A DNA stretch of 64,000 bases from Dioscorea cayenensis subsp. rotundata (Eukaryota; Streptophyta; Magnoliopsida; Dioscoreales; Dioscoreaceae). Below the pieces are notes generated by a model. It worked only from the letters and a program-made list of their open reading frames with translations, did not search any database and was not told the origin of the DNA. The stretch spans positions 29,071,916-29,135,915 of the forward strand of contig NC_052489.1 in the NCBI RefSeq assembly GCF_009730915.1, read 5' to 3'. The position numbers and the translations under genes are program-made. This document shows positions 1-64,000 of this stretch, in pieces; positions within the stretch are counted from its first letter, which is position 1, and every line of letters begins with the position of its first letter.

Positions 1-905
1 TTTACACAAGATTCTTCTATTTTGTTTACAAATTTTTATAAATTCATTTGTGCTAATGAATTTGTGTTTGTATGTCTTTTTGCAGGGACGTGAAATTTCT
101 TTTGTTCATCGTGTAATCGAGGCAAGCGAATTCCTGGACTTAATTTATTGGTCATCTATTTTTAAGTTTTATAATAATTTAATGCCTTTAGATAAAGATC
201 TTTGTGGTCATCATCTACTATTTGAGTATGGCAAGGCCCTGTTCTTTAAAGTTCAAATATTTGATCATGTTCTCATGCTGTAGAAACTATTAAACCACTG
301 TAACTTGATTGTGAGATTTCTGCATAAGCAAAGAAGTAGATGTGATATGTTCTCTATTTGCAGCCATGATACGAGAGCCTTGGACTCCTTATGTTGCTTT
401 CTTTTATGAAAATATGTATTAGGATCTAAATTATAATGCTGAACTGTTGAAATTTATGAAACTTCAAATTATTTGATTATTGAATTCAAAACTTTTTAAT
501 ATTTATTGGGGATTGGTGATCGTGGCCCATGTTTAATCTTCTAAACAGTTGATTGTTTCTTAAACAAGTCTCTACCCTGGATACTGTTCATACTTTAGGA
601 TTTGACCATTCAATTGAATGATTTCTATGTTCATGAAAATCGATAACACTAATGTATAGCCTACGCATAGTAAATAATTGTGTAATCACTTCAATCACTG
701 GTAATGTAAAACCTTACTGTATTTTCCATGTCATAATCGTAATTTTTTTTGTCTGGATAATTACAAATAATAACTCATCTACTGCTTTGCTATTAGAAAT
801 TGTTGCCATTTACCAGCCTGCCTTGAGTTTCCTGTATGTGAATTCTTTTGGGCTTTTCTCAAAGGTGTATTTTGTATTTTGGATAAGCATTAACTTGGTT
901 AATGC

Positions 906-3900
906 TTATGACTACTCAATCAGCCCAAGGTTCGCCTACAATGGTGAAGAAGCAGCGCGACGACCGTAAAGCGGTTTGGCTTCTCTCTATTCTTGTTTTT
1001 TTTTTCTTTTTTCTTGGTCTTTAATGGTTTGTTTTTGTCACTGATTACAGGTTAGGGTGACTTGTGAGAAAGACAAGCATTTCACGCAAGCACAGAGTGT
1101 ATTTCTGCAATGCATATGCGTTCTGTGCTCAAGGAATATCGACAACGAGCAGCAGCGTAAAAAGCACCAAGCCTCCAACAAAAAGACTCACAGAGGACCA
1201 TGTACCCGTTGTTCCAATTATTTCGACAATGGGGATGAGAACTCGCATACATTCACTGTAATTTAAATGCGCGTTTTTACTTTTTGATATTTTTTTCAAG
1301 ACAAAATAGAACTTCAAGTTACTTTCTAAATGTGATCTCTTTAACAGATTCATGGAATGTATTTTGCCGAGGCTGTGGCAGCGCGTTTCCCTGAAGCACT
1401 TGAGTTGAACGGGATCGATGTTGCTCCTGCTGATGATGATGAGCAAGCTGCTGCAGATGAGGAAACTGCTGAGTTTGAAGGGATTGATGCTGACGAGGAA
1501 GGTAATGAAGTTCATGTAGATGTTGATGGTAAAATGCCTTTATAGTTAGTTGTTATTCTATAATTTGTTTATGCTTTAATTTTGGTAATGCTTAGGACCA
1601 GATTCACCCTGCTGGCTCTAATATAATGCCTATTTTACAATAGGATTTGAGTTTTACTGATGCTTATTTTGCCTGCTTCGTCAGTTGTTAAATTTTTAAT
1701 TAGCTTTGTTTAGCTTGTAAGTCTTTGATCTTTGAATTTAATTTGGGTAATCTTGAATCATTAACAATTTAACTTTGTTCATTATGTGATATGTTTTAAA
1801 TATTGGCAGTTTATTTCAGTCTCCGACTTCATCTAATTACTTTTATTTATATGTCACAGCTACTTAGCTTTCAGTTTACTCGATTGTTGCAGGTGGATAA
1901 TTTTGCATTTGAGTGGACATTTTGGAGCTATGAGGAGCCCCTAGGTCAGCATCTTATGATGCAGATTTCACTGACTTTGTTTCTCATTCATCTGTAGACA
2001 CTGTAGACATTATTTTGATTTACGTGCCTTTAGGATTTATGCTGATATGTCATGGATGCATCTGACTTCCATTGAACTTTTAGTGTTCAATCCAACTTTT
2101 CTTACAAAGAATATTGTTAGACAAAGGATGTACTATATAGCATATGATGCGGTATTATGAGCTGTTAGGGTTCAGCTGATGATAACACTGAGTCTAAGCC
2201 TCTTCTTGTTTCGCTCCAATCTATTTATTTTGCTTGATGTTGGGCCTTACTTGCATTCCTTAAATCTTTGGTCGCAACGTCACATAGACCTAATCACTCA
2301 CTTCATAAGTAGTTTCTGATCGCTTAGAATTAGCCATTTTTTTTTTTCATGCAAGCTTGTGCTTTCAACAAATTCTGTTTTAGTTGGGCCAATGCCTTAT
2401 CTCTTTGTTGAAGCAGAGTAGAAACTATAGGAGGATTTTTTATCATTAGAATAATATGTGAACAATTGAGATGGATCATGGCTAAGAACAATCTTGAATG
2501 GTGTCATCTCAGTACTTCTGTGATATCAAGTATTGTGCCAAAATTTAGCTTATGGAAGTAATTCTACCACCCTTTAGGACTATGTGAAGTAAAGAATTTT
2601 AAATGTAGTTATAAACATTTGTTTAGAGCTTCTGTTTGACCATCTATTTGGGGATGACATGCAGAATTTATTGTATGTCATCCCCAAATAGAGCAATGGA
2701 ATGTCCATATTTTGATAATCAATTAATGACCACCAATATCACTAAAATACCCTTTGAAATAAGTAATCCATTAATGAAATCCATAGGAATTGGCAAGGGT
2801 TGTATAGTAAGCCTCCTGGGTGAGTGTTGGCTTGCTTAGCTTGTTGACAGATCATGCACATCTTTCTGTACAGCCTTCTAGTAAAATTTTATGAGCTAAA
2901 CAAGCATGTCTTTAATGTACTGACATGACCACCCAAAAAAAGATGCATGGAATTCTTGTAATAACTGTTGTTTTAGTTAAAGATCATCAGGCAGAATAAT
3001 TCTTGAGTATAAGCTGATTATTGCTGCATGCATTCTGACATTTTCTTAGAAAATATGCGATGGGTAGTTTATTTTGGCTTAGAGTTCTTAATTGATATTT
3101 CAGAAAATTTCTCAATTAAAGACTGACAATTGCACCATGGAGCAAACCAAAATGAAAACCTCTTGCCATTTCCCAATTTGTAACTAAAACAATTCTTAAC
3201 CAAGGGCCTCAAGTTGAGGAGTTGTCTCCAACTCCAGCTGCTATCCACAGTTTTAGTTATGCCCTAAAAGCCAAGTTTTTTCAATCTATGACGGCTAACC
3301 CACAAAGTCCAAAGAGTACACTTCTCTTGCATTAAGTCCCAAATATGCCTAGTAAGTGCAGCTTGGTTCCAAATGTGGATTGGTTTGACTCCCAAGCCAC
3401 CACATTTTTTGCTTTGACATACAAAATCCCACCTAACAAGGCCACCTCTGAGATTATTATTTGAACCATGCCATAAAAAATTCCTGCAGACCTTCTCCAC
3501 TTCATGAACCACAGCTTTAGGAAGAAAGAAAATTGAGCCCCAATAGATTAAATGGTTGAGAACAATCTGGCAGAACCAGGACAGGTACAGTAGCACAACC
3601 AGTTTTGAGTATGATAAAAGCTTCTTGGGCTATAGCATTCCATTGAAATCTATCTTTTTTTGGGGATCAGTTCAGTTAATGGTTTGGCGAAGAAGCATGA
3701 TGCTTGATAAAGCATCGGTAATAGCCACTTAAACTTAGAAATCCTCGCAATTACTTGATTGAAATTGGTGTTGGCCATTGGAGAATAGCCTCAATCTTGG
3801 TTTTGTCCATTTTCCACACCATGGACTGAAACTGTGTCCCAAATATTCAAGTTGAGGAAGACCAAAACTGCATTTGGAATACTTGGCAAATAATTGATGT

Positions 3901-6900
3901 TACTTTGAGTCGAAAGTTTTGTCTCTTAATGTTGTAGATGGGCATATAAGTGCACTGTATACCAAAATATCATTGAAAAAATCAAAAGCATCCAAGAAAG
4001 GAAGGGAACATAAAAAATTCACTGCTTATTTCTTCTTCAAAGATTTCTAATGTAAAAACTTGATTTTTACAACTCTCACATCTTTCCTTTATAATGTTTA
4101 CATGGGTTTGAAAATAAAAACTAACCTCTTAATAATAAGGAAACTAAGTTTCTTTGATTCATTCTAGAAGTTTTAACTAAAATACTAATACAAATTTCCT
4201 TAAAGCAAAATGAAATATCTGATACATTAAAAATTAGAATGTTGTTGGTGCATTTGATGACCCAAATGGCATAACAAGCCATTGAAGGTGGTGATGATGT
4301 GTTCGAAATATGGTTTTATGCCTATCTTCATGATGCAATATAATTTGATGCCAATTGGATCTTAAATCCAATTTAGAAAAATAGGCAGCTCCAAATAATT
4401 CATCTGGAAGCTCTCAACAATTGTTGGAATGGGAAAAACATTCTTGATTGTATGGCATTGACTGCCCTGTACAGAATCTTCATGACCACCTTTTTTTTTT
4501 GGTGACTAATAAAATCGGGAAAGAGAATTATCTTGTACTAGTTCAATAAGGCCATCTTGTAGCAGCATCTGAGAGATCATTTTAACTGGAGAGGAGTCTG
4601 GAATGGAATCAAATTCTTGAAAGTGGTAAACCAATTGAGGTGGAAAATACTGCTTGGTGTTTGAGTCGTAAGTCCTGGTGGCTACTTGGCATAGGAGGAG
4701 GAAAAATCAATTGCAAATCAGGCTCCTTAACTGTCTAAGTATAGCATTCTTGAATTGCCTTGCGGAGCATAACCTATGAAACTGATGAACTGAAATAAAT
4801 CCAGCCTACGCATTTCAGTCACCATGCAGCATGGTAAAATGATTGTCTTGATAAAATTGAAGAAGTGATTTAATATAATTAGCAATGTGAGGCCCAAGTG
4901 GTTAACCAGCCAGCTCCTAAGATAATACCAGCACTAACAATTGGTAATAAATACACAGGAAATTGCAAAAAATGACCTTGTACTTGAAGCTATTCTCCAA
5001 CGGAACCTTCCACTTGCAGAGAATAACCATAGCCCGCCAAAACTTAGAAGGATTGAGCTGAAACAATTGTAGGGTGTAAAAATTTAGTAATTATTGATTG
5101 AATAAAAATTGATCACTGTCTTCATCTAAGGTAGTGTTTGTTTGGAGAATTTTTGGAATTACATGTAACTAGAGTTACTAAGTTTTTAGAAATCTAATGT
5201 TTTGTTCACAAGATTCTAAAAACTTATGCAACTAATATCCTATCCAATGAGGGATTTGGTTTTATGGCCAATTTGGTCATAAAACCAAATCCTTTGTTTG
5301 TAGACTTCTTCGCATGCATAATTTGTGACCTATATGTGACCAATTAAAGAAAACAAGTATTGTCAAACATTCGTAGATACTTTTGTTGAGTGGAAAAATT
5401 AATCCTAAATTTAATAATTATTTTACTAACTAATTTAATAATAAAATTAATATCTAAAATGATCAATACAATTATTAAAATCATTAAATAACATGTTTAA
5501 AAATTGTATGAAAAGTTCATAACTACTCTTTTTGTTGGGCTAATAATCAAATTCAAAAATTACAAAATATAATAAAAATATAATAAATATACTAATAAAT
5601 TTAATAACTAATTTAATAATAAAATTAATAGTTAAATTAATTAATACGGTATTTAAATCATTAAAATGACATTAAAATATTTGGCATGTAAAAGGTTTTT
5701 AATTCCAAATTTACACCAATTTTTCTGACCAAATTTACAAATTTTCCTAGTAAGTTAGGAAATAGAAGTTACATTTCTATCATTTTTTTTTCTAATTTGG
5801 ATGATGAATGGGGGTGGATCACCATCTGCACCATAGTTGATTAATTGAGGGATTATATTACTCAAATTAGGTTAAAGACCAACTTGAAATTTCATCAAAA
5901 ATTAATTTTTACAAAGATAGTTGGTAATATGCATATATGTATACACCCTAGAAAAAGTTATATCTGCACATATGCCTCAAAAATAAAACAATTATAAATA
6001 CATTCACAAACTTACTGAAGGATGTATAAATGTTAAAGCTGTAGTTTGTTGTTTTGTTCTTAGTAGTTAGGTATTGGGAAGTTTGCTTGTCTTTCGAGAT
6101 ATAGGCTAAGTTTTGGTGTTCTTTGATTCAATTATCAATAAATCTTCAATTGTTTTTCTTTGATCTCTATCAAATTGGTACCAAAGCTAATTCCTAAGAT
6201 GATGGTTGCTAAGAAGATGAAAGCCCTAGAGAAAAAATTGAAAAACAAGGTAAAGGAAATATAGCTCAATGATGGAAGGATGACTTTCACTAGGCACAAT
6301 ATTTTTGACATTCCACCAGAGTAAATCATGTTTCCATGAGAATTTAGAATCCACTGCGTGGTTGTCCTGTAAAGTGCGAATAACTGGACCATACTGAGAA
6401 TCTGATAGGCATGGCCCATAAAGATTTGTATTAGCTCCAAATGCAAAATGGGAAAGAGTTAGTTAGGTATTAAAGAGTCAGTCAGAGGTAGATTAGTAAT
6501 TTAGTTTTTAGAGTTTCAATATAAACAAGAGATTAAGAAGCTAGATGGAGGTCATGCTGTGGTTTGTTTTTTTTTCTTAGTAGTTAGGTATTGGGAAGTT
6601 TGCTTGTCTTTTGAAATATAGGCTAAGTTTTGGTGTTCTCTGATTCAATTATCAATAAATCTTCAATTGTTTTTCTTTGATTTCTATCAAATCGGTACCA
6701 AAGCTAATTCCTAAGATGATGGTTGCTAAGAAGATGAAAGCCCTAGAGGAAAAAGTGAAAAACGAGGTAAACGAAATATACTCAATGATGGAAGGATGAC
6801 TTTCACTGGGCACAATATTTTTGCCATTCCACCACTTTCCCTCCAATTCATCTTCCTTGTACTTGCCCCCACCCTCAGCTGAATCAGACACCTGTCCTTC

Positions 6901-9900
6901 CTTTAGTGTCACCTTCAATGGGTATATAATACTGAACTGCTTGTTCTTGTTTGTACAAAAGATTTCAGATTTCTTCTTGGCTTTATTATAGATTTTCCAG
7001 CTAATTTTTGTTCTTGTGACTATAGTTTAGTTTCCTTGATCATCCAGTGCAGATATGTGACAGATAAAGGACAAAGTTAAACCTCACTGTTGTTTATTTA
7101 AAAATAAAATTTTCACAGTATGCACACTTGCATTTTTATGCAGAAACTCCTGTTTAATCTCAATCTCTTATATATGATCCTTTTTCTTTTTTTCTTTTAT
7201 GCTTTTCTTAGTCAAATCTTAGCTTATAGCAACATCTTCTCAATGCTTTCAGAATGATGTATTTCATTTTGTTCGAATTGTTTGTCAAAATTACGTCATT
7301 GTAGTTATAAGCAGGTGATAATGGGATGAAGAAAATATCTCCTTCATACAGATCATGATCAGCAAATTGCTGCGGAAATTAAACATGAATTTTTTCTGAC
7401 AAAGTGGAAAGACACGTGGGCATCAGTCTGCTGCCAAATTTGGTTTTTGACGTCGATGGTTTTTCCATACTATAACTGTGAGTTTAACTTATCTAATTTT
7501 TTTGATCAAGTTCTCTCCTTCCATAGTGTAATGATCCTGTACTTTGCTGTCACCTTGCTTTAACTTTGGGCTTGACTGTAAAGTAACCATAGATAGGTCA
7601 ATCACTGTGTTATCAAAGAAAAAAACAATTCCAAGAGTTTGCTTTGACATTAATAGGGCATTACAGGTTCTATTGTAGCATATTTTCTTGTCATGACTCT
7701 TGATTCTTTATCTCCACAACTGCTTAATTACTCCGTGAAGTTTTAAAAGTTTTGGCAAGTTGAAATTCTCCGCACTTTGTGAAGTCCAATCTCTGAGGAT
7801 AAACTAATTCTCTTTGCTTTTGCGCTGCAGTTGATTGGAAGAATCGTCACATGCCTCCAGATAGCTTTCGCAATCACAATATTGAAGAAACAAAACTATG
7901 GTGTTTAAGGCTTCTAGGTAATTCATTTGAACATCTCCGTCAGGCAAGTCCTCAGCTGACCAATTTATTTTCTTATATAGTAAAACAACAAAGTGCCTGA
8001 CTAGTTTTTTCTCATGTCATGCTATTGTGCTTCATCAACTTTCTTCTGGTGAGCTCACTCTGTGTCAAGATTCCTAAAGCTTGGACAAGTGCGGGACTCT
8101 AATCCTTTCATGTAAGGATTTCTTTGCTTGAATTGATAATGTGATCTCTAGATGTCCTCAGTTAAAGCAACTGAATAGAGTGGTCAGTGGTAAGTGCAAT
8201 TATCCACACATTTACTCAGAAAGCATTCCATGTCTAAGTATGATCAGATATACTCCTGGACATCTCCAATTGTTGATTCCTTGATTCTTATGCTGAATGA
8301 TGGTACATTATCGCATTTCAAATGAGTTCAATACCGATTGGGTGCTTTTTCTTCAATGTTTTGACAATTTATTTGTGTGTTGCAGGTACTGTATTTTTTG
8401 CAAACAATAACCTATATTTTTTTCAAATATAATCACTCGTATTAGTATATAAAAGTAGAATTTAGAAATGTGACTAGTGAATACTCAGACTTTTGTTTCT
8501 TCAAAACAGCAATTTTTTTTTTTTTTTGATAAGGAAGCCAAAGGCTAACAAAAGAGCAAAAAAACTAGACTAACAACAGACTTAGAAATGAAGTTTGTGG
8601 AGCTCACAGAGCTCATCAATCCAAAAGGGACGCTCCATGCCTCTGAAGAATAGAGAGAGCTGCGGATTAAATCTCCCAAAGCTAGCAAGATGATCGGCGA
8701 AGCTGTTGAGATCTCTGGGGATAGTTTCGACTGTAACATTAGGGAACAAATCCAGATTCTTCCGCATTGTTTGAAAATCAGTGGAAACATGTCAGGCAAC
8801 GCTGGCATTGAAATGCTTTAGCAATTGAGCCACACCCGGACAATCACAGAAAACATGATCTGGGGTCCATCCACGAGCAATGCAGGTCCGAAAAGCAAGA
8901 TTGATAGCAGCGAGTTAAGCTTGGATTGGCGAGGAAGAACAGGTGCCCATCGAACCTGCAGAAAGAATATGATTTGAATTAGTGAGGATAATAAAGCCAA
9001 GGCCAGCACAAAGGGTACTGGCAGACCAAGAAGCATCAGTAAAGATAAGAGTGGATGCTCTGTTAGCACACAGGAGCGCCCGGTGCCAAGAAGATTTAAT
9101 CCGAAAATCAGAATAGAAGGACCAGGCGCGGGGGATGATCACAGAAGGATTAAAGGTCTCATTGTGAAAGACAAAATTGCATCGGAGTTTCCAAATGAGC
9201 CAGCAAACAGTTGCGATAAGGGCCTTAGCCCAAGGGTCCTTGATCACCACAAGCCAGAAACCTGAGCACAAAGAGTTGAGCAGATGTGAATTGAGACCAA
9301 TCATATTAAACAGATCATGCCAACAATGCAAAATTTTAGGACAATTCCAAATTATATGCTCAATAGTTTCAGCCTTCAACCTACAAAGAGGACACGGGTT
9401 GTTAGGGCCAATATTAAGATTGTAAAGATAAGCATAAGTAGGAAATTTGCCATGAGCAAGTTTCCAGAGATGCACTTTGATGCGGGGCATAACAGGAAGT
9501 CGCCAAATTTCCAACCAACCATCCCAGCAGTCCTGAATATAACTTTTGGAATTAAGGTGATTGTACACTGCAGGAGCAATAGATGCCTTGCAAGAAGAGG
9601 TGTTCCATTTCCAGACCAGAGTATTATCAGTATTGTAGTGAATATCGTTGATGTTGCTTAAATTAATAGAACTTCCAAACAAACTTTCCAAAGCAATAGG
9701 GCAAAAACCATCCGAAGAAAACAAATCCGAGAAATTTATGTCTTCCAAATTCAGAGAAGAGTTGAGAAATGTGGGTTTCTGAGAGATAGGAAGATCGAAA
9801 AAGCAAGCATTTTTCCAGATATCAACAAGATCAGGGCTGCAAGAAAGAAGTTTAATGTCCGATCTCAAAACTTACAAATGGATTTATAAAACCAAGAAGA

Positions 9901-11218
9901 GTTAGAGATATTTTCCGGATTCCAAAGACGCCAACCATTGTATTTGTTATGAAAGATGTTAACCCATATTTTATCATCAGAGTTCAAGATAGAAAAAATG
10001 TTTTTCGCCATGAGAGAATGATTCACAAGCCTAAGGTTACGGATACCAAGACCCCCCTCAAACTTACAAAGTGTAGTAACTGTCCAACCGATTGAGTGGA
10101 AACCCCTATTACTTCTGCTCCTACCCCAGAGAAAGTTCCGAGCATACTTGGAAATCATGTCTAAGATAGTAGCAGGGAGATTCATAACTGAAAGGATATA
10201 ATTGGGAATGGAAAAAACAGTGCTATTCAGAAGGGTTGTTCTACCAGCAAGGGAAAGGGAAGAATGATTCCATGAATGAATAATTTTATTAACTCTATCA
10301 GGGATAAATTGGAATTGATTAATTGTCAACCTTTTGGGAGAGATAGGGATCTCTAGATAGGTGAAAGGAAAGTTACCCAACTTGATGCCAAGGATTCTAG
10401 ATATGGCATTGGCTAGTAACTTATTACACCAAGAAGGTACAAAAACAGCAGACTTTAGAAGGTTTGGTTTTTGGCCAGTGAAAGCATGGTAAACATTGAG
10501 ACACAAGAGACAATTCCTGGCATTTCGCCTACTAGCCCTAGTGACAAGGATAAGGTCATCCGCAAACATTAGGTGGTTGAAGTTGTAGGTGAGGTCTTGG
10601 TTGAAGCCATGAATCATGTCCATTTGAAGAGCTTTGTTTAGAATGGCAGTGAGGTTCTGAGAGACAAGGATGAAGAGGAGAGGGGAGATGGGGTCACCTT
10701 GACGGACTCCCCTACTGCTCTTAATCCAGGAGGTGTTATGACCATTAACAAGAAAAGAGAAGAAGGATGAGGTAATGCAGGCATTAATCCAAGTAATCCA
10801 ATTTTCGGGGAAAAGCATTCTTCGGAGGGTAGCAATAATGGCGGCCCACTCAATAGTATCAAAGGCCTTTTCAATATCAATTTTGCAAATCATCCTAGGG
10901 GGAGTACCATTCTCATTTTCTATACTATGGACAATCTCCTGGGCTGCGATAGTATTATCAAAAGCGCCACGCCCAGGGATAAATCCAGATTGCTCGGGAC
11001 CAATAAGCTTATGAATCACTCTCTTAAGACGATTAGCAAGCATTTTAGTGATAATTTTGTACAAGAACTTGTTGTACAAGAACTTTGTGTAGGGGTGCAT
11101 GAAATACTCAGTTGTACTTGTATCATATTGGACTGAATTTCGCTGATTTGATTATTTATTTATTTATTTGCTTTTACAGGGTATATTCAGTGAAGAACAG
11201 ATACAAGATTGTGTTTAA
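906..11218 (+). CDS. Unrecognised split gene with TE-filled introns (probable)
   Basis: I do not recognise the product. Exon-like blocks are about 907-966 (Met-Thr-Thr start, basic stretch [10 protein letters not shown]), 1051-1257 (phase 0, Cys/His and Lys rich, including HRGPCTRC), 1348 to about 1501/1528 (phase 0, acidic, [12 protein letters not shown]), 1893-1944 ([14 protein letters not shown]), 7831-7943 ([13 protein letters not shown] and [18 protein letters not shown]) and 11180-11218 ([12 protein letters not shown], then TAA). The last three join in phase: 1944 ends with one base of a codon that 7831 completes, and 7943 ends on a codon border. The intron after 7943 starts CAG|GCAAGT, a GC-AG donor. 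The first donor (about 966) is weak, and the 1501/1528 to 1893 junction does not join in frame as I read it, so an exon is missing or mis-set there. The two large introns hold all the transposon debris of this region. Alternatively these could be pieces of two genes. Confidence 0.4.
2643..2692. repeat. Perfect 18-bp inverted repeat (hairpin)
   Basis: TCTATTTGGGGATGACAT at 2643-2660 is the exact reverse complement of 2675-2692, with a 14-base spacer. It lies in the integrase part of the gypsy relic and looks like a local inverted duplication made after the element decayed. Confidence 0.9.
3060..3600 (-). mobile_element. LINE reverse-transcriptase C-terminal fragment nested in the gypsy relic
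   Basis: The minus-strand reading from 3596 contains [30 protein letters not shown] and [16 protein letters not shown], the conserved stretch after the RT domain in plant non-LTR elements. After a frame break near 3260 it continues as [16 protein letters not shown] (about 3190-3140), the usual start of the zf-RVT/RNase H linker. No poly(A) tail or target duplication was recognised. Gypsy RNase H text ends just upstream (about 3600) and gypsy integrase text resumes just downstream (about 3010), so the LINE piece was inserted into an older gypsy copy. Confidence 0.75.
6059..6835 (+). repeat. Two direct copies of an LTR end, primer-binding site and gag start (517-bp offset)
   Basis: About 260 bp starting CTTAGTAGTTAGGTATTGGG at 6059 recurs at 6576 with roughly 95% identity by eye. 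Each copy runs through TCAATTATCAATAAATC into TGGTACCAAAGC or CGGTACCAAAGC, which resembles the TGGTATCAGAGC primer-binding site (initiator tRNA-Met) of many plant LTR elements. It then continues into a coding-like start, ATGATGGTTGCTAAGAAGATG ([10 protein letters not shown]). These are the 3' end of an LTR plus the gag start of an LTR element on the plus strand, opposite in orientation to the pol relic at 2.2-5.0 kb. The copies may result from unequal exchange or a tandem insertion. Confidence 0.7.
8512..11100 (-). mobile_element. 5'-truncated LINE (non-LTR retrotransposon)
   Basis: The minus strand encodes reverse transcriptase at 11100-9865: [41 protein letters not shown] and the catalytic FADD box ([11 protein letters not shown]), then [14 protein letters not shown] one-base-type break at about 9866 leads into 9868-8915, with a zf-RVT motif ([34 protein letters not shown]) and the RNase H start (FTDASWSAS). 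RNase H continues in other frames down to about 8530. The poly(A) tail appears as the T run at about 8512-8527. The endonuclease/ORF1 half is missing, so the copy is 5'-truncated and not autonomous. No clear target duplication was found. It sits within the GC-AG intron between host exons 7831-7943 and 11180-11218. Confidence 0.92.
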
Positions 11219-12640
11219 TCTTCTCCAAAGTTGTGGCGACATCTAAACTTCACTGCTGGAGTAAATAGATGTGCATCTGAAGATCCAAGAATCTTCAGAA
11301 CCAGAAATAGTTTTAATTTTTCCCCCTTTTTTGTTTTCAATCATTTATTATTGTCCAAACCTGCAATAATCTCATCTTAGAATCAAAGCATTTACATTAT
11401 ATTGACTTAATACGATTTTTATTCCTGGGCGCATTACTTCATATTTTTTAGAACCAATTTACTCATCATGTTGAATTTCTTGCATGTTTTTCATGACTAA
11501 TAATGTGCTGGATGTTGTAAAATTGGTTAAAGTTATATAAACTCTATGTGCTTTGTTTCGATTCTTTTCATTGCATATATAGGGCAATTGGGTATTACTT
11601 TCAAACCTAAATTTAATTGTAACTCAGATATATGTATGTATATATACCACTTCGATTAGAATTATTATTGCACTAATTTATACTCAACTAGAGTTATACT
11701 TGTGCAATGCACAGTAAAGATAAAGATAATATGATTTTTATAATATTATTTGCACTAATGATATAGTTGTAATGTGTAATACTTATTAATTTTTGACTAA
11801 TTTTGAAAATACTATATCTCCAAAATTCTCTCAATTGGAACCTTCCATTGATTTATTTGATAAAATGAACATTTTTTTTTTTTTGCTTTGTATTTTAAAA
11901 AATTATTTAAAAAATAACCACCTAAAAAAATTGAATCAGTAAAATAGCATAAAAAATGAAAAACATATATATATAGACTTTTTATTTATAGATAATCTTC
12001 TTATATATATAATTTATGAATAGACGGAAATATACTTTAATATATTATAAGATAAAAGAACTTATCTCAATAGTTTGAACAGTTATTTTATTAAATTTTA
12101 AATAATAAAACAATCTTGAGATAAATTAACTTTTGGAAATTTATTATAATATATTATGAAATAAATTAAGCTCTCTATATTTTAAAAAAATTATTTTAAA
12201 ATATATTAACATTGAAATATGCAGAAATTAATTTCAATATATATTGTCAAGGTAAGAAAATCCATTCATATTTAAAAAATTTAATTTAAAAGGTAATCTC
12301 TTTCTTAAATTGAATCAGTATTGAATAAGATATTTTAAAAAATTAATCTTAGAAATATATCATTTACATTTATAAATTATATACCCTAAAAAATATTCCA
12401 GTGGAGGAATAATAAAAAAATATTCCAGTGGAGGAACTAGAATATTTTTTTATTATGAATCCGTGGCCCCTCCTTCGCACGAATTCCCTTCTTCTCAAAA
12501 ACTCCACAGGATCCAGAGCCTCAGTCTGCTGCGTTGCCGACTGCCACGCCCAGAAGCTTGAAGCCGTTGCCGGAGTGGAACATCCAAAGCACCCTCCCAC
12601 CTCCGAGCCGGCTGATGAGCGGCAGCGCCGACGCCTGAAG
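11219..12640. other. AT-rich gene-free stretch
   Basis: After the stop at 11218 there is a plausible 3' untranslated region, then very AT-rich DNA (about 11.55-12.4 kb) with long A/T runs. I see no coding signal or terminal repeats. A short duplicated word, AATATTCCAGTGGAGGAA, occurs at about 12394 and 12420. Confidence 0.6.
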
Positions 12641-12655
12641 TCATGATAACAAGGA

Positions 12656-12763
12656 TTAGGGTTTGATCTAGGGCACCGACTCTCGGAGTCTATAAAAGGG
12701 CTGGTGTTGCGGTTTTCTTGTTCCACCTCTTTTCATTCTTCACGCGGCGGCGAAACCGGAGAG
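12656..12763 (+). promoter_or_regulatory. Promoter with telo-box and TATA, plus a noncoding first exon without an intact gene
   Basis: TTAGGGTTT (reverse telo-box) is at 12656-12664 and TATAAAAG at 12691-12698. A pyrimidine-rich leader ends in CGGAGAG|GTATGC, a good splice donor at 12764. The layout matches plant ribosome-biogenesis/ribosomal-protein promoters and resembles the nucleolin promoter at 35.4 kb. Downstream, about 13121-13208 could be a second exon (ending TTTGG|GTAG), but the best frame holds a stop and no further exons follow. I read this as the 5' end of a lost or truncated gene. Confidence 0.45.
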
Positions 12764-15198
12764 GTATGCTGAGCTTTTCTTCAGATTTGTTTCTTTCTTC
12801 TCTGTTAAATGGTCATGCTTTCATTTCAAAGGATTTGATGTATAAAAGTTGGATCTTTGTGATTGGTTTTGTTGAATTTGCGGGTTCTAATGGTTCATTG
12901 CTATAGCGTTTGATCCAAAAATAGTTGAATCATTATGAATGCTGATGCTTACTTTTTGGAATATTATGCTTCCATTAGATCGTGATTTTATTCAGAAAAA
13001 AAGTTTGATCTTGATTTCATTCAGAAAGGTTTGATTTTTGAATTGTTTTGGTGTCGTTGTCGTTGTGGTTTTGGATTGTTTCCTATGATGATCAATAGAA
13101 TACTTTCGTTCTCCCGAGGGTGAATGTTGCCCATGCGGAGTTATTTCTGGAGACCTGAACTGAGGAAACTAAACTCGTTTCTAAAGCCAAGGCTGCCAAT
13201 GCTTTGGGTAGTTTTTTTTTTCTTTGGGAGACGGGAAGTCCTCACTTCTTCTTTGATTCATATGCTAACTTTTTTTTCTCTATGGTTGATTTTTTTTTTT
13301 TTTTTAATAATCTGTATAAGTTTGTGTTGTGTCCTTATTTATGATTTCCCTGTTTTGATCCCTGTGATGATATCCATTTTAAATTAAAGTAGTGGTCTGA
13401 CAACAATATGGTGAATGGAATGTTTCTGAGGGGTTTTTTGTTAGGATATGCAACACCTAAACTTTCATTAGTTGTGCCACTTGCTTAAATATCCTCTCAA
13501 TGCTCTTTTATTATCCCTAATATGACTTTTTTTTTAAATTTACGCATACATTTACATGCATACAATCAAGACTAGGAGTTTTGGTTATTGCTTGGCCATT
13601 CTTATTGAACTTTTTTTCAGGAAAAATTATCTTAATGCTGTTGTTCTGAGGTGTTGTCTTCTCAATGCTTAAGGATATTCATAGTTGTGTTAATGATCTG
13701 CTAATAATATGTTCCTTGATTTTTTTATTATTGTGTGTCGTTGTTTCTGCTGTAATTTCCCAGTGATTTTAAAATACAAATGTTTCAGCCTTGTCTAAAC
13801 ATCAATGTTGAAAGTTTTAATTTTCTTCTGAGGGAGAGCAATTTTTTTACCGGTTTGGTGGTGTTCTTCAAATGGATGTTAATACATGTCTTAGTTGCAA
13901 CTCTGGTAGAAATTTTGGGGAAAAAAGATTTTGATTGATTAGCTATGTGAACGACTTGAGAAAAGAAGTTTCCCTTATATATATATCATTGCTTCTTCTA
14001 GTAGTTCCTCCTTATATATATATCATTGCTTCTTCTAGTAGTTCCTCCTTATATATATATCATTGCTTCTTCTAGTAGTTCCTGAGGAATACAAAGGAAT
14101 CATGTTGTGTATAAATAGGGAAAAATGATAACGGTTATAATTATAACGACTATATTTACAACGGCTATTTTTCAAATTTTAATTACCAACTGTTATAATC
14201 CAACGGTTATTTTTATTATGTAATAATTATTTATTATGCAAAACAAACACTCATTATGTAAGAAAAAAATATGTAATAATTTTTGTAATATTTTTTATTT
14301 TGTTACCCAAACACCTATTCTGTAGGAATAAAATATGCCATAATTTCTGTAATAATCACTTGCACTTCATGTATAATAAAATCATGACATATTTTTTTAT
14401 TTTCCATCCAAATATGCATTAAATAAGCTTTGGCAGAAGAACTTTTATTATTTGGCACGTGTCAAATTCACTTTGTTGCTTTAATATATATATATATAAT
14501 ATTTAATTAAAACTCAGTCTTAATCCTAATTCAATTCGGATAAATATTGTGCTAATTTATCTTTTAATTTAGATTAAGACTCAGCCTTAATTCTAATTCT
14601 ACTAAGATTAGAAAAGCCTAATTTATTTTCTATATATATTTATATACATAAATATGTATAATAGAGGAGCATTAATACATCAATCTCTTTCTCTCTCTCT
14701 CATCAACAAGAAGCGGCCTGCAATTGAAATCTCTCTCAAGTTTTTATTAAAAGTTCAATATTTTTTCCTTCTTAATTTTATGTATTAATTTTGTAAAAAA
14801 TACATCAAATTAACTCGTGAGGAGGATAATGCTTTTTTATGCATAAATTATGTATTGCTGTGCATATCCGTCAAACTATATATAATATTTTCAAATTTAT
14901 CAAGATTCATGTTGATCATTGATGATTCCTTTTTGTTTTTTGTTTTTTGTTTTTTTTTACACAATCATTCTGAGGAGATTTAAGCTTGCTTTTCAGAATT
15001 TTTTTGTTTTAATTTTTCTCAAATATTTCGATTCTAATTTGGGCCAAATAATAATTAAAAGTGTAATTAGGGTTTTTTTTTTCTATCTTTTGTCTCTGCA
15101 ATTTTATTTTTAATTTACGACGACTTTATCTTATCTTTTTGAATCTTATTTATTTATCTTATTCAATTCTGTCAGCATAATTGCTTACAAAGATAAAT
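12764..15198. other. Gene-free stretch with T-rich runs and a minisatellite
   Basis: Mostly T-rich, intron-like or intergenic DNA. It contains the 37-bp tandem repeat at 13974-14083. About 14.48-14.76 kb has a TATA-like run, a CT-rich patch and two related segments around AAAACTCAGTCTTAATCC and TAAGACTCAGCCTTAATTC. The latter could be an LTR remnant, but no boundaries can be set. Confidence 0.5.
13974..14083. repeat. Three tandem copies of a 37-bp unit
   Basis: Copies start at 13974, 14011 and 14048. Each is CTTATATATATATCATTGCT followed by TCTTCTAGTAGTTCCT(C). They are essentially identical, so the array is recent. Confidence 0.95.
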
Positions 15199-16593
15199 AT
15201 GGTTTTATGTTTTAAGTATGCGTTGTATATTGTTCATATATTCATATCCACAATTTCCAAAAATACTAAGATATTTAATTAGAAAAGAAAATTGTGTTCC
15301 TGTAGTTTTTAAAATAAGATTATCATATTAGGATGTGTGAATCTAAAATATATATGGTACATTAGTTTCTTTTGTCATTTTATATGAAAATCAAGCATGT
15401 ATGGCCAATATGATTTTATTTTCAATTTACAGATAGTTATGTAATTTATAGTTTTTCCAGATGATAAATGCAAAATGGCAATTTTAAACATTGTACATTC
15501 ACATCTTTGAGAAATGTTCATGTTTTGCGAAAGTTTTTTAATATATGCCTCTAGCATTAAAAAGAATTAAAGACATGAATAAATAAATAAGAGTTGGAGC
15601 AATGTATTTCTCTTCCTAAACTAAATGTAATTTGCAAAATTGAAGGTACAATGGCATATCGTCATGAGGTGCGGAGGGATGTCATAAGAGATGTCACAAA
15701 GTATTTACCACTTCAGGATTATATCCGTTTCGGTGCTATTCACCCTTCTTGGTCTGCAGTGGCTAAAGCAAGATATCGTCTTCCAGGAATCCCGTTATTA
15801 ATTGCCAATGATGATAACCCAAGAGGCAACCCAAGATTGTTCAACGTATTCAGTCAAAAATCTTATCCGTTAGATCTTCCTGATGGATATCATTGTTGTG
15901 GTTCATCTCGTGGTTGGTTACTAATAATGGATTTAAGCTTGAAAATGTGCTTGTGGAATCCTTTCTCTAAAACTCAGATCGAGCTACCTACATTCTTGTC
16001 GAGTGAAAGCGAATGTAGACGATATGAAAGCCTAGTCAGAGACACCAAACAAGCAGATGACCCTACAGATGTGATATTACGAGAAAGGCTTGTAGCTAGA
16101 GTTGTTTTATCAGCTGATCCCGAAAGGTGCTCGGATTTTGTTATTATGGTGATTGGCTTCTGCGCTTCAGAACTTAAATTCTGGAGGTTAGGTGATTCAT
16201 CTTGGACTCACATACCTAATGTTTGGTTTCTTGATGTTATATGGTACAATGGAGCATTTCATGGTTTGTCTACCCAAAAAGAAGTCTTTATGGTTTGTCT
16301 CACTCCAAAGTTGGAATTAAAGAAAGTTGCTTACTACCGGAATCCTTTTCCTTGCAACGTGAGATATTTAGTTGATTGCATGGGTGATTTATTGATTGTG
16401 GAGAGAAACACAAACCAAACATACACTATGCATACTTACACAAGCTCATTTTTGGTGTATAAATTGGATAAGAAAAGGATGGTGTTTAAGAAAGTGAAAA
16501 GTATTGGAGACCATGCTTTGTTTTTAGGAAGAAATCCTACCATCGCTATTCCGGCCAATAAATTTCCTGGATGTTTGAGTGACAGTATTTATT
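15199..16593 (+). repeat. Segmental duplication, intact copy (partner 24348-25890)
   Basis: From about 450 bp upstream of the F-box ATG (around TTAAGTATGCGTTGTATATT) into the coding region, this segment aligns with 24348-25890. Matches such as ATACTAAGATATTT and AATAAGAGTTGGAG occur upstream in both. Identity looks like 80-90% by eye. The second copy ends where the large MULE begins. Confidence 0.85.
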
Positions 16594-16748
16594 TCACAGA
16601 TAATGACCCTTTTATTTATCGTATATATAGATATGAAGATATTGGTCTCTACAATATGAAAAACAAGATATTTGAGATATTCCCTCCAAAACATATTTGT
16701 ATTACTTCACGATATCAACCATTATGGTTGGAAGCTTGTTTACAATAG
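15651..16748 (+). CDS. F-box/DUF295-type protein
   Basis: A single open frame of 365 aa from MAYRHEVRRDV. An upstream in-frame ATG at 15594 is possible, but homology with the second copy starts at the 15651 ATG, just after GAAG|GTACA. Residues about 8-45 (RDVIRDVTKYLPLQDYIRFG, then HPSWSAVAKA) fit a degenerate F-box. The rest has the DUF295 pattern: YHCCGSSRGWLLIMDLS, LWNPFSKTQIELPT, WRLGDSSWTHIP, then a C-terminal IYFTDNDP and GLYNMKNKIFEIFPP. Plant proteins of this class are thought to act as substrate adaptors of SCF ubiquitin ligases, and most have no known target. The frame is open throughout, while its duplicate at 24.8 kb is dead. A missing first exon cannot be excluded. Confidence 0.85.
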   Translation: MAYRHEVRRDVIRDVTKYLPLQDYIRFGAIHPSWSAVAKARYRLPGIPLLIANDDNPRGNPRLFNVFSQKSYPLDLPDGYHCCGSSRGWLLIMDLSLKMCLWNPFSKTQIELPTFLSSESECRRYESLVRDTKQADDPTDVILRERLVARVVLSADPERCSDFVIMVIGFCASELKFWRLGDSSWTHIPNVWFLDVIWYNGAFHGLSTQKEVFMVCLTPKLELKKVAYYRNPFPCNVRYLVDCMGDLLIVERNTNQTYTMHTYTSSFLVYKLDKKRMVFKKVKSIGDHALFLGRNPTIAIPANKFPGCLSDSIYFTDNDPFIYRIYRYEDIGLYNMKNKIFEIFPPKHICITSRYQPLWLEACLQ

Positions 16749-18455
16749 TTAATTAGACGATGAAATATTTTTATGTTTTTTATTTTCTTTATTTGCAATT
16801 TTGTTTGTCTCTTTTGGCCATTATAAAAGACTTTTGTCAAAAACTTGAATTTGCAGTTGGGATCATAATATTGGTTACAAGTGAATGTAACAGAAGCACT
16901 ATATATCTATTTTGGTTCGATGAATTCGCAACAAATATTGCTATCATATTTATACGTACGGTACCATATTGTTTTTTCTGGTCACACAGTCATACCACAG
17001 TTATGCTCCTCTATAAATACTAAATCGTACTAATTAGCAATTTTTTAGACTAATTAATGTGCATCTTCATTCATTCACACTAATTCAAAACTCACTCCCT
17101 AATTAATATCCATCTCCACTCACTCACTCACACGAACATAAAAATCAATTAATGGTTCTCACTCACACAGTTACACAAACGAGAACATTGAGGAGGTCTC
17201 TGCTTCACCGCGGACGACACCTTCATCTCGGTGTCCGCTTCGAGGATCATTGAGGTCTCTGCCAAGCGCGTCACCGTCAACACCACCTTCATCGATCTCC
17301 ATGCGATGCAATCTCAGGTTCATCATCTTTTTCTCTGTTGCAATCCTTCAGCTGATTGCTGCCTAACCTGCAATTACCCACTGGAACAGTATAAATAACA
17401 GGAACAAATTAACTGATATTAGGATCTCACTGATCCTTGCATAACTAACAAGACACTAACAACATTACATAAAGACTCAACAATAATGCAGAAAATAAAA
17501 CACAGATCATAGACCAAGGTCTGGAGATCTCTAAAACCAAATCACCCCAAGAAGGAAGAGGAACAGGAAGGATGGATGAGAATTCTTCAATAATTCCACG
17601 CCTTTCCAGGATGAGTTGCTTTCATGGCCATTTGATTGAAACTGGGCCTATATGTCTGGACATTTAGTGAGCCTATGGAGAATCTCTGATCAGGACGCCC
17701 AAAGACGAAAATACCCTTGCTCCCTCTGAGTACCCAACAAAACTGTTCAGGGGTAATTAATGTAAATTCCCTTCCCGGTTTGCTTCTCCATTTCAAAATA
17801 CACTGAAAAGACATAGTTACCCTTTTCCCTTCAGTCAATCCACAGTAACAGTTCGGGGTTAACTTATGTAATTTCACTCAATCCAAACATACTGATTTTA
17901 CTAAAAAGTCCCTCCTTATGTGCCTACCGGATTTAACTGTAGAGGTTACTGGGTGTCATTTCCCCTTCTCAACTTTCCCGCCAGGCAGTTCCCGCCCCCC
18001 CTCTTCGACTGGACCCCTTCTTCTTCTAATTTATTCTTCTCTTACTATTACTAGAATCACCTTGCAACATTCTCTGTCCTCCTCTTCGTCCTCGCTCTCC
18101 TCCGGGTCAACTCCCAGGTCTCTTCTTCCGAGATTCTTCTCAGTGACCCTGAAACCCCATTGTTGGAATCCCTAAGATCGCTTTTCTCTTTCTTGCCCGT
18201 GCTCATCTGCCTCTTGATTTCCTCTGGCACTGCTTTTTTAAGGTTGCCTTCGATGTCTTTTTTTGGGGTTTTGATTGTTTTCTTGGGGGTTTTTTTTGGT
18301 GTTTGGAAGAATGGCGAAGTGGGGCGGTTCTTGATTTATGTTCTTTCGGAGCCTGGATTCATGTTTTTTTTTTTTCAATTTGTTTTTGTTTTCAGTTTGG
18401 GATTTGATTGGTTCTGGCTTTGTGTTCTAAAGAACTTGTAGTGGTTTTGTTGTAG
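16749..18455. other. Gene-poor stretch with short coding-like remnants
   Basis: I recognise no complete gene. About 17200-17322 is GC-richer, reads DDTFISVSASRIIEVSAKRV and ends CTCAG|GTTCAT like an exon; I cannot assign it. About 17918-18175 is a C/T-rich region with Ser-rich frames. About 18100-18300 could encode a hydrophobic segment (LFSFLPVLICLLISSGTAFL), possibly the leader and first intron of the glycosyltransferase remnant that follows. Confidence 0.4.
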
Positions 18456-18556
18456 GTGGCTTGGGGAGAGTCTAGTATGATTGAAGCGGAGAGGTTGCTT
18501 CTCAGTGTGGCATCGGAGGATCTGGCAAACCAGCACTTTGTTTTGCTCTCTGATAG
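18456..18556 (+). pseudogene. Single exon of a DUF266/GT14 (core-2/I-branching-like) glycosyltransferase
   Basis: The exon lies between TTGTAG| and |GTAAGA and reads VAWGESSMIEAERLLLSVAS, then EDLANQHFVLLSDR. This is the family block 'V.WG.ASM(V/I)EAERLLL ... N.RFVFLSDS' of plant DUF266 proteins, predicted Golgi glycosyltransferases. The continuation expected next (CVPLYNFSYIY) is not found downstream. The next recognisable block belongs to an unrelated family. So this is a captured or left-over exon rather than a gene. Confidence 0.75.
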
Positions 18557-18982
18557 GTAAGATTGTTTATAGTGAAGGTGCTTTTTGTCCTTTATTTGCT
18601 GTTGTCACATATGAATAGAATTCTCTGCTTAATTGTCCTGAAATATCTTCTATCTAATTTTGAATGTTGTATTTGTTAGTACTGTTTATGTTATGGATTT
18701 TATCAATTTTTTATGTTACCTATAGCAAAATAGCAAAGCCAACGGCAATAAGATTGACTACTGAATAATACCATCAACATGGAGTAGGTATTGTTGTTTA
18801 TAAATTCGGTTTATGAGGGCTTGATTTAATTTATATATGTTGTGATTTGTTGATAAAACCTTTCATTTGATTTGTTAGTACTGTTTATGTTGGGCTTGAT
18901 TTAATCTTGTATCTTCTTACGTTCGTTGTTAATTGTAGAATCTATATATTGTTTTTATTCTTATTTTGTTGTGTTTTACCAG

Positions 18983-19048
18983 CCGTTGCAACTGTTTTGA
19001 CTATAGCTGAGATCTTGAAGAATAATGGGCTTGCTATGAAGAAGATCG
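18983..19048 (+). pseudogene. Single exon of an Alba-type DNA/RNA-binding protein (At2g34160-like)
   Basis: After TTTTACCAG| the sequence reads AVATVLTIAEILKNNGLAMK by frame (the first residue depends on the missing exon). This matches the block A(I/V)ATVVT(I/V)AEILKNNGLA of the small plant Alba-like proteins. It ends at a GTAAGA donor. No other exon of the family is visible nearby. Alba proteins bind nucleic acids; this fragment cannot fold alone and is best seen as debris. Confidence 0.75.
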
Positions 19049-19472
19049 AGTAAGATCCATATCTTATAATCTTGTATACGAATCAATTTTTAAATAAAAA
19101 ACTGTTTGCATATACATCCATTTCATTGTTAAATAATTGAAGGATTATCCAATGTTCTTAAATGATAACTAAACAAAATCCAAATTGCAGAGTACTGAAT
19201 TTTTTTCTTCTTGAATTCAATGTGTGCACATAAAGTGAAATCAATGGATTGAACTTCTTTTTAGTTGAGCATGATTGTGAAATCAATGTTTTATTTGATA
19301 TAAGGCATTTGTTTTTGCTCTTCTTTTAGAATTTGCTCCACTCTACCTTTTAATTATATGCAGTATCTTTCTTTCTATGTATAGTTATATATTTGATGGC
19401 TGACAAGTCTATGCACATGATTTAAATCCTATAAATCATAAATATATTGATATATTTATTTATATGAATGGT

Positions 19473-19937
19473 AGATGTGGGCAAATCTTATTGAAAAGGC
19501 CAAGAGAGGACTTGATGTAATACAAACATATGTGTTTTGGAATGTTCATGAGCCTGTTCAATGAAAAGTGTAGTGTAATATTTTTATGGCTATTTAATTT
19601 TCCTATTTGTACTTGTATTTATGTAGTGTTATGTATGAGATTTTTATGTATGGATGTATTATTGTTTGTCAATATAATTTTGAAGGGAGATATGATTTAG
19701 TGAGATTCATCAAGGAAGTTGGAAATCATGGCCTCTATGTGAGCTTAAGATTTGGCCCATTCATTGAATCTGAATGGAAGTACGGGTATGAGAATTAATT
19801 AATGCAGCCTTTTTTAAGTAACAGTTACTGAAATTTAAATTTCATATATATATATATATATAAACTAATTTAGTTTGATGCAGAGGCTTCCCATTTTGGT
19901 TGCAGGCATTGGTTTTAGATCAGATAATGAACCCTTC

Positions 19938-19979
<42 letters not shown>

Positions 19980-22820
19980 TTGAAATCATACAAGTATTCG
20001 TGAATTCCATCTGAAATGGACTTGGCTTTTGTTTCCTTTGGTGCATTTTTACATGCAGAAATTTGTAAAATGATTGTGAACATGATGAAGTCTGAGAAAC
20101 TGTATGCATCTCAGGGAGGTCCAATAGTAATTTCTCAGGTGTACCGATCTCTACCATGAACTTGTAATGCCCATGAAATGCTTGCTAAATGGTCTCTGTA
20201 TCACTAACATGCAGATTGAAAATGAGTACAAGTTAGTTGAGGGTGCATTCCCAGAGAAAGGTCCGCCTTATGTTATCCGGGCAACATCAATGGCTGTAGG
20301 ACTTGGAACTGGTGTGCCATGGATGACATGCAAGCAAGATGATGCTCCTGACCCAGTGGTAATTTGTTTAATCTTCATCTGTTCTTTAGTTCAATGGAAA
20401 AAATAAAAACCAAATTATAATGACATTGATCTTGATTATAACTGCAGATTAATACATGCAATGGGATGAGTTGTGGAGAAACTTTTGCAGGTCCTAATTC
20501 ACCAAACAAGGCAGCATTGTGGACCGAAAATTGGACCTCTTTGTAAATTCTCAGTAACTGTTGCTCATCTTGTTTGTGGTCTTTCATTTATTCGGTTTTT
20601 TTTTAAGTTTTAACTTGTTGTTCTTATGAAGCTATTAAGTATTTGGTGGCGAACCATATAAACACAGTGTTGAAGATTTTGCTTTTCGTGTTGCATTATT
20701 CATAGCCAAAGGTGGAAGCTTTGCGAACTACTATATGGTTCGTTATTTTTATCAATTGAGATCCGTGAGCATAGTATGCTCTGTTATGTGTGTATGAAAA
20801 CAAAGACTTATGAATTACCTCAAAATTCAGGTAGATGTGCAGCTTTTCTTGTAAACAATGATACATTAAATAATGTATCTGTTAAATTTCATAATGCCGT
20901 ATATGAGTTACCTCAAAAGTTTAATATCCTACCAGATTGCAAGAATGTTGTCTTCAATACTGCAGCTGTGAGTCTCATTCTTAAATCACAAACTTTCGTA
21001 TTATTTGATAAAAAGAAAGGGAGCAAATAATATAATTTTGGTCATTTATCCTTAACAGGTGAATGCTCAATCTGGTGTAAGATCTACTACTGCTGTAGAA
21101 CATCTCAACCAAGCTAAGAACTGGTGGGCACTTGCTGAAGGAGTCTTTGATATTGGTAAGACATCTTTTACCAAAAATGGCCTATTAGACCAATTGTCTA
21201 TCACCAAAGATACAATCGACTATCTCTGGTACACTGTCGGGTAACTGTGTCACAAATACTCATAGTTTGAAGTTCCTATCTGCCTTAATTGTTCATTATA
21301 TGTTCATTGGCACTTTGCAAGATACAGTTATGATTATACATCAACTGAGGATCATCAATACCTTCTTCGAGTCAATTTGCAAGCCCATGTTCATCATGCT
21401 TTCATAAATGATGAATTTATAGGTAAATAGATAGTGACTTAATTATATCTGATTACATTTCCCTTTCTCACTTGATTCTTTATAATTCTACCCAGGAACT
21501 GAGCATGGGAGTCATAATTTCAAAGGAGTGGTGTTTGAGAAACCTATCTCATTACTAAATGGGCAAAATAACTTATCATTTGTGAGTGTTATGGTTGGAT
21601 CATCGGTATGAATATCAAATTTTTTACTGCAAATATGTGTGGTTCTTCTAACTGAATGAATGCTTGGGATATGCTGGTCTCTGTTAAGGATTCATGGGCA
21701 TATCTAGAACATATAATTTTTGGAATTCAGAGAGGGAGAATTCAGGGAAACATTAATGTTCAAGATTTCGGTAATCAGCTGTGGGGATATCAGGTAGTTA
21801 TCATTCTTCATTCTGACTAAAATCTCACAAACAATTCATGTCTACAAAGAAAAAGAACTTCTTTGTATTGCGTGATTGTTAATGTCTATAAAATGTAGGT
21901 CGGATTACAAGGTGAAAAAATTGGAAATCTGCACTGAAAAAGGATCAGAATCTGTTGAGTGGCAGACATTTGATACATTTGTTCATCAGCCATTACTATG
22001 GTACAAGGTCAAATCAATCAAAACTTTTTGCTTGTAAAACTATTCCATTGAAGCATCAATAATTGGTTTATGATTACATGCAGACGATGTTAGACACTCC
22101 GCCGGGAAGAGACCCGGCGGCACTCAACCTTCAAAGCATGGGAAAATGTGAGATTTGGATCAACGGCGTAAGCATTGGATGATACTGGGTTTCTTTCCTT
22201 ACTCCCAAGAATCAACCTTCTCAAACTCTGTATGTAATATGTATCAGAGCTCTCATTCTTTCTATTCTTACTACTAACAAGCTAAGCGGTACTTTTTATG
22301 TTTGTTTAAGGTATCACATTCCTCACTCTTTTCTGAAACCTTCAAACAATCTACTTGTTCTCTTTGAGGAAATGAATGGAGATCCTCTTCAAATTACACT
22401 AGAGACTATATCTGTTTCCCACATATGCAACGCGGTGGAAGAGCAAAAAATTCATAAGATCTTATCGCCAAAATGGTGACCAGAAGTTCCTCTCCAATGT
22501 CATCAAGGGAAAAGAATCTCAGCTTTAGACTTTGCAAGTTATGGAAGTCCTAATGGAGATTATGCTAGCTACTCAATTGGAAGTTGTCACTCAAATGCAT
22601 CTAAAGATGTTGTTCAAGAGGTTGGTTTATAATCTCAAATGGCACATTAAATAATACTACCATCACATGATTTTTTTTTCCACTTCTAATTTTATAAATG
22701 AATAAACAGGTCTGTTTAGGCAAGAATACATGTTCAATCTCTGTTTTAGCAATGCAATTCGGCGGTGATCCATGCCCGGAAACTTCAAAATCTCTATTAG
22801 TTGCAGCAATTTGCAGTTGA
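19473..22820 (+). pseudogene. Beta-galactosidase (GH35) pseudogene with C-terminal SUEL lectin domain
   Basis: About 17 exon blocks follow the plant BGAL order. They are MWANLIEKAKRGLDVIQTYV (19477), [20 protein letters not shown] (19674), GFPFWL then RSDNEPFK out of frame (19885-19940), [18 protein letters not shown] (20085), [18 protein letters not shown] (20215), [20 protein letters not shown] (20450), [20 protein letters not shown] (20670), linker and beta-sandwich blocks (20.8-22.4 kb), and a Cys-rich SUEL lectin end (DFASYGSPNGDYASYS, QEVCLGKNTCSI; 22.52-22.82 kb). The catalytic acid/base Glu (IENEY) and nucleophile Glu (WTENWT) survive. The gene is broken: a stop follows HEPVQ in the first block, one lies just after WTENWTSL, others occur around 21.9 and 22.18 kb, frames shift at 19.9 kb, and the N-terminal exon and the YHGGTNF block are missing. 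The WTENWTS and GETF.GPNSPN signatures point to the BGAL6/7/15/16 branch. In life such enzymes trim wall galactans in the apoplast. Confidence 0.9.
19942..19973. repeat. (TA)n microsatellite
   Basis: About 16 TA units directly follow the GG|GTATAT-type donor of the third beta-galactosidase block. A shorter (AT)n run lies at about 19845-19862. Confidence 0.95.
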
Positions 22821-23058
22821 ACAGTGATGATTAACTGAAACATAAGAAAAAGATTAAACATTCAGTAGAAGTTCTATGTCAATGTTGGGCATTTTCTTTT
22901 TCTTTTTCTTTTTTTTTTCCAACATTGATGAGAGTGAATGCAATGTATCAATCCAAAACTAAGTCATTAGAGCATGTAAATTGATTGAACTTGGTATGAA
23001 TGCTATTTGCATGTGCATTTTCTTTTTTCTTTTTCTTTTTATTTTCTTTTTACATAAG

Positions 23059-24130
23059 GTTGTTGATCCCACTGATAGTGCTCAAAAGACTCAACTAGCA
23101 TTTCCTCATACTTCCCATTGCCTTGCGTCTGGTGACATTCTGGTGTCTTGCCTCAGTGACAAAGATGGAAACGCAAAAGAGAGTGGCTTCCTCCTCCTCG
23201 ATTCAAATTTCAATGTTAAAGGTGTTAGATGTGTGTATGGATATTAGATATATGTATGTATATACATGGGTATACCTGTATATTTGGCCTCTATATGAAG
23301 CTCCATGATCACACTTGTTAATACAGGGATCCACCACCCTAACTTCTCCATAACTGCAGTTAGTGGGAAAGATTGGCTTAGGATATATAAGGCTAGGGAG
23401 ATTGGCTCTCACAGGCGATGTGGGACTATGGACCAGGTTAACCACTGCGTCCCAACAAAAAAAAGGTATGCTTATTTGAATCTTTTCTTATGAAGGTGCA
23501 CTTAATATCTATTTCTCTGTAATTAAGAATATTTCTCTGTAATTAAGAAATGAAGCTATGAGACATTATGTCTGCAGCAATGGTAATTTCTTTACAGTCA
23601 CACGATTGGATACCTTAATAGTTTCCTGCCGTCAAATAATTTATGCTATATGCTTTGTTTTCTGTTGTACTTGCTTAGAGAATATTTTGGATTGAGCATT
23701 CCTATGCTGACAAGTTAATGGGTGTGAGACAAGTGACTGCATGCTTTGTTATTAATGGATTGAAGTTTTCATCTAAACATGCTAGATCAGGAATTATTAG
23801 GTGCATGCAATCTACAATACTTTAAAAACAAATTCCTGAAATATGTTACAATATCATGATACTACTCGCAACTTCGTCAAGGAAAAAATTGCAGCCAGAA
23901 ATGATTATAGTTATAGATCTCTGCTTTTTTCTTTCTTTAATCATTTTCAATTGGATTATATGTGCTTCATGTTCAGATGGGAAAAGCCAGGCCATATCCC
24001 AGCCTTTGGCTATGATTTCTGGTACCAACCTCTGCACAAGACCATGATTAGCTCTTCATGGGATGCTCCTGCAGCTTTTAGTAAAGGCTTCGACCTTCAT
24101 TGCATGGGAGTGAAGATATTCGCCCTTTAA
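23059..24130 (+). pseudogene. Selenium-binding protein / methanethiol oxidase, two-exon remnant
   Basis: Exon-like block 23059-23222 reads VVDPTDSAQKTQLAFPHTSH, then CLASGDILVSCLSDKDGNAK and SGFLLLDSNFNVKG, ending at a GT. Block 23978-24130 reads [20 protein letters not shown], then MISSSWDAPAAFSKGFDL, and runs into a stop. Together they match a central part of plant SBP1 (LAFPHT.HCLASGDI, then [30 protein letters not shown]). The first ~120 residues and the C-terminal half are absent, so this is a fragment. The intron between the blocks holds a solo LTR (23316-23457). It begins about 240 bp after the beta-galactosidase remnant on the same strand. Confidence 0.88.
23316..23457 (-). mobile_element. 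Small solo LTR (TRIM-like), copy 1
   Basis: 142 bp starting TGTTAATACAGGGATCC and ending GCGTCCCAACA. It is the reverse complement of the 138-bp LTR at 25003-25140, with a few substitutions and indels. The terminal TG...CA and the shared ends (TGTTGGGACGCAGTGG / TGTTAA in the other orientation) identify the same family. No convincing target duplication is visible here. It sits in the intron of the selenium-binding-protein remnant. Confidence 0.85.
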
Positions 24131-24825
24131 ATATGGATGATTTTAAGTTTGCACATGATCAGGTAATAACTTAGTTTGGTGCTTTGCTGGATGTCATTTC
24201 TTTTTCTTCATACCTCATGATGTATGTTTTTTAATTCTATTTTTGGATTTCCTCCACTTTACCTTCTCTACTTTTCTATTATTCTTTGATTGTTTTTTTT
24301 TAATTCTATTTAATTATATCAAATCAATTGCTTACAGAGAGAGTAGGGGTTTATGCTTAAAATATGCATTATATATTGGACATGTATCCATATCTACAAT
24401 TTCCAAATATACTAAGATATTTGCATAGGAAAAAAAATTATGTTGCGTTAGTATTTAAAATAAAATTATCATGCTAGGATATGTGGATCTAAAATTTATA
24501 TGGTGTACGAGTAATCTTTATTTTTTTCCTTTTATATGAAAATCAAGCATGATGGCCGATATGATTTTATTTCTAATTTTAGAGATAGTCATGCAACTCA
24601 TAGTTTTCCAAATGATCCATGCAAAATGGCAATCTTAAATATTGTATATTCACATCCTTGAGAAATAATCATGTTTTGCGAAAGTTTTGTAATCTATGGC
24701 ACTAGCCTTAAAACGAATTAAAGATAGGAATATATAAATAAGAGTTGGAGTAATGTTTTTTCTTCCTAATCTAATCATAATTTGCGAATCCTAATCTAAT
24801 TGTAATTTGCAAAATTGAAGGTACA

Positions 24826-25890
24826 ATGGCATATTGCCTTGAGTCGTGGAAGGATATCATGAGAAGTATCACGAAGTATTTGCTTCTTCGAGATTATATT
24901 CAATTCGGTGCTATTCACCTTTCTTAGTCTGCAATTGCTAAAGCAAGATATCGTCTTTCAGGAATCCTGTTATTAATTGCCAATGATGATAACCCAAGAG
25001 GCTGTTGGGACGCAGTGGCTTAGGACCATAGTCCCACATCGCCTGTGGGAGACGCTTCCCTCTAGTTGATATACTACCACCAACCCTTCCCTGTAACTGC
25101 GGTTATGGAGAAGTTAGGGTGGTGGGTCCCTGTCTTAACAGAGGCGACCCTAAATTGTTCAATGTATTCAGTCAAAAGTCTTATCCGTTTGATCTTCTTG
25201 ATGGATATCATTGTTGTGGTTCATCTCGTGGTTGGTTACTAATAATGGATTTAAGCTTGAAAATGTACTTATTGAATCCTTTCTCTAAAACTCAAATTAA
25301 GCTACCTACATTCTTGTTTAGTGAAAAAGAATATAAAAGATATGAAGAAGTCGGTGGATACATGAATTGGCCTCCACCGGAGACTTGATTAGAAAAACTT
25401 ATAGGTAGAGTTGTTTTATCAGCTAATTTGAGAAAATGCTCGACTTTAGTTATAATTGTTATTAGCTTGGGCATGTCAAAATTTAAATTCTGGATGTCAG
25501 GTGATTCATCATGGACTGAGATTCGGGATTGTTTGTTTTATGATGTTATATGCTACAAAGGAGCATTCCATAATTTGTCGATTAAATTAGTTGTTTGTCA
25601 CGCTTTAAATTTGAAGTTAAATAAAAATTTGCTTATTTGCATAATCCTTTTTATTGAAACTCGAGATATTTTGTTATTTGCATGAGTGATTTATTAATTG
25701 TTAAAAAAATTCTGAACAAACATATACTATGCATATTTACGCAAGCATTTTTCAAGTTCATTAGTTGGATAAGAAAATAATGGAGCGTAGAAAAGTGAAA
25801 TGCATTGGAGATCATGCTTTATTTTTAGACAAAAATTCTACTATCATTATTCCAATCAATAAGTTTCTTGGATATTTAAGTAAATAATAT
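24826..25890 (+). pseudogene. F-box/DUF295 pseudogene
   Basis: Homologous to the intact gene at 15651-16748, starting ATGGCATATTGCC. A stop replaces Trp in the HPSWS block (CACCTTTCTTAGTCT, near 24926). The reading frame is split by a solo LTR at 25003-25140. Further stops and frameshifts occur near 25386 and beyond. After the counterpart of residue about 310 the gene ends at the left terminus of the MULE, and the 3' end is not found on its far side. It cannot make a functional protein. Confidence 0.9.
25003..25140 (+). mobile_element. Small solo LTR (TRIM-like), copy 2, with target duplication
   Basis: 138 bp, TGTTGGGACGCAGTGG ... CCTGTCTTAACA, flanked on both sides by GAGGC (24998-25002 and 25141-25145). 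The intact paralogue has a single AAGAGGCAACCC here, the exact empty site. Terminal TG...CA and the 5-bp duplication are diagnostic of LTR integration followed by LTR-LTR recombination. The inside includes CCCACATCGCCTGTGGGAG, an inverted-repeat word also present in copy 1. Confidence 0.93.
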
Positions 25891-25895
25891 TTAGT

Positions 25896-26080
25896 GGAAA
25901 TTGCCAAAAAAAACCCTTTAAGTTTGTAAAATTGCCAAAAACACCCCGTTAGTTTTGCAATCCCCAAAATCCCCCTCCTTTTAAACTCTATGTTTTTCAA
26001 ACCCCCAAACCACATAGCGGATGTGAGCGGAGTGAGTTTCAAATTTTTTTGGACGAAAATGCCCTTGCATGGGGAGTCGT
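25896..26080 (+). repeat. Left terminal inverted repeat region of the MULE
   Basis: GGAAATTGCCAAAAAAAACC at the start is followed by repeated short words AAAATTGCCAAAAACACCCC and CCCCAAAATCCCCCTCC, then GGACGAAAATGCCCTTGCATG. Such text is common in plant MULE termini. It starts exactly where homology to the F-box gene ends. Confidence 0.65.
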
Positions 26081-26819
26081 GGTGCATGACCATCTCGGCG
26101 ATTTGAGAGGAAGTGGGCGGTTTTCCGTAGGGGTAATCCCAAGAGGCAATTTATTGGAGCCGTTTATTTGCTTTTTTTCTCAACTCACGTCTTGACTTTT
26201 CCATTTCGAGTCGTCTCCGAAAGTTGTCTCTACCGCGAAGTCTCCGTAATTGGCATTTCATCGACTTTTCCCTTTCCACGGAATCTCGAAGGAGAAGTCC
26301 CCAGCGCAACTAGTTGGCATTTCATCGGTTCTGCAATCTAAGGTATTGAGTATGGTTTTTATGTTAAGCTGTTACATTACAAAGAAAGATTTTTTTCGGT
26401 TTTGTTTTGTGCTCTGTTTTTGTTGGAAGATATTGAAGTCTGCGAGTGGGATTTCTCAGTTTGGGGTTTTTGTTAGTCTTGCGGGGAGATTTCTCGGCTA
26501 GGGGTTTTTGTTTTTGTTTTGCATTTTTCAGTATGTATACACTATCGAAATAGTTTTTCGATTGTTATGATTTGTGTAATATTTATAATATACATTTCCC
26601 CTTTCGTTTGATATGGTTGCAGTTTTACAAATGAGGGTTGACGTTTAAGAAATGAGATGTTCTGAGTTTAAAAATTTGTTGTCTCTGTTTAAGTATTCTC
26701 GTCTCTGTTTAAAAAAATGGGTCTCTGTTTAACATGTTATATCTCTGTTTAATAAGCGAGAGTTCTACGTTTAAAAACCTTATATTTCCGCTTAAACTTT
26801 TTGTCAATCTCGCGTGTTG

Positions 26820-29025
26820 AATGTGTTGTTATTATCGCGAGGCTTGTGATTATGGCGGTCGACCTAGTTAATGGGCGATGCTATTTGGCACGGTTGTGGA
26901 GACCGTAGGCTGAATTGAAAGATAACATGACCCCTCGACCTTTGGGGAGATTATTCGAAGGACACCGTTTGCGGCGTTCATTTGGTGGAAGCTATATACC
27001 AAGAGAGGGCCCTTCTTGATTCTCTTTTTTGCAAAGATACGATGGTCGCACTCAATAAATTCGAGGATCGGGGAAAAGCTGCTGAGTTTCGGACCTCAAG
27101 ATGTGGCCCTCGTTCTTGATGCTGCGTTGCGATGGCGGCGCAGTGGTCTTCGGAAGAAGAAAACCCGGTCGGCGTTCGAAGGGTGGTATCTATCAAAGAC
27201 CCTACGAGAGACAGGAGACTCCATCAAGAGCACTCTGGTGCAACTTGTTCGACGAGAGGGAGAAGAAGATAATTTTGTCAAACTCACGATGGTGTACCTC
27301 ATGGGGGACGAGTCCTCTTCCCAAATACATCATGCTCGGTTCGAGCTGGATCGTTGATTACGTCGATGATCTACTAGCCATGGGAGGCGTCACGCGTAGG
27401 CGCAGGCGACGCACAAGTGGCTTATGGAGGATATTCCTAGCGGTCGCTCGAGTGCACGAGATAGATCTTGCGGGGAAGAAGACCAACACGAGGGGTAGAT
27501 TAAGGGTTGCTCGGTCGCGCTTAACGTCCGGTTTTCTGGTGGCCGGAGCGGGGAAGAAAGTCCGTTTCGCAAGATCCCAAGGATCTTTGTGCTACGGTGA
27601 AAGTACTTACAGGAAGCAGCTGACGGTAGAAAAGCGAGCTTGTCATCGCTCGATGGAAAAGAGGTAATAAATCATGGATAATGTTTAACATAAGTCTTTA
27701 ATGTTTAAACATTTTATTTAGCGTTTAACTTTAGTATTTACCGTTTAAAAACTTATTACATACTTGGTTTAAATATTTTTGTTCTCCGTTTAATTATATT
27801 CTATAACGTTTAAATATATAAACACTATGTTTAAATATAGTTTTTTTATAGTTTAAAAATGAATGATTTCACTGAAATTGTTTGGTTTTACATATGTTAG
27901 TTTCTCGAGATGGATTCCGTGAATCTTTGAAGAAGAAATATTTGTTGGGGCCAATCGAGCGGATGGATGCCATTGCTCCGGGAACCACTTGCTCGAAGGC
28001 GGGGATGAGAGGGCGGCCCTACATCGTGCGCGCTGAGACACCGTTCTCCTACTTCCGACCCTACCATGCGCCGCGATTCCTCGGCACGGAGAAGCCCTCC
28101 CCTACCCGGCGATTGCAGCAACCCCCCACCACGACAGCGACGGTCCCCGATTGTGGCGGCCCACGACCATGGTAGCCCCTCCCGGCCGTGGCGACCCACG
28201 GTGACATTAGGCGAAAGATGTCACGCAACTCTTATCTGAGCATGCCGGATATTGATGACCGAAGTTTCCTCGGCTTGTCGCTCGTGTTGAGTATCTGGAA
28301 GGGCGTTCGCGGCCATTGCGCCATCCCTCGAAAGAAAGCTGAAGCACCCGGGACGAGCGAGGCGTCGGAATTTGGCGACGAGCGACATCATCGGGAAGGT
28401 CGTTTCAAAGGCGGCCACATTCGAAGAGACTTGCGAAAAAGAGGAGAACAATCTGCCTCTGTCTCCAGCGTCGGGTGACGATGAAACAATAGCAACACCA
28501 TCGGTGATCTTTGTTGTTGAGAAGGACATCGTAGATGATGTGGCCGTTCTTGCTTGTTGAGAAGGTCGTTGACTCTCTTCTCGATGAAATCCTCGACCGG
28601 TGGAACCAGTTGCAGAGATGCGGCATCAAAGATGGGACCAGATCCACGAAGATCGAGAACAAGTTAAGGGTGTGTCTCGAATGATCTTTGTTGTCGTGGC
28701 CACGGTTGAGAAGATCGTCGAATCCGTTCTGCGTGGCCCGGTCGATACGCATGACCAAGCAGGACACAATCCCACCACAACAAGAACCATGTAAGGATGT
28801 GTATGCGGTTGATGTTATCGCCGTCGTCCCCGCATCGAAGGAAGATCTTTGCTGAAGACCCGAGCCGAGCAGCGAGAGAGATGATCGAGGCCCGATCAAA
28901 AATTGGACGAGACGGCTCGGAAAAGCTTTTTATTCGAAGAAGAAGAAATGGGTTGGCTCGAGTCGTCTTAACAAATCTGAGCGAGGGAGTTGATGAGGAT
29001 CTTCCTCAGTCTGCTCTATGGACGG
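26820..29025 (+). pseudogene. MULE-borne plant-mobile-domain/DUF1985-like protein, N-terminal part
   Basis: Reading across frames gives DMTPRPLGRLFEGHRLRRSF, LSFGPQDVALVLDAALRW, KKKTRSAFEGWYLSKT and DSIKSTLVQLVRREGEEDNF. It continues with KLTMVYLMGD, WIVDYVDDLLAMG, ATHKWLMEDIP and GKKVRF/YGESTYRKQ, up to a donor-like GAG|GTAATA near 27665. This is the pattern of mobile-domain/DUF1985 proteins carried by Ulp1-containing MULEs. A second block, 27.9-29.02 kb, has an acidic linker (EETCEKEENNLPLSPASGDD) and LDEILDRWNQLQRCGIKDG. It contains several frameshifts and stops. It lies upstream of, and was presumably spliced to, the C48 protease block at 29.22 kb. Family membership is inferred from pattern memory, so it is less certain than the protease. 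Confidence 0.55.
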
Positions 29026-29219
29026 GTAAGTGTAAAGTTTTTATGATATTGTTTAAATGTTTTATTATAGTGTTTAACTATTACCTAATAGTGTTTAATA
29101 CCTTTATGTTATTATTTAATTTGTCTACTTAACGTTTAATTATATATAATATCATGTAACAATTGATAATATCATTTAAATATTCTACAATATGGTCTTA
29201 TTATATACATTATCGTTTA

Positions 29220-29925
29220 ACCTCAACACATCGGGTGTGGAAGAATGAGCTGTCAGTACCACATGCGACAAATTATACATGCTGCTTGAGGGGAAGGAGA
29301 TGGTCACTGATGATGTGATGGGCGCTTTCGTATGCATAATACAAAAAGTCGGTGAGCGAAAGAGCCATATCCTTACTAGAAGCGCCTCCATCACCAGGAC
29401 CAGCTTACGTTTGTTTATGTCAAAGCGGGATGGCGCACATGACACAATTATGGCTATGATCGGGGATCTTGTGCATAAGCTGCATGAAGTTCAAATTGTC
29501 ATCCTCCCAGATAATCATAAATGGCCACTTCCATGTAGTCGTCCCCGGACAATGATAAACAAGAATACGAGGCGTTATTCTTCGTATCAGAGTGCGATAA
29601 GGACAGCGTTGGACATGGTAAGTTCTTTAATTATGTCAGATTAATATCTGTTTTGGTATTTAAATCGGTATTCTAATCTCGACTTGCATATCTCGGCAGT
29701 GAATCTATTCGACATTTAGTGTCGATATGGAGTTCGGCGAGTCGGCGACAACAAAAGTACCCACTCGTGCGCGACATAGAAACCCTGCACGCAAAAACAA
29801 GGAAGCGTCGATTGCGGCCCGTCTCGTCATGCGGTTTATCGAGCAATTACTTTAGGGGTGAGAAGTTACGACTCACCGAGCAGACGTTCCTTACCTCAGT
29901 TAAGGTATGTTACCCGCATACTTAA
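29220..29925 (+). pseudogene. MULE-borne C48 (Ulp1/SENP-like) cysteine protease domain
   Basis: MLLEGKEMVTDDVMGAFVCI (29279) begins the domain. A His block follows at about 29520 (NGHFHVVV in the first frame), then DNDKQEYE. The block with TTKYPLVRDIETLHAK (near 29749) leads to DCGP at about 29812 followed by VMRFIEQLL in a shifted frame, and ends KLRL..Q. His, the Asp of the DNDK word and the Cys of DCGP are the expected catalytic residues of C48 deSUMOylase-like enzymes. At least three frameshifts are needed to read it, so it is inactive as it stands. In Kaonashi-type MULEs this protease is encoded on the strand opposite the transposase, as here. Confidence 0.75.
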
Positions 29926-30391
29926 GGAGGGAGGGCGTCGGCGTCCCATGACAAAGGGGTCATCGCAAGCGGGTTAAATTTTTGGTTTTTGAAGAACATG
30001 TCCTGTATATCCGAATGTCGATTTTGTTTTCGAATGTAAATCGGACAAATTCAATTCATTGTTTTTCGTGTTCAAAGAGCATGACTTGTATATCTTAATG
30101 TAAATTTTGTTTGTTTTTCAATTGTAAAGGCGAGGTTAAATTTCATTCGGTTTCATTTCATTGTTTAATTTACGTTCTAATTGTGTACATTTCACTTTCA
30201 TTGTTTAAATATACTATATATCGTTTAAACATCGAGTTGAAATGTTTCAAATTCTGATAGTATCCGTTTAAAAATAACAATGTCTCGTTTAAATACATTC
30301 AATTCGATTGTAAAGAGTAAGAGTTTAAATATAGAAAGTTGCCCATCATACACGATGTTTCCCTACATCGTCGGTCGATATTTACTGATGC

Positions 30392-32480
30392 CTAGTCGCG
30401 ATAGTTTCATCTGAAGATCTACGATTGTGACCGGATCCATGGCGGTGCTGCAGATGTAACTCGCGGACATCAAAGCGCTTGCGACTCGATCCTCTTTCGT
30501 CTAGGCGCCCAGTGCCTTCGTCGCGGTCATGACGAAGCTCGATTTCCGTCGAAGGCTCATCGTCGGGTATGGGGAATATAGCTTCCTTATGCGTCGATTT
30601 GTAATTGTCGACGGTGAAGTACCCGCTAATAAATCGATGTACGTTGGTGTTTGTCTGCATTATTCTTTGCTTGAAATGTGTTTTGCAAGGGATACCATAA
30701 ACTGCCACCTACGACATGAACAAGTTACGATGGCGAGATCCATGGGAGTTGTTTGCCTTTGGTCGATCGCCCGTAGCGATCATCGACACGATCGACCAAC
30801 ACGAAGATTTCAGTCTGTCCTCAACAATGATCTCTACCTTCGAAATGTATGTGCGGGCGTAAATAGGGTCTCCCAGTTTGTTCGCTTTGTTCACGCCGGG
30901 TTACATAACATGCGCATCAACTTGAACTCGCAAATAAGGTTAAACAAAGACGATGATGGTTAAATAATTCATAAACATGGTTAAACATTATTGTAAATAT
31001 TTAAAACGAAAGGATTAATATTTAAAAGTCGGAAAAAGTTTAATTAAACAAAGATTGAGGATGTTTAAAGGGTAACACTAAATGTTAAGTGTAAACCAAC
31101 ATTCACAGACCTTATAGAGTCGACTATTTTTACGTCAGCGGTGAAATGACCCGAGCTTCCTTGATCCAAGCATTGAGCGACTCCGCGACGTTTGAATACA
31201 TCTCACCCCAACGATCACCTCCGAACGAAATAATTCGACCAATGTGCCATATCCGATTTGATTAATCAACCCAGTTGATGAGCTTGGGTGATGTGGTCTG
31301 CGATTCATTCACGGTATCATCGAAATCTTTTAGCCGTGGATGCTCACGCAATGCGGAAGCATATAGAACCGAGCACTCCTCCCTCGATGCCTTCCCAAGT
31401 CGACATTGGCTTTTCATAAAATTGGCCTCCAAATGTCGAAGGCAGTATGCATGTGGCGAAGAAGGGAAGACTCTCGCAATTGCGCTCACTGGGCCCTTGG
31501 ACTGTCCCAGAAGCGAAGGTAATTATCTCATGATAATCTCCATCCTCGTATAAAAGGCATCCCCTAACTTAGATATGAACTCAAGTCCGATTGGCATCGG
31601 TCTCGTTGTCGACTATCACGAAGGCGGCGTGGAAAAAAACCATTGTTTCCATCTTTCCCTGTGGCACCCGGTGAGTGTACCCCGATATTTTTCCAAGGAG
31701 GTGGGTACCGTCGAGAAAGCAATGACGCCCTGCAAGCCCTCTTGAATCCCACAATACACGCTTTGAAAGAAAAGAATGCACGTTTAAAAGCGATCACCGC
31801 TCTCTTTCCACGATCGCCTAGCCTGCAGGGATTTGTCTACGCCCACCTTATCCACATAGCAAAGCAAGCGATCGTGGTCGGAGATGTCAGCTGCAGTCGA
31901 GGATCACCCGGGTATGCTCTTTTCCCAACCAAGCACCTTGTATGGTATGTGGACACCATGTTCCCGCAACATGTCCTTCCGAATGTCGATGGCCTTGATC
32001 GAGGGGACGATCCTCGAGCTCACGAATCACTCGTGCGCTAACCCATTTTTGGGCGCTTTCGGATCGACGCCGAACCTATGCCACCACCGCAAGTGTGTGA
32101 CGGGTTGATTGTCTTGATTCGAAAAGTATTTTTGTTATACTCTTTTTGATGCATGAAGGCGCTGATGATAACCATCGGCAGCATTCCACCGTCGCTCGAT
32201 GTTTTTTTCGTTCTTTATGAATTTGAAGTCAAAATTCCTTTTGATTGCATGATTTTGAAAGTACATCCACGAAATGTTCGACACCGTCAAAAGCGTTATC
32301 GATATCCAGCGAAAGCACTTGGAATGATCGACGAGGAAGGAAGACATCCCACGCCGTCGAGTCGCCCATGGGAATGAGCTGGAGCACTCGCGAGAATCGA
32401 ATTCCCGCCGACACTTCGATCGAATGAAAAGATCGATATGTTAAGCGGAGAATATAATGTTTAAGTGATAATGACAATAT
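30392..32480 (-). pseudogene. MuDR-type transposase pseudogene with SWIM zinc finger
   Basis: On the minus strand the order is as follows. MPRRSFQVLSLDIDNAFDGV and KSCNQKEFDFKFIKNEKN (32.37-32.20 kb) form the N-terminal part. SSRIVPSIKAIDIRKDML (about 32.0 kb) is the 'KD/DIRRD' region. The catalytic core starts at DGTHLLGK.RGT, with KDGNNGFFPRRL and VIVDNETDAN (31.75-31.58 kb). Then come MSAIARVFPSSPHAYCLRHL and EANFMKSQCRLGKA (31.49-31.36 kb), the hallmark HxYCxRHLxxNF segment. The SWIM motif (VAVYGIPCKTH...MQTNT, about 30.7 kb) and a C-terminal tail follow. AT-rich spacers at 30.96-31.09 and 32.44-32.6 kb may be introns. Frameshifts occur in the core. It would have bound element ends and catalysed transposition. 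Confidence 0.85.
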
Positions 32481-32981
32481 TTAAACGTTAAATTAAATAC
32501 TTAAGCGATTAACTAATAACGTAAACGACTAGTACAAGATTTTAATTAGTGACGGACATATTTAAACACTAATGACCCCAAACAACTGGAACAATTAAAA
32601 GAGAAGGAACTTCTAACGAGTAAAACTCGTTTTTCATTAGGATTCAGCAATGGCACATTTTACGTCTCGACGACAAAATCAACTACAACACATTTTGAAG
32701 ATGGTGTGCACGTGACACATCCAGCTGGAAGTCGACATCGTTTTCTATTAGGGCGAAACCGTTTTTATATCCATCCGGTGTGATGAACTTAACCCCGACA
32801 ATAGAAACTTGAGACCCCATCGCTCACAAATCTCGACTAACACCAACTCCCAAGAAGTCTGAGCCGTGAACATTAGCACTCTACCCTCCCCGTTGAATCT
32901 AGCAATACCACAAAAACTCTCCATAATATATCGGCCGAAAACCAAATCGTACAAACCAAATGAAATGAAGAACAAAAATAA

Positions 32982-33019
32982 GCCGAAGAAGAAGAAGAAG
33001 AAGTAGAAGAAGAAGAAGA
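32982..33019. repeat. (GAA)n-type simple repeat
   Basis: AAGCCGAAGAAGAAGAAGAA and onward with one TAG interruption, within the MULE upstream of the transposase. Confidence 0.9.
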
Positions 33020-33221
33020 TGTAAACAACAAACAGCAGTCAGATAGGCAAACAAAAAAAGTGCATATATATATATTACTATCGCGATGAAGACAAAAAAG
33101 TGCATAGAGGTTAGACTAGACGTGATGTGATTGGGCGGTATTTTTCCCTCCATCCCAAGGGCAAAAAAGTAAAAATATATGTCACTGTCGCGATGAAGAC
33201 ATATTATCATCGCTCGACATG

Positions 33222-33560
33222 AGTATCTGTTTAAACGTACAGTATTTTATGTTTAAACGGATAGATATAGTGTTTAACATAACGATTACCGGTTTAAATA
33301 AAGTCTATATCATGTAAATAATACGTAAACCGTTTAAATAAAGTTATTTAACTGTTTAAAATATATGTTATTGTTTAAATTGAATGCTTTCACTGACATC
33401 GCGTTGAAGATGGGTACCTCCTGGGTCACTGTTTAAACATTTTTACGTATTTTCTTAAACACCGTTGTCATTGTTTAAAGAGTAACTAGAGTATTGTTTA
33501 CACCGTTGTCATTGTTTAAAGAGTAACTTTTTCTTAAACACCATTGTCACTGTTTAAACA
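33222..33560. repeat. AT-rich spacer dense in GTTTAA words
   Basis: Eleven GTTTAA words occur within about 340 bp, several extending to GTTTAAAC. Two near-identical 27-base segments, ACACCGTTGTCATTGTTTAA(AGAGTAA), lie at about 33461 and 33500. The same word fills other spacers of the element at 26.68-26.79, 27.69-27.85, 29.03-29.2, 30.16-30.3 kb and, as TTAAAC, 32.44-32.6 and 34.65-34.77 kb. Confidence 0.9.
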
Positions 33561-33779
33561 TATTTACATATTTTCTATTGTTTACTGATGAGCGTTCTTT
33601 TTGTTTCCCACATTGTTTTTTTACTAGGTCTCTGTTTAAATTTCGAAGTTCACATTCAAATAAGCTTGTTTCGTTTTTATTTATAAAAGATTTACAACAT
33701 TTACAACATTTACAACGTCCTCTCGAACTTTGATCACTCACGACTCGACCCTTGTATAACGAAACAAGTGTTTGTACAT

Positions 33780-34950
33780 TCGAATGCTCACAGCGGTTGC
33801 ATAACATGCGCATCAACTTGAACCTCGCATAACGTCATGACATTAAAAAAAGGTTAAACAAACACATTCATGAAAACGACTATTAATCAATGTGTCATGG
33901 TCGGATTAAGCGAAGATCCTGATAGTTAAACACATAACGTAATAGTTGTACACTGACGTAATGTTCTTAAACAGAATGTGAAAAAATCTCAGTGATAAAA
34001 TATCAACCCCGTCTTAAAGGATGTTTCTCGATCTCCTCCTCTGAGAATCCTCCCTGAATCACGAAAATACGTGAAAAACTTTCTTTTCTTACCCAAGTCG
34101 AAATGCTCGCTAATTGCTTGCCCGTCGTCCACCGTGAAGAATCCTTCTGCATTCGAGCGATTATGAGAGCATTTCGACTCAAGCGAAAAAGATAGTTTAA
34201 CTTGTTGCGTGATTGCGGCTAAATAATTCTCAAGATAAGGGAAGAAGGTTCACGAAAACATCATTTCGAGATAGAGTGGTTGCCAGTGGGAAGAGGAGGG
34301 ACGAGGAGGAGGAGGATGATGAGGGACGACGTAAGAGTGGTCATGTCCGTGGGGAGGGTTCTTCCCGGTTATTTATGGTGTGAATTCCACAAGCGGTCGA
34401 CTCTTCATATCCGAGAAAAAGTTAAACGCACGATAGGCCGACATTGATCGAGTGAGAACGAGCGGGTGTTCGGATATTTATATTCGCGCATAAGAATTAA
34501 TGACGGCATTAATTCTTATCGACGGGATACTATAACCTTGCCACCCTGCCCGCTGCACCGCCAACGATTCGGATCAAAGCGAAAAAGATCTCCGTTTTAC
34601 GCAGAGACTTTGATAATTTACTCATTAATATTAATAGTTATACATGTAAAGATAATGCTAAACGGAGATGGCAAGTATTAAACGGATATGACAATTATTA
34701 AACATATTAGTAATATATTTAAAGCGGATAATAGCAAATAGTTAAACATTATTTAAACAATAGTTCTTCTCGTCGTAATACAACTTTACAACCATAAACG
34801 AGAAGACGACAATGGCACATCGTCGTGTCTCGACAATAAAATCGACTACAGCTCATTTGAAGATGAAGTGCACTTGACCAATCCGATGGAAATCAATTTC
34901 ATTTTCTGTTTGAGAAACCGATTTATATATTTTGGGTATGATAATGAGGA
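33780..34950. repeat. Partial internal duplication of the MULE (partner pieces at 30.55-30.96 and 32.65-32.79 kb)
   Basis: CATAACATGCGCATCAACTT occurs at about 30905 and 33800. The block around CAATGGCACAT.. GTCTCGAC.A.AAAATC.ACTAC (32648-32790) recurs at 34812-34945 with many substitutions. The order of pieces is the same on both sides, but most of the transposase core is absent from the second set. This suggests a deletion derivative next to, or nested in, the main copy. Confidence 0.6.
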
Positions 34951-35344
34951 GAACAACAAGATGTAATGCAACTCCTGGCATTGTCTATCGAAACCAAGCG
35001 AAAGTCCCTTCAAAAGGTTGAATATGATGTTATTTAGGCTTTCTTTCCCACCATTTTCAAGCCTAAAAATGAGATTTCACAACATGACCCATTTAAGTGA
35101 GCGGTAGGGGGTAAAGAGAAGTTAAACACTAACTGAAGAATCGTCCAAAGTGTGTAAAATTAGGAGGGAATTTTTGGGAAGTTTTGAAAATTACGATGGG
35201 TGAACAGTAATTCCCTTATAAATATAAGGTTTCAAATTTCAATCATCTTTACTTTTCTTTTCTTTCTAAATATATCTAATGGTAACCAACTAAATGTGAT
35301 GCGACCTAACTGAGCACACACAAAGGACTTATTTCACATGCGTC

Positions 35345-35515
35345 GAGCCCATCTAATCACCATCGGATGTGTCGATCCAACGATGGAGAGAAAACCCTAA
35401 ACCCTAGTTCACGGAGTAACGTGCCTATAAAAGGAAGTTCGAGGGTATTCATCTCTAAACCCTCTTCTCTGGCTCTGGCTTTTCTCTTGCCTTAGAGCCG
35501 CCCCCTTCTTCGAAG
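35345..35515 (+). promoter_or_regulatory. Nucleolin core promoter and noncoding first exon
   Basis: A site II-like AGCCCA (TGGGCT on the other strand) is at 35346-35351. A double telo-box AAAACCCTAAACCCTAG is at 35391-35406 and TATAAAAG at 35426-35433. A CT-rich leader follows, ending CGAAG|GTGAGT at 35515. Telo-box plus site II is the established signature of plant ribosome-biogenesis promoters, and nucleolin is a known member. The MULE ends only about 130 bp upstream of the site II word. Confidence 0.85.
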
Positions 35516-36019
35516 GTGAGTCTCTCTCCCTTTCCTTTGTCCGATTTATGGCTCTTTTGTTGTAGAGATTAAGGGTTTGTTACGTGTTTTTCTGGTTCTT
35601 GGATGATTTGGTACCCTATTTTTCTGAGGTTTTATTGGGTATTTGTTTGTTGTGTGTGTTCTTTTTCGTTTGTTTTGTTTCATGTAGTGCAAATCTAGAT
35701 TTCTTGAACCAAGTTTTTTTTAATGTGTGTTTATTTGGTTGTATGTTGTGGAAATTTGATGGAAATTGGAAACCCTATTTGTTTTGGTTTTTTGGATCAA
35801 AGGGGTTTTATTATTGTTGTTATATGGCGGGTTTTTGGATGTTTGGATTTCGTGTTGTTTGTTTCTATTTTTCTAAAGTGTTTACTTGCTTTTGTGTATT
35901 TAATGTTCTGTTGAAATTCATAGGGTTCTTTTCTTCTTGGAAATCGATATTGTTTAATTTCTTCACTTGTACTATCTTTGTGGTGTTCATGTTATTATCT
36001 TTTCCTGAAGTATAGTTTA

Positions 36020-36022
<3 letters not shown>

Positions 36023-36053
<31 letters not shown>

Positions 36054-36130
36054 ATTATCTTGATCTGTTGATAGTTCTCTTGACACACACACAAGCATAT
36101 AATTATCTTGATCTGTTGATAGTTCTCTTG
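36023..36130. repeat. (CA)n plus 35-bp duplicated intron end
   Basis: A (AC)n run at 36023-36049 and the exact 35-bp repeat 36048-36082 = 36096-36130 (CATATAATTATCTTGATCTG and onward to TTCTCTTG). The second copy is followed by CAG, the acceptor of the nucleolin leader intron. The first is followed by ACACAC, with no AG. Confidence 0.95.
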
Positions 36131-36158
36131 CAGAGGTTATCTTACTGACATCACTATA

Positions 36159-39100
36159 ATGGGGAAGTCCAGTAAGAAGGCTAATAGCAAGGTATTGACA
36201 AATGTTTTCTTCTGTACATTTGTTTGCGTGCAACATCTTGAAATGCATGTAATTTGATTTGGTTCCAGGTTGCTGTTCCTGCTGTTTCTGCCCCTACCTC
36301 AACTGCATTGAAAAAGGGTGTGTATGTGTATTTCTCCTTAAGTATATCCCCAAGGGAATCCTTTCCATAGTATAATCAATCAAGAAGTGAAATTTTGCTT
36401 ATATGGTTTTATTTAGTGAATTTGCCTCAAGGGTTGGATTTATGTTCTGAAGCAGGTAAGAGGAATGCAGAAGAGGCTATTGAAAAGCCAGTGAATGCCA
36501 AGAAACAGAAGAAAGATATTGAAGAGGTTCCAAAAGGTAAAAATAATGGTAAACCAAAGAAGGCAATGAATGTCCCACCGCCAAAAAAGAAATCTGAAAC
36601 CAGTAGTTCTGATGACACTAACTCTTCGGACTCTGAAGAAGAGGTATGGCTGCACACTTACCTAACTGCCTCCTTAACAACACATAGACTAGTAATTGGG
36701 TAATCATATTGTCTCTTCAATGAATTATTTAATTGGTGCTGTTTCTGATATTGTTATTACCAACTTTTGTTTGTTGTATTGTTTTTTTTTTTTCTAACAC
36801 AATCATGTTATTATGTTTTAAAATTATTTTTTGTTTTTTGGGAGAAGCAGATGTTAGATAAATATTAACATATGTTCTAAATTTTGTTTCAGGCCAATTA
36901 TCTTCTTTTGTTATATAAGATGAATTGTTTATTCTTGCTTGGATACTATTCAAGTAAGAGCTGCACTCCTACTAAAGTTAATATTTGATAATTTAATCAC
37001 AGGTTATTGTGCCTCAAAAAAAGAGTGCGAAGATAGTGAAGTCACCAGCTCCGGGGTCGAGTAGTGATGAGTCATCTTCTGATGAGGTAATGTCATGTTG
37101 CAGTATCTTATTGATATGGTTACGTGATAATCCTTCTTGGGGTTTCATTATAGTTTTTTTATAACACATCAAATGAATTTAGGAACCTGCTGAAAAGGCT
37201 AAGATTCCTGCAAAGAAGCCCGGAAACTCTGTAACAAAGAATGGTCCAGCTGCTGTTTCTGCCAAGAATGCAAAGAAGGAGAGCAGTTCTGACAGTGATT
37301 CGGAGTCAGAAGAAGTAAGCGTTGCACCCATAACATTATTTTATGTTACTTAACTGCGAATTAGAAGACTTGTGATATGCTAGCATTTATGTGTTGCTTT
37401 TCTGAGGCTTTGAATCTGTTTTTGAAATCCTTACTGGATGTTTTTTTCTACAGGAAACTGAAGCTCGGGTTGCTGCTGCATCCAAGAAGCCAACAACTGC
37501 AGCTAAGAATGGAGCAGCTGTGATTTCTAAGAAGAAGGAATCAAGCGACAGTGATTCAGATAGTAGTGATTCGGATGAGGAGCCGGTGAGTGCTCTGTTT
37601 TGGCAATCCTTACTTTATTGTCTTTTCAATGTGTTAAGCTATGCACTAATCCTGAAGATTGCGTGGTAGGTTCCTGCAGCAAAAAAGCAAACTGCTGCTC
37701 CAGCTAAAAATGGTAAAGCTGTTTCAGCTTCAAAGAAAGAAGACTCGAGTGACGGTGCTGATTCGGAGGGTTCTTCAGATGAAGAGGCTGTAAGTTGCTT
37801 GTTTTCTGGTGCTTATTGAAGGGACTATCATGACTTTTTTTCTCTTTAGATTATCTGAAAATTTGCTTGTGCACCAGGTAGCTGCTTCCGTGAAGAAGCC
37901 CTCTGCTCCTGTTCAGCAGAAGAAACCTGCTTCAAGCGATAGCAGTGAGGATAGTTCTGACGATGATGAGGTACTTGATCAAAAAATTTTGCGCTTGACT
38001 TGGTCATGTGCTGTTTTCTTTCTTATTTTCTTTCTTATATCGGCTTCTGTCTGTATTTTCTCTGGAAATTACCTAATGCTAGTGCAGCAGAACATAATTG
38101 ATTCATTATTTGTTTGGGTTATTGTAGTTTGGGTTATCATAGGTTTTTTTTTTTTTTGAACTTTGAAATAATATTGTATTTCTTTTGTTGATTTGGAGGC
38201 TGGTTTGGTGGATGGCTACTTGAAATCATCAAGGAATGGATATGAATTGTGTTTTGCTTTTTGGTTGCTTATATCACTCAATGCAGAACACTTTTCAATC
38301 AAATTGGCAAATCTCCCATATGTGTATAGCCAAGCAAGAGGATCTTATCATCTGCAAAATTCACCTAAATTAATGGTTTAAGAATAATAATCTTGGAATG
38401 ATTCAGTGATGAGTCTGACTTTGTAATTGATGACAATGGGCTGTTGTCATGTTGTGCCCTTCGTTTGCCATTTGTTTGATTCTTGTCTGCAAAAATCTTA
38501 TTTTTGTTTTTTACATCGTGCAGCCGCCAACTGCAAAATCAACAGTTTCTGTGACAAAGCAACAAGTAGCAGATAAGAAACACCCCAGATTGGTACTTGA
38601 GACTTTCATATTTAGCTATGTTGTTTGTTAATAGTAAATGCATTTTTATTTTTATTTTTTAATTTGTTTTGTGCTACATTCAATATGGATAGTGTGCAAA
38701 ATTTTTCTTGAAATAATCATTCAACTTTGAGAAATTACATGTTGCTGATAATTTTTTGTGTGATCTTGGGAGTGCTTGTTTAAGTTGGTAGTGTTGGAGT
38801 CTTGTTAGAGTGAGATGTCAAGCATATGAGTTCCGTATATCTAGCCATAATTTTAAGTTAGTAGCATATGTTGTCTGTGGTAAGTACATAATTGGTGAAT
38901 CTCTGGTAAGATGCAAAATCTAGTTGTGGTGACATTTGAATGATTCATGTTGATCAAATCCCTTGTATTCCAACTTAAGATCAGTGTGTTGACAGTGACA
39001 TTCTTGCTCTTTTTGGGTTTTCCTCTTGTAATACGGTGATTTAAGTGCTTGAGGGGGTCCAAATGTCTGTGCGGGACTGTTTCAGAAGTTGATGGTCTAG

Positions 39101-42100
39101 ATCTCCTCATTTTTATGTAGTTTGCAGCATTTATGATATTTGTTTACCATGCTGTTATTCTACTAGGAAGAACAACAGTGTCTTTTCTTTGGCTGTTTTT
39201 GTTTTTTGTTTTCTTTTGAATTTGTGTTTTTATTCAATATTGTTTTATGTGGAATTGCAGGATAAGTCTACTGCAAAATCTGATAGTTCTGAGGACAGTT
39301 CCGATGAGAGTGATGAAGAACCGAAAGAAAAGAAATTGAAAGTTAGTTTTTTGAGGTGCTGAATCTTGGTGACTAGTTTTTACATTTTGCTTGCTTAATT
39401 TCTTTTGATGTGTGACATAGGGTGCAGTTGCAACTGTCGGAAAGGCAAATGCTAAAACGGCGAAAAAAGAAAGCAGTGAGAGCGAGTCTGATGATAGTTC
39501 TGATGAAGAACCTGCACAAACCAAAAGTAGCAAGGTAAAATATAATAATCAATTGCCATCCCAAACGAATTTTACTTAAGCTTTCGGAGTCTGTTCATTT
39601 TTTGTGCATGCATAGGCATACTTTTATTGATTATGGTTGGATCATTTGTCTGGTCTTTGTTAGGCTGCCAAAGAATCTGATTCGGATGAAGATGAGGATA
39701 GTGAAGATGAGGATAGTGAAGACGAACAACCAACAAAAACTCCAAAGAAGGTATCCTTGATTTTAAAGTAGAACAAAGCAAGCATTTAAACTGTGTGCCA
39801 TGCTCAAAGCAAGAACATCACGAACTCTTATCCCTATGCATTTCAGTCTAGAAATATTAAAGGTATTATGAATATGTACCCAGTGACACATTCACTCCAG
39901 TGTTGCTAGGAGACTTATGTCTAAATATCAGAGTATCTATATTGGTATGTACATGTGCATGCATATATTCACATAAATCATATTGTTTTTGCAAGTGTGA
40001 ATTATATTTTAGAAAGGATTTAATACAAAATTTTAACCATGTTGGGATTTAAATTAAATTAAAATAGAATTTTTAATATCATGAAAATTCGTAGAAGTTA
40101 ATGTTGAAAGGATTAAAAGATAAATAATCAATATACAAAGTTACATAGAAAAAATTTGGAAGTTTTCAAGCTGACATTTTAGACGATGAGATTTGAATAC
40201 AAAAGGGGGAAAAATATGGATTGTGTAATACTTCATTGAAATCAGTATTTAAAACACTGCCAAGATTAAGAATTAATTTGTAGTAGTAGAAAGACAGAAA
40301 TATAACTTGGAGAACATGTGATATCCCAACTTTATCTTACTTTATCGTAGCATATCTGAAGAGTGATATATATCATTTTGTAGATATGTAAATTTTCTAT
40401 GGAAGTTTTCTTTAATAAATATTATTTTACAGTTCGTGGGGATTAGTAACATGATCTAATTTCTATTTAATTTCTGTTTTATAATTGAGATGCCTGAGTT
40501 ATGCTTCTAATGTCTCTTGTGCCATTCTCTCCAAAATAGTTGAATGATTGTAACTAACATGCATTCTTACTTCTTACATCTTGGTTAACTTGCTAAGTTT
40601 AAAAAAAATGATAACAGTTATTTTTCAATGCATGCATTGTTGATATATGTATATATTAACTTTAATCTATAGCTGTCTTCAATTGTCATTTATGTCTTTT
40701 AGGTTATGTATTCTAAGTTTATTTTCTATGTTTCTATAATTTATTGTTTTTTGAAGCCTTTGCGGTGATGATAACTGTTGATATTAACTAAAGAAAAACT
40801 AGAATTTTCTCGTCTGTTTGGTCGATACTTGAAGGCAAACAATTTTGTTAATTTTATAATATGTATCTCTATTACTGGTGGGTCTTTTTGAACTATGCTT
40901 CTCCTTGTGCTTTCTATCTTGTGTTTATTGGACTCTGTTAATATGCAGGACACGGATGTGGAGATGGTAGATGTTTCAAAGAAAACGGTACTTTTGATTG
41001 TTATATTTTTATGATTTCTCCTTTTATGCTTGTTTTACATTGCACTGCTTTTTGCTATATTCTTATTTATTTTTTATTTCTTAATAGCCTAAAACCCCTG
41101 CAAGTAATCAAAGTCAAGTCTCTGGAACTTGCACGCTTTTTGTGGGAAATTTGCCATTTAATGCTGGGCAGGATGAAGTGTATGAGTTTCTCTGGAGTTG
41201 ATTGGAGTTGATTGATCTTTTTGGACTTGATTTGCAACTTGTCATAAGTTCAACCTCTTTTCATTGCAGATATGATTTTTTCAAAGAAGCTGGAGAAGTA
41301 GTTGCTGTCAGATTGGCGTCGAGTGAAGATGGTCGATCAAGGGGTTTTGGCCATGTGGATTTTGCTTCTGCAGAGGATGCTAATAAGGTAATGAACAGTA
41401 TGGTTGTAAGGCTGATGGACTCCAGTTCCTTTGATTGAATTGTTACTCAATTTGCCATCAGTTGCGGTTATGCTTTGAATCTCTGTTGTGTGAATTAATT
41501 CCGTTTGCTTGTTCTGTATTGCCAGGCACTTGAATTGAATGGTCAGGAATTGAATGGTCGTGCTGTGAGACTTGATCTCGCCCGTGAAAGAGGTTCTTAT
41601 ACACCAGCCAGTGGGTAAGGGTCTTTTTTGATCTTATTTGTTAGTGATAATGCAGCATGACAAGGGCTTAACTTTATGCCAGTTCATGTTCAGAATGGCT
41701 GCCCACTTGTTCTTTGTAGAATATATTTGTTATTTAATATTAGTAGGCTCAGTAATTACTGCCAATTATTTGTTATTTTCTCCCGAGTCTGTTGGAATTC
41801 ATATGATATCAAATTTTTTTCCAACTCAAATATTAATCGATATTTTTGTTGTTGTTGTGAATTGGCCTGTGTTGTTGTATTCCATTTGATAAACCAAGCA
41901 ACTGATGTTTTGTTCTGTGCAAATTGTAGTAATGAGAACAAATCTTTCCAGAAGGGTGGGAGAGGTCAATCTAATACTATTTTTGTAAAAGGTTTTGATA
42001 AGAATCTTGAGGAAGACCAGGTACTTTCATTTTATGTGCATTCCTTTTGATTGTGATTTTTATTTTGTGGTCTAAACATTTTCGTCAAAATTACAGATCA

Positions 42101-43468
42101 GAAGCTCCCTTGAAGAACATTTTGGGTCCTGTGGAGATATCGGCCGTGTTTCAATACCCAAAGATTACGAATCTGGTTACCCCAAGGGGTTAGTTGATTC
42201 GGCATTTTTTTTTATATTCTCTTAAAGAGGCTGTCTTTCTCTCCTGTTTAACCCACATGCGATATTTTGAGTTTAGATCATATTCCTTTCAGTAAGAGAC
42301 TTGATGTTGAATTTGTCCTCCAATTACTTCTTCTAGGAATGACCACCATTTGGCTCATCCTCTACATATTTTAATTTTTTATGCAGTAATTTTTTATTTA
42401 AGGCTGCTCTCAAATCCTAAATGCATTAATTTTTACTATTCATGTTACAATACTAAGCATTATTGGGGTACCTATATTTTGATTACAGAATAGTATTGCA
42501 TGCAATATATTTTGTGATCTGATTTTGTAGGCTCTCATTTGATGCTTCTCAAAAATGTGTTTAATAGCCTTATTTGTCGTTATGTTACTGTACTCTCACC
42601 ATATATTATACCTGGTTGCCACATTATTAGTGGATTCAGTGAGTGATAATACTTTGGGCGCAACATATCTCTAGGGAATTACACACATAATTATATGATT
42701 GAGATCTTCACCTAGCAATCATAACATCCCTGAATAGCCTGTTTGATATTGTAGAGGTTGTGTTTGTAGCGCACTACAGCCATTTCAAGTGCTTAGTAGG
42801 TTCCCTGTTTTCTCTTAAAAGTAACTGAGGCTTGTTTCCTCAAGTGTATCACACTAATGTCACTGGTTGAAGGAGAAATTGTCAACGATCGTGGGCCATA
42901 TGGCATAGAAGTATCTGATTCCAGTGGTGTTCCCCTACATTTTTCTTAAGTTGTAGGTTGGGTTTCAATTTTTTTCTGACTTTCACTTTGAATGCTGTCT
43001 GTGCTTGTGATGAAGGATTGCATACATGGACTTTTCCGACAAAGATGCCTTTGAAGCTGCATTAGAGCTCAATGGTTCTGATCTGAGTGGCCACTCATTA
43101 ATTGTTGAAGCTGCAAAACCAAAGGATGATAACCGTGATGGCGGGGGATGGAGTGGTGGTAGAGGCAGCGGTGGAAGATTTGGAGGTAGAGATAGCGGTG
43201 GAAGATTTGGAGGTAGAGATAGCGGAGGCAGATTTGGTGGGCGTCGTGGTCGTGGTGGTGGTGGTGGTGGAAGATTTGGTGGCGGCCGGGGAGGGCGTGG
43301 TGGTGGTGGGCGTGGTGGACGTGGGGGGACACCTCTAAAGAGCACAGGTTTGACCACTAATAATATTATTATCCTCAATCTGGCAAGAATCCTTAATCTG
43401 AATTATTTCTTACCTTTTGCTATACTTTTTTACCTGTAGGTAAGAAGACTACCTTCGGTGATGATTAG
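36159..43468 (+). CDS. Nucleolin-like protein, complete gene of 20 coding exons
   Basis: Coding exons, all with GT-AG borders and consistent phase: 36159-36191, 36269-36317, 36456-36643, 37003-37086, 37183-37314, 37454-37585, 37670-37789, 37878-37970, 38524-38592, 39261-39341, 39421-39534, 39664-39750, 40949-40987, 41088-41179, 41270-41387, 41526-41614, 41930-42020, 42097-42188, 43016-43347, 43440-43468. The sum is 687 aa plus stop. The N-terminus MGKSSKKANSK is basic. Residues about 50-390 are alternating Lys/Ala-rich and Ser/Asp/Glu-rich stretches. RRM1 starts near 418 (TLFVGNLPFNA; RGFGHVDF) and RRM2 near 517 (TIFVKGFDKNLEEDQ; GIAYMDFSD). The end is a Gly/Arg-rich tail (GGRFGGRDSGGR) closing KKTTFGDD. 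Nucleolin acts in the nucleolus in rDNA chromatin and pre-rRNA processing. A 0.6-kb leader intron precedes the ATG. No damage is seen. Confidence 0.95.
43162..43320 (+). repeat. GAR-domain coding repeat
   Basis: Near-identical 27-nt units around GGTGGAAGATTTGGAGGTAG, repeated three times, then GGTGGTGG-type runs. These encode the RGG/GAR tail of the nucleolin protein. Confidence 0.9.
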
Positions 43469-43950
43469 TTGCCAGGGGGGAAAGTGCCTTGGCCTTCTTT
43501 TCCCATTTTGTGGTGTAGCTGTGGGCTATGCGTTTTGAAGATTGAGAGGGGAAAATGACCTGAATTTATTATATTCTTATATTTTGTTTCGTTTTTTTCC
43601 TTGTTGACTTTTTTGTTTGAACCTGAATTAAGTGACTGTTTCCTTCTAATATTTATTATTATGATAATCATGTTTGTACTCTTTCGACTGTGCTACACAA
43701 AAATATGCTGGTTTATTCTATCTTAGTAAGCGAAATCAGTTAGTCGATTATAAGGTTGATATTAAGCGCAGCAGGTTTACCATCCCGTGTATCCCATTTA
43801 CACGATATGCAGATGGGTCTGATAGTGAGGGTGATCATTGTGTCTAGTGTCGGTGCATGAATTCAACTGATGAACAATTAAACAAACATTTCTGATGAGC
43901 TAGTACCCTTTCAAATACTAGTCTGATTGATGGTAATGTTGGTCCCTCAT

Positions 43951-44088
43951 CTCTCTTGATTCCAGAATTAGAGAATATTTTGATTTCAGTCTATTAAAAC
44001 TTGATCTGTGACTCCAAATAATATTATAATATGGGATGTGTCAATAGACTGAAATCAGTGTATTCTCTAATTCTAGAATCAAGGGAGA
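43951..44088. repeat. Fold-back element, two ~46-bp inverted arms
   Basis: TCTCTTGATTCCAGAATTAG ... GATTTCAGTCTATT (43951-43995) is about 90% complementary to 44042-44088. The arms are separated by about 46 bases. It lies between the convergent 3' ends of the nucleolin and SRF genes. It could be a small MITE or a transcribed hairpin; no target duplication is evident. Confidence 0.85.
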
Positions 44089-44316
44089 TTAACTCGGTGG
44101 ACAATTATGGATTTCTTAGGAGGAATCAGTGTCTTTTGATGGACGGCCAATACATGATGGTGTTCATTCACTCCAGCTCTCTGAAGAACGCTTGCAATTA
44201 GACAAGATTAAAAAAAAAAAAAAATGAGAATTGATACAATTGAACAAATGAGTGTCAGCACATTATATAAATAGTAGGCGGCACTGGCTTAGGATGCCAA
44301 TATTACAAAGATGAAT

Positions 44317-44525
44317 AATTGTATAAGGCCTAAAATCCCAAACCTAGGGTCAGCTAGCTGACTTGATTTCAAAGTAGGGATATATATATGTTAGCACTGG
44401 AAAACCATAACGAAGCGATAAATTATATAAGACTTAACATCCCCAACCTAGGGTCAGCGAGCTGACTTGATTTCATAAGCAGTAGGGATATGTTAACAAT
44501 GGAAAACGATGATGAAGCCATAAAT
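44317..44525. repeat. Two ~100-bp tandem copies downstream of the SRF stop
   Basis: Copy 1 (about 44317-44419) and copy 2 (about 44420-44525) share AACCTAGGGTCAGC.AGCTGA followed by CTTGATTTCA..AGTAGGGATA and GGAAAAC. Copy 1 contains the perfect 14-bp palindrome GTCAGCTAGCTGAC; in copy 2 one centre base differs. They lie in the presumed 3' untranslated region of the minus-strand receptor gene. Confidence 0.85.
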
Positions 44526-44568
44526 TGGCCATCTTTGGGATTTTCATTGGTACTCCAAAAAGCTCCAC

Positions 44569-47500
44569 TCATTGGCCATCTTCATCTTTGAATGTACTTG
44601 CTTGTCCCATAGGATCTTCACCAATAGATCTATTCCTAGATTCTTCAACTACAAGCTTGAGGTCTTGCACCACTTGAGACATCAGTGGCCTGAATTCTGG
44701 TCCTCTCTGCCAAAAAAGGTGTGAAGAAAGACGGTCTCAGAACAACATGAAGCATAGATGATTGCATCTTCTATTGGACATACTTATACTTATTTCAACT
44801 TTTTCTTTTTTATTTTTATTATTTTTATTTTAGTCTAGTAAAATATTGCATCTACATAATGGTGGCATGGTGATACATCTTTGCTATTGAATGAGAAATA
44901 GAGGAATTTGAAGCAGTGCAGTTAAATATTTTGGATAGAGCTATGACAACTTGGTTCAAACATCTGTCACAGTTTAGAAGAAAATATGAAGAAAATATGG
45001 ACGGAGCACTAGATCAAGATCTGAACCTTAACAAATAATGCATCTGTGTGATGATGCGGATGCAAAACAAAAGAATAATTGTGTCAATGGACGCACCTGA
45101 ATACATCGACTAATGATGTCTGCAAACCGTGATAATGACTTGATGGGGTATTTTTTATCAATTGAAGGATCAACCATGCGCGACAATGCGTTGATGTCAT
45201 GCAGCTGAGAACTAGCCCATCTCACAAGATGCTGCTCTGGTCGAGGTAGAGAACTGTGGGCATAAACCAGGAAGGATACCAGGCATTTGTAAAATCTGAA
45301 ACTTCTGTTTAAGCAGTAGAATTATTACTTACGATGATTGGAAAGGTCACTCACCTGTCATAAGGTAAACGTCCTGTGAGGAGTTCCAACATGACAACTC
45401 CAAAGCTGTAAACATCGCTGCGGTCAGTAAATGACCCAGACTCATTTAATTCTGGTGCCTCATAACTGAACAATGAGCGTATACGACCTGACAACTGATG
45501 GTAACAAACTGTCATGATCTAGGAATCATATTGTCATTTGATAAATAGAGTAACCAATAGATTCCAAAATCTTTTATGCACAAACTGCAATGCATGAAAC
45601 AGGTTATTTGCATTGTTATGAAAATTAGATTATTGACTGTTCCACAGTTCTTTTGGGCTACACTTACCATTGTACCAAGGTTTGATAGGTGGGACCTAAC
45701 ACAGATATGCAAACATTGGGATAACTTTGTTTTGCAATTTCCCTTTGGAACAAATTGTAATAAGTTGGGTTAAACCCACCACATCCATATGCATTACATT
45801 CAATTTACTTGTGCATGTTCTTCTTGTATGACAGTGATTCAATTTGGTAGTCCCACATATGATAGCATTCATGTGATTATTGAACACCAATTCTTCACAT
45901 TACTGTTCAATCACATAAACTTAGGTGGCCAATATACCCTATTGTCCTGATTGGCTTAATTCTAGATGCTTATTGATTGATAGTTTATCTAAATTTAATC
46001 ATAATCCAACAAATAACCTAGCAATAGTCATTTGCTCAGTATTTCTACTATTGCTTACCTGAGTTACGGAATTAGATGACACAAGAGAAGCCATGCCACA
46101 TTCAGAGACACGGACAGCTAATTTATCATCAAGAAGAACATTTGCTGGCTCAAAATTTTGATGAATAACTGGTGGTTGACAGGCTTCATGGAGATACCTT
46201 CATAATAAAATTTGATAAACTGATCAGTCTTCAATCAAGTGTTAGAACAGATTAGACACCTAACGGGGGTCTCCACTTACTCTAAAACTTTAGCAGATTG
46301 AAGAGCTATCTTGATACGAGCATCCCATGACAATTTCCTCTTTAGATCATCTCCACCATGGAGTACATCATGTAAGGTGCGCTTACTAAAGTAGTTATAA
46401 ACAAGCAACCGCTGTCCAAACTCAGCACAATAACCCACAAGCTCGGTGATGTTAGGATGACGAAGTTCTGAGATTGCCAACACCAACTCAAGAAAATCAT
46501 CGACAGGCATGTTCGAGTTTGCATTATCAAGCTTCAGCACTGCCAATAACTGGTCGAGAAACACGACAATAAGATTCAAAATCAGGCCAAAATATGCATT
46601 TATAACAGCACTAACTGAAACACCATCATTCTACAGTGGAAGATACGCAATAAATGAGCATTTCCAAAATTGGTCTTAATAACTTTAGGAGCATAAAAAA
46701 ATAGCTGCGGTTTGGAAGTTGAGTTGAGCATTAAAAATCATATGGGCTTTTACCATGGCAAATTTTTGAGAAGCACATGAATAGCTATTGATATCATAAA
46801 ACCTCATCCTTATGCTTCAAAAATCAAATAATTGAGCATCAAGTGAAAAGAGTGAAACTTGGTTCAGGCCATTTGGGGCAAACTTATGCTCAAACAACAC
46901 AAAACAGATAGTGAAAACACCCAGAATTTAACTGTCATAACCGTGAATTTTTTCTTTACAATAAATTAGAAGTACACAAGCAAAAGATTACTCCTGACTC
47001 TTTAAGAAAAATCAGGATGAGAACTGAATCAGGAGGCATGCCCTCAAAAAATTAGAATAGGAAAGATAAGAGTGTATGTAAAGCTTTTAATATAATCCAA
47101 TAAAGAGGGTGCGGAATGTTTCAATTCCATAGTTTGAGTGTGGTTAGAAAGATGAAAATTTTATTAAAGACAGACCATCTTCATGTCCTCATTTACCAGG
47201 CAACAGCAACTACACACTGCATTTCTTCTCCTTTTTTGCTCTTCCCTCCATACTTGATATGATGTCTTTCTGTATCTACTATGTAAGTTAGGCAACCTCA
47301 GAAATCGTAACAAAATCTATAATATGACTTTACATTTCTTTTCCTTTCAGTTTTTGCCTTCTACATTGAAATGATTTATAAATCTACCTCGGAAGGTTTA
47401 ATTCTAACATAACCTATGAGAAATTATAGTAAAAGATATGCCAGATATCACATGCACACTAACCATACTTTAGTGAAGGAAAGAGTGATGGATGAGCATT

Positions 47501-50500
47501 GAATGATGTATTATTATCAGTGGCAGTAAAACTAATGCTGCAATCAGAGGAAAATTGAGAAAATAACCAAGTTTATAAGAGTGCCACTTGAAATGAATGA
47601 CAATAAAGCATAAAACTCTTATCGGAGCAAAGATAAGTGATCACACCTTCCTGTCAGGAAGCTCTGCCAAATATGTCTTGCCAAATCTCCCATCTGAGAT
47701 GACATTTTCTTCTCTAAAACTTCCGGTATATTGTTGAAGAGATGCAACAGAAAAGGATGTCACAGAAGTTGGTGGGAGTAGATCTAGGGAAGGAGGTTTT
47801 GTAATGCTTTCAGCAGGTACTCTAGGATTCACAATAACCTTTTCAGGCAAAGGTGGCAGTTCAAGCATTTCTGTCCCTGCTATATCAATTTCATGGTCTC
47901 TGTTAAGGGTCTCAGCAGCCTCTGGTGGAGCTGTGGAAACAATTCCCAATGAAATTATTATTATAACACCACTGCCAACAAGAAAGGGTTGGACATACGT
48001 AACCAACATAAAAAGAAGTAAAATGCTTCACCTTTCTCCATTTTCCTGTTTGGTTCAATCAAGTTTCCATGATTTATGGGATGCTTGGACCTCTCCTGCA
48101 CCTTCTCCTTCTGTCCCTTTGGGTTTTTTCCAACCATCATATTCCTTTCTTGGTAAATTTTTGGATCCTTGGGCCTTTCATGTATCCTTTCTTCCCCAAT
48201 CAAATTTCTTTCTTGGTAAATTTTTGGATCCTTGGGCCTTTCATGTATCCTTTCTTCCCTCCTCTTGGGTATTGCTTCATGCTTGGACTTTCGGTCTTGG
48301 TACTTTGACATACAGTACATAACCATTAGCACTGCAACTATTACAACACATACACCCAGAACTACAAATCCAATAACCTTCAAAGCTGAAACTTTCTTAT
48401 TTTTCCTTGGAGGGCTACCATTCTGGTCTGCTGGTCCATCAGAAGAATTCTTAGGCATCGTTTCAGGAGCAGAAGCCCCAGGAGGAGACAATGGTGGTGA
48501 AGACAGTGTTGGTGATGGAGCAATAGAGGTATTAAAGGGGTTACCGCCATTTCTGCATTTCAGAGGCAACAATCACAATGCATAAACAAAGATGATTTCC
48601 CTACTTTGCAGAGGCACTGTGGTTGCAAAATTTTTTGCTAACTAACATCATCAGTCAAATATTTGGACTATGAATTGCAATACAAAAATTAATAATTTAC
48701 TACGCTCTTGAAAAGTGGTCGGAAGAGTGTACAATATGGTACTCACTTGAAGTTCGGTATATTCAACAACTTTTCAGGGATAGGTCCAGAAAAAAGATTA
48801 TTTTCTATGTTCCTGTTGAAGATCAAGAAGCACAGACAGATCAGATAAATGCAAATAACAGTATGAAAAAAAGTTGCAGGTTATAAAATTTTCTCAATTC
48901 TAAGATATAGGTTAGGAAAGTCCTGTATTTGAGGCTCTTAAAACTTCAATCAGCATGGCATTGCCAAGATAACTTGTATATGTCTCAAAACTGAAATCAT
49001 CAGAGGCAGGCTTAACCATTTATGGTTCATTCGAGGGCATAACATTAAGGTTCAATCTTTGTCATTTCAAATTATTGGACAATTAGGACTTGGAAAATAA
49101 GTTAGTACATACAATGCTGCATGAGAAAAAGATGTATTTAATAAAATACTGCATAGCTTACAAGAAGAAACATATTGAAAATGAACATATGATTTCGCTC
49201 AAGTTGTGGGGTGGTATATGGATAGCACCAAACACCCTGATACCCTTATCTTATTTTTTTAAAGAGACAAACAACTGGATAGTTTAAAAACAAAGTGACA
49301 GTCATGTCTAACAGAAGTTAATGTCAGCTATCAAAGAACACCATGATAATTTCTTAGGATGATGGTTCTGGTAAAATTACCAGATTGCTACTTTACACAA
49401 ATATCAAGGGCGAAGGAAAAAACTTGAGAAATAAATGTATTAGGATATTCATTGGTTTTCAACCAGTAATCAACAGTTCACTTCAGCTCTATATGCAAGT
49501 TCCAAGATAAAGCACATTAAAAAGTGAATTTCGGCTTGGTAGACATCTTTGTCTAAAGAACAGCAAATTTCTTGGACCTGATAAATATGCACACTGGATA
49601 TTATTTGCATAGTTTCATGGAAAGATCTACCCAATGCCCTCCATCTTCCAGTCAATTGATCTTTCAATATTTCAGATTTTCTTAAAAAAATTATTTGCTT
49701 GCAAAATGAACAGCTCAAATGGCTATTGTCCTTATGATCCTCCTTGTGCATTCCTGCACATATGCAAACATGTGCCTCTATCTAGCTGAAGAGCATATAT
49801 GAAGTACTTCAACCAATAAAAGGTAGACTATGAAGGAAGAGAGGAGGGCATAGATTTTGTACAAATCTTTGAGAGGAAGATCCTGCAAGACATCAAGGGT
49901 TCCTGAGAGCTGATTATTCTGAATATGCCTGCCAAGGAAGAACAATCAGGTGGACAGAAGCGGGAAAAGTCTACAAATATCAGTGACATATAGATCAGAT
50001 TCTCACAGGGTGGTAATAGATGACAGGCTTCCCATGGAAGGTGGCAATTGGCCGCTCAAATTGTTCGATGAAAGATCCCTGCTTTGACAAGAACTTTAAA
50101 CCATCAATTACTAAGCAGATCAAAGCAGCAGCATAGTGGAGCAAGTAGTGAGGACTCACAAATTTATCAGACCAGTGAGAGACTGGAAAGCATCAGGCAA
50201 TTCCCCTGTTAAATGATTTTCATTGACTGACCTGCGGAAAGGATCGATTTTAGATTAGCAAATTAACCCAAATAATACACACTCGTAGAGCATCACGAAT
50301 TTACATGTCTGAAAGAAGTGCCAACTCTGCCAGAGACTTTGGGATGCTTCCAGTGAACTGGTTGGCTGCAAGAAAACTGCCACAATTGAAGGATGTCAAA
50401 GAGGCTCAAACACAAGATAGAATTATCACAGAAGGATAAATGATGATACCAAAATGGATGGAGGAGAATAAAGGCTTACAATTTGCTCATTGTAGAAGGC

Positions 50501-51971
50501 AAATTCTCTGGTATGCTTCCACCAATATTGTTATTGCTCAGATCTCTAATGCAAATAAATAACAAAACTGTGACCAGATGGATCTACAGACATGTAAGGT
50601 ATGAGGCAATGCATGCTATATTTTTTTGCTATAGATGCATATAGTTGAAACTAAAAATGAATACTTAGCAGCAAATACACTAGTTAACCAAAATAATGAA
50701 CTTCAAAACTATTATGAACTTACATTGTTACAATTGAAGTAAAGTTTTGCAACTTATCACCCAAGTCTCCTCCCAAATTTGCTCCGTTAAGAATTCTATG
50801 AACTAAATTTATTAGATGAAATCAATTGAAAATCACTAAATGAAGAATTAAGACTATTAGAAAGAAGATTACCGTACATTGCTGTTATATTTGAACCAAT
50901 GCACTGGACACCTTGCCAGCTCTCTGTGCAGGGATCTCCTCCATTTGGTACCCATCCAGGTAGAGGAGGTGAGCCAAGCGCAGAATATAAGTTATTGATA
51001 GCATACACTAGCAAGAAACCAAGTGGAAGGAAGTATAATCAATAACAAATATGGGAAATGAGAATGTCAAAAGCTCAAACTATAGCAAAACCTTGACGTA
51101 TCACTTTTGTGTCCAAGGGAATCACAGGCTGAAGTGTTTGCATGCATAATTTTGTGTACACACAAAACAATTATGATTGATTTAGAAATAAAAACAGATT
51201 TATATTAGCAAGGTCACCAGCTCCTACAAACAGTTCATAATATACAACAGTAGCACAAAAGTGGGATTTGCTTGGGAAAACAGAAAATGTTTCCATAAAA
51301 CAGCACATCACTCTCATTTGATACTAGGTAAAGAATCAAATGGTTTACTGAATTGTAATCTTATCCGGAGAATCAATGGCTATATATTTCGGGCTTCACA
51401 AATTAATGCCAATGTAGCTACCAAATCTAGCTACATACTTCATTGCATAGGTTGTCTACTGTATGCTTATTAAACATGCCAATTTTTGACACAAGAAAAA
51501 GAAGAAAAATCTTTTCTACATACAGCTGATTAGTCAACCCTTAGCATGGCTAATAAATCATGGAGATTCAATGGGTGCAATCATAGCACATGCACATCAA
51601 GGACAACCTAATGACTTGTTGAAATGAAACTGACAACTAGAATATTCACACAACTTGAAAAATATGTCCTTCCAATGTAAGGGTACACAGAAAAGTATAA
51701 ATTTCTACTACAAGAATAAAAAAATGGAATTGTTTAGAGTAAATTCAGCATCACTATCCAAGACAAATACCCAAAAAGAGGTGCTAACATAGTGGATATT
51801 AAAAAGGCGTAAACAAATTTCTATTTAACCAAAAAAGGGCACGAGATTGTTGAACATAACATTGAACTAACCATCTTGGTCATTGGTATATGCTAGTGAA
51901 AACCGCATGGACAACATCAACATCAAGCCCACAGCAGCACATGTTATGACCCACAAATTCCTCTTATTCAT
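44569..51971 (-). CDS. STRUBBELIG-receptor family (SRF6/7-like) LRR receptor pseudokinase, 16 coding exons
   Basis: Minus-strand exons, in order: 51971-51872, 51007-50878, 50795-50724, 50545-50480, 50376-50305, 50231-50160, 50078-50007, 49928-49863, 48812-48747, 48552-48032, 47930-47647, 46549-46281, 46197-46059, 45494-45355, 45253-45097, 44706-44569. All phases fit, giving 787 aa. A signal peptide ([20 protein letters not shown]) is followed by the SUB-type N-terminal domain with [18 protein letters not shown]. Next come leucine-rich repeats on 66/72-nt exons (about residues 77-238), a Pro/Ser-rich stretch, a membrane span near 298-320 ([20 protein letters not shown]) and a kinase-like domain from about 440. 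The ATP lysine is present (LAVLKL), but HRD reads HQN and DFG reads ECG, so catalysis is unlikely. The SRF family is known for atypical kinases. [17 protein letters not shown] is the SRF block before the kinase. SRFs act at the plasma membrane in tissue-morphogenesis signalling. Confidence 0.95.
48134..48259 (-). repeat. 63-nt in-frame tandem duplication in the SRF juxtamembrane region
   Basis: Two adjacent 21-residue units, each starting [18 protein letters not shown], encoded at 48259-48197 and 48196-48134. They are nearly identical at the DNA level, so the duplication is young. It follows the membrane span on the cytoplasmic side. Confidence 0.95.
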
Positions 51972-51987
51972 GGCTGTAGTTCTCTTT

Positions 51988-52020
51988 CTAGCAGTATTCT
52001 TTCAACTGTTGAAGCAACAT
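51988..52020 (-). promoter_or_regulatory. Upstream ORF of 10 codons in the SRF leader
   Basis: On the minus strand, ATG TTG CTT CAA CAG TTG AAA GAA TAC TGC TAG (MLLQQLKEYC) ends 16 bases before the main ATG at 51971. It follows the inferred leader-intron acceptor (TTTTTTAG|GG at 52030). A uORF this close could lower translation of the receptor. Confidence 0.6.
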
Positions 52021-52029
52021 GATTTTACC

Positions 52030-53280
52030 CTAAAAAATTAAACAGATGAGTCATAATAAGCCTGCGAATGAGATTTATCCTGAAAAAGCAACTGGATGAG
52101 GTTAAAGGTAGCAATGAACAGTTCTCCAATAATCTCAAAGCAGAGCAAAAACTAATTTGACACAAATCCGAGAGAGAGTACTCCACATCAAAACCATCCC
52201 TACATAGCCAAAGCAGACTTCACCAACTTCTCACATCAAAAACCCAACTAGAAAACCAAAACATTTAATCAATTCTATGTCTTCATGCACTACCACAGAA
52301 AAAACTCAGGAAAACAATGAGGGAAAACAGTAAGTAAGAAAAATAACAAGAAGCAGAAAAATAAATACAAAATAAAAACAAAGATGGTAACTCTGAAAAA
52401 GCTGATCTTCAATTTCTTATGAATGAAGAATTGTTCCCAAACCCAGACAATTCTTGGGCCTTCAAACAAATCACTACAACCAGCATCATTAATTCATGAA
52501 CAGATAGGGTTGTAGCAAACAAAAGGCAATGCAATAAACGCTTGAAGGATGCTGTTTGATCCCTCCTTAGATAAAAACCAGAAATTCCTATATACAACAA
52601 AGTTGAAAAAAGGTTACTGAAAAAGAGATAAACCCAACATCATTCATCCACGAAACCAAAGAAAAAAAACATCAAAACCAGCTTACAGACATCACATAGC
52701 ATTGCAGCAACCAACACCAAATGAAGAAAATCCAACAATAAAAACCCAAAATTTTCAAGAAGAGATCAACAATAACCACCAAACACAACCTTTCATGAAC
52801 TCAACATCATAAGAAATTAGAAAGATAGAAATTCTTAGTACTGTAAGCAAACCATGAAAATCTCAAAACATAAATTAATCACCGAAACCAACACAGCAAA
52901 AATAAACAAACTTCAAAAGATATTAGACCACATTACAACAAGAAACAACTAATTGAACAAAAACCCACAAAAAGAAACCCCAAATCCTCGACCAAGAAAG
53001 AAGCACTACCAGCAAAAGCCAAGAAGGCAACTATTCCAGAGTGGGATCAACACATTCAAAAACTCATTCAAGAAAACAGTGAAAAGCTCAACAAGAAAGA
53101 AAAAAAAAAATATGCTGAAAAGGCAAGAAAAAACCTCACCTTTTGAAGCTGCGTAGAATACCCGGATGCTCAAACTAGTCTTAGATGCCAAGATTCCAAC
53201 CAGCCAACAAAGAACACTCAGATCTCAGAGAATACACGCAAGACCAACGCCAGAGAGTGAAGAACTTCAAGAAAAAGACA

Positions 53281-53325
<45 letters not shown>

Positions 53326-53330
53326 GCAGT
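52030..53330 (-). promoter_or_regulatory. SRF noncoding first exon and leader intron with (GA)n tract
   Basis: On the minus strand a leader ends CTTCAAAAG|GTGAGG (exon border 53140) and the next acceptor is TTTTTTAG at 52030, giving a ~1.1-kb leader intron. The leader carries a long (TC)n tract, seen as (GA)n at 53284-53324 on the plus strand. CT-rich leaders are common in plant genes. The start site was not determined. Confidence 0.5.
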
Positions 53331-53399
53331 GATGAGATGATTCCACAGAGAAAGAGAGAGATGGGAGTTGTTCTGTGTTGACAGAGAGTAATAAGAATC

Positions 53400-56300
53400 T
53401 TAATTTAAGTGAAATTTTTTTATTTTTGGTATTATTAAATTAAGAAAAGGGAGTTGCTTTTTTAGTCTCACTAAATGGTCTTTATTTTATTGGTGAAAAT
53501 AAAATATAAAGAAAAAGAAATAATTGTACAAAAAGATGTTAATAATTAATAATTATATATAAAATATATAGAGAGAGAGATGATGTTTGGTTTTGATGCT
53601 GATCTTGTGATCTAGAGAGCTTTTTCTTGTTGTATAGTTCACTGGTCTGTGTGCCTCCGCCGACATTGTGTTTTTTTTTTAGTTTTTAATTTTTTTGGCT
53701 GGTTTCTAGTGTGTGTCTAGTAGGATTAGAGATTAAAAAAAGATATTGGGTTAGTGTTTTTAATTTGATTGCTATCTTTTTTCATTGTAGATATTATTTT
53801 ATCGATTTTTCTTTTTTATTTTATATACTTATTGTTCACAAAATTAAGTTTTAAATGTTAGGCTTGTCAAGTGATTATGTTTCTTGGCTTTAGTTTTGTC
53901 TGGTTTATATTCCTACAATGAATAAGTGAGTCTTTGTAATATTCAACTCGAATATTAAATGAATATAAATGAACCTTCATGTTGTTATTCAACTCTATTA
54001 TTAAATGAACTGAACTTCAAAATCCATTCAAGACAAAGTTTTTTTTTTTAAAAAAAAAAAACATAATAAAAACTTTGGATAAAAATTTTACAATATTTTT
54101 TCGTGATATTAAGAACTCAAGCAATTATTTCCTTATTGATATTCTTATATTTTTATATTATTATTCTGAAAATAAACTTGAATGCAGAAACATACATATT
54201 GAAACAAAAATAATAATAGTAATAATAACAATAACAATCAGGAAAGCAAGAGGTGAGAATGCCAGCAAGATGGATGGGGCCCTACCACAACCATCCAATT
54301 CTTGTACAACTTGAATTTTCTTGTCTGCAATGTGGCTCATGTGAGTGTGGGCCTTTCTTTCATCACAAAAAAAAGTAGTTTAATAAAATAAAATAAACAC
54401 TGGACTTGTTTTAAGTTTTAACAGTCAATGCACTAATCTTTTAAATTGAAGGCTAATTGGTCACATGACCAATATTTTGAGAGTCCAATGTTCTTAGATA
54501 TAGTGGTTGAAGTTTTGTTTCTTTGGATTTTTGATTTACTTTGACTAAATTGTAGTTGTGTGATATAAACTCATTAGTTTAGAGTTGATCAATTATCTAT
54601 AGATTTGGCTAGTATTGAATTTTCAGGTTAGGTGAAGACTTTGAAACAGAGCACATCCTTTGTTTCCCTTTCTTAGAATTTGTTTTCAAGTAAATGCCCA
54701 AGTAAATATAAGAAAATGCAATTCTAATATTATTATTTTTTTAATATTTACATAAATATAATTGAAGAATTAGTGATAAGAGATGACCGTAGAATCAACA
54801 AGGAAAGTGATAGGATTTAGAAAAATAAGACATAATTGGTAATCAAATTTCATTTTCATAATCAAATAGATGGTGAGATGGTGGACCAATAGTTGAAGGG
54901 TTTTTAGAACAGAAACCTCACATTCCTTTCATAATTTTCATTGCCTAAGATACATGATATTAAAATGCTGTCTTTTCATCAGGATAAGCATTGTTGATTA
55001 TTAATAATCTCATTAAAGGGTGTTAAATGAAGTGGACTTTCTGGGGGTCCTCCCTATCTCTTTTCCATAAATTCATTCATCAAATAGTTTTAAATATTTT
55101 AAAACAAAAACCTCTAAAAATAGATACTTAACGAAGACAAAAATGTGATAAAAAGATAGATTACAAAAATCAAACTTGCAGCATTCTAAAAATTAAATCA
55201 ATATATGTGATCTACATCATGAAACTCTCACCTCATTATATTTTTTAGGGTAACTTATTTAACAGTGTACTAAATCCTAATCTCGCCTATTGTATTTTAT
55301 TCTCCATCAATATTTCCATCTTATATATATATATATATAGGCATACACAAGTTGTTCTGTTTATATTTGCTTTGTCTATGTGATGTATGATGTATCACTA
55401 TCTACTACGTATGCCAATGTGATTTATCAACTTTGTCCAAAAAACAGGACATTGACTAATGTCAATTAAGTTCTTTAAAAACCAAAAAAATACCAAGAGA
55501 TCTAAGAAGTATATTATAAAAAAATAATCATATAGAAAGGGAAAGTAAATCTAGCTAGTACTTAATTTATAAGAATAAATGATAAAACAAATAATGAAGA
55601 AGATGATGAAGAAGAAGAAGAAGAAGAGAAGTGTGAGTCATTAGCGTGTCACTAAGTTGACGTAAAAGCTTAGCATAGCAAAGCATGGACTTTGAGAAAC
55701 TTGTATTTTATTAAGAAGGTGCAACGTGAACGCAACTGCATCCTCTCACTATGTTTGTTTTCTTATCTGCACACAAGATAAGATGCTGACTCAAAAAAGA
55801 ACAATCTTTTCATGCAGATTCATTAATAACTCAACACAGGGAATACACTTGGGTTGACAAGTGGCATTTCAATCTTACTTTTGAGATGATATTTTGGTGA
55901 TAGTTTTGGATAAATACTTTAGGAAAGTGTCTAAACAAAGATTTTAATTAAGAAATCACATCATGCTAGCAAGTAGCAAGACAACATCTCAATCCATCTG
56001 GGAAACCCAGCCCAGTTTATTTATTTGGGCCTAAGCCTAGTTTTCAGGTTCAAAATAAAATCCATTTCTATCAAATTCATTAATCCAGAAATATTAGCTA
56101 TGTAGTTCCAGCTATGCAGTAAATTAATAGACAATTCTATATTTTCTATGACAGTAAAAACAACTTATCAACAACTTGGTTTGGGTACATAATTATGCAG
56201 GCAAACTTGATTTAAAAAGTCATATATAAAAACTCTAGTGAGCAAACCACCATGATGCAAATCAGAGAAAGCTCTGGCAATAACATAGATAAATATTTAT

Positions 56301-58319
56301 ATTCCATTAATAAAGAGACTTTAGCTAATAAATCAATATAACTTCAAAAGATAAAGAAAAGCAAAAGCAGATTGTTCTTTTTAAAGCAGTCTAATATGTC
56401 TTCATGGACCATTTCATTCAATCTGTAGGATTTGGAATCTAATAAAACACCACTAGAGCCTTCAGTCTTAAGCATGGGCTTTAAGTGGATGGATGTCCTT
56501 TTTCTTTGTTTTATGATCTAATAACATAATCTCTTCAGATTTGAAACCACTTCCCAGATTCCGTAAGTACAATGAACTGAACTTTTCTTTACTAAGCTTT
56601 CAAACTTAGTTGTAAACCAATTGAGAGGTTAATTAAAAAGATTCACATAACTCCAATAGAAAAACCAAAAGCAATACCTTTTCTTTATCTAGAAAGAACA
56701 CTGACAAAGACGTGCTTTAGGTGGCTTAATTCTTAAGCTTGATCCTAATGGCTAATTAACTATGGCTTTATATCCAAGTTCATGGTAATGTATTTTATAA
56801 ATAACTTAAGCCTTAAATTGGGAATGATATTTTGGATTAAGGGAGTGGTTATAAGGCTACAGCATGTCTTATTGATATGATGTTTAACTAAAACCATGAA
56901 GTCAAATTGTAATAAGGGATTTGGGCCCATTCTGGTCAGACGGCAAATCAATAATTTAATACATGTTGTCTCATGTAATAGCCACTCATTCCACCATTAA
57001 CTTTCATAACTAACATTGAAGGCAATCACATGCTGAATCAATTAACTATAAAAAACATCAAGCATTGATAATTGAGCTTACACTCCCCGGGTTCAGATTG
57101 GCTCAGTTCGACCTAAAAGCTTATAGCGGTAAGGAATGAGACTCATGTATAATTATTTAGGCCATTATATATATTTTATATTAATTGATAAAATCTATTA
57201 TTTGTTAAAACTCTCAATGGGTGAATCTTTTCCACATGATGAATAACTGCTTTAAGTTGAATAAATGACAGCAGACAGGTGTGCTTTGGAGATTGAGTGA
57301 CAAAATTTGGATTGTGAACGTTCAACAACCTCAAGTGCTTTGGTTGTCTGTGATTTACTCAAATTGCACAAGATCTGATTGCCTTAATTCATTGAGACTT
57401 AAATCTAAAGCTAAGCATCCAGGACACACATGGAAAGCATTAAGGTCTTTTAGTTAAATGTTCCTTGAAATAATAAAATTGTATATTTTTTAGTTCAAAA
57501 ATTAAATATAACCAAAATTTATGTATAATTCTAAAATTATATCATAACCGAAAGTTTTTTTTATTTGAGATTCTCGCATATGAATACCTTGAGTCAAGTG
57601 AACTGTCCTCTATTATTTACAATGAATGGAAAGTATGAGAAATATTTCAACAGATAAACATACACATACATATATTTGTATATATCTATACACACCATAC
57701 TCTGCATATCTAGATCTTTAAAAATCCATTTATACATGTAGGTTATACATATTATGTTTTACATCAAATATTTATGTATTTCAACTTTCTATTGCTCGAC
57801 AAGTAATTTTATAATCTAAAACTTGGTTATGTGTCTCCTTTAAAGAATAGAAATCCATTTAATTAACTGATTAAATTTACTCCATCAATGAAGGGTTAAT
57901 GTTTTTTTTTCTTCTCAAAAACTAGTTAAATTATGTAATACAATAACACACAATCAACCTGTGTGTGAGAGAGGGAGAGATTTTTACAAGGTTCCATATG
58001 TCAAAAGGCCCTTCTCTTCTTTATATTTCTAACTAGAAAGGACACAATAATGCATCCAAATCTTATCTATATGAAAAGAAGAAGAATATCATAAACAACC
58101 AAAAGTAGGTGTCTCACTAGCTGTTAAATCGTTAGCTATACCAATTAGTCTCCTTTCACATTTGACAATTATTATAAAGAAATCCTTAAGTTAAAATCTT
58201 ATGTTTAGCACTAATCAAATAAAATAACAAACAAAAACCACTGTAAAGATAACCTGCAGAATAATAATTATTAAACAAAAAGAAGAAGAACAAGGCGGAG
58301 GAACAGATCATAAAAATAA
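53400..58319. other. AT-rich intergenic region
   Basis: About 4.9 kb with no coding pattern I can support. It contains the SRF upstream region, A/T homopolymers (e.g. about 54041-54062), a (GAA)n patch near 55607-55628 and a short (TA)n at about 55323-55339. No terminal repeats or transposon protein traces were recognised. Confidence 0.6.
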
Positions 58320-58334
58320 CTAATAAAAGATACT

Positions 58335-58515
58335 CACAATGGCATTGATTCCAACTTTGACTTTGGTTCCAAGGACGAGGCCAGCTCTGCCATGAGAGTC
58401 GAGTGCCATGTCAACGCGTAGATCAGCGTCCGGTTCGAGACGTGTCACGCCTGACAAGGCATTTGCTGGATCAACATCACCGACACCACTCCAGAGAAAT
58501 TGGTCGCCTGCATTA
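58335..58515 (-). pseudogene. Orphan exon-like block, unrecognised
   Basis: The minus strand reads VNAGDQFLWSGVGDVDPANA, then LSGVTRLEPDADLRVDMALD and SHGRAGLVLGTKVKVGINAI. It is GC-richer and more codon-like than the flanks, with an acceptor-like TATAG before and an ATTGTGAGTA-type donor after (GTGAGT at about 58336). No partner exon was found in the flanking kilobases. I do not recognise the family. It may be one exon of a sparse gene or a captured fragment. Confidence 0.4.
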
Positions 58516-59146
58516 ACTATAGTTGGTGAGAATTTCCAATTGATCAAATCAAACAACCAATTAATTATTATCAAGAAAAAGAAGTCGCAAATTATAATTT
58601 GAAACATTAATGACACTCAACAAGATAACTAATTTATAGTTTATATTATTAATATCAGAATTAGAAAAGAATGATGTCCTTATTTCTAGCTTCGTGGGCC
58701 CTTACGAGTCATGTAAATCAAAGCTGGCTGACTCAGCGAGTCTAACTCTCATATTCAAATTCATATATATAAATGATATATGTATATATAGAAATAGAAA
58801 TTAGTGTCAGCACGTCCCTAAAGCTGGAAAATTTCAAAACAAACCCTGTGGATTTAATTTCGCTCAACCCCCTCTTGCTAAAGTCCACCAAAATTTTATT
58901 TACTAAATTTGCAACCCGGATTCCACGGCCGTTCACCGGCTACTCACTGTCTGTACATAGATTTATAAAAATATTATCATTACCCATCCTATCCCCGCTC
59001 AGATTTTAACCGCCCGATAATTTAATCCAATGGTCACGTAATTTCCCCGCTACATTTTTTTCAAAAATTTATTTCCCGAATAACCGGCTAAACTCGGTCA
59101 TGAAACGTACGGAGAATACCCTTAGCCGGCCACACTCCTCTTATAA

Positions 59147-59327
59147 CTCCTACTACTACTACTACTAACGCCTTGAACACTCTCGCAGAGGATAGTGGAG
59201 GGAACTCGAGATCCAGACCGGAGATTTCTAATCGGACGGTGGAGAAGGTTGGGGTTTGAATTCTCACCTCGATCACCGGCGCCTGGATCTGGACCGCCGG
59301 AACCCTAGAAATCGATCGGTGGGGGTA
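59147..59327 (+). promoter_or_regulatory. Leader of the methyltransferase gene
   Basis: A (CTA)n run, TCCTACTACTACTACTACTA, lies at 59147-59166, followed by a GC-rich leader with AACCCTAG (59301-59308, telo-box-like) just before the ATG. No clear TATA box was identified. Confidence 0.4.
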
Positions 59328-60206
59328 ATGGGGAAGGCGGCCGGGCGAGATTGGCTGCAGATCTACTCGATCTACGGCACCGACGAGTGGCAGACGGTGG
59401 GGTTCCTCGCTGTAAACGCGGCGGCCTTCGCGGCGGCGGCGATTCTCTTGCTTCTCTACTTCTCCCCATTCCTGGCTCTCCTCCACTCCCTCCTGCCCGC
59501 GGCTCCGCTTCCCGCCCTCCGCTACGCCGCCGGATTCTCCGGCTCCGTCGTCGCCTTCACCTCCGCAGGACTCCTCTACGCTGCTGCTAACGTCCTCTAC
59601 TCATCCATCCCCTTGCGGTGGGAGATGGCGCAGCGGATGGTCGCCGCCGTGCCGGACTGGTCCGCAGTCCGCACCGCGCTGGACGTAGGGTGCGGACGGG
59701 GGATCCTTCTCAACTCCGTAGCGATGCAACTAAAGAAAGGGGGTAGTAGCGGGAGAGTGGTGGGGTTGGACCGGCGGCGTGAGACGGCCGTGGCAGCACT
59801 CCGACGGGCGGGGGCAGAGGGGGTGCAGGAGTACGTGACGTGCAGGGAGGGGGACGCCAGGGGTTTACCATTCGCCGACGGGTACTTCGACGTCGTAGTG
59901 TCGGCAGTGCATCTGAGTGGATTGGGAGGGGGAGGGGCGGCGGCGGAGGCTGCGGCGGAGAGGGGAAAAGGGCTCGGAGAAGTGGTTAGGGTTTTGAAGG
60001 CAGGAGGAGTGGGGGTAGTGTGGGATCTGGTGTGCGTGCCGGAGTACGCGCAGAGGCTGAGAGAGATGCGAATGGAGGAGATCCGGGTGTCGGAGAGGGT
60101 CACCGCTTACATGGTTAGTAGCTACATCGTTTCCTTTCGAAAACCTCTTGCTCCACCTCTGGATCATTACCAGCCGTCCGATTGGAGAACAACCATCATC
60201 TGCTAA
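59328..60206 (+). CDS. Membrane-anchored SAM-dependent methyltransferase
   Basis: A single-exon frame of 292 aa from MGKAAGRDWLQIYSIYG. The in-frame ATG at 59256 would add 24 poorly structured residues, so I prefer 59328. Two hydrophobic segments (about residues 24-52 and 66-90) suggest a membrane anchor. Motif I is ALDVGCGRGILLN (about 117-129), followed by VVGLDRR and the later motif GDARGLPFADGYFDVVVSAV, then RVLKAGGVGVVWDL. This is the class I Rossmann-fold fold of the methyltransferase 11/25 type found in uncharacterised plant proteins. The substrate is unknown. The 5' two thirds are very GC-rich with C/G third positions, while the last ~100 bp is AT-richer. No intron is needed. Confidence 0.88.
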   Translation: MGKAAGRDWLQIYSIYGTDEWQTVGFLAVNAAAFAAAAILLLLYFSPFLALLHSLLPAAPLPALRYAAGFSGSVVAFTSAGLLYAAANVLYSSIPLRWEMAQRMVAAVPDWSAVRTALDVGCGRGILLNSVAMQLKKGGSSGRVVGLDRRRETAVAALRRAGAEGVQEYVTCREGDARGLPFADGYFDVVVSAVHLSGLGGGGAAAEAAAERGKGLGEVVRVLKAGGVGVVWDLVCVPEYAQRLREMRMEEIRVSERVTAYMVSSYIVSFRKPLAPPLDHYQPSDWRTTIIC

Positions 60207-61941
60207 TGCGCTCATCCCGAGGTACATATATATATATATTATAGTATTTTCTTTTTCTATAATTTGTTTTGTTTTTATTTTTTGGCGTTTGAATTGTGAA
60301 TGTTGTGAGTGGATTAAGATTTGTCAAAAGGAAAAAAAAAACAAGGAATGTTGTGAGTGGTGGCCAGGCCTAAAATAGGACTGTGCTATTTTAGTTTTAT
60401 TATTATAAAATTATTGTTATTATCTTTAATATCAATTAAAGAAATTAATTGATATAATCTAATGTCTGAGTAGAGAACATTATCTAATTTATTAGAGTTT
60501 GTCATGTGTGTGTGTGTGTTGGTTTTTTTTTTAAAGAAAAAATTTTAATGTCATATAATTGTATGTATTGTGTTGCACACTTGCACGAGATATGGTTTAC
60601 AGGATAAGATGGAAAGAAGGAACAGTCTTGCTCTTTTTGTTAATTTGAGGAATAAGATTTTGTTATATAGTCCTGGGAATTGAACTATTAAAAGGGTGGG
60701 TTGAGGAGAAGAAAATAAATGGAGAATTGCAGTAATATTATTGTCAAGTATAAATATTTTTAATTTTTTTTTTAAATAATATATTGAGATATCAAACATA
60801 TCTCAACACAATAGAATTTCAACTGGAGCCAAACTTTTGAATTTAGTATAAAAAGCTGTGAATTGTTTACATGATAGATGATCAGGCGTGTGTGTACTTT
60901 GACTGGCTATTCTGATCACCTTTCAACAGTAACACTGGATGTCCTTTCTAACTAGTTGATGCAAATTATGCAAGTGAGCCTCTTATAATTTGATGGAAGG
61001 GAAAGGATTGCAAATTCGACCAGTTTCATTTTATTAAAAATAATTAATTATTTTATGCCAAGATATTTAACCACAATTTGATGATGGTGTAATATATATA
61101 TATATGTATTAAAATAATAACAGTCATAGTAAAATTATTCATTTGTTGGACTGTGAAGTGATTAATGGAAAGAGATAAAATCAAAAATTGGAAGAATAGG
61201 ACCACGCGCATAATGTGTGCCCCAACAACACTAATAAACATTAAAGAGCTCCAAAATGATCGTTTGGGAAACAAAGTGCATGTCTCCATCTTTGTCCCTA
61301 ATGGTGGCACTGGCACCTACCACTTGATTTTTATGAATAATTTGTTTCCTTTTTCTTTCTATATAGCTTCTTGTCTAATTTTCTCAATGTCAATACTTGT
61401 TACATAATATCTTTTCCATTTTATTATTTATTCTTAAATTTATGAACAAAATGAGCTCTATATTTTTTAGGAGAAAGCTAAGCATACATCATAATGGTTA
61501 TTTATCTCTAATACGCAAAATGAAGACTTATATCAAATTTTTAATATGATATGAAATGGTAATTGGAACCACTTGAGGAACACTTATATCAAATAATACA
61601 ACTCTATGGCTCCACTTATTCATCTTCTTTGTTAATCATTGTCCTTGAACACACACACACTATACTTTAAGAATACAGCATGGTTCCTTGAAGTATGTTT
61701 GCCATCTCTACCATTAATACCATTATCTTTAAATGGGAAGCAAACTTATTCTAAATTTCATTCAACACACACACACACATCCATCCATTAACAAAATTAT
61801 ATCTTCATGAATACCCCTAATCAAAACCATGCATCAACAAAAACACAAAACCAAGAACCCATGCAAAGCCACAAATATACATACCTTAAAAAAATCCAAA
61901 GAAACCATGCATGCATGCACAATACCACACACTAACAAGCA
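60207..61941. other. Intergenic region between methyltransferase and Kelch gene
   Basis: AT-rich, with (TA)n at about 60222-60240, a (GT)n run near 60506-60520 and short (AC)n runs near 61653 and 61766. It should hold the 3' untranslated regions of both convergent genes. No coding signal was found. Confidence 0.6.
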
Positions 61942-63051
61942 TCACAATTGAACAACACAACAATGACTACAAAGCTCCATAACACACTCCTCTTCTTCCT
62001 CCTCCTCCTCCTCCTCCATGACCTCCTCCTCATGATCCAAAACAACCAAAGGCTCCAAACTCCTCCACCCTTCCCTCCCTTCCACTCCCATATCAAAAGT
62101 ATAAACCATCTTCACACACTCTTCCCCTCTCCTATACCCTCCAAGAAAATACAACCTCATCCCTATTGCCCCCATTGTCACATACACCCTCTCCATCCTC
62201 CCTTCCCATGATGATGATGACATCAACAACTCATTCAACCTATCACTCTGTGATCTCTCCACCACACTCCATATTCCCAACTTCCCATCATACTCTTCCA
62301 CATGACCTTTCCAAGAGTTCAAACAGTCTCCAGAACTAAACAACCTTTCACCAACTGCCACTATCTGGTTTGGCGGCACGTCCAACTGCCACATTCCCGG
62401 CATCAACTCCCACTCACACCGTTCCTCATCATAAACGTCCACCGAGCTCCTTTCCACCACAAACGGCATCACAGTCCCATCATCTCCTCTTTCCACAAAC
62501 CCTCCGATCACATGAAACCTCCCTTTCCACACAACTCCGACACATTTGTATCTCAGCCGGCTCATCCCCGGCAACTCCACCCACCTGTCTCGTCCCGGTT
62601 CATAAACCTCCGCTGACGCCGTCCCACGCGCTGTCAACACTGTGCACTGTCCTCCGGCCACGTACACTTTCTCATCACACACTGCACATGCAAAGTTGAA
62701 CCTCGGGGTGGTCATCGGCGTGCATGTTGACCACTCTCTTGTGTTCACGTCGTACCGGAGAACTTCAACTCGGACGGTGATGTCTCGTTCTTGATCTTTG
62801 TTCTCTTTCTTGCAAAGCTTGCCACCAATGATGTAGATGAAGTTGGATATTGATACCATGGCGAAGCCTTTCAGTGTGTGGTTCTCTGGAATTCCCGGGA
62901 TCGGTCCGGCGCATCGCCATGAGTTGTCGGACGGGTTGTAGAACTCTAGCCTGTTGCAATACTTGTTCTTTGTGCTCCTACACGATGATCGGAGACAGAA
63001 TGTTGCATATATCCGGTGTTGGCTTCCATGGATTGATGCTAAAGAGCCCAT
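61942..63051 (-). CDS. Kelch-repeat protein
   Basis: A single-exon frame of 369 aa starting MGSLASIHGS. Kelch blades are marked by the paired glycines at FIYIIGG (about 71-77), VYVAGG (129-134), FHVIGG (179-184) and LYFLGG (near 308), each followed by the Tyr...Trp spacing (YNPSDNSW, YDVNTREW, YEPGRDRW, YDEERCEW, YDGKLGIW). No F-box is visible at the N-terminus, so this looks like the F-box-less type. Kelch propellers bind partner proteins; the partner is unknown. The C-terminus has a run of Glu residues encoded by a (TCC)n tract (about 61996-62018), then a Cys-rich end. It is intact. Confidence 0.9.
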   Translation of the reverse strand: MGSLASIHGSQHRIYATFCLRSSCRSTKNKYCNRLEFYNPSDNSWRCAGPIPGIPENHTLKGFAMVSISNFIYIIGGKLCKKENKDQERDITVRVEVLRYDVNTREWSTCTPMTTPRFNFACAVCDEKVYVAGGQCTVLTARGTASAEVYEPGRDRWVELPGMSRLRYKCVGVVWKGRFHVIGGFVERGDDGTVMPFVVERSSVDVYDEERCEWELMPGMWQLDVPPNQIVAVGERLFSSGDCLNSWKGHVEEYDGKLGIWSVVERSQSDRLNELLMSSSSWEGRMERVYVTMGAIGMRLYFLGGYRRGEECVKMVYTFDMGVEGREGWRSLEPLVVLDHEEEVMEEEEEEEEEECVMELCSHCCVVQL

Positions 63052-64000
63052 TAATTATAAATGAAGTTAGATATATATAATACTATGTAGTGGTAGTAGT
63101 AATAGTAGTGGAAGTGTATGTAGTAGTGGGTGAGGGAGAGGGTTTGGAGGGATTGAAAGGAAAGGGTGGTGAGGTTGATATAGTTGGGAAGGTGACGGAG
63201 AAGGCAAGAAGAGATTGAATGTTTGCTGTATAGTGAGCATCGAACTGGGGGCAATGGAACAGTATTGAATGTTTTTTTAAGGAGTTTTTGCTTTGGTTTG
63301 AGCTTTGGAATTTAGTGATGAATTTTAGAGGAGTTTGAGCTCTAGCATTGTGAGTATCATGCGAATTGTTATGTGTTTTGTTGTGGTTGGATATATGTCT
63401 TGTTTCTTTGACCCATGAAGGTCTTGAGAGGAGAACTATGTTGTGCAGGGATGAATCCTAGGTGGGTATATATAATTTATATATATATATATATGTTTGT
63501 AGTCTTTGACTCTTACTTTTTGATGTTGGATTATATAATGTAATTATCTTATATTATTGCTGTTAAGAAAATATTCTAACAAACAAAATTGCATGTTGAC
63601 TTGATCAAAATCATGGTTCAGAAAATCAATGAGACCCAAATGTTAAAAGGTGATGGGAAGTGAATTAATGTACTAAAGAGCATTGAGATAATGCAGTGAA
63701 TTTGCAGAATCTCCACAGGAATGATATAAAAATGGAAAAAGTTGAGAGAAAGAAGCCAAGCCAAAACCCCGTGGGTTAGCTGGAATCTTAAAAAGGTCTT
63801 CCACTTCTGCTCATCTTTCCCATCACTCCCATGTTTGTCATTCTCATGTGATACATAAATACAGAAGAGAATTCTTCACAGAGAACACAGTGTGCTCTTT
63901 TTCAGTACTTTAAATTTAAACACTTTTCAAAGTTCTTAAAAGAAGGCTCATCATTTCCTTCACATTTTCAAGAAGCTCTAGACTCTTGATGTTTTGTCTA
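63052..64000. other. Upstream region of the Kelch gene
   Basis: No coding sequence is supported. A stretch of (TAG/TAA)-like triplets lies at 63088-63130, just upstream of the start codon, and a short (TA)n at about 63477-63494. The promoter of the minus-strand Kelch gene should lie here. I could not choose a TATA box. Confidence 0.5.

Follow-up and report, generated by a model that had tools for sequence, protein, structure and literature searches.

The window, a stretch of 64,000 nucleotides from Dioscorea cayenensis subsp. rotundata, contains a dead Mutator-like transposon that carries its own transposase and a second, opposed gene. This 9.3 kb element (25894..35215, no strand assigned) is a decayed member of a multi-copy family. 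Alignment of the ends of copies from the same genome, the check proposed in an earlier note on this DNA, set the element's left limit at 25894 and its right one near 35215; the limits given there (25896-35215) were nearly exact. Long copy matches mostly end at 35212. Compared by eye, the left terminus GTGGAAATTGCC (25894..25905, plus strand) and the reverse complement of the right terminus (35199..35215, plus strand; both from the copy alignment) match only over a short, degenerate stretch. No long terminal inverted repeats were detected: of 31 inverted pairs of at least 20 bases, 25 were listed, and none of these connects the two ends.

Twenty copies, selected via their plus-strand gene, were fetched and aligned, with an identity to the window of 0.83-0.93 (L012, L021 and L026 being shortened by hand). 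These sister copies look like one burst, and the arrays that they have in common (see below) are therefore counted as a single event. The intact copies that the earlier note proposed to look for in this genome did not appear among the 20, the longest frame within the element being at most 313 aa; longer frames in L026 fall outside its matched part and were not counted. Target duplications were evaluated in the 10 of 21 rows usable at both ends, 11 having been dropped beforehand: L009 (no left end), L010 and L014 (right-end pattern matching an internal place), and L012, L013, L017, L018, L019, L021, L026 and L028 (right end not found). At a length of 9 bp, 65 of 90 positions matched, against 50.5 in permuted pairs, a score attained by 4 of 5,000 permutations, and a clear excess was seen at this length only (lengths 7-11 tried). 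The duplication was 9/9 in L011 (low complexity), L015 and L020, 8/9 in L022 and L023, 7/9 in L025, 6/9 in the window, 4/9 in L016 and L027, and 1/9 in L024.

The minus-strand gene encodes a MuDR transposase, as the earlier note had proposed. Its DBD_Tnp_Mut and MULE domains (31110..32440, minus strand) were detected by Pfam in sister copies, at 5.3e-22 in L028 and 3.7e-20 in L012, respectively (10 frames from 6 copies scanned). Its SWIM and zinc-knuckle part (30385..30925, minus strand) yielded SWIM over cut-off in two of the three stretches tried (5.3e-11, in L025, and 3.5e-10), the knuckle being recognised by eye in L028. PHAYCLRHL was moreover found in the window's own ORF 31262-31522. By its MuDR-type domains and 9-bp duplication, the element belongs to the Mutator-like class; another type of DNA transposon was set aside, the transposase matches being Mutator-type. 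Both opposed genes are present in 18 of the 20 copies, so that they are not always apart and indeed share one element; the transposase is absent from L021 and L026, and L012 covers it partly.

These domain matches come from sister copies picked for open frames. In the window copy itself, a six-frame scan (stops as X) gave no Pfam match to Peptidase_C48, MULE or SWIM, its sole trace being Transposase_mut (E 0.061, under cut-off), and extra pieces of the window were also without a domain match. This near-empty result is due to broken frames, which the earlier note did not mention; its prediction that all three domains would be found thus holds over cut-off in the chosen sister copies, but fails in the window copy.

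The plus-strand gene begins with a DUF1985 / plant mobile domain exon (26852..27663, plus strand; limits approximate, the frame being broken here). DUF1985 scores over cut-off in two family copies, at a place equivalent to about 27055-27420 of the window. In the relative L036 (89% DNA identity over 1.95 kb), the N-terminal domain scores both as DUF1985 (3.6e-9) and as plant mobile domain (PMD, 5.3e-13), in line with the mobile-domain/DUF1985-like start noticed previously; in L032, DUF1985 alone exceeds its cut-off. No solved structure matched the DUF1985 alignment up to E 1. A variable linker exon follows (27925..29025, plus strand; limits inferred from ORFs and GT/AG), in which many copies carry twice a DNA unit of about 80 bp (a peptide of about 27 aa in L023) that is single in the window. 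The Peptidase_C48 domain is carried by two exons of approximate limits, one for the catalytic His and Asp region (29240..29617, plus strand) and one for the catalytic Cys region (29700..29925, plus strand). It scores over cut-off in all three spliced readings chosen for open frames (9.3e-8, 3.6e-6 and 8.5e-5), and under cut-off in a single unspliced exon of L012 (0.044). The protease H, D, Q and C can be aligned, though weakly (E 0.31), with those of SENP1. The GHFHV His block was read correctly in the earlier note, whereas its DCGP Cys block stands as the window's own reading and not for the sisters: L020, L025 and L028 read DCAVYVMRFIEQLL, L010, L011, L012 and L026 are nearly identical to this, and the stretch is shifted or altered in the remaining copies. 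A merely captured passenger protease was set aside because the catalytic residues are retained.

The non-coding parts of the element contain arrays of GTTTAA, a short and AT-rich motif; these arrays had escaped the earlier reader. On the plus strand, they lie upstream of the plus gene (array 1, 26643..26774, 7 sites), in the intron following the DUF1985 exon (array 2, 27683..27856, 9 sites), in the intron preceding the protease exon (array 3, 29051..29220, 5 sites), in the intergenic stretch between both genes (array 4, 30163..30328, 6 sites) and upstream of the transposase (array 5, 33229..33639, 12 plus-strand sites with some reverse sites intermixed). Array 6, near the right end, reads TTAAAC, in the opposite orientation (34678..34758, minus strand, 4 sites). 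A single orientation within non-coding arrays thus holds for arrays 1-4, while the right third of the element is mixed and holds most of the sites found in reverse orientation only (18 of 62 element sites). On the plus strand the motif occurs 44 times, whereas 200 shuffles average 4.8 and never exceed 10. With an exon model drawn by the analyst after the arrays had been seen, 61 sites fall in 4,923 non-coding bp against 1 in 4,401 exon bp, the non-coding count exceeding that of shuffles (mean 8.4, maximum 20, n=300). The sites are also regularly spaced: 21, 19 and 12 pairs occur at lags of 20-23, 40-43 and 60-63, with 0-3 in each intervening bin, and the count at lags 19-22 lies above all 500 jittered controls in 21 of 21 rows. 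The best common period is 20.5 bp (230 site pairs, four clade-1 loci).

The motif differed between related DUF1985 clades, in a tree that omits the window and L030 (broken frames). Near the DUF1985 exon, the four clade-1 loci have 10-16 GTTTAA and 0-1 TGTGTA, whereas the two clade-2 loci have no GTTTAA and 7-8 TGTGTA. The clade-2 TGTGTA(TA) occupies places equal to those of GTTTAA in clade 1, with similar spacing; its best period, 21.15 bp, is less sharp and based on only 15 pairs. In clade 3 (L029, L033, L037 and L038), which has the same domain, neither motif was found to form an array, the leader having a few 27-bp tandem units in place of arrays; L033 also carries the opposed transposase. 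Beyond the 20-copy burst, arrays are represented by separate loci, namely L031, L035, L036 and the two clade-2 loci.

The earlier assignment to the Kaonashi type is supported by the opposed MuDR-type and DUF1985-Ulp1 genes, the degenerate termini and the 9-bp duplications. As in Arabidopsis Kaonashi (KI)/KIU, described as a non-TIR MULE in which Ulp1 (C48) is opposed to a mudrA-type transposase (PMC2528002, PMC13317346), the element has an opposed Ulp1 gene and no long terminal inverted repeats. This likeness is by description and to another genome, and the available parts of those accounts, in contrast to the present element, do not mention GTTTAA at about 20.5 bp. In grapevine Mutavine MULEs, an ULP1-like region likewise follows the transposase, in either orientation and in TIR and non-TIR MULEs, and one non-TIR family has clear 9-nt TSDs; this comparison too is by description, and motif arrays, present here, are not described in the portions of that account at hand (PMC2528002). 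The closest parallel for the arrays is offered by VANDAL21 and VANDAL6. VANC21 is reported to bind a short motif in one-orientation arrays in non-coding parts of VANDAL21, VANC6 to recognise another motif, and VANCs to bear DUF1985 and variable regions, often with tandem peptide motifs (PMC5735166). A second protein with DUF1985, peptide repeats in its variable region, one-orientation non-coding arrays (arrays 1-4) and a motif that differs between related clades were all found here. GTTTAA in the element and TGTGTA(TA) in clade 2 differ from the published VANDAL motifs YAGTATTAY and AGTTGTCC/AGTTGTAC, and the present protein has an Ulp1 domain, while "Ulp" goes unmentioned in that account (PMC5735166).

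The phased GTTTAA arrays point to a VANC-type anti-silencing role of the protease-carrying protein. From a mechanistic point of view, the element probably carried an anti-silencing system of the DUF1985-Ulp1 (KIU/VANC) type, with the arrays as its protein's binding sites. The plus-strand gene encoded a protein that joined a DUF1985/plant mobile domain to an Ulp1 protease at its C-terminus. This protein may bind GTTTAA, which recurs about every two helical turns in introns, the intergenic stretch and leaders, in a cooperative manner and along a single face of the helix. Such binding, with the demethylation that we infer, would strip silencing marks off every array-bearing copy. Against this reading stand the absence of either array from the clade-3 loci, the sites in reverse orientation only, and a description of KIU proteases as unlikely to act on SUMO (PMC6117577). 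The protease domain, whose substrate and role we likewise infer, may nevertheless work locally at the array, perhaps by removing a ubiquitin-like modifier from silencing factors.

Subterminal motifs serve as transposase binding sites in CACTA elements. The arrays may accordingly be sites of the element's own transposase, for transposition or self-regulation, with the DUF1985-Ulp1 protein acting otherwise, and some arrays do lie within the outer 1-2 kb, with an orientation that flips near the right end. We consider this unlikely, for interior introns and the intergenic stretch are also filled with arrays, and in Arabidopsis the reported binder of such arrays is VANC21 (PMC5735166).

Slippage and tandem duplication in AT-rich intron units might alternatively have left arrays to which no protein binds. 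Clade-1 spacers are indeed more alike than shuffled ones (0.36 vs 0.32 in the element, 0.49 vs 0.36 in L031, 0.45 vs 0.34 in L035 and 0.40 vs 0.32 in L036), so that part of the arrays may stem from tandem duplication, and in L035 a whole array was copied when about 0.8 kb was duplicated in tandem. As a full account this is nonetheless quite unlikely, since the hexamer is fixed within an array while most spacer positions vary, clade-2 spacers show no such excess, two clades have different motifs at equal places with similar spacing, and arrays occur in several separate non-coding stretches while exons are spared. That the arrays face the host, through nucleosome phasing or as small-RNA sources, and that Ulp1 is a captured functionless passenger is very unlikely: Arabidopsis KIU genes are described as having low or undetectable expression and as distant from SUMO proteases (PMC6117577), but catalytic residues are retained in the readings examined, and the Ulp1 domain is strongly conserved in eudicot elements according to the accessible part of a review (PMC13317346).

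If the DUF1985-Ulp1 anti-silencing reading is true, the helically phased arrays constitute the transposon's address code. This suggests that sequence alone, even that of dead copies, suffices to read an anti-silencing address code (motif, spacing and place), and that the sites can switch motif while nearly keeping their spacing; it also offers exact candidate motifs for DUF1985 proteins, GTTTAA in clade 1 and TGTGTATA in clade 2. The N-terminal domain of L036 exceeds the PMD cut-off and in this resembles the plant mobile domain proteins MAIN/MAIL1 and MULE-captured PMD-C; MAIN/MAIL1 are host silencing factors (PMC5418596), whereas the domain here is encoded together with Ulp1 by a transposon gene and matches DUF1985 as well. 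This double match fits a speculation by Ikeda et al. (2017; PMC5418596), in the part of their article available, on an anti-silencing function of plant mobile domains captured by MULEs. We suggest, tentatively and with more doubt than confidence, that DUF1985 and the plant mobile domain of MAIN/MAIL1 may be one domain family, bridged by these elements. If so, a shared fold would serve transposon and host on opposing sides of silencing, and the transposon's anti-silencer may be evolutionarily linked to silencing factors of the host.

Searching the genome (584 Mb, 2,249 contigs) at the DNA level and comparing copies indicated that window 25894-35215 is a single copy of a repeat family, with at least 71 matches to 26800-29900 when the best 40 of 2,454 first-look candidates were scored; the family may thus have more copies than these. 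The 20 sister copies fetched were 0.83-0.93 identical to the window copy and 0.81-0.93 identical among themselves with little structure, which suggests a single burst followed by decay. No frame longer than 313 aa was found inside the element in any of the 20, three of which (L018, L019, L021) contain 1,000 unread bases apiece. The left end common to the copies was GTGGAAATTGCC (except in L009, without left end) and the right end, obtained for 10 of the 20, was ..ACAGTAATTTTCCC or near it, the flanks beyond being unrelated. Both ends could be used in 10 of 21 rows. In these, the flanking 9-mers agreed at 65 of 90 positions versus 50.5 in permuted pairs, a score reached by 4 of 5,000 permutations; the match was 9/9 in L011 (low complexity), L015 and L020, 8/9 in L022 and L023, 7/9 in L025, 6/9 in the window, 4/9 in L016 and L027, and 1/9 in L024. 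Inverted pairs of at least 20 bases numbered 31; of the 25 listed, none linked the element ends. VANDAL termini are described as degenerate (PMC10398659). Window 34724-34990 (about 267 bp) was missing from nine of the matches to the element's right part, which suggests an internally deleted subfamily. Elsewhere in the window, KIB1-4 beta-propeller frames were found at 15591-16748 and 25032-25385, the latter shorter, partial and directly left of the transposon, together with a LINE-like element (8915-11151, minus strand; two frames encoding reverse transcriptase and zf-RVT domains) and a 37-bp unit repeated three times with 100% match (13973-14083).

The earlier note had described a two-gene Mutator-like element with opposed protease and transposase genes, and this pairing was borne out, since 18 of the 20 copies had the two gene regions inside a single element. 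Peptidase_C48, MULE and SWIM had no match in the window copy by itself, read in frames with stops as X, but all three were recovered in sister copies picked for open frames. There, MULE reached 3.7e-20 in L012 and DBD_Tnp_Mut 5.3e-22 in L028, both being under the cut-off in L025, while SWIM scored 5.3e-11 in L025 and 3.5e-10 in L012, with no match in L028. Three spliced readings of sister copies gave Peptidase_C48 at 9.3e-8, 3.6e-6 and 8.5e-5. The His, Asp, Gln and Cys of the protease, which we take to be the catalytic residues, aligned with SENP1 in a weak alignment (E 0.31). The DCGP block claimed around the Cys belongs to the window's own reading, the stretch being DCAVYVMRFIEQLL in L020, L025 and L028 and nearly so in four further copies.

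DUF1985 had at least 150 matches in the genome (150 of 455 candidates scored), two of which, above the cut-off, fall within members of the present family, at the position equivalent to window 27055-27420. In L036, a locus with 89% identity across 1.95 kb and 81% across the following 0.9 kb, the exon is open and matches DUF1985 (3.6e-9) and the plant mobile domain (PMD, 5.3e-13), both above cut-off and overlapping. In the protein of L032 (clade 2), DUF1985 alone was above cut-off (PMD 0.0027); at E 0.01, the aligned relatives matched DUF1985 in 8 of 8 cases and PMD in 7 of 8. These dual matches suggest homology between the two Pfam families, a link of which we found no mention in the open-access literature searched. 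The exon that separates DUF1985 from the protease is variable and contains a repeated unit (about 27 aa in L023). Its DNA units numbered two in 9 of 20 copies and one in 8, with none found in 3; a break in the comparison of the copies points to a second unit in three additional ones (L020, L021, L027). VANCs were described as combining DUF1985 with variable regions, often with tandem peptide motifs (PMC5735166).

The non-coding DNA of the element was enriched in GTTTAA. The plus strand of the element held 44 (shuffled mean 4.8, maximum 10; 200 shuffles). Under an exon model built from frames, Pfam and GT/AG, and drawn once the arrays had already been seen, the non-coding part held 61 on both strands in 4,923 bp (shuffled mean 8.4, maximum 20; 300 shuffles) and the exons 1 in 4,401 bp (shuffled mean 1.5). 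No such hexamer occurred in two 10-kb window stretches outside the element, and orientation was mixed in its right third. Same-strand pairs numbered 21 at lags 20-23, 19 at 40-43 and 12 at 60-63, intervening bins holding 0-3 each; in each of the 21 rows, 500 trials that moved every site by at most 10 bases never reached the count at lag 19-22, these rows representing one family and hence non-independent arrays. Spacings in one array of L035 were 20, 20, 20, 21, 20, 20, 21 and 20, and the best common period of the four clade-1 loci was 20.5 bp, about two helical turns. Sasaki et al. 2022 reportedly linked specificity to the sequence and density of the motif and to its helical periodicity. Clade-1 spacers were more alike than chance, which points to a part played by duplication. 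A stretch of about 0.8 kb, comprising the last part of the DUF1985 exon and its entire intron array, is duplicated in tandem at L035:1427-2801, a possible route of array expansion. No mention of GTTTAA arrays was found in the open-access literature searched.

The array motif appeared, from these sequences, to change with the protein clade. Ten loci were compared at equivalent places, 400 bp upstream of the start codon and 300 bp downstream of the DUF1985 exon. In clade 1 (window, L031, L035, L036), GTTTAA numbered 16, 10, 12 and 13 and TGTGTA 1, 1, 1 and 0; in clade 2 (L030, L032), GTTTAA was absent and TGTGTA numbered 7 and 8, mostly spaced by 20-21 or 40-41 bp (best period 21.15, from 15 pairs only). 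Clade 3 (L029, L033, L037, L038) had no GTTTAA and 0, 3, 2 and 2 TGTGTA without array layout, so not every DUF1985 element in this genome has this layout or motif. The protein tree (n = 8, without the window and L030) supported clades 1 and 3, clade 2 being L032 alone and L032 and L029 forming long branches. A few 27-bp tandem units (TGTGTTTGCAGAATTTT..) occupy L033:4131-4210, upstream of the gene, in place of 20-bp arrays, with similar units in L037 and L038. L034 (G000:C6:6796100-6806000) is the L032 locus taken with longer flanks and was not counted separately. Its clade-2 DUF1985 exon has an open frame of 289 aa and is accompanied by a TGTGTATA array of its own. No transposase-like frame of at least 110 aa lies nearby, except a 123-aa frame directly after the exon, and the only gene near it is presumably ERF-like; L034 may be a truncated copy or a co-opted gene.

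According to one study, VANC21 binds a nine-base motif that forms single-orientation arrays in the non-coding DNA of VANDAL21 (introns, intergenic and terminal stretches), this binding brings DNA methylation loss at VANDAL21 targets in Arabidopsis, and VANC6 has a different target motif (PMC5735166). VANC targets are described as contested by RNA-directed methylation (PMC10398659), and Ulp1-bearing VANC genes are the KIU genes, whose elements also use specific motifs (PMC13317346). Since all sequence-level features of the VANC system tested here were found in clade 1, the element is read, by analogy, as a DUF1985-Ulp1 anti-silencing transposon. Its DUF1985-Ulp1 protein would bind the arrays, DNA demethylation would ensue, and the protease would act on a substrate.
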